Source: Streptomyces sp. NBC_01235
GTDB taxonomy: Bacteria > Actinomycetota > Actinomycetes > Streptomycetales > Streptomycetaceae
Length of the DNA stretch: 64,000 nt
Assembly: GCF_035989285.1 (NCBI RefSeq)
Contig: NZ_CP108513.1
Coordinates: 124,001 to 188,000, forward strand
Direction: 5' to 3'
The notes beneath the pieces are model-generated. The model saw only the letters and a program-made list of their open reading frames with translations. It did not search any database and had not been told where the DNA came from. How positions within the stretch are numbered: position 1 is the stretch's first letter; each line of letters opens with the position of its first letter. Made by a program: the position numbers and the translations under genes. This document shows positions 1 through 64,000 of this stretch, piece after piece.

Positions 1-210
1 CGCCGCGACAACACCACGGGGTTCGTGGTGTTGCCGAGACGGTGGGTGGTGGAGCGCACGCTGAGCTGCTTGCTGCGATCGAGGCGCCTGGCCCGCGACT
101 ACGAGACGCTGACCGCCAGCAGCGAGGCCCTCGTGCTGTGGTCGATGACCATGCTCATGGGACGCCGCCTGGGCCGCCACAACCCAGGCCTGCACCTGGC
201 GACAGCGTGA
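1..210 (+). CDS. IS5-family transposase, C-terminal part
   Basis: The reading frame is open from the first base and ends at TGA 208-210. It contains the [19 protein letters not shown] block that carries the catalytic glutamate (VER) of the IS5-type DDE domain, and the WSMTMLM tail motif. The same motifs occur at the C-terminus of the complete transposase at 4157-5074. It acts as the transposase of the surrounding element. Only about 69 residues are visible because the window starts inside the gene. The last 56 bases overlap the convergent passenger gene. Confidence 0.85.
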
Positions 211-679
211 ATACCCCCGCACGCTCCTGGGCCAGCCAGCCCCGTTCCACCAGCCGCCTCACTTTGGAACGCACGCCCTCGATCTTCGCCGGGATCAGGG
301 GCAGACCCAGCCGCCCGGCCAGCTCCTTCACCCGAAGACCCTCGCTCGGCCCGCTCTCCAGCACGCCCAGCAGCCGCCGGTAGTCCGGCGCGAGGGCGTC
401 CGCGCCCAGTCCCTCACGCCAGTGCGGCACTACCGAACCGGTCACCGCCACCTTGGCCGCGGGCGGCACCGGCCGGGGCAACACCGCCTCCGGCACTGCT
501 TGCGGCCCGGCCTCTGCCAGGGCTTCGGCCAGTTCCGCCACCGCGATGACGCGCCGCTCCAACACGGTCTCGGCCTGCGCCAGTTCGGCCATCACCCGCT
601 CCGCTTCCCCGCGCAGTTCCTCAACCCGCACCTGCGCAGCGGACTCCCGCGCCTCCAGCACACCCATGACCGAAGCCAT
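155..679 (-). CDS. IS-borne convergent passenger protein (coiled coil plus winged-helix-like)
   Basis: A 174-residue protein with no function I recognise. Residues 5-65 are rich in A, E, R and L in a heptad-like pattern and look like a coiled coil. A proline-rich linker follows (about 66-85). Residues 90-165 form a compact domain with [36 protein letters not shown] and a final hairpin, which resembles a winged helix. The ATG at 679 has GGAGG 7 bases upstream. A clear homologue with the same layout lies in the second copy of this element (5031-5549). In both, the stop codon falls inside the codons for the transposase SMTMLM motif. It may be a DNA-binding regulator of the element; that is inference. 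Confidence 0.7.
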
Positions 680-932
680 CAGCGACCTCCATGCCCTCCA
701 GGACGGACCCGACGGGGCAACCCTGCCTCGACACCACGGAGTTCATGCCTGACCAGCAGAAACCCACCGATCACGCCCGGAAAGACAACGGCTTCTCAGT
801 CAACCGACGTGCTACGCAACCAGGTTGGAAAAACCTCATTGCCTTCCTACTGGTACGACTGGGGCCGTAGTCAAGCCTCACCGTTGCAGCTTAGAAATGA
901 TCCGAACGCGACCCTAGATCAAACGCGCAGGC

Positions 933-2591
933 TTATCCAGTGCTGCCGGCAGCGATGACGTTCACGTAGCCCATCATTCCGTTGTCCTCGTGTCCGGTGA
1001 TGTGGCAGTGAAACATCCATTGCCCGGTGAAGTCCGTAAAGCGGATCCGGATCACTACTTTTCCAGCTGCTCCATTGACTGCGTGGGGAACGCTCACGGT
1101 GTCCATGTAGTCGGCGAGAGGTTGGGCGACGCCGTTCACACTGAGGATCTGGAACGGTGCGATATGGAGATGGAACGGATGATCGTGGTCACTCGTGTTA
1201 GTGAGCGTCCATTCTTCGACTGTTCCGAGTGTGGCCGGTTTCTTGAAAGTCGGCTTCTTCATGTCGAACAGCTTGCCGTTGATCCAGAAGTTGTTGCCGC
1301 CGTCGTCGCTCAGGGCCACGCTTCGGGATTGGGCGATGGGTTCTCCGGACAGATCGGGTTCGGATCCGGGAAGCGGTCCGGCTATCTGGGGCGAGGTGGC
1401 CATGCCCGACGGTCCCCCAGTGGCAGCCGGCCCCGCGCTCCCGCTGCCCTGTTGGACATTGACCTTCATGAGGGTGGTGTCGGGGTAGGAGTCGCCGTCG
1501 GCCTCCGTCCCGGACACGTGGGCGAGGGTTCTGAGCCAGGTTGATCCGGGGGCTCCGGCGGTCACCAGGACGTCGAAGCGTCTGCCGGGCGGAACCAGAA
1601 GGTGGGTCGCCCGGGTCGGCGCCGCGGAGGGAATCCCGTCCTGGCCGACGACGGTGAAACTGCCGCCGTCGAGCTGGAGATCGTAGTAGATGGCGTAACC
1701 TTCATTGGCGATTCGCCACAACTGGGTTTCACCGGCTTTCACGTTCAGCGTGGGCTGGTACTGACCGTTGACCAGGCGGACCGTCGGCTCTGCGGGCTCG
1801 AGGACCCCGTCCGGGTAGACGATCGAGCTGGATCCGCTGATCTGGGCGTCCTTGAGTGCCAAGGTATGAGCGGTGATCCCGCGGTAGGCCGGCGGCAACG
1901 ATTCGCGACTGTCCCCGACAATGATTGTTCCCGACAGCCCCGCCCCGATCTGGCTCTCGGTTCCACGGCAGCGGGTATTCGCTGGGTCCCCGGAGCACAT
2001 TTGATGGTCGTGGTACCAGTATGTCCCGGGTGCCTGGTTTGCGGGAATGTCGAGATGGTAGGTCAGAGTTTGACCAGGCTGACCGGACAGCATGATGTTG
2101 TCCGCGCTTCCCTTCGGGGACAGGTGCATTCCGTGGAAGTGCAAGTTGGTTGCCGTGCCAAGATCGTTTTTCAGATTCAAGGTGACACGCTGGCCAGGAA
2201 CCGCATGGAGGGTCGGCCCGACGAGACTCCCGTTGTAGGTCTCCGCGAGCACCTTCTTGCCCGAGATCATCACCTCCTTCTGGGCCGCCGTCAGCTGAAC
2301 CGTCAAATCCCTGGGGGTTGCGGTGTTGAGGTCGGGCGGTTCCACCAGCGCAGCGCCGGAAACCATGTCAGCCGCCTGCTGTTTGACAGTCTTAAGTGGC
2401 TTTCCATTAGCCGCCGAATTTGGCTGTGCGCTCGCCTGCTGTTCGACAGTCGGAAGTGGCTTTCCATTAGCCGCTGAATTTGGCTGTGCGCTCTCGCAGC
2501 CTGCTAGGAAGGAAGACAGGAGAGCGGCCCCGACAGCGAGGACTCCGAGGCGGGCAATGCGTGATCGACGCGCGGTCGAACGTGCGGACAA
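933..2591 (-). CDS. lipoprotein multicopper oxidase
   Basis: A 552-residue multicopper oxidase, likely exported and anchored as a lipoprotein: the N-terminus is basic, then hydrophobic, ending in the lipobox LAGC near residue 32. Three cupredoxin domains follow. Copper ligands are all visible: HFHGMH and YWYHDH near residues 150-195, HPFHLH near 470, and the type 1 site HCHITGHEDNGMM near 530, including the axial methionine. Family members oxidise metals or phenols. The start is a TTG with an AGAGG about 9 bases upstream; no better ATG or GTG precedes the signal peptide. After the lipobox come two tandem copies of a 20-residue linker (SAQPNSAANGKPL...). It lies beside a DUF418 gene on the same strand, 66 bases apart. 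Confidence 0.9.
   Translation of the reverse strand: MSARSTARRSRIARLGVLAVGAALLSSFLAGCESAQPNSAANGKPLPTVEQQASAQPNSAANGKPLKTVKQQAADMVSGAALVEPPDLNTATPRDLTVQLTAAQKEVMISGKKVLAETYNGSLVGPTLHAVPGQRVTLNLKNDLGTATNLHFHGMHLSPKGSADNIMLSGQPGQTLTYHLDIPANQAPGTYWYHDHQMCSGDPANTRCRGTESQIGAGLSGTIIVGDSRESLPPAYRGITAHTLALKDAQISGSSSIVYPDGVLEPAEPTVRLVNGQYQPTLNVKAGETQLWRIANEGYAIYYDLQLDGGSFTVVGQDGIPSAAPTRATHLLVPPGRRFDVLVTAGAPGSTWLRTLAHVSGTEADGDSYPDTTLMKVNVQQGSGSAGPAATGGPSGMATSPQIAGPLPGSEPDLSGEPIAQSRSVALSDDGGNNFWINGKLFDMKKPTFKKPATLGTVEEWTLTNTSDHDHPFHLHIAPFQILSVNGVAQPLADYMDTVSVPHAVNGAAGKVVIRIRFTDFTGQWMFHCHITGHEDNGMMGYVNVIAAGSTG
2375..2494 (-). repeat. 60-bp tandem duplication in multicopper oxidase linker
   Basis: Two head-to-tail 60-base units (2375-2434 and 2435-2494) differ at only a handful of positions and encode the repeated 20-residue linker after the lipobox. 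The unit length keeps the frame, so copy number could change without damaging the protein. Confidence 0.9.
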
Positions 2592-2657
2592 AAGACTATT
2601 CCTCTCTGGAAGGTTATTCAGAACGCGGTGGCGATCTTCTCGGTGTGATTACCGACC

Positions 2658-3893
2658 TCATTGGATGTACTTGGCGGGCTTGGTGGCGGCGTTGAGGAGA
2701 TATTCCAGCGGGCCGCGGCGGAAGAAGCGGGACCAGAGCGCGGCGAACACGATCGCGCCCAGGATGTAGGTGAGTACGGGTATCCAGGATCCCGGGGTGT
2801 TGGTGCCGGGGGCCGGGGGCAGCAGGGACTGGGCGACGAAGTGGCCGACGTAGGCCGTCAGGGACATGGCGCCGACGGCGATGACCGGTTTCGCCAAGCG
2901 GCGCAGGAGCGGCAGGCCGTCGATGAGCACCGTCGTGCCCACGATCACGAGGATCGCGACTCCGACACTGCCGATGACGTCGAACGTGGTGCCGCTGTGC
3001 GGTCCGGCGGACAACAGTTCCGACATCGGCAGCTCCGGCATCCCGCCGGACCCGCCGCCCTTGGACGACGCCGCAGAGCCGCTGGACGACGACCCGCCCT
3101 CCGCCATGCTCTTCAACGCGTCCTTGCCCGCAAGGAGCAGGGACAGGCCGTAAGCGCCTACGACGAGGGCGGCGCCGAGCGCGGCCAAGCGCCGCCGGAC
3201 GGCAGGGACGGACAGGTCGAGGCGGGCCAGCGCCATGCCGGCGACCACCAACGAAATCCACGTGATCGTCGGGTAGAAGCCGTTGAACAGCAGATCGAGC
3301 ACTCCCACGCCGCTGATCCGCTCGAGCGGATCGTAGGCATTGATGCTCTCCTGTACCGACTCGCTCAACAGCGAGGCCAGGGCAAACGACAGCTGCGGTG
3401 TGACCCGGGCGAGCCCGGCCGCGGTGATCGCCAGCGTCCTCGCGCTCAGTCGCACCAGGGGCAGGGCGATGAGGAAGTAGACGCCGCAGAAGCCGAGGAT
3501 GAGCGCCAGCAGGGTCGCGGCGCGGATCGCGATCCGGGCTTTCGCCTGCCGACCGGCCGGGCCGGTCTTCGGCTCACGGCGGCCGGCGATCAGCATCAGC
3601 GAGAACCCGGCGAGGGTGGCGAACAGCACCGACGAGTACTCCTCGGCCAGGAAGCGCACCCAGTTGCCGACGCCGTGTGTGGCCGACAGTTTCGGGCCGA
3701 TGTGCACGATGTACATGCCGAAACACCGCCAGCGCGCGGGCCAGATCCACCCCGACCAGGCGTCCCACCGAGCGGCCGCCGGGGGCCTGCCCGGCGGACT
3801 CGAAGCGAGTGCTCCTGCGGAGCCGGTGCCTCCTGCGGCGGCTGTATCTGCGTCATACAGGAAATCTTTCGGCGCCGCTGGGCGGCGGGCCAC
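2658..3893 (-). CDS. DUF418-family membrane protein, probable frameshift near N-terminus
   Basis: A multi-pass membrane protein with the DUF418 pattern: GMYIVHIGP near the start, about eight hydrophobic segments, AMSLTAYVGHF near residue 350 and RRGPLEYLL at the C-terminus. A serine/glycine-rich loop lies near residues 270-295. The family is related to acyltransferase-type membrane proteins; its substrate is unknown. The usual N-terminal helix VGVDLARALAVF is present but in another frame, at 3721-3768 starting with GTG at 3768. It would join GMYIVH if one T were removed from the TTT at about 3720-3722. The true start is therefore uncertain (GTG 3768, or further upstream if a second indel compensates). 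It is either a pseudogene or a sequencing indel. Confidence 0.7.
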   Translation of the reverse strand: MARRPAAPKDFLYDADTAAAGGTGSAGALASSPPGRPPAAARWDAWSGWIWPARWRCFGMYIVHIGPKLSATHGVGNWVRFLAEEYSSVLFATLAGFSLMLIAGRREPKTGPAGRQAKARIAIRAATLLALILGFCGVYFLIALPLVRLSARTLAITAAGLARVTPQLSFALASLLSESVQESINAYDPLERISGVGVLDLLFNGFYPTITWISLVVAGMALARLDLSVPAVRRRLAALGAALVVGAYGLSLLLAGKDALKSMAEGGSSSSGSAASSKGGGSGGMPELPMSELLSAGPHSGTTFDVIGSVGVAILVIVGTTVLIDGLPLLRRLAKPVIAVGAMSLTAYVGHFVAQSLLPPAPGTNTPGSWIPVLTYILGAIVFAALWSRFFRRGPLEYLLNAATKPAKYIQ

Positions 3894-4156
3894 CCGCCGA
3901 GCTTCGGTGACACCCCCGCCGACCGGCCAGGCCCACCCCGCCGACCGGCTGGAATCGATGCCTCAGCGGCCGGAGCCGGGGCGCGCGGCGCCGTCTGACA
4001 CAGCGGCAGACCCTAAGACGTTGTTGTCGCTCCGATCTTGAGGGTTGCGCGTCGAACGGGTGTCTCAAACGGGTGATCGTTGCAGGCTGCGGGCATGGGA
4101 ACAAGGCCTCTTGGTAGCTCGGGGTTGCGAAGCCAACCGAGAACGAGGAGACCCTG

Positions 4157-5074
4157 TTGCCGCAGTTGTACGCGTTCGCGCCGGTGGAGTTCAACTCGGT
4201 TGCTCCGTCGTGTGATTGTGTCGCTCACCGGTTCGGGAATGCGGCCGATCACCCGGAGCGTGTTCGGCGGTATCCGTCGGACATGACGGATGCGGAGTGG
4301 GCGGTCGTGAGGCCGCTGCTGCCGGTTCCGGGCTGGCTGCGGGGCCGGGGCGGGCAGCCGGAGGCGTACTGCCACCGGGTGATGTTGGACGCGGTCCGCT
4401 ATCTGGTGGACAACGGAATCAAGTGGCGGGCGATGCCGGTCGATTTTCCGCCGTGGGACCGGGTCTATGCCTTCTTCCGGCGTTGGCGTGAGAACGGCCT
4501 GGTGAAGGAGTTCCATGACCGGCTGCGCGGACAGGTCCGCACACAGCTGGGGCGGGACACGGAGCCGACGGCCGGCGTCATCGACTCGCAGTCCGTCAAA
4601 GCCGATGCCGTTGTCGCCGGCGACAGCCGCGGCTTCGACGGCGGCAAGCTGATCAACGGCCGCAAGCGGCACGTCGTGGTGGACACACTCGGCCTGCTGC
4701 TCGCGGTCATGGTGACCGCCGCGGACACCGGGGACCGCCTTGCCGCGCACGTCCTGTTGCGTCAAGTCACCGATGCCCACCACCAGTTGTCCCTCGTCTG
4801 GGCCGACGGCGGTTATACCGGTAGGCTCATCGAGCACTGTCTGACCGTGCTCGGCCTGGTGGTGGGAATCGTCAAACGCAGTGACGACATGCGGGGCTTC
4901 GTGGTGCTGCCCAAGCGGTGGATCGTCGAGCGGCTCTTCGCCCACCTGATGCGAAGCCGCCGCCTGGTGCGCGACTTCGAACGCCGCACCAGCAGCGCGG
5001 AGTCGATGATCTACTGGTCGATGACGATGCTCATGACCCGCCGCCTTGTCCGGCCGCACCCGCGGCGAGCATGA
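4157..5074 (+). CDS. IS5-family transposase
   Basis: A 305-residue DDE transposase. The N-terminal half has the IS5-type domain (MTDAEWAVVRPLLP near residue 43, then WRAMPVDFPPWDRVY near 95). Catalytic residues are visible as D in GVIDSQSVK (near 141), D in VWADGGYTG (near 217) and E in WIVERLFAHL (near 256). The start chosen is TTG 4157 with GAGGAG six bases upstream. The gene looks intact, so the element may be active. Its last codons overlap the convergent passenger gene. Confidence 0.9.
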   Translation: MPQLYAFAPVEFNSVAPSCDCVAHRFGNAADHPERVRRYPSDMTDAEWAVVRPLLPVPGWLRGRGGQPEAYCHRVMLDAVRYLVDNGIKWRAMPVDFPPWDRVYAFFRRWRENGLVKEFHDRLRGQVRTQLGRDTEPTAGVIDSQSVKADAVVAGDSRGFDGGKLINGRKRHVVVDTLGLLLAVMVTAADTGDRLAAHVLLRQVTDAHHQLSLVWADGGYTGRLIEHCLTVLGLVVGIVKRSDDMRGFVVLPKRWIVERLFAHLMRSRRLVRDFERRTSSAESMIYWSMTMLMTRRLVRPHPRRA

Positions 5075-5549
5075 ACCGGCCCGACTGGGGCTCGGCGAGC
5101 CAGCCGCGCGCGACCAGCCGTTTCGCCTTCGAGCGCAGTCCTTCCACCTTCGCCGGCACCGCGTCCAGCGCAAAAGCGGCGGCCATCTCCTGGCAGGTCA
5201 GCGGCCCTTGACGGAGCCGATGCCGGTCCGCAAGCGCCTGCAGGATGCGCTGGTAGTCCACCGACAGCTCCGACCATGTCAGGCCCTGACGCCACACCGG
5301 CACCTGCGACTTTGGTCTCGCGGCCGTTTCCCTGGACGGTGCCGGAACGGGCGCAACAGGGTCCTGCCCGGCCTCGTCCGCCGGGGCCAGGACCTCACCG
5401 ACCCGCGCGCGGGCGACAGCCCACTCCCTCCAATCCCGCTCCGCCACGGCCAACTCGGCCTGAATACGGTCAGCTTCCTCCCGCAACTCATCCACTCGGC
5501 GGCGAGCAGCGAGTTCACGCTGTTCCAGCAGCCCCACGACCGACGGCAT
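5031..5549 (-). CDS. IS-borne convergent passenger protein, second copy
   Basis: A homologue of the passenger gene at 155-679, 172 residues from the ATG at 5549 (MPSVVGLLEQRELAARR), which aligns with [16 protein letters not shown] there. It has the same order: heptad-rich coiled coil (about 5-50), proline-rich linker, then the VPVWRQGL...VDYQRIL...KVEGLRSKAKRLVARGWL domain. A longer frame reaches 5597 but the homology supports the internal start, which has a G-rich GGGGGTCG upstream. It ends inside the transposase SMTMLM codons exactly as in the other copy. Function unknown; the preserved protein sequence in two diverged elements argues it is a real gene. Confidence 0.7.
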   Translation of the reverse strand: MPSVVGLLEQRELAARRRVDELREEADRIQAELAVAERDWREWAVARARVGEVLAPADEAGQDPVAPVPAPSRETAARPKSQVPVWRQGLTWSELSVDYQRILQALADRHRLRQGPLTCQEMAAAFALDAVPAKVEGLRSKAKRLVARGWLAEPQSGRFMLAAGAAGQGGGS

Positions 5550-5670
5550 CCACGACCCCCATAGAAGCGATGGCACGACAGCCCACCCCTTCCACAAGGT
5601 CGCGGCTCCTACCCCTGACCAGCGGAAACACAGCTAACAAGCCCGGAAAGACAACAACGTCTTAGAGGCC

Positions 5671-5765
5671 GCGCGGATAGGTGGCGCACAGGGCACCGAG
5701 ATGGCGGCGCAGATACGGGTCTGAGCAATCACGAAGTTGCGGCGCTCCGTGACCACTATCCGCGC
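5671..5765. repeat. 95-bp MITE-like relic of an IS end
   Basis: Perfect 10-base inverted repeats GCGCGGATAG (5671-5680) and CTATCCGCGC (5756-5765) bound 95 bases. The interior resembles the left end of the IS at 6592-7535: ATCACGAAGTTGCGGCGCTC here against ATCATGGAGTTGCGACGCTC there, plus a shared GATAGG start. It looks like an internally deleted derivative of that element type with no coding capacity. Confidence 0.55.
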
Positions 5766-5966
5766 GAGCACACTTACGTCTCGCGCAGCTCGTGCGGTCT
5801 GTGGTCCACTGACCACACTCCTTGATCAACATCTCTGGGGGCGTCACATGGGAGGGTTGCCCGATCCACAGTGAAGACGCCCATGAACTCTGTATCACCG
5901 TGGACCGATGAGTTTGGCGCAGTTGGTTCGTCTTGCCTGGTGACGATCGTCGACCGTACGAGCGAC

Positions 5967-6596
5967 ATGGAGTTGACCTTGACGAACGACGCCGACCTGC
6001 AACCTGCCGTAGCCGCCGAGTTCGCGGCCCTCGCCGACCTGCTCGGCTCCGCCTCTGATGCGCAGTGGGATACGCCATCCCTGTGTGAGGGCTGGCGGGT
6101 TCGCGAAGTGATCGCGCACCTGACCATGGCGGCCCGGTACTCCGAAAAGGAGTTCATGGCCGAGTTGCGCCACTGCGACTTTGACTTCAGCCGCTTGTCG
6201 AACCAGATCGCCGGCCGGGACGCCGAACTGCCGACTGGCCAGCTCGTTGCCAACCTGCGCGCCGACGTGATGCACCACTGGACGCCGCCGGGCGGTGGGT
6301 ATCACGGCGCGCTCAATCATGTGGTGATCCACGGCCTCGACGTGACCGTGCCGCTCGGGGTGCCGCGCCGCTCACCCGACGAGACCATCCGGGTCGTCCT
6401 CAACGACCTTACCGAGGGCGGCGGGCACACACACTTCGGCATCAACATTGAGGGACGCAGCTTCCAGGCCACCGACCTTGACTGGTCGTACGGATCGGGC
6501 CCAGCACTGCACGGCGCCGCCGAAGACCTGGCACTCAGGCTCTGCGGTCGGACCATCCCGGATGGACGGCTGGAGGGCACACCGCTTTACAGATAG
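5967..6596 (+). CDS. DinB/maleylpyruvate isomerase-like mycothiol-dependent enzyme, 3' end altered by IS
   Basis: A protein of about 209 residues from the ATG at 5967; an upstream in-frame ATG at 5871 would give 241. The core LADLLGSASDAQWDTPSLCEGWRVREVIAHL is the N-terminal signature of the mycothiol-dependent maleylpyruvate isomerase/DinB superfamily, with a conserved metal histidine in IAHL and further histidines in NHVVIHGLDV. Such proteins are four-helix bundles that use mycothiol; the substrate here is unknown. The terminal arginine codon and the TAG stop lie inside the left end of the IS beginning at about 6592, so the native C-terminus was probably replaced, though little is lost because the protein is near full length. 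Confidence 0.75.
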   Translation: MELTLTNDADLQPAVAAEFAALADLLGSASDAQWDTPSLCEGWRVREVIAHLTMAARYSEKEFMAELRHCDFDFSRLSNQIAGRDAELPTGQLVANLRADVMHHWTPPGGGYHGALNHVVIHGLDVTVPLGVPRRSPDETIRVVLNDLTEGGGHTHFGINIEGRSFQATDLDWSYGSGPALHGAAEDLALRLCGRTIPDGRLEGTPLYR

Positions 6597-7535
6597 GCGC
6601 GGTGGGGGCCTCGGCAACAGAACGGACACAGGTCCGGTGATCATGGAGTTGCGACGCTCTGTGATCACTGGGGAGACCTGTGCCCGCGCTGCCATCATGG
6701 CTGACCGAACCGCTCTGGGACCAATTCGCCGACCTGCTGCCCAAGCGGCCGTCTTACCATCCGGACCACCCGCTCGGCTGCCATCGCCCGCGGATCAGCG
6801 ACCGGATCATCTTCGACAAGCTCCTGCAACTGCTGCGCTTCGGCTGTTCTTACGAGGCGATTGCCGACACGACGTGCTCGGCCACCACGATCCGCAACCG
6901 TCGCGACGAGTGGATCCGACTCGGTGTCTTCGCCCGGCTCAAGCAGATCGCATTGGAACCCTACGACCGGAGCATCGACCTCGTCCTCGACCAGATCGCC
7001 GTCGACGGCTCCATCACCAAGGCTCCCGGAGGCGGCGAGGTCGCAGGACGCTCACCGGTCGACCGCGGCAAACAGGGACTGAAACGCTCGGGCATGACGG
7101 ATGGATACGGCATTCCGCTGGGCCGTGTCCTAGCCGGTGCCAACCGCCACGACTCCCCGCTGCTTGCCCCGACCCTGGACCGCCTGGACGACCTCGGACC
7201 GTTGCCCGACGACATCACCGTGCACCTGGACGCCGGCTACGACTCGGACAAGACCCGCGCTCTGCTCAACGAACCCGGCATCCACGGCCGCATCGCGCAC
7301 AAGGGCGAGAAGGCGCCGATCCAGGCCAGTCGGCGTTGGCACGTCGAACGAACCCACGCCTGGCAGAACGCCTTCTACCGACTCGCCCGCTGCTACGAGC
7401 GCCGCGCCACCGTCATCGACACATTCTTCGACCTCGCCGACACGATCATCACCGTTCGTAGCCTGATCCGACGGGCATGGACCACTCACCGCTGGGACGA
7501 ACGCCCGAACCGCCGCCCATGACCGCACGCCTATC
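6592..7535 (+). mobile_element. IS5-family element of about 0.95 kb
   Basis: The element carries one transposase gene (6680-7522). Its ends share the inverted octamer GATAGGCG (6592-6599) and CGCCTATC (7528-7535). Upstream of the transposase there is an inverted pair GTGATCA...TGTGATCAC around 6636-6668. On the left it ends the DinB-like gene; on the right it truncates an older transposase pseudogene. No target duplication was recognised. Confidence 0.75.
6680..7522 (+). CDS. IS5-family transposase
   Basis: A 280-residue transposase starting at GTG 6680, preceded by GGGGAG. The DDE residues are visible: D in IAVDGSITK (near 109), D in HLDAGYDSD (near 183) and E in WHVERTHAW (near 224). The N-terminal domain with a helix-turn-helix-like segment (YEAIADTTCSATTIRNRRDEW) is complete. 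Length and motifs match intact relatives, so it is probably functional. Confidence 0.9.
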   Translation: MPALPSWLTEPLWDQFADLLPKRPSYHPDHPLGCHRPRISDRIIFDKLLQLLRFGCSYEAIADTTCSATTIRNRRDEWIRLGVFARLKQIALEPYDRSIDLVLDQIAVDGSITKAPGGGEVAGRSPVDRGKQGLKRSGMTDGYGIPLGRVLAGANRHDSPLLAPTLDRLDDLGPLPDDITVHLDAGYDSDKTRALLNEPGIHGRIAHKGEKAPIQASRRWHVERTHAWQNAFYRLARCYERRATVIDTFFDLADTIITVRSLIRRAWTTHRWDERPNRRP

Positions 7536-7537
7536 CG

Positions 7538-8936
7538 CGCGACCTCCTATTCGACTGCCTGACCGCACGCGTGGACGAACTGTTCGACCTCACCGACGCG
7601 TTGCCTTGAGCGGACCGGCCGGTGAGGACGCCGGTGGACCTGACGCTGGTGGCCGAGCACCGGCGCGGGCACGGCGCCCTGTACGACGCGCTGAACAACG
7701 GGACCATCGACGTGCCCCGGCTGCGGCAGGTGCTGGCCGGCCTGCCCATGCCGCAGGCCGCCGACGGGCGCCTGGTCCTCGCCGTCGACGTCAGCAACTG
7801 GCTCCGCCCCGACGCCCCGACCAGCGCGGAGCGTCTGTTCTGCCACGTCTACGGCCGCAGCGGGCGGACGTCGGACCAGTTCATACCCGGCTGGCCGTAC
7901 TCCTTCGTCGCCGCCCTGGAATCGGGCCGGACGTCCTGGTGCCAGCTCCTGGACGCCGTCCGTCTCGGGCCGGCCGACGACGTCGCCGAGGTCACCGCCG
8001 CCCAGGTCCGCAGGGTGGTCACCGACCTGATCGAGATGGGCCGCTGGCACGCGGGTGACCGCGACATCCTGGTCGTCTTCGACGCCGGCTACGACGCTCC
8101 GCGCATGGCTCACCTCCTGCGCGGCCTCCCGGTCGAGGTCCTGGGGCGGATGCGCACGGACCGGGTCATGCGCCGCCCGGCGCCCTCCCGCAAGGAGTAC
8201 TACCTGGCCCACCCCCACGGCGGCCACCCGCCCAAGCACGGCGGGGAGTTCCGCTTCGCCAAGCCCGAGACCTGGGGCGAACCCGACGCGGGGACGGCAC
8301 AGGTCACCGACCGGTACGGCACCGCCCGCGCGATGGCCTGGGACCGCATCCACCCACGCCTGACCACCCGCTCCGCGTGGATCGACCACACCGGCGAACT
8401 CCCCGTCATCGAGGGCACGCTGATCCGTCTCCAGGTCGACCGCCTGCCCGGTGGCCAGGACCCGCTGCCCCTCTGGCTGTGGTCGTCGGCCACCGCCCTG
8501 AGCGGCGAGGACGTCGATGTCCGCTGGCAGTCGTTCCTGAGGCGCTTCGACCTGGAGCACACGTTCCGGCTCATGAAGCAGACCCTGGGCATGACCCGGC
8601 CGAAACTCCGCACCCCGAGGCCGGCGAACGCTGGACCTGGACCGTCATCGCAGCCCACACCCAGCTCCGCCTTCTCCGCCAGGCGGCCACCGACCTGAGA
8701 CGGCCGTGGGAGAAGCCGGCTCACCCCGGCCGGCTCACCCCGGCCGGGTCCGCCGCGGGTTCAGGAACCTCCGTCCCCACCTCGCCTGTCCGGCCCGTGC
8801 GCCCAAACCCTCAACTCCTGGCCCTGGAAGGCCGCTTGGTTCGAAGAACCGGCGACCCGCCACCCACTACGACGTGGGCAAGACCGTTGAACGACCAGAA
8901 AGCATCACCGAACGAAACCGGCTCGGACCATAGAGA
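7538..8936 (+). pseudogene. DDE transposase (NF041680/IS701-like), inactivated
   Basis: The frame begins inside the gene at the border of the preceding IS (RDLLFDCLTARVDELFDL). An in-frame TGA at 7607-7609 interrupts it, and a 358-residue stretch continues from 7622. Catalytic motifs are present: LAVDVSNW, VVFDAGYDAPR and DLEHTFRLMKQTLG. After about 8610 the sequence moves to another frame (WTWTVIAAHTQLRLL...), and after about 8745 to a third (VRRGFRNLRPHLACPARAP...), ending near 8936. It thus has a 5' truncation, one nonsense codon and two frameshifts. It is clearly dead as a transposase. Confidence 0.85.
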
Positions 8937-9104
8937 ACAAGATCAGTACCTGTTTCTGAACCTGTGATCGCCTGCCGAGTTGTTCGTTGTGGCTTCGATA
9001 GATCAGAACTGGCAACGCTGTTCGCCTGGATCGCTCGGGAGTGACGCTGCTGTGTCGTCGTCCGGGCCGCGTGCATCAAGCGGTTGACGTGCCGAGACTG
9101 ACAC

Positions 9105-9740
9105 TCACAGAGCCGTGCTCTCCCCCGATGCGAGCCGCAGGTGCTCCGCGCTGACGAGGGCGGCGAGCGTGCCGTCGTAGATCGGGCGGGCGAGGTCGGT
9201 GAGGAGGGCGTCGTGGATGTCGAAGGCGCGCTGCGGCTTGACTTCGCGGACGTAGTCGATGACCTCGGAGATCTTGCTCCAGGGCGGCATGACGGGGAGC
9301 ATCAGCGTCTCAACGGCGCGGTCGGGGACGGTGAGGGCGTCACCTGGGTGGAAGACCTTGCCGCCGTCGATGAGGTAGCCGACGTTGGTCATGGGCGGAA
9401 CGTCGGGGTGGATCTCCGCATGCCACTCGCCGTGGACCTGGACGTCGAAGCCGGCGGCGGTGAAGGTGTCGCCGTGGCCGACGGTGTGCACCCGGCCAGG
9501 GAAGGCCGCGGAGATCTGCTCGGCGACCGACTCGAGGGTCCAGATCTCGACGGCCGGGTTGGCCTCCAGGGCCGCCCGCAGCCGCTCCTCATCGAAGTGG
9601 TCGGGGTGCTCGTGCGTGACGAGGATCGCGTCCGCGCCGACCGCGGCGTCCTCCTCGCTGAAGACCCCGGGGTCGAGGACGAGGGTCTGTCCGTCCTTCT
9701 CCAGGCGGACACAGGCGTGTGACTTCTTCATGACCTTCAT
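9105..9740 (-). CDS. MBL-fold metallo-hydrolase
   Basis: A 211-residue metallo-beta-lactamase-fold protein from the ATG at 9740, which has GAAGG eight bases upstream; a longer frame to 9791 lacks such a site. The metal-binding motif THEHPDHFD is at about residue 43, and later ligands are plausible at GEWH, PGDAL and DIHDAL. It resembles the COG2220 group (UlaG/RomA-like hydrolases) rather than antibiotic beta-lactamases. It is cytoplasmic with no signal peptide. It stands alone between a transposase pseudogene and a gene-poor stretch, so context gives no substrate. Confidence 0.85.
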   Translation of the reverse strand: MKVMKKSHACVRLEKDGQTLVLDPGVFSEEDAAVGADAILVTHEHPDHFDEERLRAALEANPAVEIWTLESVAEQISAAFPGRVHTVGHGDTFTAAGFDVQVHGEWHAEIHPDVPPMTNVGYLIDGGKVFHPGDALTVPDRAVETLMLPVMPPWSKISEVIDYVREVKPQRAFDIHDALLTDLARPIYDGTLAALVSAEHLRLASGESTAL

Positions 9741-10116
9741 TGCGTGACCTTCACGAGTTCGTCCTGCCTCCAGGGGAGGCGGGGGGTTCACTGGGGGGGG
9801 CGCCGTTCCCTACCGCCCCGAGCCATGACGCAACTCGGGGTGGCACCTCGGATCGATCGATGGAGCCAGAGCCATACCGCCACATCGACGCGGCGCCGCC
9901 CGGGCTCGCGCGCTGAGCGGGTCGAGCGGGCCCAGGGCAGGCTCGTGAGGGGGGAGGTCCCACTGCGGGCGGGCGGGGAACGGCGGTTGCGCCCGCGCGT
10001 AGGGCTTGGTTTTCGAGGGCAGCCTGCCGGATGCCTTCCGCGCACAGGGCGAGGGTCCGAAAGAGTCCCGGCCGTGCCGCCGCGAGCAACGCAGTGGGCA
10101 GCCGGGCGTACGGCGG
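9741..10116. other. intergenic, no gene supported
   Basis: About 375 bases. Open frames here look like GC-driven shadows with no recognisable domain. A run of eight G occurs near 9795. Confidence 0.5.
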
Positions 10117-10497
10117 TCAGGCGGGCGATGCGGGCGGCCACCAGGCGAGCCGGAAGGCCGCAATGCGGTCACCGCGCAGGTCGTAGGAGGCGAAGAAGCG
10201 CACGGTGGCCTCCTGACCGGTGACGAGCGGGGTGAGGAAGTGGTCCGGGACGTCCCGCTCGGGGCGCAGCACGATGTCCAGTTCGGCGAGGATGTGGTCC
10301 TCGGACCGCAGCACGATCCGCGGCTTGAGCTCTTCCGGGATCCCGGCTTGCCCGCGGGTGAGGAAGCCGATCACCTCGTCCCGCCCGCTCAGCGTGCGGA
10401 GTGGCATGGTGATCGTGATGTCCTCGGTGTAGTACTGCTGGGCGGTGGCCGCGTCGTCGCCCTGGTTGTACGTCTTGATGTAGCCGTCGTAGTCCAT
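10117..10497 (-). CDS. SnoaL/NTF2-like protein
   Basis: A 126-residue protein from the ATG at 10497, preceded by GGAAGGAG seven bases upstream; this decides the start against a much longer frame reaching 10845. The pattern MDYDGYIKTYNQGDDAATAQ, then the YYTEDITITMP strand and the RLAWWPP end fits the small cone-shaped NTF2-like/SnoaL fold, whose members include isomerases, dehydratases and polyketide cyclases. It is cytoplasmic. It is the last gene of a same-strand cluster led by an AraC regulator and an aldehyde dehydrogenase, suggesting a role in breaking down a small molecule. Confidence 0.8.
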   Translation of the reverse strand: MDYDGYIKTYNQGDDAATAQQYYTEDITITMPLRTLSGRDEVIGFLTRGQAGIPEELKPRIVLRSEDHILAELDIVLRPERDVPDHFLTPLVTGQEATVRFFASYDLRGDRIAAFRLAWWPPASPA

Positions 10498-10526
10498 CGT
10501 GGTCTCCTTCCCGTCTGTGGTGGTGG

Positions 10527-11218
10527 TCAGGACGCTGTGCGATCGGTGTGCGGGACGGGGCACAGTCCGCCGCCCGACGGGCCCTCTTCGCTCCGCTCCG
10601 TGCCGGCCATGCCGTGCGCCGCCAGTCGTTCGGCCTTGCGCTTCTCGATCAGCGCGGCCCGCTCGCGGAAGTACTTCTCCGATGCCGCCTCGCGCGGTTC
10701 GGGCAGGAACTTCTGCAGCCGCATCTGTGTCTTCAGCAGGAAGCGGGCCGGCGCGGCGAGGCGGCGGTCGGGGTCGGGCAGGTGGTGCAGCCGGCGAATG
10801 CGCTCCGGCACGGTGGTGAGGACCATCGCCCGGCCGAAGGGCCACAGCCGCTTGGGGAAGTTGCGCTCGACGAAGCCCTGGATGATGCCCTCGGAGACGA
10901 TCAGGCCGTTCTCGCTGTGCTCGTAGGGCTGCGACTCGTAGTCCTCGACGAACGCGAGCATGGCGTCGAAGTCCTCGGGGAAGCCGGTCACCGGGCCGTG
11001 CTCACCGACGAGACGATCTTCCCGGTGTGCGCGAGGGTCTCCGACCCGCGGGGGTGGACGATGTTGTGGATGGTGCCGGCCGAGACGACCAGGTCGAGGA
11101 CGGTGGCGTTGAGCTGGTAGTCGCCCATCAATCGGATGATCTGCTCGTAATCGGTCTCCGGGTCCAGCTCGCGCATGGCCCGGTCGACCCACTTGTATCC
11201 GCGCTTGGTTCCTGGCAC
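10527..11218 (-). pseudogene. MpaB/DUF2236-like oxygenase remnant, internally deleted
   Basis: The start is GTG 11218 with AAAGGAG just upstream (VPGTKRGYKWVDRAMRELD). This N-terminal part runs in one frame to about 11000 (TIHNIVHPRGSETLAHTGKIV). The C-terminal part continues in another frame (VTGFPEDFDAMLAFVEDYE, ending near 10527). The layout resembles MpaB/DUF2236 family haem oxygenases, but the central part that should carry the haem ligand is missing. I infer an internal deletion with a frame change. The intact relative at 59209-60378 is a distinct, diverged protein. The family assignment of this remnant is moderate. Confidence 0.5.
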
Positions 11219-11262
11219 CAGGACTCCTTTGTCGTGAGGTGAACCGGATCGAGGGGAGGCGG

Positions 11263-12727
11263 TCAGAACGGGTAGGTGGGCAGGTCCCCGCGCACGGTCA
11301 CCCACTGCTGCTCGGTGAAGGCGTCGAGTTTGGCCGCTGCGCCGCCGTGCCGGGATCCGGTCCCGGAGTCACCGACCCCGCCGAACGGGGCGATGGCCTC
11401 GTCGTTCACGGTCTGGTCATTGATGTGCACCAGCCCGGACGGGATGCGTCCGGCGAGTTCGAGCCCCTCCATGACGTCGCGTGTCAGGATGCCGAGCGAG
11501 AGCCCGTACGCGGAGTCCGCGGCCAGCCGGACGGCCTCGTCCAGATCGGCGAAGGACACCACGGGCGCGACCGAAGATCTCCTCGGTGTAGGCCCGGGAG
11601 GCCACCGGAACGTCGGCAAGCACGGTCGGACGGTAGAAGAGCCCTTCGTAGGTGCCGCCGGCCGCGATGCGCGCATCCGCGTCGACGGTGTCCCGCACGA
11701 TGGCGTCGATTCCGGCGAGCTGGTGCCGGTCGATGATCGGGCCGACGGCAACGTCTCCGCCCGCGGGATCGCCGACCGGCAGCGCGTCCGCGTGCCGGGC
11801 CAGCGCGGCCGCGTACTCGTCCGCGATCCGCGCGTCGACCAGATGCCGGCCGCGGGCCACGCAGATCTGCCCGGCGTGGTGGAACGAGCCGTACGCGCCG
11901 ACGGAGGCGGCCTTCTCGATGTCGACACCGGCGCACACGATCAGCGCCGAGTTCCCTCCGAGCTCCAGGTGCACCCGCTTCAGCCGGGTGGCCGCCTCCG
12001 CGGCGACGGCCCGTCCGGCCCGGGTGGAACCGGTGAACGCGATGACCGGGATCCGCGGATCCTCGACCAGGGCGGCCCCGACCTCAGCGCCTCCGGGCAC
12101 CACGTGCAGCAGCCCGTCAGGCAGCCCGGCCTCTTCGAAGATCCGGGCGAACACGACGCCGCCGGACACGGCGGTCCGCGGATCCGGCTTGAGGAGCACC
12201 GCGTTGCCCAGCGCGAGCGCCGGAGCGACGGCGCGCATCGCCAGGATGAGCGGGGCGTTGAAGGGGGCGATGACCCCGACGACACCGACCGGCACCCGGC
12301 GGGCGAAGGACAGCCGCTGCTGTGCGGAGCGCAGCAGCTCACCGTAAGGCGCCGAGGCGAGGGCGGCGGCCTCGTGGCACTCATCGGCACCACCGACGCG
12401 GGTCTGGAAGGCGGCGAAAGGACGGATGGCGCCGGACTCGCGTACGAGCCAGGTCTCGATCTCCTCCTGATGCCGCTCGAACAGCGCCGCAGCGCGGCGC
12501 AGGACCGCGGCACGGTCGGTGTGCGGCCGGGCGACCCACTCCCGTTGGGCCTGCGCCGCGCACTCCGCGGCCTTCGCAACGTCCGCGGGCGTCGCCGATC
12601 CGACCCGGTCCAGGAGGGTGCCGGTGGCGGGTTCGACAACGGCGATGTCCTCGCCGCTCCCGCGGACCCAGCCGCCCGAGAAGATCCGTCCGGACCACTG
12701 CGGGTCCGCCAGCAGCTCAGTCTGCAC
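11263..12727 (-). pseudogene. aldehyde dehydrogenase (benzaldehyde/vanillin type), frameshifted
   Basis: The N-terminal and central parts run from the ATG at 12727 and carry the class signatures: VIAPFNAPLIL near residue 175, FTGSTRAG near 235, the catalytic glutamate in LELGGNSA near 265 and the catalytic cysteine in HAGQICVARG near 300. At EEIFG (about 11570) the frame is lost. The remaining 100 residues (VVSFADLDEAVRLA..., ending DLPTYPF) follow in another frame to 11263. The family usually reads EEIFGPV here, so about 5 bases appear deleted. Homologues oxidise aromatic aldehydes with NAD(P). Same strand as the AraC gene upstream and the MpaB-like and SnoaL-like genes downstream. Confidence 0.85.
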
Positions 12728-12845
12728 GCGCGTGCCTCCTCGTCGAGCGTGCGCCCCGGTGGCGCGCGACCTGCCGACAAGTGTCCGAACTGCGGCGACG
12801 GGGGTCTTGTCCGCACGCGTCGTGCGGCTTGTCAGTTCGCGACAG

Positions 12846-13808
12846 TCAGCTCGCGGCGGCGTTCGGAGAAGGGCCCAGGCGCTGTCGGCGGTATTCGCGG
12901 GGCGCGACGCCGAACGCGGAGTGGAAGCGCCTGCTGAACCCGGCGGGGTCGGTCATCCCGTACCGGACGGCGATGTCGGTGATCGTCTCCTCGGCGCGCG
13001 CGGGATCGGCGAGGGCGGCCCGGGCGGCGGCCAGCCTGCGCGAGCGGATCACGGCGGTCAGCGTCTGGCCGGCCTCCTCGAAAGCGCGTTGCAGCTGCCG
13101 GACGGACACGTGGTGGGCGGCGGCGACGGTGACCGGTCCGAGGTCCGGGTCGCCGAGATGGCGCTCGACGTAGTCCAGGGCGCTGTGACGCAGCCCGGTC
13201 ACCCGGTCCGGCTGCGGGAGCTGCTCCACCAGAGCCGTCAGCGACGCACCGAGCAGGTGGGCCAGCGCGTCGGCGACCCGCTCCTCCTGCCGTCGGGTGA
13301 GCACGCCCAGCCCGTCGACCAGCGGCCCCAGCATGCCCACGGTCGTCGCCGCCGCCGGATCGGACCCAGCGATACGGGTGGCGGACACGGCGGAGACGCG
13401 CTCGGGGGTCAGGCCGAGCAGACCAGCCGACAGGGACACCGTGGTCGTCCGGGTGTCCTCGGCGAACAGGGCCGTGCATTCACGGCCGGGGTCGATCAGG
13501 GCGAGGTCGCCGGGCATCAGTTGCGCCTCCCGCCCGCTCTGACGCAGCGTCGTGGTCCCGGCGAGGGCGACTATCACAGTCACCGGCGCGGCCGCGCGGC
13601 CGCGCAAGGACCGGGAGCGCAACACGGAGGCCGCCATGGCCGTGTGCGTGACCCGGAGCCGGTCGAGCTCGCCGACCGTGATCCGACCGCGCACGTCCGG
13701 CCGCAACGGGGTGAACCGGAGGGGGGCGTACAGGTCGCAGAGCACGTCCTGCCAACGCGCCGACCGGTCGGCCGTGGGCCACTGCTCCGCATCGATCACG
13801 GTGACCAT
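12846..13808 (-). CDS. AraC-family transcriptional regulator
   Basis: A 320-residue regulator. Residues 1-200 form an effector/dimer region of the AraC-binding-like type (GDLALIDPGRECTALF strand pattern). Residues 215-310 form the two-helix-turn-helix DNA-binding domain, with VRQLQRAFEEAGQT and the classic GMTDPAGFSRRFHSAFGVAPREYR. It lies about 120 bases upstream of, and on the same strand as, the aldehyde dehydrogenase, so it probably controls that catabolic cluster. The gene looks intact although its neighbours are damaged. Confidence 0.88.
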   Translation of the reverse strand: MVTVIDAEQWPTADRSARWQDVLCDLYAPLRFTPLRPDVRGRITVGELDRLRVTHTAMAASVLRSRSLRGRAAAPVTVIVALAGTTTLRQSGREAQLMPGDLALIDPGRECTALFAEDTRTTTVSLSAGLLGLTPERVSAVSATRIAGSDPAAATTVGMLGPLVDGLGVLTRRQEERVADALAHLLGASLTALVEQLPQPDRVTGLRHSALDYVERHLGDPDLGPVTVAAAHHVSVRQLQRAFEEAGQTLTAVIRSRRLAAARAALADPARAEETITDIAVRYGMTDPAGFSRRFHSAFGVAPREYRRQRLGPSPNAAAS

Positions 13809-14380
13809 TCCGACCTCCTCTGTGGCGACGTCGCCCGATAGCGCCGATCCTGCCAGGCGACGGGCCCGTCGCGCTGCGTCGGGTGTTCAGATGTGAACTC
13901 CGGCCTCTCGACGGCAGGAAGCCTCATGCGGGGGCCGTCGGCCACCGGCACGCCGCTCCGGCACGGGCACGCTGCAACGTCCTCGTCCGGCGCGATATTC
14001 CGGTACGCCTCCGGCAGCACGTCCGCTTCAGCCCTTGCCTGCCACGATGCGTGGGTGTCCTCCGTGCCGTCTCTGGCCGACTCTCGCGCGACGGGATCAG
14101 CCGACGTCGCGCTCCGGTCCCCCAGAGCCCTCCGGTTCGGTGAGGCCGCGGGTGCACGCGCAACGCCGCGAAGCAGCGCGGCGCCTCGCGCCCGTGCGCC
14201 GCCCTTCTTGCGCGCGAGTTGGACAGGTGCCGGGAGCCGGGCATCCCAGGTGCCCACGTCGTGCGCGACCTCCGCAACCGGGCCAGGGACAGGCCGGTCC
14301 TTTCCCCGGCCCACCGGAGAGGGCGGCTGGTCCGTGAGTCGCTGCGACAGATCGAGGTGTTCGATCTGATGAGGGGAAGC
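13809..14380. other. intergenic, no gene supported
   Basis: About 570 bases. Both strands carry long open frames but none has codon or domain evidence that I recognise. Confidence 0.4.
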
Positions 14381-14407
14381 GGGGGCCTGGGCCTTTCCCA
14401 GGCCCCC
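14381..14407 (-). terminator. terminator-like hairpin
   Basis: Perfect 11-base stem GGGGGCCTGGG / CCCAGGCCCCC with a 5-base loop, 19 bases past the stop codon of the BNR/sialidase-like gene. There is no U-run, as is usual in this group. Confidence 0.8.
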
Positions 14408-14425
14408 GACGTCGCGGTGGTCTGC

Positions 14426-16228
14426 CTACTGGACGAGTTCCCAGTCCTGTGAACCGTCGTCGACCGCGTTCTGCAAGGTGAGTTGTCCTCCGGCGGTCGA
14501 CCCGGTCAGGTGCAGGCTCGTGTTCTTGACCGACTGCAACTTGTAGAGACCGTCGCTCGTCTTGACGAGGTTCCAGCTGCCCGTCTTGCTGTTGTCGACC
14601 CACTGGCCGATCTTCTGGCCGGCCGTCGCGTTCCCGGTCCAGATGGCCGCCGCGCGTCCACCCGACTTGTTCAGCAGGGTCTTTCCGCCGTTGGGCTCGG
14701 TCACCACGTGCCAGAACTGGGTGTCCGGGTTCGCCGCCGAGCCGGGGTCCTCCAGGCGGACGTCGGGGACGTCTCCGTTGCCGATGTTGGCGTCGTTGGT
14801 GTGGTTCCCGGTGCCGATCACCTGGTCGGTCTTGCGGTTCACGAGCTGGTAGTAGGCGCCGTCGGAGTGGCCGAGGTCGACCTCGGCGAACTTGAGCGTA
14901 GAGGTTCCCTGGTTGTTGAGGATCACGATGCGGCCGGTGCCCGCGACGTACTGGAGGTTGCGGCTGTAGGCGCTGGGCGACGTCGTCTGGTACTCCTTCC
15001 AGGTGCCGTCGCTGCGTCCGCTGTCGTTGTCCCAGACGCTGCCACTGCCGGAGGCGTTGTAGACCAGGCGCCCGCCGGGAAGCCTGATGAGGACCGGGTT
15101 GCCGCCCGTCGGGAACGGGCGGGAGCCGGTGTCGAGTGGCAGGCTGGTGATGTCCGTGCCCGGGGTGGTGTCGAGGTAGAACTTCAAGGGGTTGTCGGCG
15201 AGCTTGTACCTGAGGTCGGCTCCGCCGCCGTAGTACTCGTAGGTGGCCATCCACTTGCCGTCCGTCGTGCGGACGACGTTAGTCATGCCGGGGCGGCCCT
15301 TGCCGATCTCCGTCTTGCCGCCTCCCATGTCCTGGGTCGGGCCCGCGACCTCGACGACGGGGTCGCTCCACGCGGTGCTGCGGCCGTCCCAGGTCTTGTG
15401 GACCAGGACCTGCCCCATCGAATCCGTGGCCGTGTCGTTGGCGGGGTCCAGGGTGGGGACCCCGGTGGTCGCGTTGTAGCCGGTGTAGTCGTTCTCGTCC
15501 GAGTAGTAGCAGACGAGCCGGCCCTTGTAGACCATCACGTACGGCTCCCACAGGGGATCCACCTGCTTGTTCGTGTTCGCGGCGGCGATGTTCTTCCCGA
15601 TGGCGCCCGCGCTGCCGCCCTGCCAGCCGCCGGTCGCGCCGACGTTGACGACCTTCCATGTCGCACCGTCGTCGGTGCTGGAGAAAAGGGCGATCGCCAG
15701 GTCCTTGCGGTCTCCGTCGCTGGACGGCGTCCAGTTGGGGTCGGCCGCCTTGTGCTCCTTGTAGTAGTAGTCGTCGCCGGACACGACACTGGTGAGGAGC
15801 AGGGTGCCCTGCTTGAGGTTGCCGACGTCCTGCGGAAGCACGTAGAGGTAGGGGTTGGTCCAGTTGCTCGTGTACTTCGCGTACTGGGGGTCGCTGGAGA
15901 GGTACGCGGGTGCCTTGACCTCCGACAGCGACTGCCAGGTCGTTCCGTCGTCGTCGCTCTTGTAGACCGGGAGGGTCTGTCCGTCCGCACTGCCCGACGC
16001 CGTCACGACCGTCGACTTCTCGAACGCCGCGACCAGACGCCCGCTCGGCAGCTGCGCCGACTTCGGGTAGATCGCACAGTTGCCCCGCCCCTTCAGACAC
16101 GGCTCACTTCCGGGTACAGGGTCCCGCCCGTCGGGTCGTACGCCTGGGCGCTGCTCATGGGGATCGCCAGCACCGCGGATGCCGCGGCAAAGGCGCCAAA
16201 CACCTTGGCCAGTCTTCTTCTCTGCATG
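14426..16228 (-). CDS. secreted BNR/sialidase-like protein with C-terminal ricin-type lectin, frameshift after signal peptide
   Basis: The authentic start is ATG 16228 with GAAGGAG six bases upstream, giving the signal peptide MQRRRLAKVFGAFAAASAVL...SSAQA. The mature protein begins in that frame (YDPTGGTLYP) but a base is missing at about 16110, and the rest follows in the next frame from GSEPCLKGRGNCAIYPKSA. The catalytic-type region has several Asp-box-like turns (SDDDGTTWQSL, SSTDDGATWKVV) of a six-bladed propeller, as in exo-sialidases and related glycosidases. Residues from about 475 onward form a ricin-B-like carbohydrate-binding domain (QFWHVV, GSWNLV, QDWELV). It would be extracellular. 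The single-base loss is either a mutation or a sequencing error. Confidence 0.75.
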   Translation of the reverse strand, partial: HAEKKTGQGVWRLCRGIRGAGDPHEQRPGVRPDGRDPVPGSEPCLKGRGNCAIYPKSAQLPSGRLVAAFEKSTVVTASGSADGQTLPVYKSDDDGTTWQSLSEVKAPAYLSSDPQYAKYTSNWTNPYLYVLPQDVGNLKQGTLLLTSVVSGDDYYYKEHKAADPNWTPSSDGDRKDLAIALFSSTDDGATWKVVNVGATGGWQGGSAGAIGKNIAAANTNKQVDPLWEPYVMVYKGRLVCYYSDENDYTGYNATTGVPTLDPANDTATDSMGQVLVHKTWDGRSTAWSDPVVEVAGPTQDMGGGKTEIGKGRPGMTNVVRTTDGKWMATYEYYGGGADLRYKLADNPLKFYLDTTPGTDITSLPLDTGSRPFPTGGNPVLIRLPGGRLVYNASGSGSVWDNDSGRSDGTWKEYQTTSPSAYSRNLQYVAGTGRIVILNNQGTSTLKFAEVDLGHSDGAYYQLVNRKTDQVIGTGNHTNDANIGNGDVPDVRLEDPGSAANPDTQFWHVVTEPNGGKTLLNKSGGRAAAIWTGNATAGQKIGQWVDNSKTGSWNLVKTSDGLYKLQSVKNTSLHLTGSTAGGQLTLQNAVDDGSQDWELVQ

Positions 16229-16283
16229 GTCACTCCTTCGTGGATGAATCAGGGTTGGTCGCCGCTTCGGCTGCAGGTGTCCC

Positions 16284-16800
16284 TCAGGCGTCGGCGGAGA
16301 CGACGACACGTACGTCCCAGGGGCCGAGCTGCAGCGTTGAGCCCGCTGGGACGGCGGCGCCCGTGAGGGCGTCGGAGAAGTCCACCGGGGCGGGGACGCT
16401 CGCCGGTTCCCACCTCCAGTTGTGGACGATGTGGACGCGGCGCCCGTCGGGAGAGGTGCCGGTGGTGGCGGTGACGGACGCGGGGAGGTCGCGCCACCCG
16501 CTGCGCGCGGCTGGTGTCAGCCACTCGGCCAGCGCTCGCGCAAAGCTGCGGCCCGGGACGTGCCGACGTACGTGATGCGGCCTTCGCCGGGGTGGCGGGT
16601 GGTGATCGCGGGCCGGCGGCCGAAGTGCGGATGGTCGTTCGTGGCGAGCACCTCGGCGTCGTGGACGGTCAGGCCGTCGGCCCAGTGCGTGGCCGTCGAG
16701 CCAGCGGGCAGGTGGGGCTGCCGGGCGCGGTGCGGACGGGGATCGAGAGCGAGTTACCGCTGCGGCGACGGGCCGAGTACGTCCCGTTCGCTGAGTGAAG
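16284..16800 (-). pseudogene. beta-galactosidase (GH42-like) C-terminal remnant
   Basis: The last about 90 residues (FARALAEWLTPAARSGWRDL ... GPWDVRVVV, ending at 16284) match the C-terminal beta domain of GH42 beta-galactosidases. The preceding 50 residues are in another frame, broken at about 16550 (THWADGLTVHDAEVLA, HPGEGRITYVGTSRA). The catalytic barrel is gone. A complete-looking promoter with an operator still lies upstream at 16879-16936, so this is what remains after an internal deletion. Confidence 0.7.
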
Positions 16801-16878
16801 GAGGCTCGTGTGCTCGGGGGCGGACGTGAACAGGCGATACGGATTGACGTGGGTGGTCCTGGCGTGAGTGAGTCCAGC

Positions 16879-16936
16879 ATGTCTGCGCAGTCATGACAGC
16901 GCAGACATATCTATTGACCCCGAGGTGGCGCGTCAA
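16879..16936 (-). promoter_or_regulatory. sigma-70 promoter with palindromic operator for the beta-galactosidase remnant
   Basis: On the minus strand, TTGACG (16931-16936), 17 bases, then TAGATA (16908-16913) make a near-consensus promoter. Directly overlapping the start point is a perfect 10-base inverted repeat ATGTCTGCGC / GCGCAGACAT (16879-16888 and 16899-16908) with a 10-base spacer, well placed for a repressor such as a LacI-type regulator. Confidence 0.75.
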
Positions 16937-17167
16937 TGGGTCGCGCAACATCTTTGAAACCAAGACGTGTCCTCGGTATCGGCCGGCAGGGCGCACGGGT
17001 CGGCACCGTTCATGGCGCAGCCCTCGCGTCAACTGCCGTTGGGCCGTACGTACGTGCGGGCTCTGCACGTCACATCCACTTCACGGCCACAGCCCTCACG
17101 ACCGGCGTCATCACCCTACGGCCATGGCGACAGCGAGAACACGCACACCACCCCACATGCCGACGTA

Positions 17168-17290
17168 GGAAGTTGTTCGATATTTAACTTGCCTGGCCCG
17201 TTGACGCCCTCCGTCCACACCCCTACCTTCTGATCGACTTCACGAACGACGTTCGTGATATCGAACGAACTCGGTTCCGAAGGGACCCGC
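17168..17290 (+). promoter_or_regulatory. promoter cassette of the GH43-AbfB gene (copy 1)
   Basis: TTGACG (17201-17206), 17 bases, TACCTT (17224-17229). Downstream lie overlapping inverted repeats CACGAAC-GAC-GTTCGTG (17241-17257) and GTTCGTGATATCGAAC (17251-17266). An inverted half-site GTTCGATAT (17175-17183) lies upstream of the -35. About 118 bases are nearly identical to 19132-19255. The predicted leader to the start codon is about 340 bases. Confidence 0.8.
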
Positions 17291-17578
17291 CGCGCCCTGC
17301 CCCCGCCCCCGCCCCCTGGTCACGCGCCGCACAGTGCGACCATCCCCGCTTCATGGTGTGCCGTTCGCCATTCCCGCTGCGAAAGGGAGCCCTCCTCACA
17401 ACAGCCCGCCTCTGGCCACTGTCACGCCCGAAGGAAGTCCGATCCTTGACCGTTGCCCGACAGGACGCGACGCTCCGCATCGCGCGGCAGCCGGTCTGTG
17501 CCGTCGGCACAGGGCCACAGCTTCACCTCGACCCCGCTTTCATCCAGTCATGACATGTGCAGAAAGACAGGAGTTGTC

Positions 17579-19012
17579 GTGCCCGCGTTTCTCGCCCGGC
17601 TGGCGGCGATATTGGTCGCCGCCTGCCTGCTCTTCACATCCCAGACCCTGACCACCCCCGATCGTGCCGCCGCCGCCGACCCGGGCTACCTGATGGTGCA
17701 CTTCACCGGGGAGGGGTCGACCAACCAGCAGATGTACCTCTCGCACAGCACGGACGGCCTGCACTGGAACGACCTCAACGGCGGCGGCATGGTGCTGCGT
17801 TCCACGGTCGGCACGAAGGGGGTGCGCGACCCCGCGTTCGTCCGCTCGCCGGCCGGCGACAAATACTGGATCATCGCGACCGACCTGTGCATCAGCTGCG
17901 GTCAGAACTGGGACACCGCCCAGAACAACGGCAGCCGCAACCTCGTGGTGTGGGAGTCCAGCGACCTGGTCACCTGGTCGAAGCCGTGGCTGCTGAACGT
18001 CGCCGGCGCGATCCCCGACGGGCGCAACGCGTGGGCGCCAGAGGCCATCTGGGACCCGGAGACCAACGACTACGTCCTGTACTGGGCGACGAACGCGACG
18101 CTCGACGGCGTGCTGAAGCACCGCATCTACTACGCCCGCACCAGCGACTTCCGCACCATCACCACCCCTCAGCTGTACATCGACCGCCCCGGCGACCAGG
18201 GCATCATCGACACCCAGATCATCGAGGTGCCCTCCGGTGTGGGGAACTACCGCTACGTGCGGGCCTCCGGCGACGGGCAGATCACGCTCGAAGGCAGCAA
18301 CTCGATCCTCGGGACGTGGACCAGGCTCGGTGACCTCTCCGGCATCGGCCTGACCGGCTCGCAGGTCGAGGGCCCGATGTGGATGAAGTTCAACAACAGC
18401 AACCAGTGGGCCCTTTACCTCGACCAGTACGCCTCGAGTGGCGGCTACATGCCGGTCCTCACGACCGACCCGTCCAACCCGGCCGCCTACCAGAAGCAGG
18501 CGTCGAGCAGCTACAACATGGGCGGCACGAAGAAGCGGCACGGCTGGATCCTGAACCTGACGGCCGCCGAGGAGAGCCGTGTCCTCGCACGCTGGCCCAA
18601 CACCGCGATCAACCGGCTCCAGTCGTACAACTACCAGGACCGGTACGTGCGGCACACCAACTTCGACGTGCGCATCGATCCGAACGTCAGCCCCGCCGAC
18701 GACGCCCGGTTCCGGCTGAGAACCGGCCTGGCGGGCGACGGCACCGTCTCCTTCGAGTCGGTGAACTTCCCCGGGTACTTCCTGCGGCACTCCAACTACG
18801 ACTTCCAGCTGGTCTACAACGACGGCACCGCCCAGTTCGCCGAGGACGCCAGCTTCCGCCAGGTCGCCGGGCTCGCCGACTCGTCCTGGTCGTCGTTCCA
18901 GTCGTACAACCACCCCGACCGGTACATCCGCCACTACGCCTACTACCTGAAGCTCGACCCGATCACCACCACGACGGGACGCAGCGATGCCACCTTCAAT
19001 GTGACGAGCTGA
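17579..19012 (+). CDS. secreted GH43-like arabinofuranosidase with AbfB domain
   Basis: The GTG at 17579 has AGGAG five bases upstream and begins a signal peptide (VPAFLARLAAILVAACLLF...AAA), so I prefer it to upstream in-frame starts. About residues 35-330 form a five-bladed-propeller glycosidase of the GH43 type (GVRDPAFVRS, NAWAPEAIWDPET, GSQVEGPMWMKF). Residues about 340-475 are an AbfB arabinose-binding trefoil with repeated LQSYNYQDRYVRH, FPGYFLRHSNYDFQL and FQSYNHPDRYIRHY. It probably releases arabinose from plant arabinan or arabinoxylan outside the cell. It shares its promoter cassette with the alpha-galactosidase downstream. The gene appears intact. Confidence 0.88.
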   Translation: MPAFLARLAAILVAACLLFTSQTLTTPDRAAAADPGYLMVHFTGEGSTNQQMYLSHSTDGLHWNDLNGGGMVLRSTVGTKGVRDPAFVRSPAGDKYWIIATDLCISCGQNWDTAQNNGSRNLVVWESSDLVTWSKPWLLNVAGAIPDGRNAWAPEAIWDPETNDYVLYWATNATLDGVLKHRIYYARTSDFRTITTPQLYIDRPGDQGIIDTQIIEVPSGVGNYRYVRASGDGQITLEGSNSILGTWTRLGDLSGIGLTGSQVEGPMWMKFNNSNQWALYLDQYASSGGYMPVLTTDPSNPAAYQKQASSSYNMGGTKKRHGWILNLTAAEESRVLARWPNTAINRLQSYNYQDRYVRHTNFDVRIDPNVSPADDARFRLRTGLAGDGTVSFESVNFPGYFLRHSNYDFQLVYNDGTAQFAEDASFRQVAGLADSSWSSFQSYNHPDRYIRHYAYYLKLDPITTTTGRSDATFNVTS

Positions 19013-19022
19013 CCGCGCCACA

Positions 19023-19098
19023 GGGATGCCGGCGCCACTACCGCCGACTCTCACCCGGCCCCCGCCCTCCGGCGGGGACGGTGCCGGGCCGGCATCCC
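19023..19098 (+). terminator. terminator-like hairpin after GH43-AbfB gene
   Basis: An 11-base outer stem GGGATGCCGGC (19023-19033) pairs with GCCGGCATCCC (19088-19098); a smaller GC-rich stem lies inside. It starts 10 bases after the stop codon. Confidence 0.75.
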
Positions 19099-19131
19099 GC
19101 CAGCGAGGTGCGCACACCGCCTCACCATGTG

Positions 19132-19255
19132 GGAAGTTGTTTGATATTAAACATGCCCGGTCCGTTGACGCCCTCCGCCCCTGCCCCTACCTTCTGATCG
19201 ACTTCGCGAACGGGATTCGCGATATCGAACAATGTCGTGTTCCGAAGGGAACTGC
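19132..19255 (+). promoter_or_regulatory. promoter cassette of the alpha-galactosidase gene (copy 2)
   Basis: TTGACG (19165-19170), 17 bases, TACCTT (19188-19193), with CGCGAA...TTCGCG and ATTCGCGATATCGAAC (19215-19230) downstream and GTTTGATAT (19139-19147) upstream. It matches copy 1 at 17168-17290 over the whole length. Past it, GAAGGGAACTGCC then GTG (19257) could start a 37-codon leader peptide ending near 19370; copy 1 lacks a start codon there. The predicted leader is about 525 bases. Confidence 0.75.
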
Positions 19256-19609
19256 CGTGCCCGCACCCGTCCCCGCCCGTGGTCACGCGTCGGACAGCGC
19301 GACCATCCCCGCTTCGGGACCGGCGGTTGGCAATTCCCGTCGTAAGAGCGCCGGCGGGCCGTCCCGGTGATCCCGGGGGCCGGACCGCCACTTTCCTGGT
19401 GAACCGCAGGCCGGGCCCCGAGCGAAGGGGCCTCAAGACCGCGTCGGGGCGCCTCTGAAGAATCCTCGCGGCCCGGGCGACCATGGCCGCGGCCGTGGCT
19501 CCGTCAGCCGGTCCCGCCCCCGCGCTCCCCTCGCTGGTCACTCGTAAGTCCTCGGCCTCCGGGCCACCGTCCGCTCTCGCCTCGCACTCATCGTGCGCCG
19601 GTCGACGAT

Positions 19610-19651
19610 CCCCCTTCGCCCCGGCCGGCGTGCAGGCCGGGGCGAAGGGGG
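19610..19651 (+). terminator. strong hairpin inside the alpha-galactosidase leader
   Basis: A perfect 17-base stem (19610-19626 with 19635-19651) and 8-base loop GGCGTGCA lies between the promoter cassette and the start codon, 75 bases before the ATG. It looks like an intrinsic terminator or attenuator. It may also be the leftover terminator of a deleted gene. Confidence 0.6.
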
Positions 19652-19725
19652 CCCGGACCAGCAGGAAACCCGCTCCCGCCGACCGCTCTTTTGTGTGTTC
19701 GGTGGTCCCCCCGGAAGGAATCCCC

Positions 19726-21831
19726 ATGCCCATCAAGCAGTTCGCCCACCGCGCAAGACAGGTGTGCAGAACAGCCCTCATCCGCACCGCCGTGCTCGCG
19801 ACGGCTGCCGGTGCCCTGATCGGCCTCCAGCACCAGCAGGCCACCGAACTCGACCGGGCGCAGCCGGTCGCGGTGACGTCCAACCAGATCGCGGTACCTC
19901 CCGCGCCGATGGGCTGGGCCTCCTGGAACAGCTTCGCCGCGAAGATCGACGCCAGTGTGATCAAGGCGCAGACCGACGCGTTCGTCGCGGGCGGCCTGCC
20001 GGCGGCCGGCTACCAGTACGTCAACATCGACGAGGGCTGGTGGCAGGGCACCCGCGACAGCGCCGGCAACATCACCGTCGACGAGACCGAGTGGCCCGGC
20101 GGCATGAGCGCGATCGCCGACTACATCCACAGCAAGGGCCTCAAGGCGGGCATCTACACCGACGCGGGCAAGGACGGCTGCGGCTACTACTTCCCGACCG
20201 GCCGCCCGGCCGCGGCCGGCACCGGCAGCGAGGGCCACTACGACCAGGACATGCTCCAGTTCTCGAAGTGGGGCTTCGACTACGTCAAGGTCGACTGGTG
20301 CGGCGGCGACAAGGAGGGCCTCGACGCGAAGACCACCTTCCAGACCATCAGCGACTCGGTCGCCAAGGCGTCCGCCACCACGGGCCGGCCCCTGATCCTG
20401 TCCGTCTGCAACTGGGGCAGGCAGAACCCGTGGAACTGGGGCGCCGGCATGGCCTCCCTGTGGCGCACCAACGACGACATCATCATCTACGGCAACACCC
20501 CGTCGTGGACCAACCTGCTCACCAACTTCGACCGCAATGTGCACCCGTCGGGACAGCACACCGGCTACTACAACGACCCGGACATGCTGATGGTCGGCAT
20601 GAGCGGATTCACCGCCGCCCAGAACCGCAGCCACATGAACCTGTGGGCCATCTCCGGCGCCCCGCTCCTCGCCGGCAACAACCTGGCCACGATGACCACC
20701 GAGACCCGCGACATCCTCACCAACCCCGAGGTCGTCGCCGTCGACCAGGACCCGCGCGGCCTCCAGGGCGTCAAGGTCGCCGAGGACACCACCGGACTGC
20801 AGGTCTACAGCAAGGTCCTGTCCGGCAGCGGCAAGCGGGCCGTCCTCCTGCTCAACCGGAACTCCTCCGCCGCGAACATGACCGTGCGCTGGTCCGACCT
20901 GGGCCTGACCGACGCCTCGGCCACGGTCCGCAACCTCTGGACGCGCTCCAACGTGGGCAGCTTCACCGGCAGCTACACCGTCTCCGTGCCCGCCAAGGAC
21001 ACGGTGCTGCTCACGGTCACCGGCGGCACCGAGGCGGCGAGCTCGACGTACGAGGCCGAGGCCACCGCCAACACCAAGACCGGCTCCGCGGCCAACGCCA
21101 CCTGCGCGGGCTGCTCCGGCGCCACCAAGGTCGGCGGGGTCGGCAACGGCGCCGCCAACACCCTCCGCTTCAACAACGTCGTGGCCGGCGCCACGGGCAC
21201 CAAGGTCGTGGACATCGCCTACACCAACGGCAGCAGCGCGGCCCGTACGGCCCGTCTCCAGGTCAACGGACAGCAGCCCACCACGGTGTCCTTCCCGCCC
21301 ACCGGCTCGTGGACCACGCCCGGCACCGTCTCGATCGAGGTTTCCCTGGCCAAGGGCTCGTCGAACACGCTGACGTTCTCCAACTCCACCGCCTGGACAC
21401 CTGACTTCGACGCCATCGAGGTCCGCCCGCTGCCCGGCATGAACGGCAACCAGGTGGTCGGAGCGCAGTCCAACCGCTGCCTCGACATCAACAACAACAC
21501 CATCACCAACAACACCGACGCCCAGCTGTGGGACTGCAACGGCGGTGAGAACCAGGCGTGGATCAACGTCACGTCCCGCAAGCAGTTCGTGGTCTACGGC
21601 AACAAGTGCCTGGACGCCTACAACCGCGGCACCACCAACGGCACCCGGGTCATCATCTGGGACTGCACCGGCGGCACCAACCAGCAGTGGAACGTCAACG
21701 CGGACGGCACCATCACCAACGTGAACGCCGGCCTCTGCCTGGCCGCCTCCGGCGGGGCCACCGCCAACGGCACCAAGATGGTCCTGTGGACCTGCGACGG
21801 CAGCAGCAGCCAGAAGTGGACCCTGCCGTAG
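19726..21831 (+). CDS. secreted GH27 alpha-galactosidase with CBM35-like and ricin-type domains
   Basis: A 701-residue enzyme from ATG 19726, which has GGAAGGAA 8 bases upstream; the frame is open further 5' but that part is leader. A signal peptide spans about residues 1-40. The GH27 barrel starts at PMGWASWNSF (61-70). The nucleophile is D190 in YVKVDWCGG and the acid/base D286 in NDPDMLMVG, with GWW and CNWGRQNPW substrate loops. An antiparallel C-terminal sheet domain follows (to about 440), then a CBM35-like module (STYEAEATANTKTGSA... FDAIEVRPL, about 445-570) and a CBM13/ricin trefoil with three QxW repeats (ENQAWIN, TNQQWNV, SSQKWTLP). It removes terminal alpha-galactose from galactomannans or oligosaccharides outside the cell. 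Confidence 0.93.
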   Translation: MPIKQFAHRARQVCRTALIRTAVLATAAGALIGLQHQQATELDRAQPVAVTSNQIAVPPAPMGWASWNSFAAKIDASVIKAQTDAFVAGGLPAAGYQYVNIDEGWWQGTRDSAGNITVDETEWPGGMSAIADYIHSKGLKAGIYTDAGKDGCGYYFPTGRPAAAGTGSEGHYDQDMLQFSKWGFDYVKVDWCGGDKEGLDAKTTFQTISDSVAKASATTGRPLILSVCNWGRQNPWNWGAGMASLWRTNDDIIIYGNTPSWTNLLTNFDRNVHPSGQHTGYYNDPDMLMVGMSGFTAAQNRSHMNLWAISGAPLLAGNNLATMTTETRDILTNPEVVAVDQDPRGLQGVKVAEDTTGLQVYSKVLSGSGKRAVLLLNRNSSAANMTVRWSDLGLTDASATVRNLWTRSNVGSFTGSYTVSVPAKDTVLLTVTGGTEAASSTYEAEATANTKTGSAANATCAGCSGATKVGGVGNGAANTLRFNNVVAGATGTKVVDIAYTNGSSAARTARLQVNGQQPTTVSFPPTGSWTTPGTVSIEVSLAKGSSNTLTFSNSTAWTPDFDAIEVRPLPGMNGNQVVGAQSNRCLDINNNTITNNTDAQLWDCNGGENQAWINVTSRKQFVVYGNKCLDAYNRGTTNGTRVIIWDCTGGTNQQWNVNADGTITNVNAGLCLAASGGATANGTKMVLWTCDGSSSQKWTLP

Positions 21832-21856
21832 TCCGCACGGCGGCGTGAAGCACGAG

Positions 21857-21884
21857 GGGCCCGATCCGGACGCGGATCGGGCCC
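21857..21884 (+). terminator. terminator-like hairpin after alpha-galactosidase gene
   Basis: A 12-base perfect stem GGGCCCGATCCG / CGGATCGGGCCC with loop GACG, 25 bases past the stop codon. Confidence 0.85.
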
Positions 21885-22061
21885 GTCGTCACTCGTGCGT
21901 GCCGATCCCCTCAACCGTGGAGACCTTTCCTTGCGGCCGGCCCCACGGTGAGGCCAACGAGTCTGGCGCTACTGCCTGGAACGCCGTTCAGCAGTGCACG
22001 GCCTTCGGACTCGCGGCGGGCCGAACAGCCTCGGGCGGCTCGACCGCGCCGATGGGGAGGC

Positions 22062-22517
22062 TCACGGCGTGCCGGTGTCACCGTTCACCAGTCTGGTGCC
22101 GTCCGTGACCGTACTGACCTCGTGCCGGCGGATCTTCCGCAGAAGCCGGATCAGGGTGCCGCGTTCGCGGGCGGTCAGCGCTCGGGCCCATTCCGCTTCG
22201 CGGGCGTTGTTACGGGCGAAGAGTTCACCCACCACCTCGTGTCCGTAGTCGGTGAGCTCGATGGTGACGGACCGGCCGTCCTTGTCCGACCTGCTGCGCC
22301 GGACGAGCCCCTTGCGCTCCAGGGTATTGAGCACCGTCGAAACGCTGGCCTGGGAGACGCTGGTCAGGCGGGCGAGCTGAAGGGGGGCAGCTCGCCGACC
22401 GTCTTGACGGCGAACAGGGCGCGGAAGCCGGCCCAACACGAGGGCCTGCGCCGTAGGCGTCGTTCTGGTCACCCCGATGACCACGGCTTCGGTGGTGTGG
22501 CGCTCGCGCCGCTTCAC
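22062..22517 (-). CDS. MarR-family regulator, probably frameshifted in the N-terminal half
   Basis: The C-terminal half is a clear MarR winged helix: LQLARLTSVSQASVSTVLNTLE, KGLVRRSRSDKDGRSVTIEL, then the dimer helix NNAREAEWARALTARERGTLI. Upstream, the expected stretch GFRALFAVKTVGELPP is encoded in a different frame at about 22387-22440. The annotated frame is open across it but reads as arginine-rich noise. Restoring one base in the C6 run at about 22384-22389, and another indel near 22437, would rebuild a normal protein. The start is uncertain. Targets are unknown; it faces away from the alpha-galactosidase gene. Confidence 0.65.
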   Translation of the reverse strand: MKRRERHTTEAVVIGVTRTTPTAQALVLGRLPRPVRRQDGRRAAPLQLARLTSVSQASVSTVLNTLERKGLVRRSRSDKDGRSVTIELTDYGHEVVGELFARNNAREAEWARALTARERGTLIRLLRKIRRHEVSTVTDGTRLVNGDTGTP

Positions 22518-22789
22518 CCAGCCCGAGGCCAGGCCGGCAGCGTACGTCGGTCACCGTGCCACCCCATCATCCGGACGATGGCATGCGCAAAAGCTTTTCG
22601 TTGGAGGCGATGGCAACCCTGCTCCATTCCACGTGCCCGTTCAACGGCACGTCTCGCAGCTGCCGCAGACACCGTTCAGGCACCCGCATCGAGCCGTGGC
22701 CACAGCCTGAAAAGACCTCGTCAGGGGGCACTGGCGGTGATCGCCGGGAGTCGTCACCGGCGGTCACTGAAGCAGGTTGACCTTGCTGA

Positions 22790-23420
22790 GTAGTTCGAAT
22801 CCGGCCCATCCGTATAGCTGCCTTGACGGCGTTGAGGTCGCTGGTGAGGCCGTGGGCGAAGCCGGTCAGGCCGGGCAGGTTCGCCTCGGCGGCGTCCTCG
22901 ATCCAGGCGGGCAGCAGGACGCCGTTCTGCTGGGTGAGCATGTCGCCGAAGCCGCGGACCAGCCGGTGACCTGCCGGAAGGTCGGCGACGCCGGAGGCGG
23001 GGCAGGGTCGTGGGGCCACTGCAGACGGCTGCGTGCCCAGTCGCGGAGGCTGCCGTAGGGCACCGGCCGACCCTGGGCGGCGAGTTCCTCACGCAGTTCC
23101 TTGATGGGGATGGCGCCCCCGATCTCGTCGATACGTCGTTGCAGGTAGGGGCAGTGGACGTCGAGGCGGCCGGATCGGGAGCGGCAGCCGGTGACGGCGT
23201 CCTGCCAGCGGGCCGCGCGGGCGAACCGCTGGAAGGTGCGGCGGCCCCAACCCAGATGCCGGGCGATGGCGCGCAGGCCCATGCCCTCATCCAACAGGCC
23301 GTGGACCAGGGCATGATGCGTCCGCATGCGCTCAGTCCCCAGCGTCCGATCCGCAACGCATCGGCGGGCATCGACGTCTCCTGACGGATCTGCCGGTCGA
23401 GCGCGCGGCGTCCTTCTCAT
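22790..23420 (-). pseudogene. ISL3-family transposase remnant
   Basis: The frame from about 23420 reads MRTHHALVHGLLDEGMGLRAI, ARHLGWGRRTFQRFARAARW, then a second HTH-like linker region to TFRQVTGW, typical of the middle part of ISL3 transposases. It continues in another frame as GDMLTQQNGVLLPAWIEDA and ANLPGLTGFAHGLTSDLNAVK, the C-terminal region. The segment between them and both gene ends are missing. Confidence 0.7.
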
Positions 23421-24240
23421 CGGGCCGCAGGGTGAGGGCGCAGCTGGTCACGGTGAACACGCAGCCCGGCGGATGCCGTAGAGCACGCCTTTGGTGCCGG
23501 TGAAATGGCCGCCGGTGAGCGTCACCGCGTCGCCCCACCAATGGATCCCTGATCCGTAAGACCGCCATGGGCGCTCCCTGAGTCCGTCGGCCGATCGGCG
23601 GGCTGCGTCGTCGGCTGGTTCGTGCACCGATGACCGCAGTGGTTCTCCTCTTCGGAGTAGCCCACTGGCTCAAGGGACGAGGCAAGGGTAGGGGGCATAT
23701 GTCACCCGAAAGAGGTACGTGTTCGCAGGTGCGTATCCAGCCGACACTGCATGCCTCGCGGCGACTGCTTCCGCCTCAGAGCGCGACGCTCCCCGGGCCC
23801 GCGGCTACGCCACCGCAACAATCTCGGATGTTGCAACGACTTGGCGTATGAGCATACCTTCGTCAATACGCCGCTGATGTGCCCCATTTTCACGCCGTGG
23901 CGCTCACCTGAACGGCTGATTCTGCGACGAAAGCCTTGTCGGCCTGTCACTCTGCTGGGTTGATTCTCGTGTCCGTATCAGCGGTATTCGAGTTCGCAAA
24001 CAGACACGGGTGAGCCCCTGATCAGGCGGCAGTTGACGCCTGACGGGCTGTGATTCCCGACAGGCCCTGCGCACAGCGCCGACGGCTGCAGACCGTCGAC
24101 CGGGCATTGGCGCAAGGCCGTCGAGATGCCACTTGGCCAGTGGACACGAGAGCAGGCTCGCCCTCATCCGGGACGTACGCGGACCGAACGCCCCATCACT
24201 GCTCGGCAATGTACCGCATTCCGAGCGAGGAGGAACTCTC
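23421..24240. other. intergenic, mostly uncharacterised
   Basis: About 820 bases without a supported gene. On the minus strand around 23500-23545 a short stretch reads GDAVTLTGGHFTGTKGVLYG, which resembles an IPT/TIG strand and may be a scrap of such a gene. The 3' 20 bases hold the GAGGAGGAA ribosome binding site of the next gene. Confidence 0.4.
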
Positions 24241-24981
24241 ATGCCTATCAGCCCGAACCAAGGATCCAGCGGCGGTGGCACGCTCGTCACCATCACCGGC
24301 ACCAACCTCACCGGCACCACCGCCGTGCGTTTCGGCACGCGGCTCGCCACCTCCGTCACCAATGTCTCGCCCACCCAGGTCACCGCGGTCTCCCCCTCCG
24401 GCACCGGAGCGGTCGGCGTCACCCTGACCACCTCGGGAGGGACGAGCAACCCGATCCCGTTCTACTACGTCGGGGCGCCGTTCAAGCAGTCCCTCAGCCC
24501 GGCCACCGGGTCGACCGCGGGCGGCGAGACCATCACCATCAACGGCACCGGATTCTCCAGTGCCACCAGCGTCGCCTTCGGCGCCAACACCGCGGTGCCG
24601 ACGGTGGTGTCCGACAGCCAGCTCACGGTCGTGGCACCGGCCGGCACGGCGGGCTCGGTCGGTGTCACCGTCACCACGGCCGGCGGCACCAACAACGGGC
24701 TCTCGTACACCTACGTCGCCGCCCCGGTGCTGACCACGATCTCTCCGACAGGGGGGTCGGAGTCCGGCGGCACTCTGGTGACCCTGACCGGTACCGGCTT
24801 CACCACCACCAACCAGGTCACCTTCGACGGCGTCCCGGCACCGTTCACCGTGCTCTCCGACACCTCGGTGTCGGCCGCCACGCCGCCCGGGACCGGCACC
24901 GTCGACGTTGCCCTGACCAACGACGCAGGCAGCGCGACTCTCGCGGCCGCGTTCACCTACGTCGCCGGACCCGGCATCTGA
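24241..24981 (+). CDS. IPT/TIG repeat protein, three domains, no signal peptide
   Basis: A 246-residue protein from ATG 24241, preceded by GAGGAGGAA at ideal spacing. It consists of three immunoglobulin-like IPT/TIG domains of about 82 residues, each with the GG(G/E)T(L/I)VT(I/L)(T/N)GT and (A/T)V(R/A)FG pattern. No signal peptide, membrane segment or sorting signal is visible, which is odd for a fold usually found on surfaces. It is followed by two terminators and a second IPT gene. Similar signal-less IPT proteins are known to me from Streptomyces annotations; their role is not established. Confidence 0.85.
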   Translation: MPISPNQGSSGGGTLVTITGTNLTGTTAVRFGTRLATSVTNVSPTQVTAVSPSGTGAVGVTLTTSGGTSNPIPFYYVGAPFKQSLSPATGSTAGGETITINGTGFSSATSVAFGANTAVPTVVSDSQLTVVAPAGTAGSVGVTVTTAGGTNNGLSYTYVAAPVLTTISPTGGSESGGTLVTLTGTGFTTTNQVTFDGVPAPFTVLSDTSVSAATPPGTGTVDVALTNDAGSATLAAAFTYVAGPGI

Positions 24982-24994
24982 TCACCTCTCAGCA

Positions 24995-25095
24995 GCCGGC
25001 TCCCTCAGGAGCCGGCCCGTCCGGAGCGGACGTGGTGACCCCCCAGGGCCCGTCCGTCTCCAGCCCCCGGCCCGGAAACCCCCCCGGGCCGGGGG
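24995..25095 (+). terminator. two successive terminator-like hairpins
   Basis: The first (24995-25016) has a 9-base stem GCCGGCTCC / GGAGCCGGC with loop CTCA. The second (25064-25095) has a 12-base stem CCCCCGGCCCGG / CCGGGCCGGGGG. They separate the two IPT genes, so each is probably transcribed on its own. Confidence 0.8.
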
Positions 25096-25187
25096 CCCTT
25101 CGCCCGCGGTCGGCAGGCAGCGGCGAGGACACCCCGATCAGCTCGCTCACCGGCCCTCGGGCCCGCCCGACCCTCTACGGAGACATC

Positions 25188-26243
25188 GTGAAAGACAGCG
25201 CCCCCACGGCGGGAGCAGTCCGGCCCACCGCCGTCATCGCCGCCGTTCCCGTTCTCACCTCGGTCGTACCCAGTACGGGCCCTGCGGCAGGCAACAACAA
25301 CGTCGTCCTGAACGGCAGCGGCTTCACCGGAGCCACGGGCGTCATGTTCGGCACCAAAGCGGCCGTCAGCTACACGGTCGACTCCTCGACGAAGATCACC
25401 GCCGTGGCGCCGTCCGGAACCGGCACCGTCGCCGTGACCGTCAAGAACCCCGGCGGAACCAGCAACTCGGTCGCCTACACCTACGCGGCACAACCCTCCC
25501 TGACCGCCGTGTCGCCCGGCCAGGGGCCGTCCTCGGGGGGCACCACCGTCATCCTCACCGGCGCCAACCTGAGCGGGGCCACGGCGGTCACCTTCGGCAA
25601 CGCCGCCGCCACCGGCTACACCGTCAACTCCGCCACCCAGATCACCGCGGTCGCCCCAGCGGGAACAGGCGCCGCACCCATCACCGTCACCACGCCCGGC
25701 GGTACGAGCGGCCCCGTCTACTTCTTCTACCTCAACGCGCCCACCGTCACCGCCGTGTCGCCCGGCCAGGGGCCGTCCTCGGGCGGTACCACCGTCATCC
25801 TCACGGGGGCGGACCTGAGCGGGGCCACGGCGGTCACCTTCGGCAACGCCGCCGCCACCAGCTACACCGTCGATTCCCCCACCCAGATCACCGCGGTCGC
25901 CCCAGCGGGAACAGGTTCCGTCGCCGTGACCGTCACCGGTCCGGGCGGCGTCAGCAACTCCGTCATCTACACCTACGTGACCGCACCGGTCCTCAGCTCC
26001 CTCGTCCCCGCCCAGGGGCCCACCGGCGCCGGCGCCTCCATCACTCTCACCGGCAACGGCCTGACCACCACGACCGCCGTCCACTTCGGTGCCACACCCG
26101 CGGTATTCACCGTGCTGTCCGACACCACGGTCACCGCGCTCGTCCCGGCGGGGGCGCCCGGCCCGATTTCTGTCAACGTGACCACGATCGGCGGCACCAG
26201 CAACTCCCTCGTTTACACGCGTGTCGGCGCTCCCGTGATTTAG
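25188..26243 (+). CDS. IPT/TIG repeat protein, four domains, with internal duplication
   Basis: The chosen start is GTG 25188 with GGAG six bases upstream (VKDSAPTAGAVRP); the frame is open far upstream but that part is the shadow of the previous gene. After a short alanine/proline-rich lead come four IPT/TIG domains (about residues 23-105, 105-187, 187-269, 269-351). Domains 2 and 3 arise from a near-identical 246-base DNA duplication. There is no signal peptide. The final domain ends at the stop with no anchor. Function unknown; the repeat architecture suggests a structural or binding role. Confidence 0.82.
   Translation: MKDSAPTAGAVRPTAVIAAVPVLTSVVPSTGPAAGNNNVVLNGSGFTGATGVMFGTKAAVSYTVDSSTKITAVAPSGTGTVAVTVKNPGGTSNSVAYTYAAQPSLTAVSPGQGPSSGGTTVILTGANLSGATAVTFGNAAATGYTVNSATQITAVAPAGTGAAPITVTTPGGTSGPVYFFYLNAPTVTAVSPGQGPSSGGTTVILTGADLSGATAVTFGNAAATSYTVDSPTQITAVAPAGTGSVAVTVTGPGGVSNSVIYTYVTAPVLSSLVPAQGPTGAGASITLTGNGLTTTTAVHFGATPAVFTVLSDTTVTALVPAGAPGPISVNVTTIGGTSNSLVYTRVGAPVI
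25503..25980 (+). repeat. 246-bp tandem duplication of one IPT domain
   Basis: Units beginning at 25503 and 25749 are nearly identical for their first 170 bases, then diverge. The period of 246 bases equals one 82-residue IPT domain, so repeat number can change in frame. Confidence 0.85.
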
Positions 26244-26424
26244 CGGCTCTGGTGGGACCGCTTTTCCCCGGGCGGTCCTCCGCCGCTTTTCTTGCCGAAA
26301 TGCGTGGCCCAAGTGGGTTGACTGGGCCTAAGCCTCCCCGGAATGCGCGTATCTGCGGCGTAGCGTGACGCTCCCAGGCCAGTCATGACGGACCTCCGTC
26401 CTGACCGATCAAGGAGTTGAAACT

Positions 26425-26910
26425 GTGAAGCGCTCGCAATTCCGAAGAACGTGGAAGCCGGGCACCATCGTGGCGCTGGCCGCGGTAGTGGGCCTTGCCT
26501 CACCGGCGGCGGCCGCGACCTCGACCACGACGGTCACGGCATCACCCTCGGCAGCGTACGTCGGGGCACCCGTGACGCTGACCGCGACCGTGACCTGCGA
26601 CGTGGATCCCAGCGGAAATGACCTGGGCGTGACGTTCTGGGACGGGGGGAACATCATCGACTCGAGGACTGTCGGCGCGAACGGACAAGCGGTGCTTTCG
26701 ACCTCCTTCGCGACCGCCGGCTCTCACAAGATCACGGCCGCCTACAACGGCAACGGCACCTGCGACGCTTCGAACGGCGAGACCACCGTCGAAGTCTCGG
26801 CACTGCCCGTACCCCCTACGCCACCCGCGAACGGGCTCTGCCTCCTCACCTGCAGCAGCCTGTTCGGTTTCTCCGTCGGTGACATCCACCAGCACGTCGA
26901 AGTGCACTGA
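26425..26910 (+). CDS. small secreted Ig-like protein
   Basis: A 161-residue protein from GTG 26425 with AAGGAG eight bases upstream. A signal peptide is clear: basic start, hydrophobic VALAAVVGLASPAAA, cleavage near residue 31. The mature part is one Ig-like domain of the type seen in bacterial surface proteins (TVTASPSAAYVGAPVTLTATV ... ITAAYNGNGTCD) with two cysteines likely bridged, then a proline linker and a C-terminal tail with CLLTC and HQHVEVH. It probably acts outside the cell and sits just downstream of two IPT genes. Function unknown. Confidence 0.8.
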   Translation: MKRSQFRRTWKPGTIVALAAVVGLASPAAAATSTTTVTASPSAAYVGAPVTLTATVTCDVDPSGNDLGVTFWDGGNIIDSRTVGANGQAVLSTSFATAGSHKITAAYNGNGTCDASNGETTVEVSALPVPPTPPANGLCLLTCSSLFGFSVGDIHQHVEVH

Positions 26911-27159
26911 CCCGCCTGACGGCTCAGCGGCATCGACCCGGCACGCGTTCCGCGTTCCCTCCAACTGGGCAGGACGCTACGCCGGGCACCCTCCCACCTG
27001 CAGCGAGCACGGCAACGTCCACCTCCCGGTCAGCGCGGGCAAGGGTTAACCTCGCGCATTCCTGAGGTGGCCTGTCCGAGGCTTGATCAAATTGGCGAGG
27101 AGTGCCCCTGACCTGGAACGGTGGGACTTGTATAGGGTCCTGCTCGCGTCAGGAAAGCG

Positions 27160-27911
27160 GCACTCCTCGGGTGAAGAAGCGTTGCGCGTCGTACCCGCAT
27201 GTCCGCGTCGAGGGCGGTGGCTGACCGGCGCTCTCCCAGGCAGGGGCCGTGCTGCTGGTCAAGACGGTCCGCAGGACCGGTCTGGACGCGGCGACATCAA
27301 CGGCATGGGCGCCCTGGTGCAAGCCGTGGGCGGTGCACGATCCGGGCAAGATCCTGCTGAATGTGGCGCTTTCGGTCGCCTGGGCGGTGACTGCCTGGCC
27401 GATGTGGGCTGGCTGCGGGCCCAGCCGGCCGTGTTCTGGCCGGTGGCCTGCGACCCGACCGTTTCCCGCCTGATCGACACGCTCGCCGCGAACGGCAAGC
27501 GCGCTCTGACCGCGATCCGCGCCGCACGGGCCGAAGTGCGCGAGCACGTCTGGAAACTGGCCAGGCAGCGCCGGATGCGGGTGATCAGGTGACCGTGGAT
27601 CTGGACGGCATCCTGGTGATCGCGCACTCGGACAAGGAAGATGCGGCGGCAACCTGGAACAAGACGTTCGGCCACCACCCGCTGCCGGGGTTCGTCGATC
27701 ACGGATCCGACGGCAGCGGGGAGCCGGTCGCGGGCCTGCTGCGGCTGGGCAACGCGGCTCCAACACCGCCACCGACCACATCACCAACGCTCAACTCGCG
27801 CCGGCCCGGATGCCCAAGACCTGCCGGCGAGGACAGCAGACGCTGATCCGCTGTGATTCCGGCGGCGGAACACACGAGTTCGTGGCCTGGCTCGCCCAGC
27901 GCGGCCGCTGA
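27160..27911 (+). pseudogene. IS1380-family transposase remnant
   Basis: Pieces of one transposase occur in successive frames. They are VLLVKTVRRTGLD to ILLNVALSVA (27249-27375), GGDCLADVGWLRAQPAVF to ARAEVREHVWKLA (to about 27580), DLDGILVIAHSDKEDAA to HHPLPGFVDHGS (27595-27760), then HITNAQLAPARMP and CDSGGGTHEFVAWLAQ to about 27911. The order and motifs match IS1380 transposases including the DLDGTLV-type catalytic aspartate. At least three frameshifts and a missing C-terminus make it inactive. Confidence 0.8.
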
Positions 27912-28281
27912 CTGTCGCATTCGGTCGGCATGACCCTCGTTGCCGTGCGGCAGCGCCGCCTCGACGTCCGCGTTCCTAAGAACCTGGTACCGCACCTCTT
28001 GAATCTGTAGGGACATTTTTGTGACCAACGCTCCCGTCGTACGGCGTTGCCGTGTCCCTCGACGGCGCCTGAGCTCAGAAGGCGCCGACGTGGCCATCAC
28101 CCCTCCCCGCCTCCGCGCGCACGTCACCACCGACGACAAGAGGAACCCGCGTGGGGCCGAATTCTTACCAGACGCTGACGCGACGGCCGACCAGCTGCCT
28201 CCGCCACGCTCCACCAGCGACCCTGGTCCCCTCGCCACCGATCCGCAGTGGTGATGGTCGCAGACCCGCGAGGAGCCGGAT
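27912..28281. other. intergenic, no gene supported
   Basis: About 370 bases. A frame starting GTG 28021 (77 codons) shows no recognisable feature and lacks a good ribosome binding site. Confidence 0.4.
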
Positions 28282-28482
28282 ATGAGCAGGCCCAAGCAGC
28301 TCACCAACAACATGGCGAAGACAAGGAGCCCTCTGCATGTCATAGGCGCCGGATTCCTCGCGACCACGGCGGGTGGAACGACGGTGACCGTTGCCTTGGC
28401 CGATCACTCCGTCATCGTGCAGGGCGACGCGCCAGCCGATTCGCTCGCTTCTTGGGGCTCTCTCGTCCACGACGACCGGTGA
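28282..28482 (+). CDS. small hypothetical protein
   Basis: A 66-residue frame from ATG 28282 with GAGGAG seven bases upstream. A basic start is followed by one weakly hydrophobic stretch (LHVIGAGFLATTAGGTTVTVALA), which could be a signal peptide or a single membrane segment. I recognise no family. The ribosome binding site is the main support. Confidence 0.4.
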   Translation: MSRPKQLTNNMAKTRSPLHVIGAGFLATTAGGTTVTVALADHSVIVQGDAPADSLASWGSLVHDDR

Positions 28483-28965
28483 GGCCGGCTGACTGCGGTC
28501 AGCACGAGCGGCGGGACGGCGACGTCCCGAACGCTGACCAACAAGCCGACTCCCGGGGCTTCATGATCACCCAGACTGCCGCTTGCAGACGGGCGATGCG
28601 TGGGTCGCCGCGACGGCGGGGTGGTGGAGGTGTGCGCACCCCCGCGATGGCAGGCATTCGGGCGGTGGCGACCGCTGCCGTCGCGGGCGCGGGAAGGGCA
28701 CGTCCCCTCAATGGGTGGCGTGTTACGCCGATTCACTTGTCGGAGCCACAGCACCCTGATCCCATGGGTTCTGGTGCGGTCATCCGTGCAGTTCCGGCTC
28801 GGGTGACCACGCCGATTTCGCCCCTCTGGAAGACGTTGCACCCGGTGTCGTACCAGAGCCGCACCATGCGCGGGTAGGGGGTGGCCGTCAGGGCCGGGAA
28901 GGTCCGTCCGGTGAAGCGGTGACCGGCGACCACTCTCAGCGGAGGCCTGAGCCGGGTGGCCATGG
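28483..28965. other. intergenic, no gene supported
   Basis: About 480 bases downstream of the GT-C-like gene (which ends at 28966 on the minus strand). The long minus frame crossing it looks like an out-of-frame shadow. Confidence 0.4.
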
Positions 28966-30312
28966 TCACCATCCCGTCAGCAGCAGGTGGTTGAGGAGCA
29001 GGGCGAGGGCAGCCTGTGCGGTGAGCCAGGCGCGGCGTCTGCTCAGGAACGCGCATGCCGGGATCAGCCACATCGCGAACGGCAGCCAGATGCGCTCGGT
29101 TTCCGCTTTGCTCATGCCGGAGAGGTCGGCGGCGAGGAGCGCGAGCAGGGCGGCGAGGGCGAGCAGGGCGAGGCGGGGTTCGGCGTCGGAGCGGCGCAGC
29201 CACGTGCGAACACCCTGGCGGATGGGAGCCGAACCGGCTCGTCGCAGCCCGGCCACCGTCGCCGGACCCACGACGAGCGCCGTGCACGCGAGGTTCGCCC
29301 ACACCCAGTAACCGTACGGCCGGATACCACCGGCCCCTTGGTAGTAGCGGGTGACCAGCAGGTGATACGCCTCCCACCAGTTGAAGCCCGCGAACGTGAA
29401 CACGACCGGGGCGACGACGAATCCGGCGAGGACGTAGGGGAGGGGGCGGAGCCGTCGGGAGCCGAGCAGCAGGACGCCACCGGCGATCACCGCGAACAGT
29501 GTCAGCCCGTACGAGAGATACATGGTGAGGCCGAAGAGGAGCCCGGAGGCGAGACCTGTCGACCGGGGCCGGTGTCCCGTGGCCGCCAGGGCGAGGAACG
29601 CGATCGCCCAGGCGGCGACCGCCGCGAAATATCCGTCCGCAGAGGTGCCCATCCACACGGCCGCCGGTGCCAGGACCAGGAAGGGCGCGGCACGGCGGGC
29701 GAGCGCCTCCCCGGACAGCACTCGTACGGTGACGAGGACCGCCACCACCGCTGTCGCCCCGACGGTGATGCACCAGACGCCCGCCCATGCCCCGCCGCCC
29801 AGCCCGATCCGATCGAGGAGGACGAAGGTGAGGGTCGCCGCGGGGGGATGTCCGGCGACATGCGCGGGCCAGGCGTCGGGTGAGTGGATCAGGATGTGGT
29901 GAGTGAAGTCCCGCAGGGCGGCGGGGATGTCGTGGAAGCGGTTGACGGGGTCGATGACCTGGAGGTACTCGTACTTGGTCGTGAGCCGACGGGCGATTCC
30001 GCGCTGCCACCCGTCGACCAGGGCGAGCGAGAACGTCCACGCCATGGCGGTGCCCCAGGCAGCGCACAGCAGCGCGCGCCAGGGCAGCCGGGCGGCGAGG
30101 AGCGGCCCGTACGCGACGACCACGACGGCCACCACGATCGCGGCGGGGGTGCCGGGGCCGACATGCGGCTCCCAATGACCGTACAGCGGCGGCCAGCTGA
30201 CATGAAGGTTTCCGTAACGGTGTTCCATGGCAGTGCCGATCACAGCCGCCGTTGTGACGAGCAGCGCTGCGGCCAGGGCCGCGGACAGGTCACGCAGAAG
30301 ATCGCGGTTCAC
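28966..30312 (-). CDS. polytopic membrane protein, possible GT-C glycosyltransferase
   Basis: A 448-residue protein starting at GTG 30312 with about eleven hydrophobic segments spread over its length. A large loop between the second and third segments holds VDGWQRGIARRLTTKYEYL, HDIPAALRDFTHH and HVAGHPPAATL, and a later loop has WWEAYHLLVTRYYQG. This loop-then-helices arrangement resembles GT-C type glycosyltransferases that use lipid-linked sugars, but I see no certain catalytic aspartate pair. It is located in the membrane. It has no operon partner; both sides are relic-rich. The call of membrane protein is firm, the enzymatic class is not. Confidence 0.75.
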   Translation of the reverse strand: MNRDLLRDLSAALAAALLVTTAAVIGTAMEHRYGNLHVSWPPLYGHWEPHVGPGTPAAIVVAVVVVAYGPLLAARLPWRALLCAAWGTAMAWTFSLALVDGWQRGIARRLTTKYEYLQVIDPVNRFHDIPAALRDFTHHILIHSPDAWPAHVAGHPPAATLTFVLLDRIGLGGGAWAGVWCITVGATAVVAVLVTVRVLSGEALARRAAPFLVLAPAAVWMGTSADGYFAAVAAWAIAFLALAATGHRPRSTGLASGLLFGLTMYLSYGLTLFAVIAGGVLLLGSRRLRPLPYVLAGFVVAPVVFTFAGFNWWEAYHLLVTRYYQGAGGIRPYGYWVWANLACTALVVGPATVAGLRRAGSAPIRQGVRTWLRRSDAEPRLALLALAALLALLAADLSGMSKAETERIWLPFAMWLIPACAFLSRRRAWLTAQAALALLLNHLLLTGW

Positions 30313-30589
30313 ACCGGCACGCTAGGCCGGGGAATGCCGGATGAGGCTCCGGTGAGCCTGGACGTCAGCATTTCGTCATGAGTTGCGGGCCCCGCCCTCG
30401 ACCCGTACCGCCCTACGGCATCGGGACTTGCGCGACCATCGGCTCCCCACCTCGCCCGGTTTCTGGCGCAGCCCGCTGCGCAGTCCCTGGTTCACTTCCG
30501 TGGTCGGTATCGTGCTGCTCGACGGGTCACGGTGCCCTTCATAAGGGGCCTTGTGTCGTACGCCGCGTAGCCCTCGTGGGAGCTGCCGG

Positions 30590-30922
30590 GTCGGAGACGA
30601 CCCCACCCGCTACGCCTGCGCGAAGGCTCGCAAGGACTACGTCGGCACCGGCCCCATCACCTGGGTCTCCGGCAAGAGCCACATCGTCCAGGCCCGCTAC
30701 GTCCGCAACAACCGGCTTGCTGACGCCCTGCAACGCCAGGCGTTCTCCGCCGTGAAGGCCTCACCCGGCGCCCGCCACTACTACGACAAGCAGCGCGCCC
30801 GCGAGACCGGCTACAACCCCGCCCTCCGCCAGGTCGGCAACCTCCACGGATGCCTCAAGACCCGCACCCGCTACGACGAAGCGACCGCCTGGTCACACCA
30901 CGCCCACCCCCATGCCGCTTGA
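30590..30922 (+). pseudogene. IS110-family transposase C-terminal fragment
   Basis: The frame reads GDDPTRYACAKARKDYVGT, then SPGARHYYDKQRARETGYNP, ALRQVGNLHGCLKTRTRYDE and ATAWSH, which is the C-terminal transposase_20 region of IS110 elements. The start of the gene, including the DEDD domain, is absent. It lies between the GT-C-like gene and a LacI relic. Confidence 0.75.
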
Positions 30923-31019
30923 CACCGAACGACATGGGTGTCCGACCTGCCGCCGGTGAACGACAAGGCCCCCGGACACGGGCCGACTCGGCTTCTACCT
31001 CTTCGTCGACGAGCTAGGT

Positions 31020-31571
31020 GGCGACCTCGGCTCTTGTAGTCTCCGGCTGGGGTCCGGACAGCAGCCGCGGCACCATGCAGGCGGGCGAGCGCCGTCATGT
31101 CGGCGAGCGGGGTGCGCACGGTCGTCAGACGCGGAGTCACCCGGTCCGCGAAGGGCAGATCGTCGTAGCCGACCAACGCTGACGTCGTCCGGAATGCGCA
31201 GCCCGAGCGACACGGCCGCGCGATAGGTGCCCACCGTCTGATGTTGCTGTCGGCGAAGACCGACATCGTGCCGTCGGCGACGCCGGTAGCTCCGGAGCGT
31301 GCCGATGCGCGAGGCCGTGGGTGAAGTCGCCGTAGCGCACAAGGCCCGGATCAAAGGGGATCCCGGCTTCTTCCAGCGCCGAGCGGAGGATGCCGAGGCG
31401 GCCCTGCTCCTCCTGCTGGCGGGGGTGAGTTCGGGCATGACGTTCAGTTCTTACGTGTCCATGACGCGCAGCGTGAACAGCGGCCAAGCGCCGACCACTC
31501 AGGTGAGGCTGGGGGCATCCGGGCGGCGAGTGATACGCATCGCCGCTGGGCCAAGAACCACGTCGTGACAT
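31020..31571 (-). pseudogene. LacI-family regulator remnant
   Basis: The sugar-binding half of a LacI protein is scattered over several frames: RLGILRSALEEAGIPFDP and GDFTH (about 31320-31420), TMSVFADSN (about 31250), AVSLGLRIPDDVSV (about 31190), VGYDDLPFADRVTPRLTTV and RTPLADMTALA (31090-31170). The N-terminal helix-turn-helix is missing and there are at least three frameshifts. It might once have regulated a sugar gene. Confidence 0.7.
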
Positions 31572-31582
31572 CAGGAGTTCTC

Positions 31583-33025
31583 ATGCGAGCAGATCACAGG
31601 CGCGGCCGAAGCCGCCGCAACGCCATCATGGCGGTCACGGCGCTGCTGGCAGGGGGCGGTGGCCTCGTAGCCGTGAACTACGCCGCCAACGCCTCCAACG
31701 TCACCGCCACCGCTCCTACAACGCGGTCAGCCCAGACGATCAGCTGCCCGGACGTGAAGGGCAAGCTGCCGGCCGTCCCCCAGCAGGCACAGGCCGAGGT
31801 GGACCGGAACCTGCAGTTGCTGGACCTCCAGACCGCGGAGGCCAACCAGCGGCTGGTCGACACCCGTGGGCAAGGGGGCCCGAACTTTGTACAGAACGCG
31901 ATCCTCGGACCTCTGACAGAGAAGAGGAAGGCGACCATCGACCGGATCGCCATCGCCATCGGGCGGGCGGCCGCCAAGCCCACAGGGCTGGACGCTCTCG
32001 CCGCCTGCAACCTCGGTCTCGACGCACCCGGGACCCAGACATCCGGGACCGGGGCTGCGAGCCAGAGCCCCGGCGGCGCCCAGGGCGACGGAGGCGACAC
32101 CGGACAGCAAGGAAACAGCTCCGGCGCCGCAGGACAGAGCAACGACGGGCCCACCGCGGCCGACTTCGTGGACATCACCAAGGTGGCCCCGAACGTGCGC
32201 CGGGTCCGCCGGCAGGCAGGCGCCTCGACCGGAGCCTTCACCTCCCGATGCGGAGTCAACAAGCAGGGACAGCACAACTCGGACAACGACATCGTGGCTC
32301 CCGGTGTCAGCAACGGCGCCCACCACGTCCACGACTACGTGGGCAACCGGAGGGTCGACTTCAACTCGACCAACGAGTCCCTCAGCGCCCAGGGAACCTC
32401 CTGCACCAACGGCGACCAGTCCGCGTACTACTGGCCCGTCCTGCGGGACACCACCCGTCAGGGCCCCGACGCCAACGACCTCGGCGGTGGCGCCGAGGGC
32501 AACAAGGGAGCCATCCTGGTGCCCTCGACGGTCACGATCACCTACCAGGGCAGCCCCACCGGCAAGGTCGTGGCGATGCCACGCTTCCTGCGGATCATCA
32601 CCGGTGACGCCAAGGCGTTCACCAACGGGACCAAGAACGCCAACGCCCACTGGAGCTGCACCGGCTTCGAGAACAAGGTCCAGCTCACCGACAAGTACCC
32701 GATCTGCCCCAGCGGCAGCAAGGTGGTGCGCAGCTTCGCCTTCCAGAGCTGCTGGGACGGCAGGAACATCGACAGCGCCGACCACCGCAGCCACGTCGCC
32801 TTCGCCGACGCAGGCGGCAACTGCGCAAGCGGCTTCAAGGCCATCCCGCAGCTGACCATGCGGCTCACCTACAAGACCCCTGCGGCACCGAACTTCGCCG
32901 TCGACGGCTTCCAGGGACAGCAGCACAACGCCATCACCGACCACAACGACTTCATCAACGTGATGAACGACCGGCTCATGAACCAGGCGGTCTCCTGCAT
33001 CAACTCAGGGCGCCGCTGCGCCTGA
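31583..33025 (+). CDS. secreted DUF1996-domain protein
   Basis: A 480-residue exported protein from ATG 31583 with AGGAG six bases upstream. A signal peptide with twin arginines (RRGRSRRNAIMAVTALLAGGG) spans residues 1-35. Residues 40-140 are alpha-helical, then a glycine/serine/glutamine-rich linker (about 145-190). The DUF1996 domain follows, with FTSRCGVNKQGQHNSDNDIV, HHVHDYVGN, WSCTG, SCWDG and DHRSHVAF, including conserved histidines and cysteines. The family occurs in secreted fungal and actinobacterial proteins; its activity is unknown to me. A membrane protein gene follows on the same strand after a terminator. Confidence 0.85.
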   Translation: MRADHRRGRSRRNAIMAVTALLAGGGGLVAVNYAANASNVTATAPTTRSAQTISCPDVKGKLPAVPQQAQAEVDRNLQLLDLQTAEANQRLVDTRGQGGPNFVQNAILGPLTEKRKATIDRIAIAIGRAAAKPTGLDALAACNLGLDAPGTQTSGTGAASQSPGGAQGDGGDTGQQGNSSGAAGQSNDGPTAADFVDITKVAPNVRRVRRQAGASTGAFTSRCGVNKQGQHNSDNDIVAPGVSNGAHHVHDYVGNRRVDFNSTNESLSAQGTSCTNGDQSAYYWPVLRDTTRQGPDANDLGGGAEGNKGAILVPSTVTITYQGSPTGKVVAMPRFLRIITGDAKAFTNGTKNANAHWSCTGFENKVQLTDKYPICPSGSKVVRSFAFQSCWDGRNIDSADHRSHVAFADAGGNCASGFKAIPQLTMRLTYKTPAAPNFAVDGFQGQQHNAITDHNDFINVMNDRLMNQAVSCINSGRRCA

Positions 33026-33120
33026 CCCGACGCCCGGGCCGCCACTCCCCCGGCCCCAGGACCTCAGAGCCATCGACTGGAGACGCCATCCGTCCACAAG
33101 GCTCGTGAAAGTCCTCTGCT

Positions 33121-33150
33121 CCGGCCTCGCCGCATGAGCGGCGAGGCCGG
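33121..33150 (+). terminator. terminator-like hairpin after DUF1996 gene
   Basis: A 13-base perfect stem CCGGCCTCGCCGC / GCGGCGAGGCCGG with loop ATGA. Confidence 0.85.
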
Positions 33151-33270
33151 TGTCGTGTCTGAGGGATATCACCCCAGCGGGCGCTTTCCAGAGTTTCGCG
33201 GCACCACGCAAGATCTTACGAAGCCCTTACGCGGCCGCCTCAAGTGATGTAACACACCTACGATCGCAGC

Positions 33271-33879
33271 GTGTTGACCATCCGAAACATCACCCTCGCC
33301 ACTGTCGCGCCCCTTGTGCTGGCCGCGGCGGGCGCCGCGCACCCGCATGGCCTGTCCAGGTCGACAGCCACGGACTGGACACAGTTGCACATCGCACTGC
33401 TGCCGATCTTTCCGCTGCTTACGCTCGGCCTCCTCGTCCCTCTGTGGCACCGCCCCCGGCCTGACGTCGGGGGCTTCGCCACGGTGGTGGCCTGGGCGAG
33501 TGCGTTCACCTACGCCGCCTTCTACACCGGTCTCGACGCGGTGGCCGGTATCGCGGCGGGAACCGCGGTCGAGCACGCTGCCGGGACAGCGAACATAGGG
33601 CCGATCAAGTACCCGCTCTACGACGCGGGTGAGTCGCTCGGGCAGGTCGGTGCCTACGCCCTCATCGTCGCTGTCGTGGCCACGGCGGTCGCGCTCTTCC
33701 CCAAACACGGCGTGCGAGTTGTTCCCGGCACGGTGGTTCTCCTGGTGGCCGGCTGGTCCTTCACGGACAGCCACATCTTCTGGCCCCGCGGCGTATGGAC
33801 CATGCTCGGCTTCGCACTGGGCTTCGCTCTGCTCGCCGCCGGGACCAGAGGGAGCGAATCCGTCCCGCGCCGCGCCTGA
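33271..33879 (+). CDS. five- to six-helix membrane protein of unknown function
   Basis: A 202-residue membrane protein from GTG 33271. Hydrophobic segments lie near residues 5-24, 40-60, 68-95, 125-145, 150-168 and 175-192. Between them are HPHGLSRSTATDWTQLH and AGESLGQVGAY. No ribosome binding site is visible, but TACGAT at 33259-33264 ends six bases before the GTG, so the mRNA may be leaderless. I do not recognise the family. It follows the DUF1996 gene with a terminator between them. Confidence 0.7.
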   Translation: MLTIRNITLATVAPLVLAAAGAAHPHGLSRSTATDWTQLHIALLPIFPLLTLGLLVPLWHRPRPDVGGFATVVAWASAFTYAAFYTGLDAVAGIAAGTAVEHAAGTANIGPIKYPLYDAGESLGQVGAYALIVAVVATAVALFPKHGVRVVPGTVVLLVAGWSFTDSHIFWPRGVWTMLGFALGFALLAAGTRGSESVPRRA

Positions 33880-34094
33880 GCGGGACGGGACTTCCTCCCC
33901 CACCCCGTCGCCCTCTTCCGGGAGCCGACCGAGCGGTAGGGCCCCGAGCGGTTCACCGACGAGCAGGGCCGGAACCGCGGAGGCCCGGCGCCGCCTCCTT
34001 GATGGTCGCGCACTCCGGCGGGCGGAAACCATCGTCTCCCGCGACATACACACCTGACCTGCACCTTCCTCTGGTATGGCAACACCCGCCTCCG

Positions 34095-35205
34095 TTAGGT
34101 CTGTCTCGATCTTGCGGGTCGGCGGGGCAGGAGCTGATGGCAGGTGGCGCAGATGCCGGTCCAGCAGTTCGACAGGTCCTGGATGGCCTCGAGGGTCTGA
34201 TAGAGGGTGAGGCTCGCGTCTCGGCTTCTTGGGTGCAGTCGTTGCTCGGTGAGGAACCCGTGGACGACGGCAGGGTGGCGTGGTGGCGCCAGCCGTTCCA
34301 GGAGCGGCTTCGAAGGGGTCCCGGCAGGCCGTGTTTGAGTTCCTGGTAGTCGTGCTCGATGCGCCAGCGGATCTTGGCCAGGCGGACCAACTCGGCGATG
34401 GGGATGTCTTCGAGCAGGTCTGACAGCCAGAACCGGGCCGGCTTGCTGTCACCGTCGCACCATTCGGCCAGGAACCACACGGTGGGCAGGACACCGTCCC
34501 ACCGGCCGTACTCAGCCACCGCGGCGCCCTGAACAGGCGGCGGGAGCGCACCCCGGCCGGCCGGACCCGCACCCGCAAGAGTGCGAGCGCATCGAGCCGC
34601 GGGAGCCTTCCCAGCGGGCCACCTGCTGAACGCTCGGCATCCGGCTGCCAGGGCCGGTTGTGCTGCCGGCACCGGCGGGCGGCCGCTGCCGGACCAAGGT
34701 GGGGCGGCGGGGGCCGCGTCGTGCGGCTGCACGATCAGATCGGCCCGGATGCCGTCCACGTACCGGGATCTCCCGGCCGGCCAGCGCGTGGCGGAAGTCG
34801 GCGTTCTGTCCGTAGCCGGCGTCGGCCACCACCACCGGCGGCACCAGACCTCACCCCGCCGGCTCGTTCAAGGCGTCCAGGGCGAGGCGTCACTTCTCCC
34901 GGTGCCCGATCTCCTCCGGCACCCCGCTCCGACGGCGGCATACGGCATCGTCCGCCCACTCCTGGGGCGGGAACGGCCTCCAGTGCAGCGGGACCGATGC
35001 GGCGTCGGTGACCCGTGCACGCTGGCTGCGACCTGGCAGTTGGCCTGCTTGCCCAAAGTGCCGCAGCGCTGGTGCGCGGCCCCGACCGACATCCGGCCGT
35101 CCTTGGGGAACGACACGTCGTCGACCGCCCACCCATGCGGGCCGATCAGCGGCACCATCCGCTCCGCGATCCGCCGCTGTCCTGACGGCCGGGGCTGCGA
35201 CCACC
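34095..35205 (-). pseudogene. IS701-family transposase, multiply frameshifted
   Basis: From 5' to 3' on the minus strand: RMVPLIGPHGWAVDDVSFPK, GTLGKQANCQVAASV, PQEWADDAVCRRRSGVPEE, VVVADAGYGQNADFRHAL, LPTVWFLAEWCDG, ELVRLAKIRWRIEHDYQELK, then LHPRSRDASLTLYQTLEA and CPADP. These are consecutive IS701-type motifs including both catalytic aspartates (AVDDVSF, VADAGYG) and the glutamate (RIEHDYQEL), but in three different frames. The N-terminus is missing where it meets the IS1634 fragment on the opposite strand. Confidence 0.8.
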
Positions 35206-35249
35206 GCCTTCGCCCTGCACCGCCGCAGAACCGGGCCAGGAACCCGATC

Positions 35250-35838
35250 GCGGCCGGCTGGACCCGATTACGAGGACGGCACCCCGGTCCTGGCCTGGCA
35301 CTTCGACACCGACGTGGTGAAGGCCGAAGCTGCTGTCGACAGCTGGTACGCACTGCTGACGTCACTCGCCGCCGACCAGGCGGACGCCGGACAGGCCCTG
35401 ATCCACTACAAGGGCCAGGGCGCGGTCGAGCGCAGATGCCACGACTTCAAGGGCCCGCTCGCGGTCGCGCCGATCTTCGTGCAGCACAACCGGCGAGTCG
35501 CCGCACTGATCCACGTCATCTGCCTGGCCCTGCTGGTCTTCTGCCTCATTGAGCGGCAGGTCAGACGGGCGCTCGACCCCGAGCAGACCATGAGCGGCCT
35601 CTACCCCGACAACCGCCGCGTCCGCGCCACCGGCCGCATGATCTTCTACCACCTCGGCGAACTCACCCTGCGGATCGGCAACGTCACCGACCCGCCCACC
35701 GTCCAGATCAGCCGCGGCATCCAACTCCAACTCCTCGACCTCCTCGACCTCCTCGACCTCCTCGACCTCCTCGACCTCCTCGACCTCCTCGACCTCCTCG
35801 ACACCGACATCGGACAAACCCGCTGGCCACAAACCTGA
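35250..35838 (+). pseudogene. IS1634-family transposase C-terminal fragment
   Basis: The frame from about 35250 reads WHFDTDVVKAEAAVDSWYAL, then LIHYKGQGAVERRCHDFKGP, LAVAPIFVQHNRRVAALIHV and LLVFCLIERQVRRAL, which is the C-terminal third of IS1634 transposases including the ERR..DFKGPL block with the catalytic glutamate. The first two DDE residues are lacking. Near its C-terminus lies an expanded leucine-leucine-aspartate repeat. Confidence 0.8.
35731..35802 (+). repeat. 9-bp minisatellite, eight perfect copies
   Basis: Eight identical head-to-tail copies of CTCCTCGAC (72 bases) encode eight LLD tripeptides in the IS1634 fragment. The related stretch in this family usually shows one or two such units. 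Confidence 0.95.
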
Positions 35839-36091
35839 AACGGTGACCCGCGAAGTCCGGGGCCAGACGCCCGACTGCCTCCAGCACACCTTCGACGGCC
35901 CCGGTCGCCTACGTGCGCCAGGGCCGTCGCCGCTGCTCCTCTGGGGGACTGCGTCCGCCCCGTCGCGCCGATGGCAAGGGGCACCGGACGGACGCCGTTG
36001 TGCGCCCGGTCGCGGCGAAGGGCCACCGTCGGGGCAGGCTGCCCGACGGCGGTGTGCCCCCAGCCCCTTGCCCCCTTGACTCTCCTGGGAA

Positions 36092-37291
36092 TCAGCGCCG
36101 AGTGGCTCGCGTGGCGGCCAGTAGCACCAGGGCGACGACCTGGATGGCGACCACAACCGTGATCAACAGGGGGATCGAGTAGCCGTACAGGCCGCCGGCC
36201 AGTGCGCCGCCGGCCAGACTGGCCGCGCCGACAACGCCGGCGAACAGGCCGTAGGCGGTCGCCCGCCGTCCGCTGGGCACCAAATCCGCGACGGTGGCGC
36301 GCAGAGTGGACTCCTGGATGCCCATGACCGCGCCCCACATCAGGGACCCGGCCACCGCGATCGCGACCGTATTGGTGAACGCCAGCATCACGACTGCGGC
36401 GGTCAAGGGCGGCAGCGCCATCAGCACGCGAGCGCCGTGGAGGTCGTACAGCCAGCCGGTCACCAGTGCGGCCAAGGCGTCGACGGCCATGGCGGCGGCG
36501 TAGAGCACCGGCACCCAGGCCGCTGCCATGAGGTGCCGCTCGACAAGGTGGTACGACAGGACGCCGAAGGTGGCGAACCCGGCTGTGGTGGCGGCGGTGA
36601 ACGCCGCGTACGTCCAGAAGGCGGCCGGAAGACGGCCGTCGGTCTCCGCCGCCTCGCCCGTGTTCGCTGTCGCCTCCCGCTCGTACACCTCCGGGTCCGG
36701 CACCCGGGCCCGCAGCCACACCAGCAGCCCCAGCACCGCAACACCCGGAACAGCGAGCACGCCCAGCGCCGGTCCGTAGTCGCCACCGGTAATCGCGAGC
36801 ATGCCGGCCACGACGAGCGGTCCGACCAGCGCGCCGACCTGGTCCATCGCCTCGTGCACGGCGAAGCCGCGCCCGCGCCCGGTCGCCGCGGTGGCGTGCG
36901 ACAGCATCGTGTCCTTCGCGGGCGAGCGCACCGCCTTGCCCACCCGTTCGGCGATCACCAGCGCGCACGCCGCCCAGAGCACGCCGACCACGCCCAGCAG
37001 GGGTACGGAAGCCACGGTCAGTGCGTACCCGGCAATCGCCAGGCCCCAGAAGCGGCGTGTCCGGTCCGCCAGCGGCCCTGAAACCAGCCGCAGGCCCAGA
37101 GATGCTGCTTCCCCGGCGCCCGTTACCACTCCGACCACCAGCGCCGACGCACCGAGTGAGGCCAGCAGGGGGCCGGTGATCGAGCGGGCACCCTCGTAGA
37201 CGAAGTCCGCGAGGAGGCTGACCGTGCCGAACCAGACGACGAACCGCCAGGGCCCCATCCGGGTCGGCCGCTGGGCGGACGCTCTGGTCAC
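36092..37291 (-). CDS. MFS transporter, last gene of the fluoride operon
   Basis: A 399-residue transporter with about twelve membrane segments. Early motifs are [20 protein letters not shown] and [18 protein letters not shown] (the MFS loop 2-3 motif with RT/RR), and a similar half-repeat follows at [13 protein letters not shown]. It starts with GTG 37291, overlapping the stop of the upstream crcB by four bases (GTGA), so it is probably translationally coupled. Its substrate is unknown. The coupling to a riboswitch-led crcB operon suggests a role during fluoride stress; that is inference. Confidence 0.85.
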
Positions 37292-37659
37292 GCCAGCGCC
37301 TCGGCGAAGGTGACCCCGACGAACACCGCGCCCAGCCCGGCCACCACGCTCGCGATCACGTTGGCGGCGGCGAAGAACCGCGGCCCGTCCTCGGCCAGCC
37401 GCAGCGTCTCGTACGCGTACGTCGAGTACGTCGTCAGCGTCCCGCAGAGCCCGGTACCGAGCAGCACCTGCACCTGCGAGGAGGTCGGCCCGGCCACCAC
37501 CGGCCCGCTCAGCAGGCCGAGTGCGAAGGAGCCCACGACGTTGACGGTGAAGGTGCCCCAGGGGAAGACGGTGTCGTGCCGTTTCTGCACGGCCCGGTCG
37601 GTCAGGTACCGCAGCGGAGCGCCTATCGCGCCGCCGGCTACTACGAGCAGCCGGTTCAC
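37288..37659 (-). CDS. crcB: fluoride channel subunit CrcB/FluC, second copy
   Basis: A 123-residue membrane protein with four hydrophobic segments. Family motifs are visible: [31 protein letters not shown] and [16 protein letters not shown]. These dimeric channels expel fluoride. GTG 37659 is preceded by GGGGAG. It overlaps the DUF190 gene upstream and the MFS gene downstream by four bases each (GTGA). The short form with a second crcB nearby fits the heterodimer arrangement of Gram-positive bacteria. The gene looks intact. Confidence 0.93.
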
Positions 37660-38037
37660 GCGTTGCTCCCCCTGCCCGCGATGGGGGTGCCCCCGATCGA
37701 ACGAAGTCGAGACGGGGCGAGGATGACCTCGCAGTCGTCGAGGATCACCAGTCTCTCGGAGACGAGTTCGTCGAGCTCCGGCAGAAAGGCGCGCACCAGT
37801 TCCTCGGTGTCCACGATCACGATCGCCACCGGCAGGTCCTCGCTCAGCGACAGCAGCCGCGAGGTGTGGATCAGCGACCACTCCGAAGCCCTCAATCCCC
37901 CGAAAGACGGAGGCGCCTGCCGGCCCTGCGCGGTGCACGCGGTGCACGATCTCCGAGTACAGCGGCTTGTGGTGCCAGGTGTCGTTCTCCCCGATGAAGA
38001 CCGTCACCCGCAGTGCCCTGCCTGTCAGCCTGGTCAT
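37656..38037 (-). CDS. DUF190 protein of the fluoride operon, frameshifted
   Basis: The first part runs from ATG 38037 ([52 protein letters not shown]), with GGAGG five bases upstream and a TGATG overlap with crcB. At about 37880 the frame changes and the rest continues as [20 protein letters not shown] to [10 protein letters not shown], ending at 37656. Together they make a full DUF190 protein (about 125 residues), a ferredoxin-fold protein often placed between crcB genes. One indel separates the halves, so it is a pseudogene or a sequencing error. Confidence 0.8.
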
Positions 38038-38520
38038 CACTGCCTCCATGCCAGAACGCGGCGCGTCGCCGTCACCGCGAGCCATACGGCGGCGAGCGCC
38101 ACCAGCAGCGTCGCCGCGAGATGAGCCAGACCCGTGCGGGCGTGGCCCGAGTCCACAAGTGTCTGAATGTCGGCGGCGTACGTCGAGAAGGTCGTGAAGC
38201 CGCCCAGGACACCGATGCCGAAGAACGGTCGCGCCAGCCGGTGCGCCGCCCGCACATCCGTGATCACCACCATGAAGACGCCGATCACCGCACAGCCGAC
38301 GGCGTTGATCCCAAGGGTGGTCCAGGGGAACGCGCCGGCCGAGGCCGGCCAGAGATGGCGACGCCCCGTACCGGGCGGAAGCCCCAATACCGCCGCCGAG
38401 CGCCACCACTGCCACGATCGGTCCCTGTGCCCGCCGGGACTGCTGCCGTTGGGCGGGCACGTGCAGATCGACGTCGGGGTCCGTGGGTTCGTCCACCGCC
38501 TGGGGCTTCGGGACTGTCAT
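38037..38520 (-). CDS. crcB: fluoride channel subunit CrcB/FluC, first copy, frameshifted
   Basis: The N-terminus starts at ATG 38520 ([19 protein letters not shown], then [17 protein letters not shown]). The remaining channel is in another frame: [39 protein letters not shown], ending at 38037. If the C4 run at 38364-38367 (plus strand) were C3, the two would join as [20 protein letters not shown], a normal CrcB sequence. It stands directly behind a fluoride riboswitch. The stop overlaps the DUF190 start (TGATG). Confidence 0.85.
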
Positions 38521-38575
38521 GAACGTACGTCTCCTACTCGCCGGGGCCCACGCACAAGCGGGCACACACCATCGC

Positions 38576-38633
38576 AAGTAGGGACTGTCGGCGGCACCTA
38601 TGCCGCGGTTCGGGTACGGCGAGCCCCACCGCC
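38576..38633 (-). ncRNA. fluoride (crcB) riboswitch
   Basis: On the minus strand the sequence has the crcB-motif order: GGCGGTGGGGCTCGCC, then AACCGC, a GC-rich hairpin, and CAGTCCCTAC at the 3' side, which fits the consensus GGxGAUGGxxxxCGCC ... AACCGCC ... UGAUGxCUCCUAC with some changes. It ends about 55 bases before the crcB start codon. Fluoride binding would allow expression of the operon. Confidence 0.75.
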
Positions 38634-38725
38634 GCGCAGTCATCGCGGATAGCCGCGCGGGGACAGCGTAGCGCGCCATCCGTTGCCGGGCCGGGGGCGG
38701 CCGCCTGCCGGCGCGAGCACACGTG

Positions 38726-40027
38726 TCACGGATGAACCGCTCCGGGATCGGTGGAGGCTCTATGCGTTGACTCCAGCCGCCGGTTGGGGCTGGTGTTGAG
38801 CGTAGTGGTTGGTCTCGTGCTCGTGGGGCGGGATGTCGCCGATCGCTGTGTGGAGGCGCTGGTTGTTGAACCAGAACGCGGCGACCTCGGGCCACCAGCG
38901 GTCGACGTGGTGGCGAGCTGGCGGACTTCAGGGATGTCGGAGTCCGCGCACCAGGTGAGGAACTTCCAGCGGGCGTTGCCAACTTGGTGGCGGTCGGCTC
39001 CGGTGCGGGCCAGGGCGAGGAGGGTGCGCAGGTTCTCCTTGGCTATCCAGGCCGTCAACAGTGTCTGCCCCATCTTCCCCTCGCCCAGGAGCGTGTTCCA
39101 CATCGTGGCGAACTGGTCGTCGGTGAGGTCCTCGCGGCCCAGCACAAGCCGCCGTCTGGCCTTCCACTCCGGGTCGCCCGCCCGTCCGCGCCTGCCGCGG
39201 GTCTCGGCGGTGGTGCGGCGCCTGACCATGAACAGCATCTTGTTGGCGAGCTGGCCCACGTGGAAGTGGTCGACCACGACAGTGGCGTGCGGCAGGCCGA
39301 TACGGATCGCGGCGCGGTAGGTGGCCGACATGTCGATGGCGACGTAGCCGATGCCCCTTCTCCAGTCCAGGTCGGTGGTGGCGAGCCAGGCCAGGACGTC
39401 GGCGACGGTGCGGCCCTCGACCTGTCCGAGCAGCCCGCCGTGACCGAGGGCGTCGCCGAAGCCGGTGTGCCACCGGTCCCGGGTCAGGCGCCACTTGCCG
39501 GTATCCGCATCCCGTTCCCAGCGGGGCCGTCCGCGCCGGGTCTCGTCGATGCCCAGGACTGTGACCTGCGGCAGTGTTGCCTCGGCGACGTCGCGGGCCT
39601 GCGTGCGGAAGGCTTCCATCACGGTCGGCCAGGACAGATGCAGATCCCGCGCGGCCTGGATGACCGTGGAGCCGGCATCGCGTATGCGGCGCCCGGCCTC
39701 ACCCCGCAGCCGGCCGGTCAGCCTGGCACCGGCCGGAATCTGCGGGATCTGCTCGGTGAAGGACCGGCGAGGGCAGCCGGCCTCGCGGCACCACCAGCGG
39801 CGCTTGTGCCGGCGGAACTCCAAACCGCTCTCGCCGTAAGGGAGATCGCGCGGGCGGGTCACCGCCGAGCCCTTCACCCGGGTGGCGAACACTCCGCAGG
39901 CCGGGCAGGCCCTGGCTGTCTCGTCGGCCGTGACCAGGTGAACTCGGCGCCTTCCGTCGGCCAGCCGCTCGACCCGCGCGACGGACACCCCCTCGAGGTC
40001 GAGCAGCAACGTCGTATCGTTGAGCAA
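38726..40027 (-). pseudogene. ISL3-family transposase with foreign IS3-like tail, frameshifted
   Basis: From TTG 40027 the protein has the ISL3 zinc-finger domain (ACPACGVFATRVKG, WWCREAGCPRRSFTE), an HTH, and the DDE domain (LGIDETRRGRPRW, AIDMSATYRAAI, VVVDHFHVGQLANKM). After EVRQLATT a base is missing at about 38908 and the real continuation is in the next frame: [10 protein letters not shown]. It is then followed abruptly by [20 protein letters not shown] and [16 protein letters not shown], which is the C-terminus of an IS3-type orfB transposase. So the gene is both frameshifted and joined to another IS. Confidence 0.8.
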
Positions 40028-40155
40028 GCCCGCGGCTCCTGCATGATCGTTCTGCGTTGAGAACAGGGATGATCACGCAGGTCCACAGGCATCCTGCATC
40101 CGGGGCCGTGCCCGAATGCGTCACGACAATCGGCCGGGTGTGGTTCGCTGCTGGG

Positions 40156-40731
40156 GTGACTCAGGACTTGGAGATCGTCGCATTCGAATCCGCCGAGGCA
40201 TTCCAGGCATGGCTCGGCGAGAACCACGCCGTCTCGTCCGGCATCTGGCTCAAGCTTCGCAAGAAGGGCCCCGGAATCGTCGCGCTGGACTACGCCCAGG
40301 CGCTCGACGTGGCACTCTGCTACGGCTGGATCGACGGCCAGAAGGCCAAGTTCGACGACCAGTGGTGGCTCCAGCGGTTCACCCCGCGCAAGCCGCGCAG
40401 CAAGTGGTCCAAGGTCAACCGGGACAAGGCGGCCGCCCTGATCGAGCAGGGCCGGATGCATCCCCAGGGGCAGGCCGAGGTCGACCGCGCCAAGGCGGAC
40501 GGCCGCTGGGAGGCGGCCTACGACGGCGCGAAGACCGCCACGGTGCCGGACGACCTCGCGGCGGCCCTGACCGCCGACCCGGCCGCGGCCACGTTCTTCG
40601 AGACGCTGGACCGGCAGAACCGCTACGCGATCCTGTACCGGGTCCAAGACGCCAAGAAGCCCGAGACCCGGGCGCGCCGGATAGAGAAGTACGTAGCGAT
40701 GCTGGCGAAGGGCGAGAAGCTGCACCCGTAG
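40156..40731 (+). CDS. YdeI/OmpD-associated family protein
   Basis: A 191-residue protein from GTG 40156 (VTQDLEIVAFESAEAFQAWL); an upstream in-frame start at 40057 lacks support. Motifs of the YdeI-like family are visible: SSGIWLKLRKKGPGIVALDY, ALDVALCYGWIDGQ, WWLQRFTPRKPRSKWS and NRDKAAALIEQGRMHP, then a C-terminal FFETLDRQNRYAILYRV domain. The family is poorly characterised and linked to stress or bacteriocin tolerance in some annotations. It is cytoplasmic and appears intact. Confidence 0.85.
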   Translation: MTQDLEIVAFESAEAFQAWLGENHAVSSGIWLKLRKKGPGIVALDYAQALDVALCYGWIDGQKAKFDDQWWLQRFTPRKPRSKWSKVNRDKAAALIEQGRMHPQGQAEVDRAKADGRWEAAYDGAKTATVPDDLAAALTADPAAATFFETLDRQNRYAILYRVQDAKKPETRARRIEKYVAMLAKGEKLHP

Positions 40732-40799
40732 TCCCGAAGAGGGACCGCAGCCGTGTAGTACCCCGGGGCCCGGCGCGCCTGCGGCCCCGGTCTGGCGAG

Positions 40800-41286
40800 T
40801 GGAGCCGCCACCGCGGCGGCCGGGCCCCATGGTGATGCGGTCTCCGGGCTCGTGTTCGGCATTCTGGCCGGGCTCGCCTACGCCGGATACCTCTCCCTCA
40901 TGCGTGTCGGCAGCGGAATCGGGTCCGCTGCCATTCCCGTGTGTCTTTCCACCACCTCAACTGCCGTCGTCGCGGCCGTGATCGGCGGGCTGTGGGGCGG
41001 GGTGGACCCCACGCCCCCATGGGGAGCCCTCGGTTGGTTGACCGCGCTTGCCCTTATCGGGCAGGTGCTCGCCTGGCTCGTGATCACAGCCGCCCTGCCG
41101 AGGCTCCAGCCGTCGGTCAGTGCCACTCTCCTTCTTCTCCACCCGGCGCTGGCCATCCTCATCGGGTTCGGAATCGGGGAACGCCCCACCGTGATGCAGT
41201 TGATCGGCTGCGCGGTCGTGATCGGGACCGTTTGGTTCACGACACGCCAGGGCCCGTCCAAAGGCGCGGCACTCCGCACGAGGTAG
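40800..41286 (+). pseudogene. EamA-type transporter, C-terminal half only
   Basis: The frame gives five membrane segments (VFGILAGLAYAGYLSLM, PVCLSTTSTAVVAAVIG, ALIGQVLAWLVITAALP, SVSATLLLLHPALAILIGF, LIGCAVVIGTVWF), matching the second EamA repeat of drug/metabolite transporters. Normal proteins have ten segments; the first five are missing. The frame is open upstream to about 40800 (LASGAATAAAGPHGDAVSG) but has no start site. It is most likely a 5'-truncated relic. Confidence 0.65.
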
Positions 41287-41324
41287 AGGCACGCTTGTCC
41301 AGATCCGAACATGGTGCGAGGAGC

Positions 41325-42013
41325 CTAGATGTTGCGGGTCATGACGTTGTCGCCGGTGCTGTTGGCAGCGACTTGGGGGTAACTGCGCAGGACGAGGGAG
41401 GTGGTGACCGGTCCGTTGCGGGCGACGGAGTCCACGAGTTGCTCAAGGCGTTCGGCGTGAGAACAGTGCACGTCCAACAGCAGGCAGTCCTCACCGGTAA
41501 CGCGGAGGCTCGAGACGACCTCGGGAGTCCGGGCGGCGAGGGTGAGTGCTTGGGACGGTTGCGCGTGAATGGTGCGTAGCCGGAGGACGGCATGGATGTT
41601 CGGCGCCACTGCGACTGGGGCGACGACGGCGCGGTAGCCGGTGATGACCCGGTTCTTGTCCAGGCGTTGGATGCGGGGGCCGGCTGCCGGTTGGGCCAGC
41701 CCGACCCGGCGTCCGACCTCGGCTCCGGTGAGTCGGCCGACCGTCGAGGACGGTGCGGTGGCGCGGCGCGCAGAACGTGGTGGCCCGGCCGTCCAGGACC
41801 ACGGTGACCTCGCTCGTGGGGACGTCGGTGGTGGTGTCGCCCCGTTCCGTCGCCGGCCGGCCGGGTGGCGCGGGTGGCTCGTCGTCCGCGTGGAACAGCT
41901 CCTGGTGGACGCTGTCGGCCGGGACGCCGAGGCCGGAGAGCATGGCGCGGGCGTCTCGGACCATGCAGCATGTCCAAGATGGCCCGGTCGATCCCGTCGA
42001 GTGATTCCGTCAT
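41325..42013 (-). pseudogene. Lrp/AsnC regulator interrupted by a paaE fragment
   Basis: The N-terminus MTESLDGIDRAILDMLH from ATG 42013 and the C-terminal part GRLTGAEVGRRVGLAQPAAG to LRSYPQVAANSTGDNV are an Lrp/AsnC regulator (HTH, then ligand domain with NIHAVLRLRTIHAQ). Between them, at about 41745-41962, sit some 218 bases whose frame reads MVRDARAMLSGLGVPADSVH, QELFHADDEPPAPP and SEVTVVLDGRATTF. This is a piece of the phenylacetate-CoA oxygenase reductase PaaE, spanning the end of its NAD domain and the start of its ferredoxin domain. Both junctions lie where the two genes would share a few bases. Confidence 0.75.
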
Positions 42014-42132
42014 TGCCGCCCCCACCTTCTTTGAGATCGCTTGCTGAGTTTGGTAGCTGCCGCTGATCCATCGAGAATCGCTCCAGGGTGCGCCCCGAAG
42101 TGCGAGGGTCACGACTGGAAGGGCAGTAAGCG

Positions 42133-42678
42133 ATGGTCGCGTACGTCATCATCCCCGGGATCGACGGCTCGGATGAGAGGCACTGGCAGAGCTTGTGGGA
42201 AAACCAGTGGGGAGTCTCTGCGGTCCGGATCGCACCGGCCTCGTGGAGCATGCCGGACCTGCCGGACTGGGTTGCCGCGGTTCAGGCAGCCTACGAGATC
42301 GCTTCTCGGCATGACGGCCAGGTGGCGCTGGTGGCTCATAGCCTTGGCTGCTGGGCAGCAGCTCAGTGGCTGGACAGGGTGCGACCCGATGGGGTTGCGG
42401 CGTTCCTGGTCGCGCCGCCCGATCCCCAAGGACCGGCGTTCCCACGTCAGGCCGCATCAACGTTCCTGGACCTGTCCGCTCGCCCCTTGTCCTGCCGGAG
42501 TCTGATGGTGGCCAGCGACGACGACCCCTACTGCGACCCGGCGACGTCCGCCTCATTCGCGCACGAGTGGCAGGCCCAAGGGCATCTCCTCGCAAGCCAC
42601 GGCCACATCAATTCCGACAGCGACCTCGGCGACTGGCAGGCCGGCCGGAAACTCCTTCGCACGCTCGTCGACCGCTGA
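42133..42678 (+). CDS. RBBP9/YdeN-type alpha/beta hydrolase
   Basis: A 181-residue serine hydrolase. The catalytic triad is visible: serine in AHSLGCWAA (near residue 69), aspartate in VASDDDPYC (near 133) and histidine in ASHGHINSDS (near 158). The start VAYVIIPGIDGSDERHWQS is characteristic of this family. Its substrates are not established. It is cytoplasmic. It diverges from the lrp mosaic gene about 120 bases away. The gene appears intact. Confidence 0.88.
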   Translation: MVAYVIIPGIDGSDERHWQSLWENQWGVSAVRIAPASWSMPDLPDWVAAVQAAYEIASRHDGQVALVAHSLGCWAAAQWLDRVRPDGVAAFLVAPPDPQGPAFPRQAASTFLDLSARPLSCRSLMVASDDDPYCDPATSASFAHEWQAQGHLLASHGHINSDSDLGDWQAGRKLLRTLVDR

Positions 42679-42754
42679 GATGACCGATCCGACGCGCAGG
42701 CACCACAGCCTCGCGTCGACGCCGGCTCCCTCCCCGCGCAGAATGCCCGCGCGC

Positions 42755-43450
42755 ATGCCGCATCGCAATGCCTCGTTGTCTCCCGACGGCCGGCGCCGTC
42801 TGTTCGACCGCTGCCGGACCCGCCCGATCACCCACCTCGCCGTAGGAATGGGAATCTCTCGCGCATGCGCGTCGAGTGGGCCGACCGCTTCCGCCGCCAT
42901 GGCGACGCCTCCTGGATCGCGCCCAGCGCCACACCGGCAAGCCACAGCAACGGACACCGACGTCGTTTCCCGGCGTGGGTCGGCGCAAGAAGGAGACGGA
43001 ACGTGGCAGCTACGTCCATCTACGCTCCGCGGTCGACAGGTACAGCCGCCTCGCCTCCACCGAAGCACTGCAGGACGAGAGGACAGCCATCGCGATCGGT
43101 TTCCTGCACCGGGCGAGGGCGTGGTTCGCCGCGCACGGGATTACCAAGATCGAGCGGTTCGTCACCGACAACGGCTCCCGCTACCGGGCAGGCGTGTTCG
43201 CCCGTGCCCTGCTCGGGGCCCCGAACCAACGGATCACCCGTACACGCCACGGCATAACGGCAAGGTCGAGAGGTAGAACCGCATCCTTGCTGAAGGGTTC
43301 CTCTACTCCCTGACCTGGCCATCGGAACAGCACGTGCCGACGCCCTGGCAGTCTGGAACGTCCACTACGACTACCACCGGCCACACACCGCTGTCGGTAG
43401 CCGCCCTCCAGCAGACCGATTGCGCGACGGCGTAACCAACGTCATGGCCT
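42755..43450 (+). pseudogene. IS481-family transposase, frameshifted
   Basis: The order of fragments follows an IS481 transposase: MPHRNASLSPDGRRRLFDRC with HLAVGMGISRACAS, then WADRFRRHGDASW (HTH region), then SYVHLRSAVDRYSRLASTEA, ITKIERFVTDNGSRYRAG (integrase-core aspartates), RTRHGI, and WNVHYDYHRPHTAVGSRPPAD. The pieces lie in at least three frames, and part of the linker before the core is lost. Confidence 0.8.
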
Positions 43451-43554
43451 CATATAGCCATGCGGCCGCCAGGCAGGGTAGCGGCCAGGGCGCGTGGCGT
43501 GACGGGTCTCGCGGAAGCGTGGTCGGCCGGTCCGGCACGCCGCCCTGCGGACGG

Positions 43555-44076
43555 TCAGGCGGTGCGGCAGAGCACCGCCTGGTCGGCGGGTGCCGCGGCG
43601 CGGGCCACGGCCGCGTGCACGGGACGGACGGTGCGGACGGCGGCCGCGACCTGCGAGCGGTTCCGCGCGAAGACAACGAGGCGCAACACCGCGAACCGCG
43701 CAACACCGGCGAGTGCGGAGGCGGACAGGTAGACGACCTGCTCGATCGCCGCGCTGGGTGCCGCCACCAGCTGCTTCAGGACAAACATCGCCACGCAGGT
43801 CACCGCATACGCGGCCGCCGCGGACCCGGCCGACTGCGCATGCTGGCGCCAGGTCGCGCGCCCGCCCCCGCCGAAGGTGAAGCGGGCGTGCAGCTCGGTG
43901 GCGAGGAGCGTGGAGGCCACAGTGATCAGGGCGTTGGCCAGCACCCAGGGAATCCAGGAGGCGAGGGCCGCCACGGCGAAGCTGGAGGCGAGCCCCACCC
44001 CGCCGCCACAGAGCACGAAGCGGGCGAAGGCCGTGAAGGTGCCGGGTGCCGCCTGCTGACACTGCGGCGTCTCCAT
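43555..44076 (-). CDS. GtrA-like membrane protein
   Basis: A 173-residue membrane protein from the ATG at 44076 (METPQCQQAAPGTFTAFARF) with AGGGGG upstream. It has four hydrophobic segments with the GtrA layout: FVLCGGGVGLASSFAVAALA, WVLANALITVASTLLATELH with the following RFTFGGGG, then VTCVAMFVLKQLV and VYLSASALAGVARFAVLRLV. GtrA-type proteins are thought to help move lipid-linked sugars across the membrane. A long alanine-rich tail follows. An AT-rich stretch with repeated TTGC motifs lies upstream. Confidence 0.7.
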   Translation of the reverse strand: METPQCQQAAPGTFTAFARFVLCGGGVGLASSFAVAALASWIPWVLANALITVASTLLATELHARFTFGGGGRATWRQHAQSAGSAAAAYAVTCVAMFVLKQLVAAPSAAIEQVVYLSASALAGVARFAVLRLVVFARNRSQVAAAVRTVRPVHAAVARAAAPADQAVLCRTA

Positions 44077-44164
44077 GATCGGCCCCCTGTGATCACCCAC
44101 TCCGCGAAACGCGCACCTCTCGATTTCTGAGACCCTCCACCCCGTTTTTCTCATGATGGAAACG

Positions 44165-44295
44165 CTACGTTGCGTTCAAATATTGAGCAACAACATTGTT
44201 GCAAAATATCTACATCACTGCAGGTGAGAGCCGAGAAATCGTTGCAATGGCCCCATCTTAACGCAACACACAAACCGCTGTTCGTTGCAATGAAT
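44165..44295. promoter_or_regulatory. AT-rich region with repeated TTGCAA-like motifs
   Basis: This 130-base stretch is much less GC-rich than its surroundings. It holds GCAACAACATTGTTGC (44187-44202, arms GCAACA/TGTTGC) and further CGTTGCAATGG (44240), ACGCAAC (44261) and CGTTGCAATG (44283) copies. It lies about 90 bases upstream of the gtrA-like start and could be its control region. Confidence 0.5.
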
Positions 44296-45305
44296 TGGAA
44301 AGAACGCTACACCCGAGGCACCACTCGACCTGCAAGCGCACCAGCCGCGCACCACAGCGCACCCAACAGCAGACGCCCCAACCCGGCAGGCACGCTCGGC
44401 CTCGCCAGGCGGATCGAACCCGGCCGACCTTGACCGGCACTGCCCGCACGACCCAGGCACACAGCCAGGGGCCACGCCGCCCGCCCTGCAACCGACCCGC
44501 CCTCGAAAGTTTCGGCTCAGCGAGGTACGGACCGACGACGCTTTGACCCCAGACGTCACGGAAACGCGGTCATCACCCGCCACCTGGCCACTGACCGCTT
44601 CAGTCGCCGAGTCGGTGGTTGCCGCCACCGCGCCGGACGCTTCCTCAGCCCTCCCTGTGGCCGGACAGGGCTTTCGATTTGCCCCAGCGCGCGCCTCGTG
44701 AACAAACCTGCTGGACTCGGGGCGGCCGTGCTGGTGGGTCTGGGCACGTGGTTCTTCGACCGTGCCCGGGCGCGGAGGGAAGCGGACCTGACCGCCTGAA
44801 GCCCCCGTCGTCAGCGATGAGCTTGACGTTTGCTGTAAAGAAACAGCTGAGGCGTTGGCGGTCGCGTTGACGCGGACCTGCTCCGACGGCGACACGGGTG
44901 GCTCGGGCGGCGTTCAGCGGGTCTGGGCACAAGTTTCGTGAGCCGACTACACGCTGCAGTTATTGAACTCCTTTCGGGCGGTGCGCAAGGCGCCCTGATA
45001 TCGCTCCTCGTGCGGGTGGCGCGGCTGACATTCGGTGGCCGTGAGCCAAGTGTTGTCGCGGCTGCAGGAACTGCTGTTCCCGTCGGTTGCCGGTGTCGTG
45101 GTCGTGGCCATGCGTGCGGCTCCTGGCACAGGCCAGGGAGCGCTTCAGGGGCGGCGGCCAGGTGGGCGATGCCCACCTGGCGACCATGCTCTGGGCCATG
45201 GCAACGGCCTTCCTCGGTGACCAGGAGTCCGCCCTGGGAGTACGTGACCGAGGCCGAGGCCCATGGCGCGGGCCGGGCACGTTCCGGGGCGCTGTGGGGC
45301 ATGGG
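44296..45305. other. about 1 kb without a supported gene
   Basis: Several overlapping frames exist but I recognise none. The minus-strand frames between 44811 and 45305 may be remains of the regulator gene at 45310-45489, but I see no motif to support it. Confidence 0.4.
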
Positions 45306-45309
45306 CTCG

Positions 45310-45489
45310 CGGAGCTCCGACACGGCGATCGATCAGCTCGGCGGCCGTCGCCGTACGGCCCTCGCGAAGCAACAGGGCTGCCAGCAAGGCACGTTGCTGA
45401 GGCGAGCCTGCGCTGAGCGGCTCCTCGCCAACCCAGCGGCGCAACGGGCCGAGCACGCTGAAGCGGAAGAGGTCGAAGCGCCGCATCGC
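45310..45489 (-). pseudogene. SARP/AfsR-type regulator, N-terminal fragment
   Basis: From the ATG at 45489 the frame reads MRRFDLFRFSVLGPLRRW, GEEPLSAGSPQQRALLAALL and REGRTATAAELID, the start of the OmpR-like DNA-binding domain of SARP/AfsR regulators. After ELID the expected recognition helix and trefoil domain are missing. Its start lies about 45 bases from an IS110 fragment on the opposite strand, which probably caused the damage. Confidence 0.65.
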
Positions 45490-45535
45490 CTCCCCGATAG
45501 TGGCGGCGAACAGCACTTTGGTATCCCCGGCCGGC

Positions 45536-46160
45536 CTGCGAAAGGCCGGTCGCCGCAGGCTCGTTGGGGTGATCCGACCGAAGGCCCCGCGCATGGCCCA
45601 GCGACTGATCGACGAAGTCTTCGACGCGCTCGACGAGCAGACCGTCGTCGTCCCCGGGACCGGCACCCTCGACGTCGTGATCCCCTCCCTGGCCCGCTCG
45701 CTCGCCTCCGCCCACGAACAGCGACGAGCTCTGGAAGCGCAGATCAGACAGTTGCTGAGGGCTCACCCTCTTTCCGCGGTCCTGACCTTGATGCCGGGGG
45801 TCGCAGTCAGGACCGCCGCCACCTTGCTGGTCACCGTGGGCGACGGCACGAGCTTCCCCACCGCCGCCCACCGCGCCTCCTGCGCCGGCCTCGCCCCGAC
45901 AACAAGGTCGCCGGGAACCTCGTTCCACGGCCAACACGCTCCCAAGGAGGCAGCCGGCAGCTCAAACGCGCGATGTTCCTGTCCGCGTTCGCCGCCCTGC
46001 ACGATCCCGCCTCCCGCACTGCTACGACCGCCGCCGGGCCAGCGGGAAGACCTGCACCCACGCCACCTCCGCCTCGCCCGCCACCGCATCAGCGTGCTCT
46101 TCGCGATGCTCCGCGACGGCACGTTCTACGACCCCCGCACCCCACGCTCGCTTGACGAAA
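45536..46160 (+). pseudogene. IS110-family transposase C-terminal fragment, frameshifted
   Basis: Fragments in order: KAPRMAQRLIDEVFDALDEQ, TVVVPGTGTLDVVIPSLARS, HPLSAVLTLMPGVAVRTAA, TLLVTVGDGTSFPTAAHRAS with CAGLAPTT, then in other frames GGSRQLKRAMFLSAFAALHD and LRLARHRISVLFAMLRDGTF. This is the transposase_20 half of an IS110/IS117-type element. The DEDD half is missing. Confidence 0.8.
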
Positions 46161-46295
46161 GGCATAGAGTCACCACCGTCCCTGCTCCGGGCACGGCGCG
46201 GCGCAGTACCCCGCTGCATCAGCCTCGTCGACGACCTCGTCCCCCGCGAACAGCAGGTCAAGCTACGGCCATGCGAAAAGCGAGGATTGCGCAAG

Positions 46296-46332
46296 CGTTT
46301 GGGGAACGGTCATGGTGACCGTTCCCCAAACG
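46296..46332 (-). terminator. strong hairpin downstream of the TetX-like gene
   Basis: A perfect 17-base stem CGTTTGGGGAACGGTCA (46296-46312) with its complement (46316-46332) and a 3-base loop TGG, about 70 bases past the stop codon of the monooxygenase gene. Confidence 0.75.
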
Positions 46333-46400
46333 GAAGTCAGGGAGCGGGTGAGGCACCTGAGCACGAGGTGACGGTCACCGTGGTGACCTCGGCCAGGGGC

Positions 46401-47534
46401 TCACGGGGTCTGCTCGTCTTCGGTGAACGCGGTGATCAGGCCGTGGGGTGCGTCGTCGCCGAAGAGGAACTCGTTGAGTCGGGTGCCTTCTGCGGCGGCT
46501 TCGGTGCCGCGGGGGAACATCGCCTGCTCGTACTCGGTGAGGGCGACTTCGACGTCGTCGGGGTGCGCGGCGATGACCTTGCCGAGTTCCGCGCCGTCGT
46601 ACATCGCCAGGTTGGCGCCTTCACCGTTCGGGACCGAGAGGTGGGCGGCGTCACCGAGCAGGGTCACCCCCGGCAGCCGATCCCACCGGTGCCCGATCGG
46701 CAGAGCGTTGAGGGGGCGCAGGACCGGCGCGGTGTCGCAGTCGGTGATCAGCGCGGTGAGCTCCGGTGCCCAGCCGTCGAACTCCTGCGCGATCCGCGCG
46801 GTGGCCGCGGCGGCATCGGTGAAATCGATGGCGGCGAACCAGTCCTGCGGCTCGGTGAGCGCTATGTAGGTGTGCAGGGTGCCGCCCCTCTCTCGGTGAG
46901 CCTGGATTCCCTTGCCCGGCGCGAGTGCGAGCAGCGAGCCGCCCCCGACCGCCTTCGCGGCGGCAGGGTGCCGGGTGTCGGCGTCGAACAGGTAGGTCTC
47001 GACGAACGATCGGCCGACGTACTCGGGGGTGGTGATGGAGAGCAGTGGCCGAACCCGTGACCACGCGCCGTCAGCGCCGACCAGCAGGCTCGTGACGACG
47101 GTGCCGCCGTCGGCGAAGGTCACCTCGTGGCGGCCCTTGCCGAGGGCACGGACACTGCTGACCTTGTGGCCCCACCGGACAGTACCGGCCGGGAGCGAGT
47201 CGAGCAGGATCTGCCGCAGCTCGCCGCGCTGGACCTCGGGGCGTCCACCCGTGCCGTCGTCGGATTGGTCGAACAGGACGGTCCCGTCCCGGTCGAGGAT
47301 CCGCATCGCCTGGCGGCCCTCCAGAACGAGGCTGCGGAACTCGTCGATCAGGCCCGCCTCCTGCAGAGCCAGTTGGCCGTTGTAGTCGTGGATGTCGAGC
47401 ATCCCGCCCTGCATGCGAGCCGTCGGTGAGGGCTCCGCCTCGTAGACCGTGGCCGGGATGCCGTGGACGTGGAGGACGCGGGCGAGAGTCAGTCCTCCGA
47501 GCCCAGCGCCGATGATCGTGACGTCAGTGGTCAT
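46401..47534 (-). CDS. TetX-like FAD-dependent monooxygenase
   Basis: A 377-residue flavoprotein from ATG 47534, which has AAGGA six bases upstream; the longer frame to 47624 is not needed. The dinucleotide-binding motif GAGLGGLTLARVLHVHG is at residues 8-24, the region with MQGGMLDIHDYNGQLAL at 45-60, the VGADGAWSRVRPLL motif (family DG motif) near 155, and the second FAD motif GVTLLGDAAHLSVPNGEGAN near 290. These features fit class A flavin hydroxylases of the TetX-like group, which hydroxylate aromatic or tetracycline-like substrates with NAD(P)H. The substrate cannot be told from sequence. Only decayed IS sequence flanks it. Confidence 0.88.
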   Translation of the reverse strand: MTTDVTIIGAGLGGLTLARVLHVHGIPATVYEAEPSPTARMQGGMLDIHDYNGQLALQEAGLIDEFRSLVLEGRQAMRILDRDGTVLFDQSDDGTGGRPEVQRGELRQILLDSLPAGTVRWGHKVSSVRALGKGRHEVTFADGGTVVTSLLVGADGAWSRVRPLLSITTPEYVGRSFVETYLFDADTRHPAAAKAVGGGSLLALAPGKGIQAHRERGGTLHTYIALTEPQDWFAAIDFTDAAAATARIAQEFDGWAPELTALITDCDTAPVLRPLNALPIGHRWDRLPGVTLLGDAAHLSVPNGEGANLAMYDGAELGKVIAAHPDDVEVALTEYEQAMFPRGTEAAAEGTRLNEFLFGDDAPHGLITAFTEDEQTP

Positions 47535-47779
47535 GGTGATTCCTTGCGTGTCGCACGCCTGCCGGATGGGCACCCGGCAGGATCTCTGGAAAGGTTCCAG
47601 ACCCCGCCGACAAGCCGCCGACATCGGACCGACAGCCCCCGACAGGTGACCGAGACGGCGGCTCCGCCGCTCGATCGCCCCGGGTCGAAACGCCGACCAG
47701 CCAGGAGGAGGCTTAGGGCTCGCAGAGAATTAACTTGTGGGTTTTGGAACTTGACGCCCCAGGTCAGCGCACCGATCGC

Positions 47780-48320
47780 CCGCAGGTTGTTCTTCTGCGA
47801 GCCCTTACGACCTCCCCCGCGATTGGGGGCGGGGCACGCTGGCGTGATGTGGGTCGGACGGTTCAGCAGGCCGTGGGGACGGCGGGCACGAGTTCGGTGC
47901 TGGGCCGGTGGCGAGCGGCTCACTTCGCGGCGCGGTCAGAGACCAGGCAGGCGATCGCTCAGTGTCTCGGCGTTGGGCTGGCGGCGTCCTGTCCAGCGCT
48001 GCGAAGGGCGCCATTGAGGCAGTTCGGCGTTTGCGTGTCCGACAAAGGCTTCGCCGGGAGGACTGGCGACGCTTGGCCTGCCGCCAGCCGTACCCGTCCG
48101 GTGATCGCTCCTTCGCCGAGGTTCTTCGGCTTTCGGGGCGGAGCGCTCACCTGGTCGGGGAAGTCGTTGGCAAGTCCCCGGTAGCCTTCGTCGACCTCGG
48201 CTTTCACGGGTGGGTAGCGCCGGAGCTGTTCAGCGATGTCCTTGGCGCGCATTGCGGTCTTGGGTGCTCTTGATCGTGTTGTGCTTGCGCCTGCCGGGGA
48301 AGAAAAAGGCACTGAACTTG
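47780..48320 (-). pseudogene. IS5-family (HARBI1-like) transposase remnant
   Basis: On the minus strand, about 48320 to 48240 reads FFPGRRKHNTIKSTQDRNAR. It continues in another frame as AKDIAEQLRRYPPVKAEVDE, GYRGLANDFPDQVSAPPRKP, and further scraps (LVSDRAAK, STELVPAV) toward 47880. This is the second half of a HARBI1-like IS5 transposase with the DEGYRG aspartate. At least two frameshifts, and the first half is missing. Confidence 0.7.
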
Positions 48321-48532
48321 TCGTTCAACCCCCATGGCCCCACGCGCAGTCCCGTTCCCCGGTGTGCGCCGCGGCCGTGGCCGTGGCGGGGAGACGAGCG
48401 GTGCTCCCGTCCCGGTTCCTGTAGGGCGGGGCCCCTCCCCGGTGTGCCGTGGTAGGACGGGGCTGCAATCGGCACTGCGGACAGCAGCCAGAGTGCGGGC
48501 CGAACGAGGGTACCGCGAAAGGGGAGTTGGGC

Positions 48533-49318
48533 ATGGCGGCAGAGAACATCGACGATGTCGTGGACGGGCTTGCCGGGATCGTGCGGGAGGCCGGCCGCGA
48601 CGGTGACCGGGTCGGGTACTTCGCGGCGCTGTACCGACAGGTGACCGTTGAGGTCCGCACGGCCATTCACGGTGGGCTGTTCGACGACGGCGCCCGAATG
48701 GACCGTTTCGACACGCTCTTCGGCAACCGCTACTTCGACGCGTACGACGCCTGGCGTCGTGACCGGAGCGGGCCCCGTTGTTGGCGCGAGGCGTTCGGGC
48801 TGCTCGACGACGCCGACACCGTCATCGTCCAGCACCTGCTACTGGGCGTGAACGCGCACATCAGCCTCGACCTGGCCATCGCCGCCGCGCGGACGAGCCC
48901 AGGCGAGGCCATCCACGCGCTGCGGCGCGACTTTCTGCTGATCAACGACATCCTTGCGCGGGTGGTGCTGGCGGTGCAGGACTCGGTCGGCGCCCTGTCG
49001 CCACTCCTGTCCCTGCTGGATCAGGTCGGAGCCCGCACCGACGAACGGATCCTCGACTTCAGTGTCCGTCAGTCCCGCGAGGAGGCGTGGTACAACGCCG
49101 TCCTGCTTGCCGGCCAGAACGAAGAGGAGCGCGAGGCCACCATCGAGCGGCTCGACATCCGGGCCGCCGTGCTCGCCCGGTTGATAGCTCGACCGGGCGG
49201 CATCGTCCGACCGGCCCTGCAGTTGATCCGGAGCACCGAGAGTGATGACGTGCCGGCCGTCATCACTCATCTGGACAACGCCATGGAGCGACCCTCCGCC
49301 CGTCAGGGGACGGGGTGA
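48533..49318 (+). CDS. DUF5995 family protein
   Basis: A 261-residue protein from ATG 48533 with AAGGGGAG upstream. Diagnostic stretches of the DUF5995 family are VGYFAALYRQVTVEVRTAI, MDRFDTLFGNRYFDAYDAWR, LLGVNAHISLDLAIAAAR and RRDFLLINDILARVVLAVQD. The histidine-containing GVNAHISLDL motif is conserved in the family and may bind a metal. It is alpha-helical with no signal peptide. The function of the family is not known to me. The gene is intact and stands alone. Confidence 0.88.
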   Translation: MAAENIDDVVDGLAGIVREAGRDGDRVGYFAALYRQVTVEVRTAIHGGLFDDGARMDRFDTLFGNRYFDAYDAWRRDRSGPRCWREAFGLLDDADTVIVQHLLLGVNAHISLDLAIAAARTSPGEAIHALRRDFLLINDILARVVLAVQDSVGALSPLLSLLDQVGARTDERILDFSVRQSREEAWYNAVLLAGQNEEEREATIERLDIRAAVLARLIARPGGIVRPALQLIRSTESDDVPAVITHLDNAMERPSARQGTG

Positions 49319-49399
49319 GGCCCGGCGGATCGACCGTCCGGCATCCCGCTGGAACCGAGCCCGAACACCTGCTCACCTAGACGAGCAGGTCCTATGTGC

Positions 49400-50290
49400 T
49401 CAGTAATCAAATGCGATGAGGGAGCGCATGATGGGTGCTCCGGTCTTGTGGTTGTGCCAGATCGTGGGGGCCATGGCGAGGATGCGCTGGGCGACGCGGA
49501 CGGCAACACCCTCGTGAGTGCGGCCGCCGTGCTGTTCCAGGCCCAACTGTCCCTTGAGCGTGTCGTTCACAGACTCGATCAGCTGGCGTACGGACTTGAG
49601 CAGTCTCGCGCCCTTGCGCTTCTTCTCCCGCTTGAACGACGGCCTCAGCAGCTCGATGCCCCGCATCGCGAGATCGTTCTCGAACTCCTTGGAGGCGAAG
49701 CCCTTGTCGGAGATCAGGGGGAGTCCGGGCCTGTCTGTGACCAGGCCGGCCTCGACGTCAAGCATGGACTGCAGTACTTCGCGCTCATCCATCTTCGGGC
49801 TCGGGCCCACAGGATCGGCATGCCAACCGGCGTGCAAACCAGGTACAGGCGTAGGCCCCAGAAGAACCGGGAGTGGGACGCGCAATACCCATATCCGGCC
49901 CAGCCCACCATCTCCGAACGTTTCGCTGTCGGCCGGAACATCCCACACGGCACTTGGTGTCGAGTCGACGATCCAGTGGTTGTCGAACCAGAAGTCCGTG
50001 TCCACGGCGAGCATCCGTATCGCCTTCTTCACCAGTGGCAATGCCGCCTTGAGGCGCTTGTTGTACCCGGACTGCTGCGGCAGGTACGGGAACATCGCGG
50101 CCAAGTGCGTGTGCGCGTACCGCAACCAGCGCGACTCGGAATGGAAGCCGAGCAGCGCCTGCGCGACCGCGAGGGTGACCAGCTCGGCATCGGCCGGCTG
50201 CGGCTGCCTACCCATCCAACGGCTGGCTTCCAGCTCATCATCGACCTTCACATACAGCGCGGTCAGCAGAGTGTCCAGGTCATTCGTCAC
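49400..50290 (-). pseudogene. IS982-family transposase with a compensated frameshift
   Basis: From GTG 50290 (VTNDLDTLLTALYVKVDDEL) the protein follows IS982: NHWIVDSTP with the first aspartate near residue 125, LLISDKGFAS-like LPLISDKGFASKEFENDL and LRPSFKREKKRKG, SVRQLIESVNDTLKGQLGLE. Between about 49965 and 49810 the open frame is nonsense. The expected sequence GWAGYGYCASHSRFFWGLRL with YLVCTPVGMPILWA lies in another frame. Two compensating indels about 150 bases apart therefore scramble some 50 residues. The product, if made, would lack normal catalytic-core sequence. Confidence 0.8.
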
Positions 50291-50356
50291 GCAACGATCT
50301 TGGACACCCTCGTGTGTTCCCGAACGCACCGCCAACCTGATACGGCTGGGGCGGAC

Positions 50357-50737
50357 TCAATGCCTGACCAGCCACAAGACCCGGTCCCACGACAGAAGGT
50401 GGTACACGACCAGCACACCGGCGAGCATCACGGCGAGAGTGCGGAATCCCGCCGCGTACAACGCCGCCGCACCGCCGAAGAACACAGCCAGCTCCAGCAG
50501 GAACCGCAGCGGACCAGGTGTCGCAATCACCGTCCCCCCGGACCGGGATGCATCGTCTGGGGTGGCGAAGACTCCCCACAGCACGGCCACGATCAGGGGA
50601 ACGGCAACCACGCAGACATACCGCAGGGAACCAGGCACGACAGCCCATGCCCAGAGCCCGAAACACACCAGAGCCACCAGCTCCAACACGAACCTCACAC
50701 CGAGAGACAACGGGTGAAAGCCATACCCGGACGACAT
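50357..50737 (-). CDS. YrdB/DUF2568 membrane protein
   Basis: A 126-residue membrane protein from ATG 50737, with GGAGGG nine bases upstream. Four hydrophobic segments are visible. The family pattern is LELVALVCFGLWAWAV, VPLIVAVLWGVFATPDDASR, LRFLLELAVFFGGAAAL and YHLLSWDRVLWL. Its function is unknown. It lies 67 bases upstream of the IS982 start on the same strand and appears intact. Confidence 0.85.
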   Translation of the reverse strand: MSSGYGFHPLSLGVRFVLELVALVCFGLWAWAVVPGSLRYVCVVAVPLIVAVLWGVFATPDDASRSGGTVIATPGPLRFLLELAVFFGGAAALYAAGFRTLAVMLAGVLVVYHLLSWDRVLWLVRH

Positions 50738-50903
50738 ACGCGCAGTTCCCTCCGTCGTAGTCCCTCCAGGATCACAGACCGCCGCACGGGAAGTTCAAGA
50801 ACCACCAGATCAGACATCGGACTTATTCATCTAGTGTCAGAACGCGCCGTGGCTGTCGCTCGACGAAGCGATTCAGCAGGCCCACGTGAGGACGAGTCCC
50901 ATG

Positions 50904-50941
50904 CCGACGCCCCGGGGGCCTGCGGTCCCCCGGGGCGTCGG
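50904..50941. terminator. terminator-like hairpin
   Basis: A perfect 15-base stem CCGACGCCCCGGGGG / CCCCCGGGGCGTCGG with an 8-base loop. No gene with a clear 3' end lies close by; it may belong to a lost gene. Confidence 0.7.
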
Positions 50942-51321
50942 CGGTCAACGTGCGGGGCGACATACGGATCGCACCGGAGTTGCCCTGACGCGGACCGGCG
51001 GTGATGGAGAGGCGAACAAGGCTCCCGCCCCGGCTCCCACAGAACGGGGCTTTCCCCCGATCGCACCAGCAGGACGGGGCCGTGACCATTTCTGCAGACG
51101 GCGATAAGAGGAGGCCTGTCATTCAAGGCCCCGGTGTCGAATGCGACCCGAAATTGGTCAGGTGCTGCAGCGCTTCCTCATGTTCCCGAGGACCAGCAGA
51201 CGTTCGCGACCGTCGGCACCCGATTGGCGCCGGGAACGTCGCTGCCCACACGGGTCGGCGCCTTTCCGCGTCCTCAAGTGGAGTGACGTGCGTCACGTCA
51301 CGTCGTGTCACGTCGCGGCGG
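50942..51321. other. intergenic, no gene supported
   Basis: About 380 bases. Around 51285-51315 there is a short run of CGTCACGTCACGTCGTGTCACGTC-like direct repeats (unit about TCACGTCG); nothing else stands out. Confidence 0.4.
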
Positions 51322-51690
51322 TCAGCGCGGGCGGCGGCCCGCATCAGAGCGGCTGAGGACGCAGAACTCGTTGCCCTCTCGGTCGGCGAAGACCGTCCAC
51401 GGGACGTCGCCCTGGCTCACGTCGACGGGCGTCGCGCCGAGATCCTCAAGGCGCGCGACCAAGTCCGGCTGATGGGCCGCAGAGGTGGTGGGGGTCGATG
51501 TGCACGCGGTTCTTGCCGTCTTGGGTTCCGGGACGGCAAGGATCTCGATGCAGACGGCAATGGGGGCAGGATTGGTGAAGCACTCTGGTTCGACGTTGGT
51601 CTCGTCGGGTTCGTCGCCTGTGACGTTCCAGCCGAGCGCCTCCGCCCAGAACCGGCCGAGCGCGGAGTTGTCCCGAGGCTTCATCGACAT
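51322..51690 (-). CDS. VOC-family (glyoxalase-like) protein with a short scrambled stretch
   Basis: A frame of 122 residues with the C-terminal VOC module pattern: PRDNSALGRFWAEALGW at the start and GDVPWTVFADREGNEFCVLS at the end, the latter with the usual metal glutamate. The expected central strand DGKNRVHIDP, carrying the second metal histidine, is encoded in another frame at about 51500-51535, while the open frame reads KTARTACTSTPTTSAAH. A pair of compensating indels would explain this. The start at ATG 51690 may be internal, because the frame upstream (TRLVQMSMK) also fits the family. Confidence 0.65.
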   Translation of the reverse strand: MSMKPRDNSALGRFWAEALGWNVTGDEPDETNVEPECFTNPAPIAVCIEILAVPEPKTARTACTSTPTTSAAHQPDLVARLEDLGATPVDVSQGDVPWTVFADREGNEFCVLSRSDAGRRPR

Positions 51691-51895
51691 CTGAACAAGC
51701 CGCGTCGCCCTGCCGCCGGTCCTATGCCCGCGCGGATCAGGAGCCGCCCGTCCCCGGGGTTGGGGCCAGAGAGCATCCCCGTAGCGATCATGCGTCGGGC
51801 AAGGCGGGATTTTCGGTGAACGCGTCAGTGTCGCAGGGACTGCGTCGACTCAGGTGGGACGCAACATCGTCGGGTTTGGCTTCCGGGCCGGAGCG

Positions 51896-52669
51896 TCAGC
51901 TGTTGGCCAGGGTGCGGTCGAGCAAGGGGAGCAGACGGTCCCAGTGGCGCTGCCGTGCGGAGGGGTTGAAGGCATCGGTGTCGGACATGGTGAAGCCGTG
52001 GACGGTGCCGGGGTAGATCTCGGAGGTGTAGTCGACACCTGCGGCGTCCAGCGCCTGGTTGAGCTCGCCGAGGGCCTCGGGCGTCATGTCGGTTTCGGCA
52101 TGGCCGAGGTGGACCTGGGCGGTGAGTTTGGAGAGGAGGCGGTGCAGGCTGTCGGGCCCGTCGGCGCCCACGGGGCCATGGAATCCGGCGACGGCGGCCA
52201 CCTGGCCGGGGTGGGCCGCGGCGGTGCGCATCGCCAGGAGGCCGCCTATGCAGTAGCCGGTCACCGCGACCGGTCCGGCGCCGACCTCCGGCTGGGTGGC
52301 GAGGAACCTGAGGTAGGCGTCGGCGTCGCTCAGGACACGTTCGGCGGTGTGCGCCTCGATCAAAGGCATCAGCTGGGCGATGACCGCGGGCCGGACCTCT
52401 TCTCCGATGTGCTCGGGAAGTTCGATCACCGGTGCCGGGCCGTGTCGGTAGAAGAGGTTGGGGACGAGCACGTAGTACCCGTGCCCGGCCAGTTCGCGGG
52501 CCATCTCCCGCAGCACGGGCCGGATGCCGAAGCCGTCCGCGTACATCAGCACCCCGGGGTGCCGCTCGCCGTGGTCGGGGAAGGCGGCGAAGGCGTCGGC
52601 CTGGCCGTCTGCGGTGGGGATCTGCAGTGTCTTGGCGGGCAAGAGCTTCCTTTCTTGGAGTTCACTCAA
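51896..52669 (-). CDS. dienelactone hydrolase family protein
   Basis: A protein of about 248-257 residues. The nucleophile cysteine is in VTGYCIGGLLAMR (near 142), the aspartate in HAETDMTPEA (near 195) and the histidine in GTVHGFTM (near 226), giving the Cys-Asp-His triad of dienelactone hydrolases. It cleaves lactones or esters in aromatic breakdown or related detoxification. Two TTG starts are possible; TTG 52642 has AGGA five bases upstream and is preferred over TTG 52669. A MarR gene lies divergent, with two operator-like palindromes between them, so this is probably its target. Cytoplasmic and intact. Confidence 0.9.
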   Translation of the reverse strand: MSELQERKLLPAKTLQIPTADGQADAFAAFPDHGERHPGVLMYADGFGIRPVLREMARELAGHGYYVLVPNLFYRHGPAPVIELPEHIGEEVRPAVIAQLMPLIEAHTAERVLSDADAYLRFLATQPEVGAGPVAVTGYCIGGLLAMRTAAAHPGQVAAVAGFHGPVGADGPDSLHRLLSKLTAQVHLGHAETDMTPEALGELNQALDAAGVDYTSEIYPGTVHGFTMSDTDAFNPSARQRHWDRLLPLLDRTLANS

Positions 52670-52670
52670 T

Positions 52671-52728
52671 CGTTTATGGCACTAACGTTTTCGGCGCGAG
52701 TGAACGTACATCGTTAGTCGGACTAACG
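52671..52728. promoter_or_regulatory. paired MarR-type operators between hydrolase and marR
   Basis: CGTTAGT-CGG-ACTAACG (52712-52728) is a perfect 7+7 inverted repeat. CGTTTAT-GGC-ACTAACG (52671-52687) is the same design with two mismatches. Their centres are 41 bases apart, about four helical turns. They lie directly upstream of both divergent genes. Confidence 0.75.
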
Positions 52729-52748
52729 CAACGGGTAAGGTTGACGCC

Positions 52749-53231
52749 ATGATCAGAGCCGAAGCCGCGGACGTGCCCGACGACGGCGCGCTCAAGACGC
52801 CCGACAGGCTGCGACGGCGGGCGAGCCGACTGTTGTCGCAGCTGACCATGCGGTCGGACCGGTTGGTCAACGAGGGACTGGCCCGGGCCGACGCCCGCAA
52901 GTGGCACTACGCCGTGCTCGCCTCACTGCAGGAGTACGGGCCGGGCAGCCAGGCGGAGCTGAGCAGGCGCTCCGGCATCTATCGCAGCGACATGGTCGGT
53001 GTGCTCAACGAACTGGCCGAGCGTGATCTCGTCGAGCGGGCGCCGGATCCCGGCGACCGGCGCCGCAACGTCATCACGATCTCCTCCCAAGGCCGCCGCC
53101 ACCTACGCCGCCTTGACAAGGTCCTGGACGACCTCCACGACGAACTGCTCGCACCGTTGAGTCCGGCCGAACGCGACCAGTTCGTGCAGTTGCTCACTCG
53201 CTTGCTGGACCACCACACCCGGACCTCCTGA
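52749..53231 (+). CDS. MarR-family transcriptional regulator
   Basis: A 160-residue regulator. The winged-helix domain spans residues 35-115: KWHYAVLASLQEYGPGSQAE, LSRRSGIYRSDMVGVLNELA (recognition helix) and the wing ERDLVERAPDPGDRRRNVI. A C-terminal helix for dimerisation ends LTRLLDHHTR. It diverges from the dienelactone hydrolase gene with two matching palindromes between. It probably represses both until a ligand, perhaps an aromatic compound, binds. Intact. Confidence 0.92.
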   Translation: MIRAEAADVPDDGALKTPDRLRRRASRLLSQLTMRSDRLVNEGLARADARKWHYAVLASLQEYGPGSQAELSRRSGIYRSDMVGVLNELAERDLVERAPDPGDRRRNVITISSQGRRHLRRLDKVLDDLHDELLAPLSPAERDQFVQLLTRLLDHHTRTS

Positions 53232-53359
53232 GCCGCGTAGCGGCATCCGGCATCAACACCGTCCGGCGGTCCACCTGCGTCGATCATGATTCATGAGTGG
53301 TGGGAAACGGCCGGACGTCTGAAACACCCTCACGAAACGGTCTGGGACGGTCTGGGGTC

Positions 53360-53960
53360 GTGGGCGACGGCTTCAAGCGCGTAGAAGCGCACGCCTGCCC
53401 GATGTCCACCTGCGCCGCTCCGGCGGGCTCACCCTGCCGCACCCGGAAGGCCGCGGTGGCCCTCCAGTACCACACCCGCCCCCTTCCGGCTCGTGCCCCG
53501 ACTCGCCAAGGGGTTGAACGTGCCGACCCCCGCCGTGTGCCAGCCGGGCTCGGCGTGGACCGAGCTGCCCCGGCCCCGCGAGCGCCGGCATCGAGCCGGT
53601 CGGGCACTTCCGCCTCGGGTACGCCCGCGCCTCGACCGCGCGGCAGTGCCTGGACGCCCAGTCGGACTCCCTCGCCGAATCCGGGGTCACCCTGGTCATC
53701 TCCGAGAAGATCTTCGCCCGCGCCACCAAGCGCCCCGAGTTGGCGGCCGCCGTGAGGATCGCGGGGAGGTCCGCTCCTCCGGCATGCGCGTCACCCTCGT
53801 CCTCCACGAACACGAACGGCTCGGCCGCGGCATCGAACTCGCCATGCTCGCCGAAGAGCGGAAGGCGAGCGACGTCGACCTGGAATTCCTCACCGGCGAA
53901 CTGCGTGATGCGAACGTTGCGCGAGCACGACGACCAGGCCGCTGCGGTCTCGGCGTCGTG
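53360..53960 (+). pseudogene. serine recombinase remnant with N-terminal zinc-finger-like region
   Basis: The order is CPMSTCAAPAGSPCRTRKAA with VALQYHTRPL (cysteine-rich N-terminus of a Streptomyces recombinase type), then in other frames GHFRLGYARASTARQCLDAQ with the serine-recombinase start, VISEKIFARATKRPELAAAV, RVTLVLHEHERLGRGIELAM and LEFLTGELRD. It then jumps to REHDDQAAAVSA, which is the normal C-terminus. At least two frameshifts and an internal deletion of most of the C-terminal half are present. Confidence 0.7.
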
Positions 53961-54570
53961 GACGACCCGTCAGACGCTCGAGATCATCCTGCGGCGGCCC
54001 CACCTATGGCTGGGGCGACTACATCACCCCCTGACGGGGATTGAACGACGAGCTGAAACACGAACCGGCGTCATCGCCCTGACCCTGTACGGCGTCGCCC
54101 ATGAAGTGCCAACGGGGCCCACCGCATGTGAGCCACGGACACAGGGTCCCTCAGTCACCGGTGACGCAACGTCATGCCCCGGGCGCGCCCGCGGCGACGT
54201 CCCCGCCGCGGAGGCGGATCCGAGCCGCGTCCTCGAGCTGGACGACCGTACCCGCGACACCCGTGGGAGGTGTTGACGCTGACCCAGTTGGGCCCACGCC
54301 CGCATGATCGTCGGCGATCCGGCGTACCGACGTTGGAGGGGCTGCGAGCGGCGGCGGCCCGGCCGGCCATCAGGGAAAGCTTCCTCCGGCGCCTCATCCG
54401 GCCGCGTGGCGCAGGAATCCGAACGACGCCCGTATCCGCCTGCCACTCACATCCGCCGGCGACTCCCGAGCCTGCCGAGGACTGACCACCACACGCCGGT
54501 CGGCCTCCCGCACCAGCCGCTTACGCCGCACGCGGCTCAGCCCACTGGCGGGAAGGGAGAAGTCGACCGA
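53961..54570. other. about 600 bases without a supported gene
   Basis: Long frames occur on both strands but without recognisable motifs. The first 90 bases include a short frame ending in CGGPTYGWGDYITP followed by a stop, perhaps the tail of a lost gene. Confidence 0.4.
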
Positions 54571-55644
54571 TCAGGGAACCAGGATGATTTTGCCGACGGC
54601 GGTGCGGCCGGATGACTCCGCCAACTCCATGGCCTCGGCGACCTCGGTCAGCGGGAAGCGGGCGGCGATCATCGCGGTGAGCCGGCCGTCGCGCAGCAGG
54701 TCGAAGACCTGGGTGAGGTCCGTGCGCATCCGGGCCCGGAATGCCTCGCGCCTGGCCGAGTCCGGCTTGCCGGCACCCGCCCAGACGTCGTAGAAACTCG
54801 CGTGCCTGCGTGTGGGCAGGTAGTTCCAGAACGCCAGCTTGGCCAGCAGCGGCAGGAAGTCGAGCAGCACGGGCCTGGTGTCGTCGAGCGCTGCCGCGAT
54901 GCTGTAGGAGACCAGCATGCCGGTGCGGTTGAGCAGTCGGTACGAGAGGGTGACGCTCGCGCCGCCGAGGTGGTCGAACACGGCGTCCACACCGTCAGGG
55001 GCATGCTCCCGGACGCGGGCGGCCAGGTCGGGATCCCGGTAGTCGACCGGCTCCACTCCCAGCTCGCGCAGCGCTTCGTGATGGCGCGGGTGGGCAGTGC
55101 CGATCACGCGGGTGCCCTCGTGCCGGGCGAGCTGCGCCAAGACCGTGCCCACGCCACCGCTGACACCCAGCACGAGGACGGTCTGCCCGGCCCGTACCTT
55201 CGCGCTGCGGTGGAGCATCTGATACGCGGTCAGCCCGTTGACCACCAGCGTCTCCGCCTCGTCGGCGCCGATCCCGTCGGGCACCTCCACCAGGTCAGCT
55301 GCGGTCAGCAGGGCGGCGGTGGACCAGCCACCGGTCTTGGTCAGCGCGGCCACCCGTCGGCCGAGCAGTGCGCGGTCCACTCCGGGGCCGACGCCCTCGA
55401 CGACGCCGACAAGGTCATAGCCAGGCACGAACGGGAACGCGGGCTGACCGTAGTAGCGGCCTCGCCGCATCGCACTCTCGGCGAAGGACACGGCGGTCGA
55501 CTCGACGCGCACCAGGGCCTGGCCGACGGCGGGCGTCGGCAGTGTGCGCTGGGCCAGCCGCAGGCCGGACGGCGCAACCTTGCCCGGCAGCACCACCTCG
55601 GTAGCGGTCACGGTGGCCTCGTTGGTGGCGCTCATCTCGGTCAT
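54571..55644 (-). CDS. zinc-type alcohol dehydrogenase-like quinone oxidoreductase
   Basis: A 357-residue medium-chain dehydrogenase/reductase. The catalytic GroES-like domain has RRGRYYGQPAFPFVPGYDLV, and the NADPH-binding motif is LVLGVSGGVGTVLAQLARHE (near 160), followed by GTAHPRHHEALRELG. The ending FPLTEVAEAMELAESSGRTAVGK is typical of the quinone oxidoreductase group. Metal-ligand cysteines are absent, so it is zinc-independent. It reduces quinones or enones. A TetR gene diverges 111 bases away and probably controls it. Intact. Confidence 0.9.
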   Translation of the reverse strand: MTEMSATNEATVTATEVVLPGKVAPSGLRLAQRTLPTPAVGQALVRVESTAVSFAESAMRRGRYYGQPAFPFVPGYDLVGVVEGVGPGVDRALLGRRVAALTKTGGWSTAALLTAADLVEVPDGIGADEAETLVVNGLTAYQMLHRSAKVRAGQTVLVLGVSGGVGTVLAQLARHEGTRVIGTAHPRHHEALRELGVEPVDYRDPDLAARVREHAPDGVDAVFDHLGGASVTLSYRLLNRTGMLVSYSIAAALDDTRPVLLDFLPLLAKLAFWNYLPTRRHASFYDVWAGAGKPDSARREAFRARMRTDLTQVFDLLRDGRLTAMIAARFPLTEVAEAMELAESSGRTAVGKIILVP

Positions 55645-55755
55645 GGTCGAATCCCCTGATCATTTCGCGACTACCCATCACTCTGTTAATGGTCGTAACT
55701 CTGAACCTGCCTGTCGTGCCGCGTCAACCAATAACTCGAAGCGGGGTGGCCCGCG

Positions 55756-56172
55756 ATGTCCGAGCAGGAGCCGACCCGGCGTGAGCGGTACCGGCGTCAG
55801 GCTTGGCGCAGAATCAAGGCTGCCGCCATGGCCCAGGTGCACGAGGCCGGCACGGAGGCGGCGTCGCTCAACGCGATCGCGCGGAGGATGTCGATGTCGG
55901 CGCCTGCGCTGTACCGATACTTCGACGACCGGGATGAACTGTTCGCCGAACTGGCCGTCGACGCGCCCCTGACGCCGTCCCAGACGCACGAAGCCGCCGC
56001 CATGCGGGAAGCGTCCTCCACGTCACGGGTCCGGGCTCTGGCCCACACCTACCGGGACTGGGCGGTCGATCCCGAGCTGCTCCACCGCACCGAGATCGAG
56101 GCGACGGCGGGCGACCTACCGTCGCCACGGCGTCGCAGCGTGACTCCCCGGGCGATGGGTTACTGCCCGTAG
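55756..56172 (+). CDS. TetR-family regulator, shortened
   Basis: A 138-residue frame. The N-terminal helix-turn-helix is complete: AWRRIKAAAMAQVHEAGTEA, SLNAIARRMSMSAPALYRYF, DDRDELFAEL. The ligand domain, normally about 140 residues, is cut down: after HTYRDWAVDPELL it goes to HRTEIEATAGDLPSPRRRS and ends. The middle of the ligand domain is missing, so an internal deletion is likely. It could still bind DNA but probably not an inducer. It diverges from the quinone oxidoreductase and sits 27 bases before a second TetR gene. Confidence 0.75.
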   Translation: MSEQEPTRRERYRRQAWRRIKAAAMAQVHEAGTEAASLNAIARRMSMSAPALYRYFDDRDELFAELAVDAPLTPSQTHEAAAMREASSTSRVRALAHTYRDWAVDPELLHRTEIEATAGDLPSPRRRSVTPRAMGYCP

Positions 56173-56199
56173 CGGGATGTTGGACCCGTCAGGATTCAC

Positions 56200-56922
56200 A
56201 TGGCCCGTTACCATGCGACGGTGACCAACGAAACGCGGCCGGTGAGCAGGCGTGAGCGGCTACGGGCCCAGACATTCCAGGAGATCGAGGACGCATCGTT
56301 CGCGATCATCGACGCGGACGGCGTCCAGGCGTTGTCGATCGCGGCGCTGGCCCGGAGCATGGCGATGTCCGCTCCGGCGGTCTACCGCTACTTCCCGTCG
56401 CGGGACGCGCTCGTGGCGCATCTGGTAACCCTGTCCTACCAGCACCTCGCGGCGGCGATGAGCCAGGCCGTGGAGGGCAGCAGGCGGGCGCCGCGCACGC
56501 GGGTGAGGCTGGTGGTCACCGCCTACCGTGACTGGGCGCTGAGGTATCGGCGGCGCTACGGGATGCTGTTCGGCGAGCGGCCCGGCGACCTGGCCGGCGA
56601 GGTCACCGCGCAGACTCCGCTGGATCAGGCGATGGCGCTGCTCATGGACATGCTGGTGGCCGTCCGGGACGCCGCGCCGACCGACGGCACCAGCGGCGAC
56701 CGCGCACTGGACGGGCAGCTGCGGCTGTGGGCCCGCTCGCAGGAGCGGCCGGACACGGCACCGGGTGTGGCCCTCGCCGCCATCCTGATCTGGACGCGGG
56801 TCCACGGGATCGTGAGCCTCGAACTCACCGGTGTGTTCGACAACCACACGGTCGAGGCACAGCGGCTGATCGACCTGGAGATCGACAGCGCCATCCGGTC
56901 CCTGAGGTCGGCCCGCCCCTGA
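56200..56922 (+). CDS. TetR-family transcriptional regulator
   Basis: A 240-residue full-length TetR protein. The HTH reads QALSIAALARSMAMSAPAVY with RYFPSRDALVAHLV. The C-terminal TetR_C-like domain includes AYRDWALRYRRRYGMLFGER and the AAILIWTRVHGIVSLELTGV motif. The start could be ATG 56200 or GTG 56221; TACCAT at 56209-56214 ends six bases before the GTG, so a leaderless transcript is possible. Its HTH is clearly related to the shortened TetR just upstream, so the pair may come from an old duplication. Confidence 0.88.
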   Translation: MARYHATVTNETRPVSRRERLRAQTFQEIEDASFAIIDADGVQALSIAALARSMAMSAPAVYRYFPSRDALVAHLVTLSYQHLAAAMSQAVEGSRRAPRTRVRLVVTAYRDWALRYRRRYGMLFGERPGDLAGEVTAQTPLDQAMALLMDMLVAVRDAAPTDGTSGDRALDGQLRLWARSQERPDTAPGVALAAILIWTRVHGIVSLELTGVFDNHTVEAQRLIDLEIDSAIRSLRSARP

Positions 56923-57311
56923 ACAGCGTGAACCTGGCGAACCGACCCTGCCCCCACTGGCGACGGTCTGGCTCCGCCCGCCGTGGACAGACGGCAAATC
57001 GGCGTGAGCTCGCTGCCACTCCCGCGACGACGCCCAGCACGATTTCTTTGCCAGGTTGCGAGCTTCGGCGCGCAGGCCGTAAACGTTCGGGTCGCCGCAG
57101 GGATCCGTCCACCTCGCACAGCTGGACCTGCACTGCGATCCGTCTTCAGAGGTGCTCGAGCCGCGACGACCGTCGTCGGGCGCGTGGCCCACGAGAACCT
57201 TTTGAGCGGTGTCGCGCAGGTCCAGCGCGCCCGCCAAGTGCACGCGTCCCGAGGGCCACTACGGTGACGTCCAGTTCGCCCGGCTAGCCCTCGCCTCTTC
57301 GCCGACAGCTT
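56923..57311. other. intergenic, no gene supported
   Basis: About 390 bases; frames on both strands carry no recognised motif. Confidence 0.4.
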
Positions 57312-57725
57312 TCAGACGTCTCCTTCGCCCGTCAGATGCACGGCGTAGGTGCCCGGCACCCGGCCCGTGAGGTAGACCTTGTTGCCTGGCAGGTCGTACC
57401 GAGCGCCGAGATAGGAGAACTGCTCGCCAGGATCGAATACCGGCAGTCCGCCACCGGGCCCGGGTCCGTCAGCCGGTCCGAACGTGATCCGGTCACGGCT
57501 CACGGTGTACGTACCGCTTCCCTCGACCAGTTCGAAGGCGCCTGGCCTGCCTTGCACGGGCTGCACGCCCTCCAGCACCCCGCCCTCGGGGAAGGTGAGC
57601 TCCAGCGTGTACGACGTCGACACGCCCTGGAACGTCAGGCGCACGTCGGCTCCGCACTCCGTCGGCTCGATGTCCACGGCAACATCGAGTTCAAGGGTGT
57701 CCGCCGGACGGTGGGCGAAGTCCAT
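57312..57725 (-). CDS. hypothetical protein, probably 5'-truncated or frameshifted
   Basis: The frame of 137 residues is beta-strand rich with ordinary Streptomyces codon use: LELDVAVDIEPTECGADVRL, TSYTLELTFPEGGVL, GTYTVSRDRITFGPADGPG, NKVYLTGRVPGTYAVHLTG. It looks like the C-terminal beta domain of a larger protein. Upstream in another frame (about 57725-57900) AEGHFADAQHRTLGSGLKTL with LIPYLYPGAR may be its missing N-terminal part. I do not recognise the family. Confidence 0.5.
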   Translation of the reverse strand: MDFAHRPADTLELDVAVDIEPTECGADVRLTFQGVSTSYTLELTFPEGGVLEGVQPVQGRPGAFELVEGSGTYTVSRDRITFGPADGPGPGGGLPVFDPGEQFSYLGARYDLPGNKVYLTGRVPGTYAVHLTGEGDV

Positions 57726-57954
57726 CGCGGCGCCGGACTTCCGTGCCGACGCGCACCCGGGTACAGATAGGGGATCAGCAGCGTCTTGAGTCCGCTGCCC
57801 AAGGTGCGGTGCTGAGCGTCCGCGAAGTGGCCCTCCGCCTCGGCGGCGAGGACGTGGTCGACGTGCCGGTCGAGTCCTGTCACAGCTCCTGCAGGAACGG
57901 CTCGTCGACGTCGGCGCCGAAAAGGGCGCGCATGTACTCGGTCAAGGTTCCGGA

Positions 57955-58290
57955 TCACTCCTTCGGGCCCACGAGCATGTCACGGCCATCCGCGGCCGAC
58001 TCGCTCGCCTCCATCATGTCCACGCCACCGAAGACCACAGCGTGGACCGCCTCATGGACCGTTTTCGCGTCTCCCCCGAGTCTGCCGCCGGCACCACCGG
58101 CCTGGGGCGCTCGGAGTCGATGTCGGCGACAACGTCTCCGACAGGGGCCAGGAAGCAGTGGTAGGCGATCGGGGCGGCCGCACCTTCCAGCGCCAGGCGG
58201 CGGGCGGTGGCCGCGCCGGTGTCGCGGCTCGCGCCGGTCACCAGGGCGGCCTTGCCGCTGAGCGGTCCGCCCGCCGTCCCCTTCAGCTCT
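57955..58290 (-). pseudogene. short-chain dehydrogenase/reductase remnant
   Basis: The N-terminal Rossmann motif LSGKAALVTGASRDTGAATA with RRLALEGAAAPIAYH is present, followed by VVADIDSERPRPVVPAADSG. A frameshift then leads to TVHEAVHAVVFGGVDMMEAS to the stop at 57955. The usual cofactor residue G in GASRGIG is replaced (RDTG). The active-site YxxxK part is absent. It is a relic of an SDR oxidoreductase. Confidence 0.7.
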
Positions 58291-58669
58291 TCGGCGTCCG
58301 CGATGCCTGCGTGAGTGAGGCTCGCTCAGCCCGCCTTGATCTCCGAGGTGTTCCTCGATCCACTCGACCACACCCGGAATTGCACAGCGCACCATGCCGC
58401 GAGGCTGCAGGGCAGGACCGACAGCCTCGTTGGCACAACTCAGGCTCCTCTTGCGGGACAAAACACAATCACCAGAAACTGGACATCCACAGGGAGTGGT
58501 TCGCGGCCCGGCGTCGCACGCTTCTCAACACCGGGGTCCGGCGGGAGCAGCGGGCGAAACGGTCGCCGGCAGAGCCGTTGCCGGCCGAGGGGGCAGGACG
58601 TTTCCACTGCGGATCTGGTCAGCCGCCCCCGCCGTATGGAGTCGCTTCCTGGTGCGTAATACTCCCCTA
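58291..58669. other. intergenic, no gene supported
   Basis: About 380 bases between the SDR relic and the GNAT gene. TAATACT just before the GNAT start (58657-58663) could be its -10 element. Confidence 0.4.
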
Positions 58670-59281
58670 ATGAATTCAGGTATTACGCCCAGGAGTGGGC
58701 CGACCACGATACGCAGGGCCGTCGCGCGGGACGCCAAACGGCTGACGCGGCTCGTGCGTGGTTCACGCGCCTACGAAGGGCAGTACGCGGCCATGGTCGC
58801 CGGCTACCGGGTCGGTCCCGACTACATCGAGACCCACCGCGTCTTCGTAGCCGTCGACGAGCACGAAAGCCGTGTTCTTGGGTTCTACTCGCTCGTCCTC
58901 GTCCCCCCGGAGCTGGACCTGCTGTTCGTCGCCGACGGAGCACAGGGACGTGGCATGGGACGGCTGCTCGTCGCGCACATGAAGTCCGAGGCCCGCGCCG
59001 CCGGGCTCGACCGCGTCCGAGTGGTGTCGCACCCGCCCGCCGAGGGCTTCTACCGCAGCGTGGGCGCGGTGCACACCGGGACCGAGTCCGCGAACCCACC
59101 CGCTGTGGCGTGGGACCGTCCCGAGTTCGAGTTCCTCATTCCGCCTGACGTGGCGAGGGCGCCCGGCAAGATCCTCCAGAGCCGTCCGGGGGTGGCGACT
59201 TGTCCGGGTCAGTTCGGACCGGCTGCGGGGGCGGGTGGGGTCCAGCGGCGAGTGCGGGGCACGGTGGAGGAGACACCGTAG
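58670..59281 (+). CDS. GNAT-family N-acetyltransferase
   Basis: A 203-residue frame from ATG 58670 (MNSGITPRSGPTTIRRAVAR). The GNAT core includes VLGFYSLVLVPPELDLLFVA, the acetyl-CoA motif DGAQGRGMGRLLVAHMKSEA (Q/RxxGxG/A type) and YRSVGAVHTG near 140. It transfers an acetyl group to an unknown acceptor. GNAT proteins of this type usually end soon after the FEFLIP strand (residue about 160). Here the frame runs on for 40 residues and overlaps the convergent MpaB-like gene by 73 bases, so the natural stop may have been lost. There is no ribosome binding site; the mRNA may be leaderless. Confidence 0.85.
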   Translation: MNSGITPRSGPTTIRRAVARDAKRLTRLVRGSRAYEGQYAAMVAGYRVGPDYIETHRVFVAVDEHESRVLGFYSLVLVPPELDLLFVADGAQGRGMGRLLVAHMKSEARAAGLDRVRVVSHPPAEGFYRSVGAVHTGTESANPPAVAWDRPEFEFLIPPDVARAPGKILQSRPGVATCPGQFGPAAGAGGVQRRVRGTVEETP

Positions 59282-60378
59282 TCCTTCTTCAGCTGCTCCG
59301 GAATCGCGTAGTGCATGACGCGGCCGCGGGTGAGTGAGGACAGCTCGAGGACCGTGGTGAGGTGGCCGAGGCGGTCCAGGGCCCAGGCGCCGAGCGGGGA
59401 GCGGTCTTCGATGGCCTCCAGGACGCCGAGCAGGTGGGGGATTGCCTGGACGACGGTGTCCCAGGCGGTGTGCGGGACGTCCAGCCAGTCGGCGCAGGTG
59501 TCGCCGACGAGGTGGCGGATCAGGGCGGAGACGATCGGGTCGAAGAAGGTGCCGGGGACGACTTCCTCGTACAGGTCGATCAGTTGCCGGGTGAGATGCG
59601 CGCCCTCCCGGCTCGGCCCCATGTGCCGGGTCATGTACAGGTCCAGGAACTGACGCGCGGACTCCATGTCCTTGGGCACCTGGCTCTGGTCGACGCCGAG
59701 CATCGCGCCGACCACTCGCCAGGCGTACAGGTACGCCTCCGCGCCGTCGACGCTCATGTGGATGTTCAGCCGGTGCAGAGAATCAAGCACCAGCAGGGAG
59801 AAGAGCATCTGCCCGCCGATCATGTCCTCCTGGCAGATCGGCACTCCCAGGCCGTCGACGTCCCAGCGGTTCTCCCTCCTGAGGTGGTGACGGATGGAGG
59901 CGTGCAGCAGACGGACCTTCTGGGCGGCGGGGATGAAGCCGCTGCCTGCCTCGAACGCCCCGGGCTGCATGAGGTGGACGGTGAACTGCCCGGTCTCCGC
60001 CATCCGCTTGGAGGGGTACTCCAGCGAGTGCGTCGCCGCCAGCAGCCTCGCCACGTGCGGGACCACGTAGCACGCGGGCATGGAGGCGAAGGACAGGGCG
60101 GTGGAGATGTGCACGTTGTTGTCGACGAAGAACAGCCTGGCATTCTCCATCTCACCCCAGTCGACCCACGCCGGTGGTGCGCTGGTGGCGTGCAGGTACT
60201 CCCGCGCCACCTCGGGAAGACCGTCGGGCAGCGGCGTGCCGGCGGTCGACACGTAGCGCATCAGCGTGTTGAACGTGCCCACCTCCCCGCGTTCGAAGAG
60301 GGTGGCCACGGTCGCGTCGGCGAGCTCGTCACCGCTGTGCCGCAAGGCGTCCATCGACGCCTCGGTGTAGGTCATCAC
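59209..60378 (-). CDS. MpaB/Lcp-like (DUF2236) haem oxygenase family protein
   Basis: A 389-residue protein. Typical DUF2236 features are visible: FVDNNVHISTALSFASMPAC, RMAETGQFTVHLMQPGAF, and VRLLHASIRHHLRRENRWD, where the histidine corresponds to the axial haem ligand of latex-clearing protein. GVPICQEDMIGGQMLFSLLV follows. The family includes rubber oxygenase Lcp and the mycophenolic acid MpaB oxygenase, which cleave isoprenoid double bonds with O2. It starts at GTG 60378 or ATG 60375. It lies 68 bases downstream of a polyprenyl synthetase gene on the same strand, suggesting an isoprenoid substrate made by that enzyme. Confidence 0.82.
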   Translation of the reverse strand: MMTYTEASMDALRHSGDELADATVATLFERGEVGTFNTLMRYVSTAGTPLPDGLPEVAREYLHATSAPPAWVDWGEMENARLFFVDNNVHISTALSFASMPACYVVPHVARLLAATHSLEYPSKRMAETGQFTVHLMQPGAFEAGSGFIPAAQKVRLLHASIRHHLRRENRWDVDGLGVPICQEDMIGGQMLFSLLVLDSLHRLNIHMSVDGAEAYLYAWRVVGAMLGVDQSQVPKDMESARQFLDLYMTRHMGPSREGAHLTRQLIDLYEEVVPGTFFDPIVSALIRHLVGDTCADWLDVPHTAWDTVVQAIPHLLGVLEAIEDRSPLGAWALDRLGHLTTVLELSSLTRGRVMHYAIPEQLKKDYGVSSTVPRTRRWTPPAPAAGPN

Positions 60379-60446
60379 AGGCTCTTCGTCTCCAGTCGGA
60401 ACAGACAGGGCCGAGCAGGAACTGGGAATGGCGCCGCCCGCCGGGA

Positions 60447-61499
60447 TCAGTGCCGGCGGACAGCGGCCGAATGTGCCAGGTCGGTCAGGGCTCGTGAGGC
60501 GTGTGCGGGGATGTCCATGTCGTCCAGGGCGCGGGTGGCCTCTTCGACCCGCGCGGTGATCATCTGCTCGATTCGGTCAGGTGCTTCGAGTCGGCTCATC
60601 ACCTCGCGCGCCGCCTCCAGGCCGTCCGTACCCGGATCGCGCCGGCCCAACAGCGCGCGCAGGCGCTCCCGGTCGGCCGCGTCGGCCACCCGCCAGGTCT
60701 CCGCCAGCAGGGCGGTGGGCCGGTGAGCGCGCAGGTCGTCGGAGTTGGCCTTTCCGGTGAGGACCGGATCCCCGAACAGGCCGAGCAGGTCGTCACGTAG
60801 CTGGAACGCCTCGCCGAGCGGCAGCCCGTAGCGCGAGTAGCCCTCCTTCAGCCGCCGCCCGGCGCCGCCCAGCACACCTCCGATCAGCAGAGGCTGCTCG
60901 ACGGTGTACTTCGCGGTCTTGTACCGAATCACCTTCAATGACGCCGCCGTGTCCGGCTCGGCACCCGTGCGCAGGAGCTCCAGGCACTCCCCCGCGATCA
61001 GCTCCCGGGCCAGGGCCGCCCACAGGGGGCGGGCACGAGCCAGGTAGGCCGCGGGCAGGCCGCTGGTGACGAACAGCTGTCCGGCCAGCGACATGAGCAG
61101 GTCCCCCACCAGCATGGCCAGCGCCCGGGCCGCGGTCGTGGCACGGGGACGACGACGCAGCGCGGCTCGCAGGGCGACGTGCGCGGTGGGCCGGCCGTGC
61201 CGCAGGGGGCTGTCGTCGATGATGTCGTCGTGCACGACCGCGGCGGCGTGGACCAGTTCCATGGACGCGGCCGCCCGCAGCAGCGCGTCGCTGTCGGGCT
61301 GACCAGCGGCCCGCCAGCCCCAATAGCAGAACGCCGCTCTCAGCCGCTTGCCGTACGCCACGGCGGCCTCGACCTGGTCGGCCACCGGGCCCAGATCCGC
61401 GTCGATCGCCAGCAGATGGTCCGCCTCCTGCGCCACGAACCGGTTCAGCACCTCGTCGACGCGGGCCTTGAACGCGGCCGTCTCATCCCGGTCACCCAC
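60447..61499 (-). CDS. polyprenyl (geranylgeranyl-type) diphosphate synthase
   Basis: A 350-residue prenyl synthase. The first aspartate-rich motif is VHDDIIDDSPLRHGRPT (near residue 88) and the second is FQLRDDLLGLFGDP (near 232). The GKRLRAAFCYWGW region corresponds to the usual GKRxRP lysine-arginine site, and KTAKYTVEQPL matches the conserved KT motif. It condenses isopentenyl diphosphate with allylic diphosphates. GTG 61499 overlaps the end of the small upstream gene by 8 bases. Together with the downstream MpaB-like oxygenase it probably makes and then cuts or oxidises an isoprenoid. Confidence 0.9.
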   Translation of the reverse strand: MGDRDETAAFKARVDEVLNRFVAQEADHLLAIDADLGPVADQVEAAVAYGKRLRAAFCYWGWRAAGQPDSDALLRAAASMELVHAAAVVHDDIIDDSPLRHGRPTAHVALRAALRRRPRATTAARALAMLVGDLLMSLAGQLFVTSGLPAAYLARARPLWAALARELIAGECLELLRTGAEPDTAASLKVIRYKTAKYTVEQPLLIGGVLGGAGRRLKEGYSRYGLPLGEAFQLRDDLLGLFGDPVLTGKANSDDLRAHRPTALLAETWRVADAADRERLRALLGRRDPGTDGLEAAREVMSRLEAPDRIEQMITARVEEATRALDDMDIPAHASRALTDLAHSAAVRRH

Positions 61500-61770
61500 C
61501 GTCGGCAGCCCGCCGGGCCAGTGCGTTCTGGGCGAGGACCTCCAGATGGGCAGGCGGCGCTGCCGCGTACCGGTCCAGAGCCAGCCGCCCGCGTGCCGTC
61601 AGATCCCGCTCCGCCTCAGCGGCCAGCTCCGCCGCGTCCGAGCGGCTCAGGAACCCGCGTACGTTGTCCATGGCCGAGCCGAGGGCGCTCACCGCCAGGT
61701 CGGCCAGCCCCGCCACCAACAGCACCGCCTGCCCGGGTGAACCCCCGCCACGTCCGGCCTCTTCTGTCAC
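61492..61770 (-). CDS. small helical protein of the polyprenyl synthetase operon
   Basis: A 92-residue protein from GTG 61770 (VTEEAGRGGGSPGQAVLLVA). It is almost wholly helical: GLADLAVSALGSAMDNVRGF, LAAEAERDLTARGRLALDRY, PPAHLEVLAQNALARRA. There is no signal peptide. Its stop overlaps the polyprenyl synthetase start by 8 bases, so both are probably made together and may interact. I do not know a named family for it. Confidence 0.65.
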   Translation of the reverse strand: MTEEAGRGGGSPGQAVLLVAGLADLAVSALGSAMDNVRGFLSRSDAAELAAEAERDLTARGRLALDRYAAAPPAHLEVLAQNALARRAADGG

Positions 61771-61890
61771 GCCATCCCCTACCCACTGGTCGCCGAGGTG
61801 GCGCTGGTCACGCACCACCACCCACAGCGTCGCGCCCCGTCGGCAGCCGGCGGGGGCGAACTCACCATCGGGTGATCACCTCGCAGATAT

Positions 61891-62238
61891 GTGCGCACCT
61901 GTCCCGCGGCAGCCCAGCACTTCGTAGAACACAGCCCGCCCCACGCGGCGGCGTCACACCGACGACACCTCGGACATCGGCCTGGCGCCTGCGCAACGTG
62001 CGGCCAACAGGCCCGCCGGGTCTTCACCGCCCCGATGCTCACCCGCACCTCCGCTCCCCCGGCTCGCGCCCTGGGTGCCCAGGAGGCCAGCGCCCACGAA
62101 CCGGGCGTCGTCACCGAGGTGCCCCCGCCCGGCCCCGCCCGCCGATCCCCGGCACACCCGATTGCCCGAGCCCTGAGCCCTGTTGCCCGAGTTCTCAGCC
62201 CGCTTGCCCGAGCCCTCGCCCCTCTTGCCCGGCCCTGA
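61891..62238 (+). CDS. FmdB-like zinc-ribbon protein, degenerate
   Basis: A 115-residue frame from GTG 61891. The middle part GACATCGQQARRVFTAPMLTRT, then GAQEASAHEPGVVTEVPPP, matches the second half of actinobacterial FmdB-type regulators, which usually lie next to formamidase genes as here. The first CxxC pair of the zinc ribbon is not recognisable (only one cysteine, TCPAAAQHF), so the N-terminus is altered. The C-terminal 26 residues are a repeat (ARALSPV, ARVLSPL, ARALAPL) made by a 21-base tandem repeat. It is probably no longer functional. Confidence 0.45.
   Translation: MRTCPAAAQHFVEHSPPHAAASHRRHLGHRPGACATCGQQARRVFTAPMLTRTSAPPARALGAQEASAHEPGVVTEVPPPGPARRSPAHPIARALSPVARVLSPLARALAPLARP
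62162..62238 (+). repeat. 21-bp tandem repeat, about 3.6 copies
   Basis: Units begin with TTGCCCGAG at 62162, 62183, 62204 and 62225, an exact period of 21 bases. Unit ends vary (CCTGAGCCCTG, TTCTCAGCCCGC, CCCTCGCCCCTC). It lies between the fmdB-like core and the fmdA remnant. Confidence 0.9.
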
Positions 62239-62253
62239 CACGAAAGACAGTCC

Positions 62254-62524
62254 CATGCCCGAAGTCGTCTTCAGCGTCGACCAGGCATGTCCATGCGCGA
62301 CCACGCGACCAGAAGGTACCCGGCCACAACCGCTGGCAGCCCGACATCCCCCGCCGTCACCGTCAAGCCGGGCTCGGACTTCCGCATCGAGTGCCGGGAC
62401 TGGACCGCCAACCAGGTCGGCAACCACGACTCCGCCCACGACGTCCGCGACGTCGCCTTCACCCACACGCACATGCTCAGCGGCCCGATCGCCGTGGAAG
62501 GCGCCGAGCCCGGCGACCCCGTGT
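62254..62524 (+). pseudogene. fmdA: formamidase/acetamidase (FmdA) N-terminal remnant
   Basis: ATG 62254 starts MPEVVFSVDQA, the usual formamidase start. The sequence then changes frame: HNRWQPDIP, then AVTVKPGSDFRIECRDWTAN, QVGNHDSAHDVRDVAFTHTH and MLSGPIAVEGAEPGDPV, ending where a terminator hairpin begins. This covers about 90 of the normal roughly 410 residues, with two frameshifts. FmdA hydrolyses formamide to formate and ammonia; this remnant cannot. Confidence 0.8.
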
Positions 62525-62526
62525 GG

Positions 62527-62562
62527 CCCCCTTTTCCGCCCACGGCAGGGCGGAAAAGGGGG
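62527..62562 (-). terminator. terminator-like hairpin after GH43-ricin gene
   Basis: A perfect 15-base stem CCCCCTTTTCCGCCC / GGGCGGAAAAGGGGG with a 6-base loop, 50 bases past the stop codon of the minus-strand GH43 gene. It cuts off the fmdA remnant on the other strand. Confidence 0.85.
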
Positions 62563-62613
62563 CGAACACACAGGTGCGGGCTCCGTGGGCCGCGACACGC
62601 GGGTTCCAAGGGC

Positions 62614-64000
62614 TCAGGAGAGACTCCACTGCTGGCTCGTCGCGCCGGTGCCCGTCTCCTGGTCCACCGCCGCGCCCTGGGTGGTCGAGCCGCCCGCGAC
62701 GCCGATGTTCAGGTCGCTGCCCACCCCGGCGAGCAGGTAGGTGCTGCCGCTGTAGCTGCCGACCAGGTCGAGGAACCACTGTTGGTTGGTCCCACCGTTA
62801 CAGGTCCACTGGTCCAACTGCACGCCGGTGGCGGTCGACTGGTTCGGCACGTCCAGGCACAGGCCGCTCTTGACGCTCTTCAGCGTGTAGATGTTGTCCG
62901 CCACCTTGGTGAGGGTCCACTGCTGGTTGGCGCCGCCGTTGGACGACCATTGGATGATCTTGGCGCCGCTCGATGTGGAGCCGCTCGCCACGTCCATCAG
63001 CATGGAGCTGTTGCCGTTGGTCAGCGTGTGGACCCCCGCGGAGGGCACCCCACTGTCGGCCGTCCAGGTGCCGGCGCCGGGATCGAGGGACCAGGTGGGG
63101 TACTGACCGACGTTCACCGTCGTCCCCCTGATGGTCATCGGCAGCCAGATCAGCTTCGACGAGCCGAGGTCGGAGGTGTTCCAGCGGTCGCCGGCGTAGA
63201 TGTAGGTGGTGCCGGCGGAGCCCTGCACGGTGATGACGTTCGCCGTCTGGCTTCCGTAGGTTTTGGTGCCGGGGGCGGCGAAGTTCCGGAACGACGACCA
63301 GGTGCCGCCCAGTGACGTGGCGGTGGCGTAGATGTTGTCGTTCAGACTCCAGCCCGTCAGGTGGGAGCCGAACACGTAGTAGCGGCCGCTGACCTTCACC
63401 ATGGCGGGCGCCTCGACGCTGCTGCTGCCACTGCCGCCCAGTACCGCCACCGCGCTGTCCACGGACAGGTAGTCGGCGGACAGCTTGTCGATGCGCAGGC
63501 CGTTGTTGCGGTCCTCGCTGAGCAGATAGCCGGTTCCGTCGGTGTCCTGGAACAGACCGAGGTCACGGCTCAGGTTGCCCAGCGGCCGGAAGCTTCCCCG
63601 GTAGGTGTAGGGGCCGCACGGAGTGCTGCTGGTCGCCACACCGACCTTGGCCTCGGAGTAGTTGGTGCTGTCGATGTGCATGTACATCACGTACGTGCTG
63701 GTCGAGGCGTTGTAGATGACCTTGGGCCGCTCCACGACGCGGCTGGGGCCCAGATCTCCGCTGCTCTGCCTGGTCAGGGCGGCCCCCTGGTACGTCCAGT
63801 TGGCGAGGTCGGTCGAGGCGTAGCACGTGATGTTCTGGAACGACGTGTCCGACGACGTCTCGCCGGTCTTGTCTTCCCCGAAGCCGTACCAGGTGCTCCC
63901 CACCTTGATGATGCCGAGGCCGTGCAGTTGCAGCGTGTTGCCGTTCTGGTCGGTCCGCGCGGCGCCCGTGGTGAACGACACCGTGGCCGCGTGCGCCTCG
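62614..64000 (-). CDS. secreted GH43-like glycosidase with ricin-type lectin domain, N-terminus outside window
   Basis: About 461 residues are visible, continuing past the window edge; the last upstream codons read EAHAAT, the likely end of a signal peptide. Residues 1-310 form a GH43-type propeller: GIIKVGSTWYGFGEDKTGE, SRVVERPKVIYNASTSTYVM (glutamate/arginine block), RDLGLFQDTDGTGYLL and SSVEAPAMVKVSGRYY. This pattern resembles exo-beta-1,3-galactanase-type GH43 enzymes. A ricin-B domain with three QxW repeats follows (ANQQWTL, TNQQWFL, TSQQWSLS). It would act outside the cell on plant galactans. Confidence 0.88.
   Translation of the reverse strand, partial: EAHAATVSFTTGAARTDQNGNTLQLHGLGIIKVGSTWYGFGEDKTGETSSDTSFQNITCYASTDLANWTYQGAALTRQSSGDLGPSRVVERPKVIYNASTSTYVMYMHIDSTNYSEAKVGVATSSTPCGPYTYRGSFRPLGNLSRDLGLFQDTDGTGYLLSEDRNNGLRIDKLSADYLSVDSAVAVLGGSGSSSVEAPAMVKVSGRYYVFGSHLTGWSLNDNIYATATSLGGTWSSFRNFAAPGTKTYGSQTANVITVQGSAGTTYIYAGDRWNTSDLGSSKLIWLPMTIRGTTVNVGQYPTWSLDPGAGTWTADSGVPSAGVHTLTNGNSSMLMDVASGSTSSGAKIIQWSSNGGANQQWTLTKVADNIYTLKSVKSGLCLDVPNQSTATGVQLDQWTCNGGTNQQWFLDLVGSYSGSTYLLAGVGSDLNIGVAGGSTTQGAAVDQETGTGATSQQWSLS

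Follow-up and report, generated by a model that had tools for sequence, protein, structure and literature searches.

IS5 is a large insertion-sequence family whose members are usually treated as one-gene elements. In the IS5 of E. coli, the small antisense frames ins5B and ins5C lie within the transposase gene. IS5 elements that duplicate TNA on insertion are labelled 'IS1031-like', and those with DDE_Tnp_4/HTH_Tnp_4 transposases that duplicate ANT 'ISL2-like'. The elements considered here share with single-gene IS5 elements (transpos_IS5_3) the transposase family, the inverted repeats and the TNA duplication, whereas they differ from them in size and content, three passenger-less relatives with legible ends measuring about 1.1 kb and the present elements 1.4–1.7 kb with a second conserved gene, hereafter the passenger. 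Like ins5B and ins5C, the passenger frame of the window copies lies on the strand opposite the transposase, though it stands mostly outside the transposase gene.

PIF/Harbinger transposons are IS5-related elements of eukaryotes, with members in animals, fungi and plants. One phylogeny places them alongside IS5 (PMC12730594). They require both a TPase and a Myb-like ORF1 protein for mobilisation, and in one reconstructed element the ORF1 protein is reported to bind the TPase as well as the inverted repeats (PMC2836001). The likeness to the present elements comprises an IS5-related DDE transposase, a 3-bp target duplication and a second element-encoded protein (PMC2836001; PMC12730594), whose DNA-binding domain might have its counterpart in the predicted winged helix of the passenger. 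However, the accessory domain of PIF/Harbinger is of the Myb/SANT type, whereas a coiled coil and a winged helix are predicted here and no Pfam Myb match was listed for the passenger; furthermore, the bacterial transposases keep a DUF4096 or HTH region and have no nucleus to enter. The parallel is one of architecture only.

Two convergent gene pairs in one window

The window, a stretch of 64,000 nucleotides, comprises bases 124001–188000 of the 11.09-Mb single-contig genome of Streptomyces sp. NBC_01235. Its copy 2 encodes, at 4157–5074 on the plus strand, a transposase of 305 aa with DUF4096 and DDE_Tnp_1 matches, which scored 188.8 bits against the NCBIfam model transpos_IS5_3 (NF033580; cut-off 110) and thus belongs to the IS5 family. 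The passenger gene of copy 2 (P0001; 5031–5549, minus strand) encodes 172 aa counted from its ATG, the mechanical ORF start being 5597, and overlaps the transposase gene convergently over 44 bp (5031–5074). The window opens inside copy 1, whose IS5-type transposase is represented by its 3′ end (1–210, plus strand; the start lies left of the window) and overlaps by 56 bp a passenger gene with an ATG start (P0002; 155–679, minus strand; 174 aa). The earlier note had claimed for both copies a minus-strand gene that overlaps the transposase end by 56 or 44 bases and stops inside the same SMTMLM codons, and both points were borne out, the two stops being TGA (TCA on the plus strand). The copy 1 transposase is probably dead because it carries one in-frame TGA, upstream of 1–210; its passenger frame is nevertheless open.

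As read, copy 2 extends from 4017 to 5661, with terminal inverted repeats at 4017–4028 (flank TAA, 4014–4016) and 5650–5661 (flank TTA, 5662–5664), and the stretches 4013–4028 and 5650–5665 form a perfect 16-bp inverted repeat. Copy 1 begins left of the window and reaches 795; its right terminal inverted repeat is at 781–795 (flank TCA, 796–798), and the left partner lies at about 1643 of locus L155 (flank TTA). Since the 3-bp flanks do not match in either copy (TAA/TTA in copy 2, TTA/TCA in copy 1), both may be old or rearranged. A multicopper oxidase gene (933–2591, minus strand) lies between the copies, followed by a DUF418-matching frame (2658–3893, minus strand) before copy 2. About 1 kb from copy 2 is a third DUF4096-type transposase (6680–7522, plus strand), beside which the passenger search of the genome reported none, making it a natural control, and close by is a transposase-like gene (7622–8698, plus strand; Pfam DDE_5, E 3.1e-59). 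An Rfam search of 1–8000 yielded no RNA.

The two passenger proteins are 42% identical (E 7e-31). Across 63 distinct passengers, copy 2 together with 62 relatives, dN/dS was estimated in all six frames and was lowest in the annotated one, 0.376, versus 0.516–1.392 in the others; the absence of stops from the annotated frame is partly a selection effect, as frames were read up to the first stop. The values along the protein were 0.20 in the coiled coil (residues 1–57), where the heptad period is strongest, 0.31 in the winged-helix part (residues 86–158) and 0.90 in the linker. Purifying selection thus acts on both the coiled coil and the winged helix of the passenger, and the comparison of nonsynonymous with synonymous change across copies upholds the suggestion that the homologous yet diverged proteins were kept by selection. 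The overlap measured exactly 44 bp in 70 of 80 named relatives, the best 80 of 311, a set skewed towards close relatives in which one element is represented by several identical copies; at one of these loci, L208, the passenger frame is broken.

The AlphaFold model of the passenger comprises a long helix (residues 4–54; 5388–5540, minus strand, in copy 2), a disordered linker and a winged helix of three helices and two strands (residues 95–162; 5064–5267, minus strand), a prediction that agrees with the coiled coil, linker and winged-helix layout proposed from the letters alone. Structural matches to the winged-helix fold include MarR, LexA and IdeR types, many unrelated winged helices tying with none singled out. 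Z-DNA-binding (Z-alpha) folds also rank near the top of these matches, level with the MarR, IdeR and LexA types. Searches of Pfam, NCBIfam, PHROGs and PADLOC gave no family for the passenger that reached its cut-off, and the search for a solved relative by sequence gave a single match at E 0.35.

Three gene orders inside mobile elements

A search with copy 2 found passengers in 32 of 61 genomes of the genus, in three layouts. In addition to the convergent layout of the window, a tandem-downstream layout has the passenger directly 3′ of a roughly 40% identical DUF4096 transposase, which scored 154.3 bits against the IS5 NCBIfam model, above the cut-off; with copy 2 as the sole query, these passengers gave E-values of 1.2e-5 to 5.5e-4. 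At one such locus (L135), the stop codon of the transposase and the start codon of the passenger share the sequence GTGA, an arrangement that suggests translational coupling. In the tandem-upstream layout, the passenger lies 5′, on the same strand, of a DDE_Tnp_4 transposase, in some cases with an HTH_Tnp_4 match; these transposases fall below the NF033581 cut-off of 140 (75.4 and 91.2 bits) and pass Pfam DDE_Tnp_4 and DDE_Tnp_1. Homology between the first and third layouts was established for their winged-helix parts (79 columns, probability 99.3, E 1.3e-20). The E-values given to the three layouts by the passenger HMM are flattering, the model having been built from all of them. In the passenger tree, each layout occupies one side of a branch, with supports of 81/95, 94/84 and 100/99, the first two only moderate. 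A fourth layout, considered for L115, was dropped, the neighbour being a below-cut-off fragment resembling IS4-family transposases. Because same-direction relatives occur in two other IS5 lineages, the convergent arrangement is not the core of the system: convergence is not essential, and partnership with IS5 transposases is. The description of the passenger as an antisense-arranged regulator is therefore, in its antisense part, not supported as it stood.

Element limits were drawn from near-identical copies at different sites. Convergent elements measured 1,674 bp (CC228A), 1,668 bp (NBC_01549), 1,663 bp (HM190) and 1,702 bp (G025), with ten copies of an element of about 1.71 kb read in genome G373 and three in G365; the tandem-upstream element measured 1,679 bp and the tandem-downstream one 1,421 bp, with the passenger within its repeats. 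In each multi-copy element measured, the passenger was located inside the inverted repeats, and it moves with the transposase as part of the element. Printed flanks, read by eye, showed a matching TNA duplication in 24 of 29 convergent and three of four tandem-downstream copies (27/33 together), leaving out L218 (block short of the ends), the G047 pair (within a 3-kb repeat) and G472 (within a larger repeat). Two of two tandem-upstream copies, read in the same way, had ANT duplications, a likeness to ISL2-like elements that this layout also shows in its transposase type. An automatic scan of 71 named elements recovered a repeat in only 39 and a perfect TNA duplication in 16. Among the 39 elements of the 71 that could be aligned, a GGGGAGG stretch is conserved just before the passenger start codon, and conservation is also seen in places along the intervals that separate the repeats from the two start codons, without pointing to any particular operator.

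In each of eight amplified families, the reference passenger has no internal stop, and passenger DNA was identical in 34 copies (in G025, 4/5); these families were found via their passengers, a biased count in which passenger-losing families would go unseen. In G373 (L283–L291), all ten convergent copies have identical passenger DNA and eight have matching TNA duplications, and this element was probably active recently.

Transposase lineages and distribution

Lineage counts were made by coordinates in the 61 genomes of the one genus, on at least 105 selected transposase rows reaching the 3′ end with enough length, fragments being dropped, and on at least 56 ISL2-like rows with the N-terminus present. 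Among the matches listed, 28 of 29 transposases of at least 52% identity had a convergent passenger, the 29th keeping a passenger remnant (E 4.2e-9). At 36–51% identity, the passenger was downstream in 11/76 and none was found in 65/76 of the matches listed. Likewise, it was upstream in 15 of 16 listed ISL2-like transposases of at least 54% identity, the exception (L271) having no remnant, and in 0/40 below that value; the third layout thus differs from ISL2-like elements in an accessory gene upstream on the same strand that all 40 more distant relatives listed lack. These figures agree with the remark in the earlier note that most IS5 elements have no such gene, and the passenger is lineage-bound in all three gene orders. 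At G014:C276, the transposase is present and the passenger absent.

A transposase tree of 45 sequences, with 18 passenger-less ones from hand-chosen places, separated the convergent and the tandem-downstream group from the rest by a single branch each (supports of 100/99 and 100/100), and the three groups required two label changes versus a shuffled mean of 18.3. Because passenger-less rows sit between the two passenger-bearing clades, the tree would need either two gains of the passenger or a single gain followed by losses. The distances of passengers and transposases, compared in 15 pairs, correlated at r 0.918, a value that 0 of 5000 permutations equalled and that linkage alone would give; the passengers differ more than the transposases (mean distance 0.54 versus 0.33). 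The convergent transposases carry an N-terminal extension, CDCxxHxxG[NS] (4211–4252, plus strand, in copy 2), found in 21/26 convergent rows (all but L074, L082, L090, L092 and L251), 0/19 passenger-less and 0/8 tandem-downstream rows; it might serve in metal binding or docking. Repeats could be read in three passenger-less relatives, which measured about 1.1 kb, with the transposase stop 26–54 bp from the end and a TNA duplication in two; the other 14 of the 17 scanned had no convincing repeats.

As to whether the passenger occurs without this transposase type, an IS5 transposase lies next to 37 of the 39 full-length passengers, a set of 39 that includes one locus twice (L117/L128), an identical pair (L135/L147) and a duplicated pair (L079/L080). 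No recognised one accompanies the two exceptions, L103 and L115, or two loci from a second family of the order, L299 and L300. At L103, a full-length passenger relative (2536–3069, plus strand), perhaps free-standing, lies beside a gyrase-B-like fragment. Five loci of the second family were read: L298 and L301 are convergent, the passenger relatives of L299 (about 2548–3027, plus strand) and L300 (about 2574–3062, plus strand) had no transposase match nearby, either with three transposase queries or in four neighbouring frames, and at L302 the sequence ends just after the passenger relative.

Named passenger matches come from Streptomyces and from further genera of its family. A phylum search, which scored 11 candidates per genome and may miss weak relatives, found the passenger in 4/296 genomes, all of the same genus, and an order search, second family included, in 96/147. 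Among plasmid records, 99 had a match (94 Streptomyces, three Kitasatospora, one Streptomycetaceae and one Nonomuraea), the Nonomuraea record being the one match outside the Streptomyces family. Passenger relatives were absent from phage records searched with copy 1 and from viral contigs. In one public plasmid record the transposase is annotated as 'Tn5741 family', with the passenger left as a 'hypothetical protein'; the open-access literature searched does not mention Tn5741, and among the papers listed from it no title or abstract start describes this bacterial element. With a search of mainly open-access papers, the novelty of a two-gene IS5 element is provisional.

Proposed role of the passenger protein

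Considering these results, we propose, with a probability of roughly 45%, that the passenger is an element-encoded partner of the transposase and that these IS5 elements work as two-protein systems. The long N-terminal coiled coil would pair passenger proteins, the C-terminal winged helix on its flexible linker would most likely bind the transposase and/or DNA, be it at the element ends, in subterminal sequence or at the target, and the passenger would help to assemble or direct the transposition complex; dimerisation, DNA binding, transposase contact and a positive role are what we infer. The uninterrupted passengers of the eight amplified families, found via those passengers, suit a helper no less than a brake. 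Several observations count against a partner of the transposase. Passenger-less relatives also multiply, G013 having five locations with equal or nearly equal scores, all of them lacking a passenger by coordinates. The transposases keep their DUF4096 or HTH_Tnp_4 region and may still bind DNA themselves. Between layouts the inverted repeats differ, yet the third helix of the winged helix stays well conserved, which speaks against simple end recognition. L103, L115, L299 and L300 without a recognised IS5 transposase, and G014:C276 without a passenger, point in the same direction. The structure model of the transposase (pLDDT 35.8) was unusable.

The main rival, a serious one though in our estimate less likely, is the reading raised in the earlier note, a negative regulator that holds down copy number, the winged helix repressing the transposase promoter or poisoning the transposase and the convergent 44-bp overlap adding transcriptional interference. 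The repressors MarR and LexA are among the structural matches, the conserved GGGGAGG stretch would suit separate expression, and a same-strand gene beside the transposase would also suit autoregulation. However, the passenger is uninterrupted in amplified families (again, found through it), including ten copies in one genome, the convergent overlap is missing from two of three layouts, and a promoter and terminator scan, which covered sigma-70-like promoters, found none in the element. By sequence, the passenger matched no known repressor family (MarR, LexA and others) above cut-off in Pfam and NCBIfam.

It is improbable that the passenger faces the host rather than the transposase, countering silencing by host nucleoid proteins or steering insertion to permissive DNA, as its confinement to one order, except for the one Nonomuraea plasmid record, and the conservation of the third helix despite differing element ends might suggest; its association with particular transposase lineages and the L135 gene overlap speak for the transposase as its partner, and no observation points directly to a host target. 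A host-derived gene carried along as ordinary cargo, with no role in transposition, would be consistent with a passenger that matches no known family and with the four loci without a recognised IS5 transposase alongside. This is highly improbable, however, since purifying selection acts on both domains, members of one protein family accompany two kinds of IS5 transposase in three different layouts, and the passenger is bound to transposase clades, save the named exceptions, whereas cargo would be expected to vary between elements irrespective of transposase lineage. High GC yields many false frames in this region, but a spurious frame opposite the transposase can practically be dismissed, because about 470 bases of the passenger lie outside the transposase, the annotated frame has the lowest dN/dS, and homologous proteins occur in layouts without the convergent overlap.

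If the passenger is indeed a transposase partner, a wider scenario may tentatively be drawn for IS5, in which a coiled-coil winged-helix protein joined transposases in at least two, perhaps three, lineages (convergent, overlapping downstream and upstream), as a bacterial counterpart of the Myb-like partner in PIF/Harbinger, and in which the CDCxxH extension of the convergent transposases might act in docking or metal binding. With a second protein linked to IS5 transposases in three gene orders, a division of labour like that of PIF/Harbinger would seem to have arisen in bacteria as well. The passenger groups hypothetical proteins from 32 of 61 sampled genomes of the genus and 99 plasmid records, and it offers a small genetic system, with natural controls with and without the second gene in one genus, for the question of why a DDE transposase takes a DNA-binding partner.
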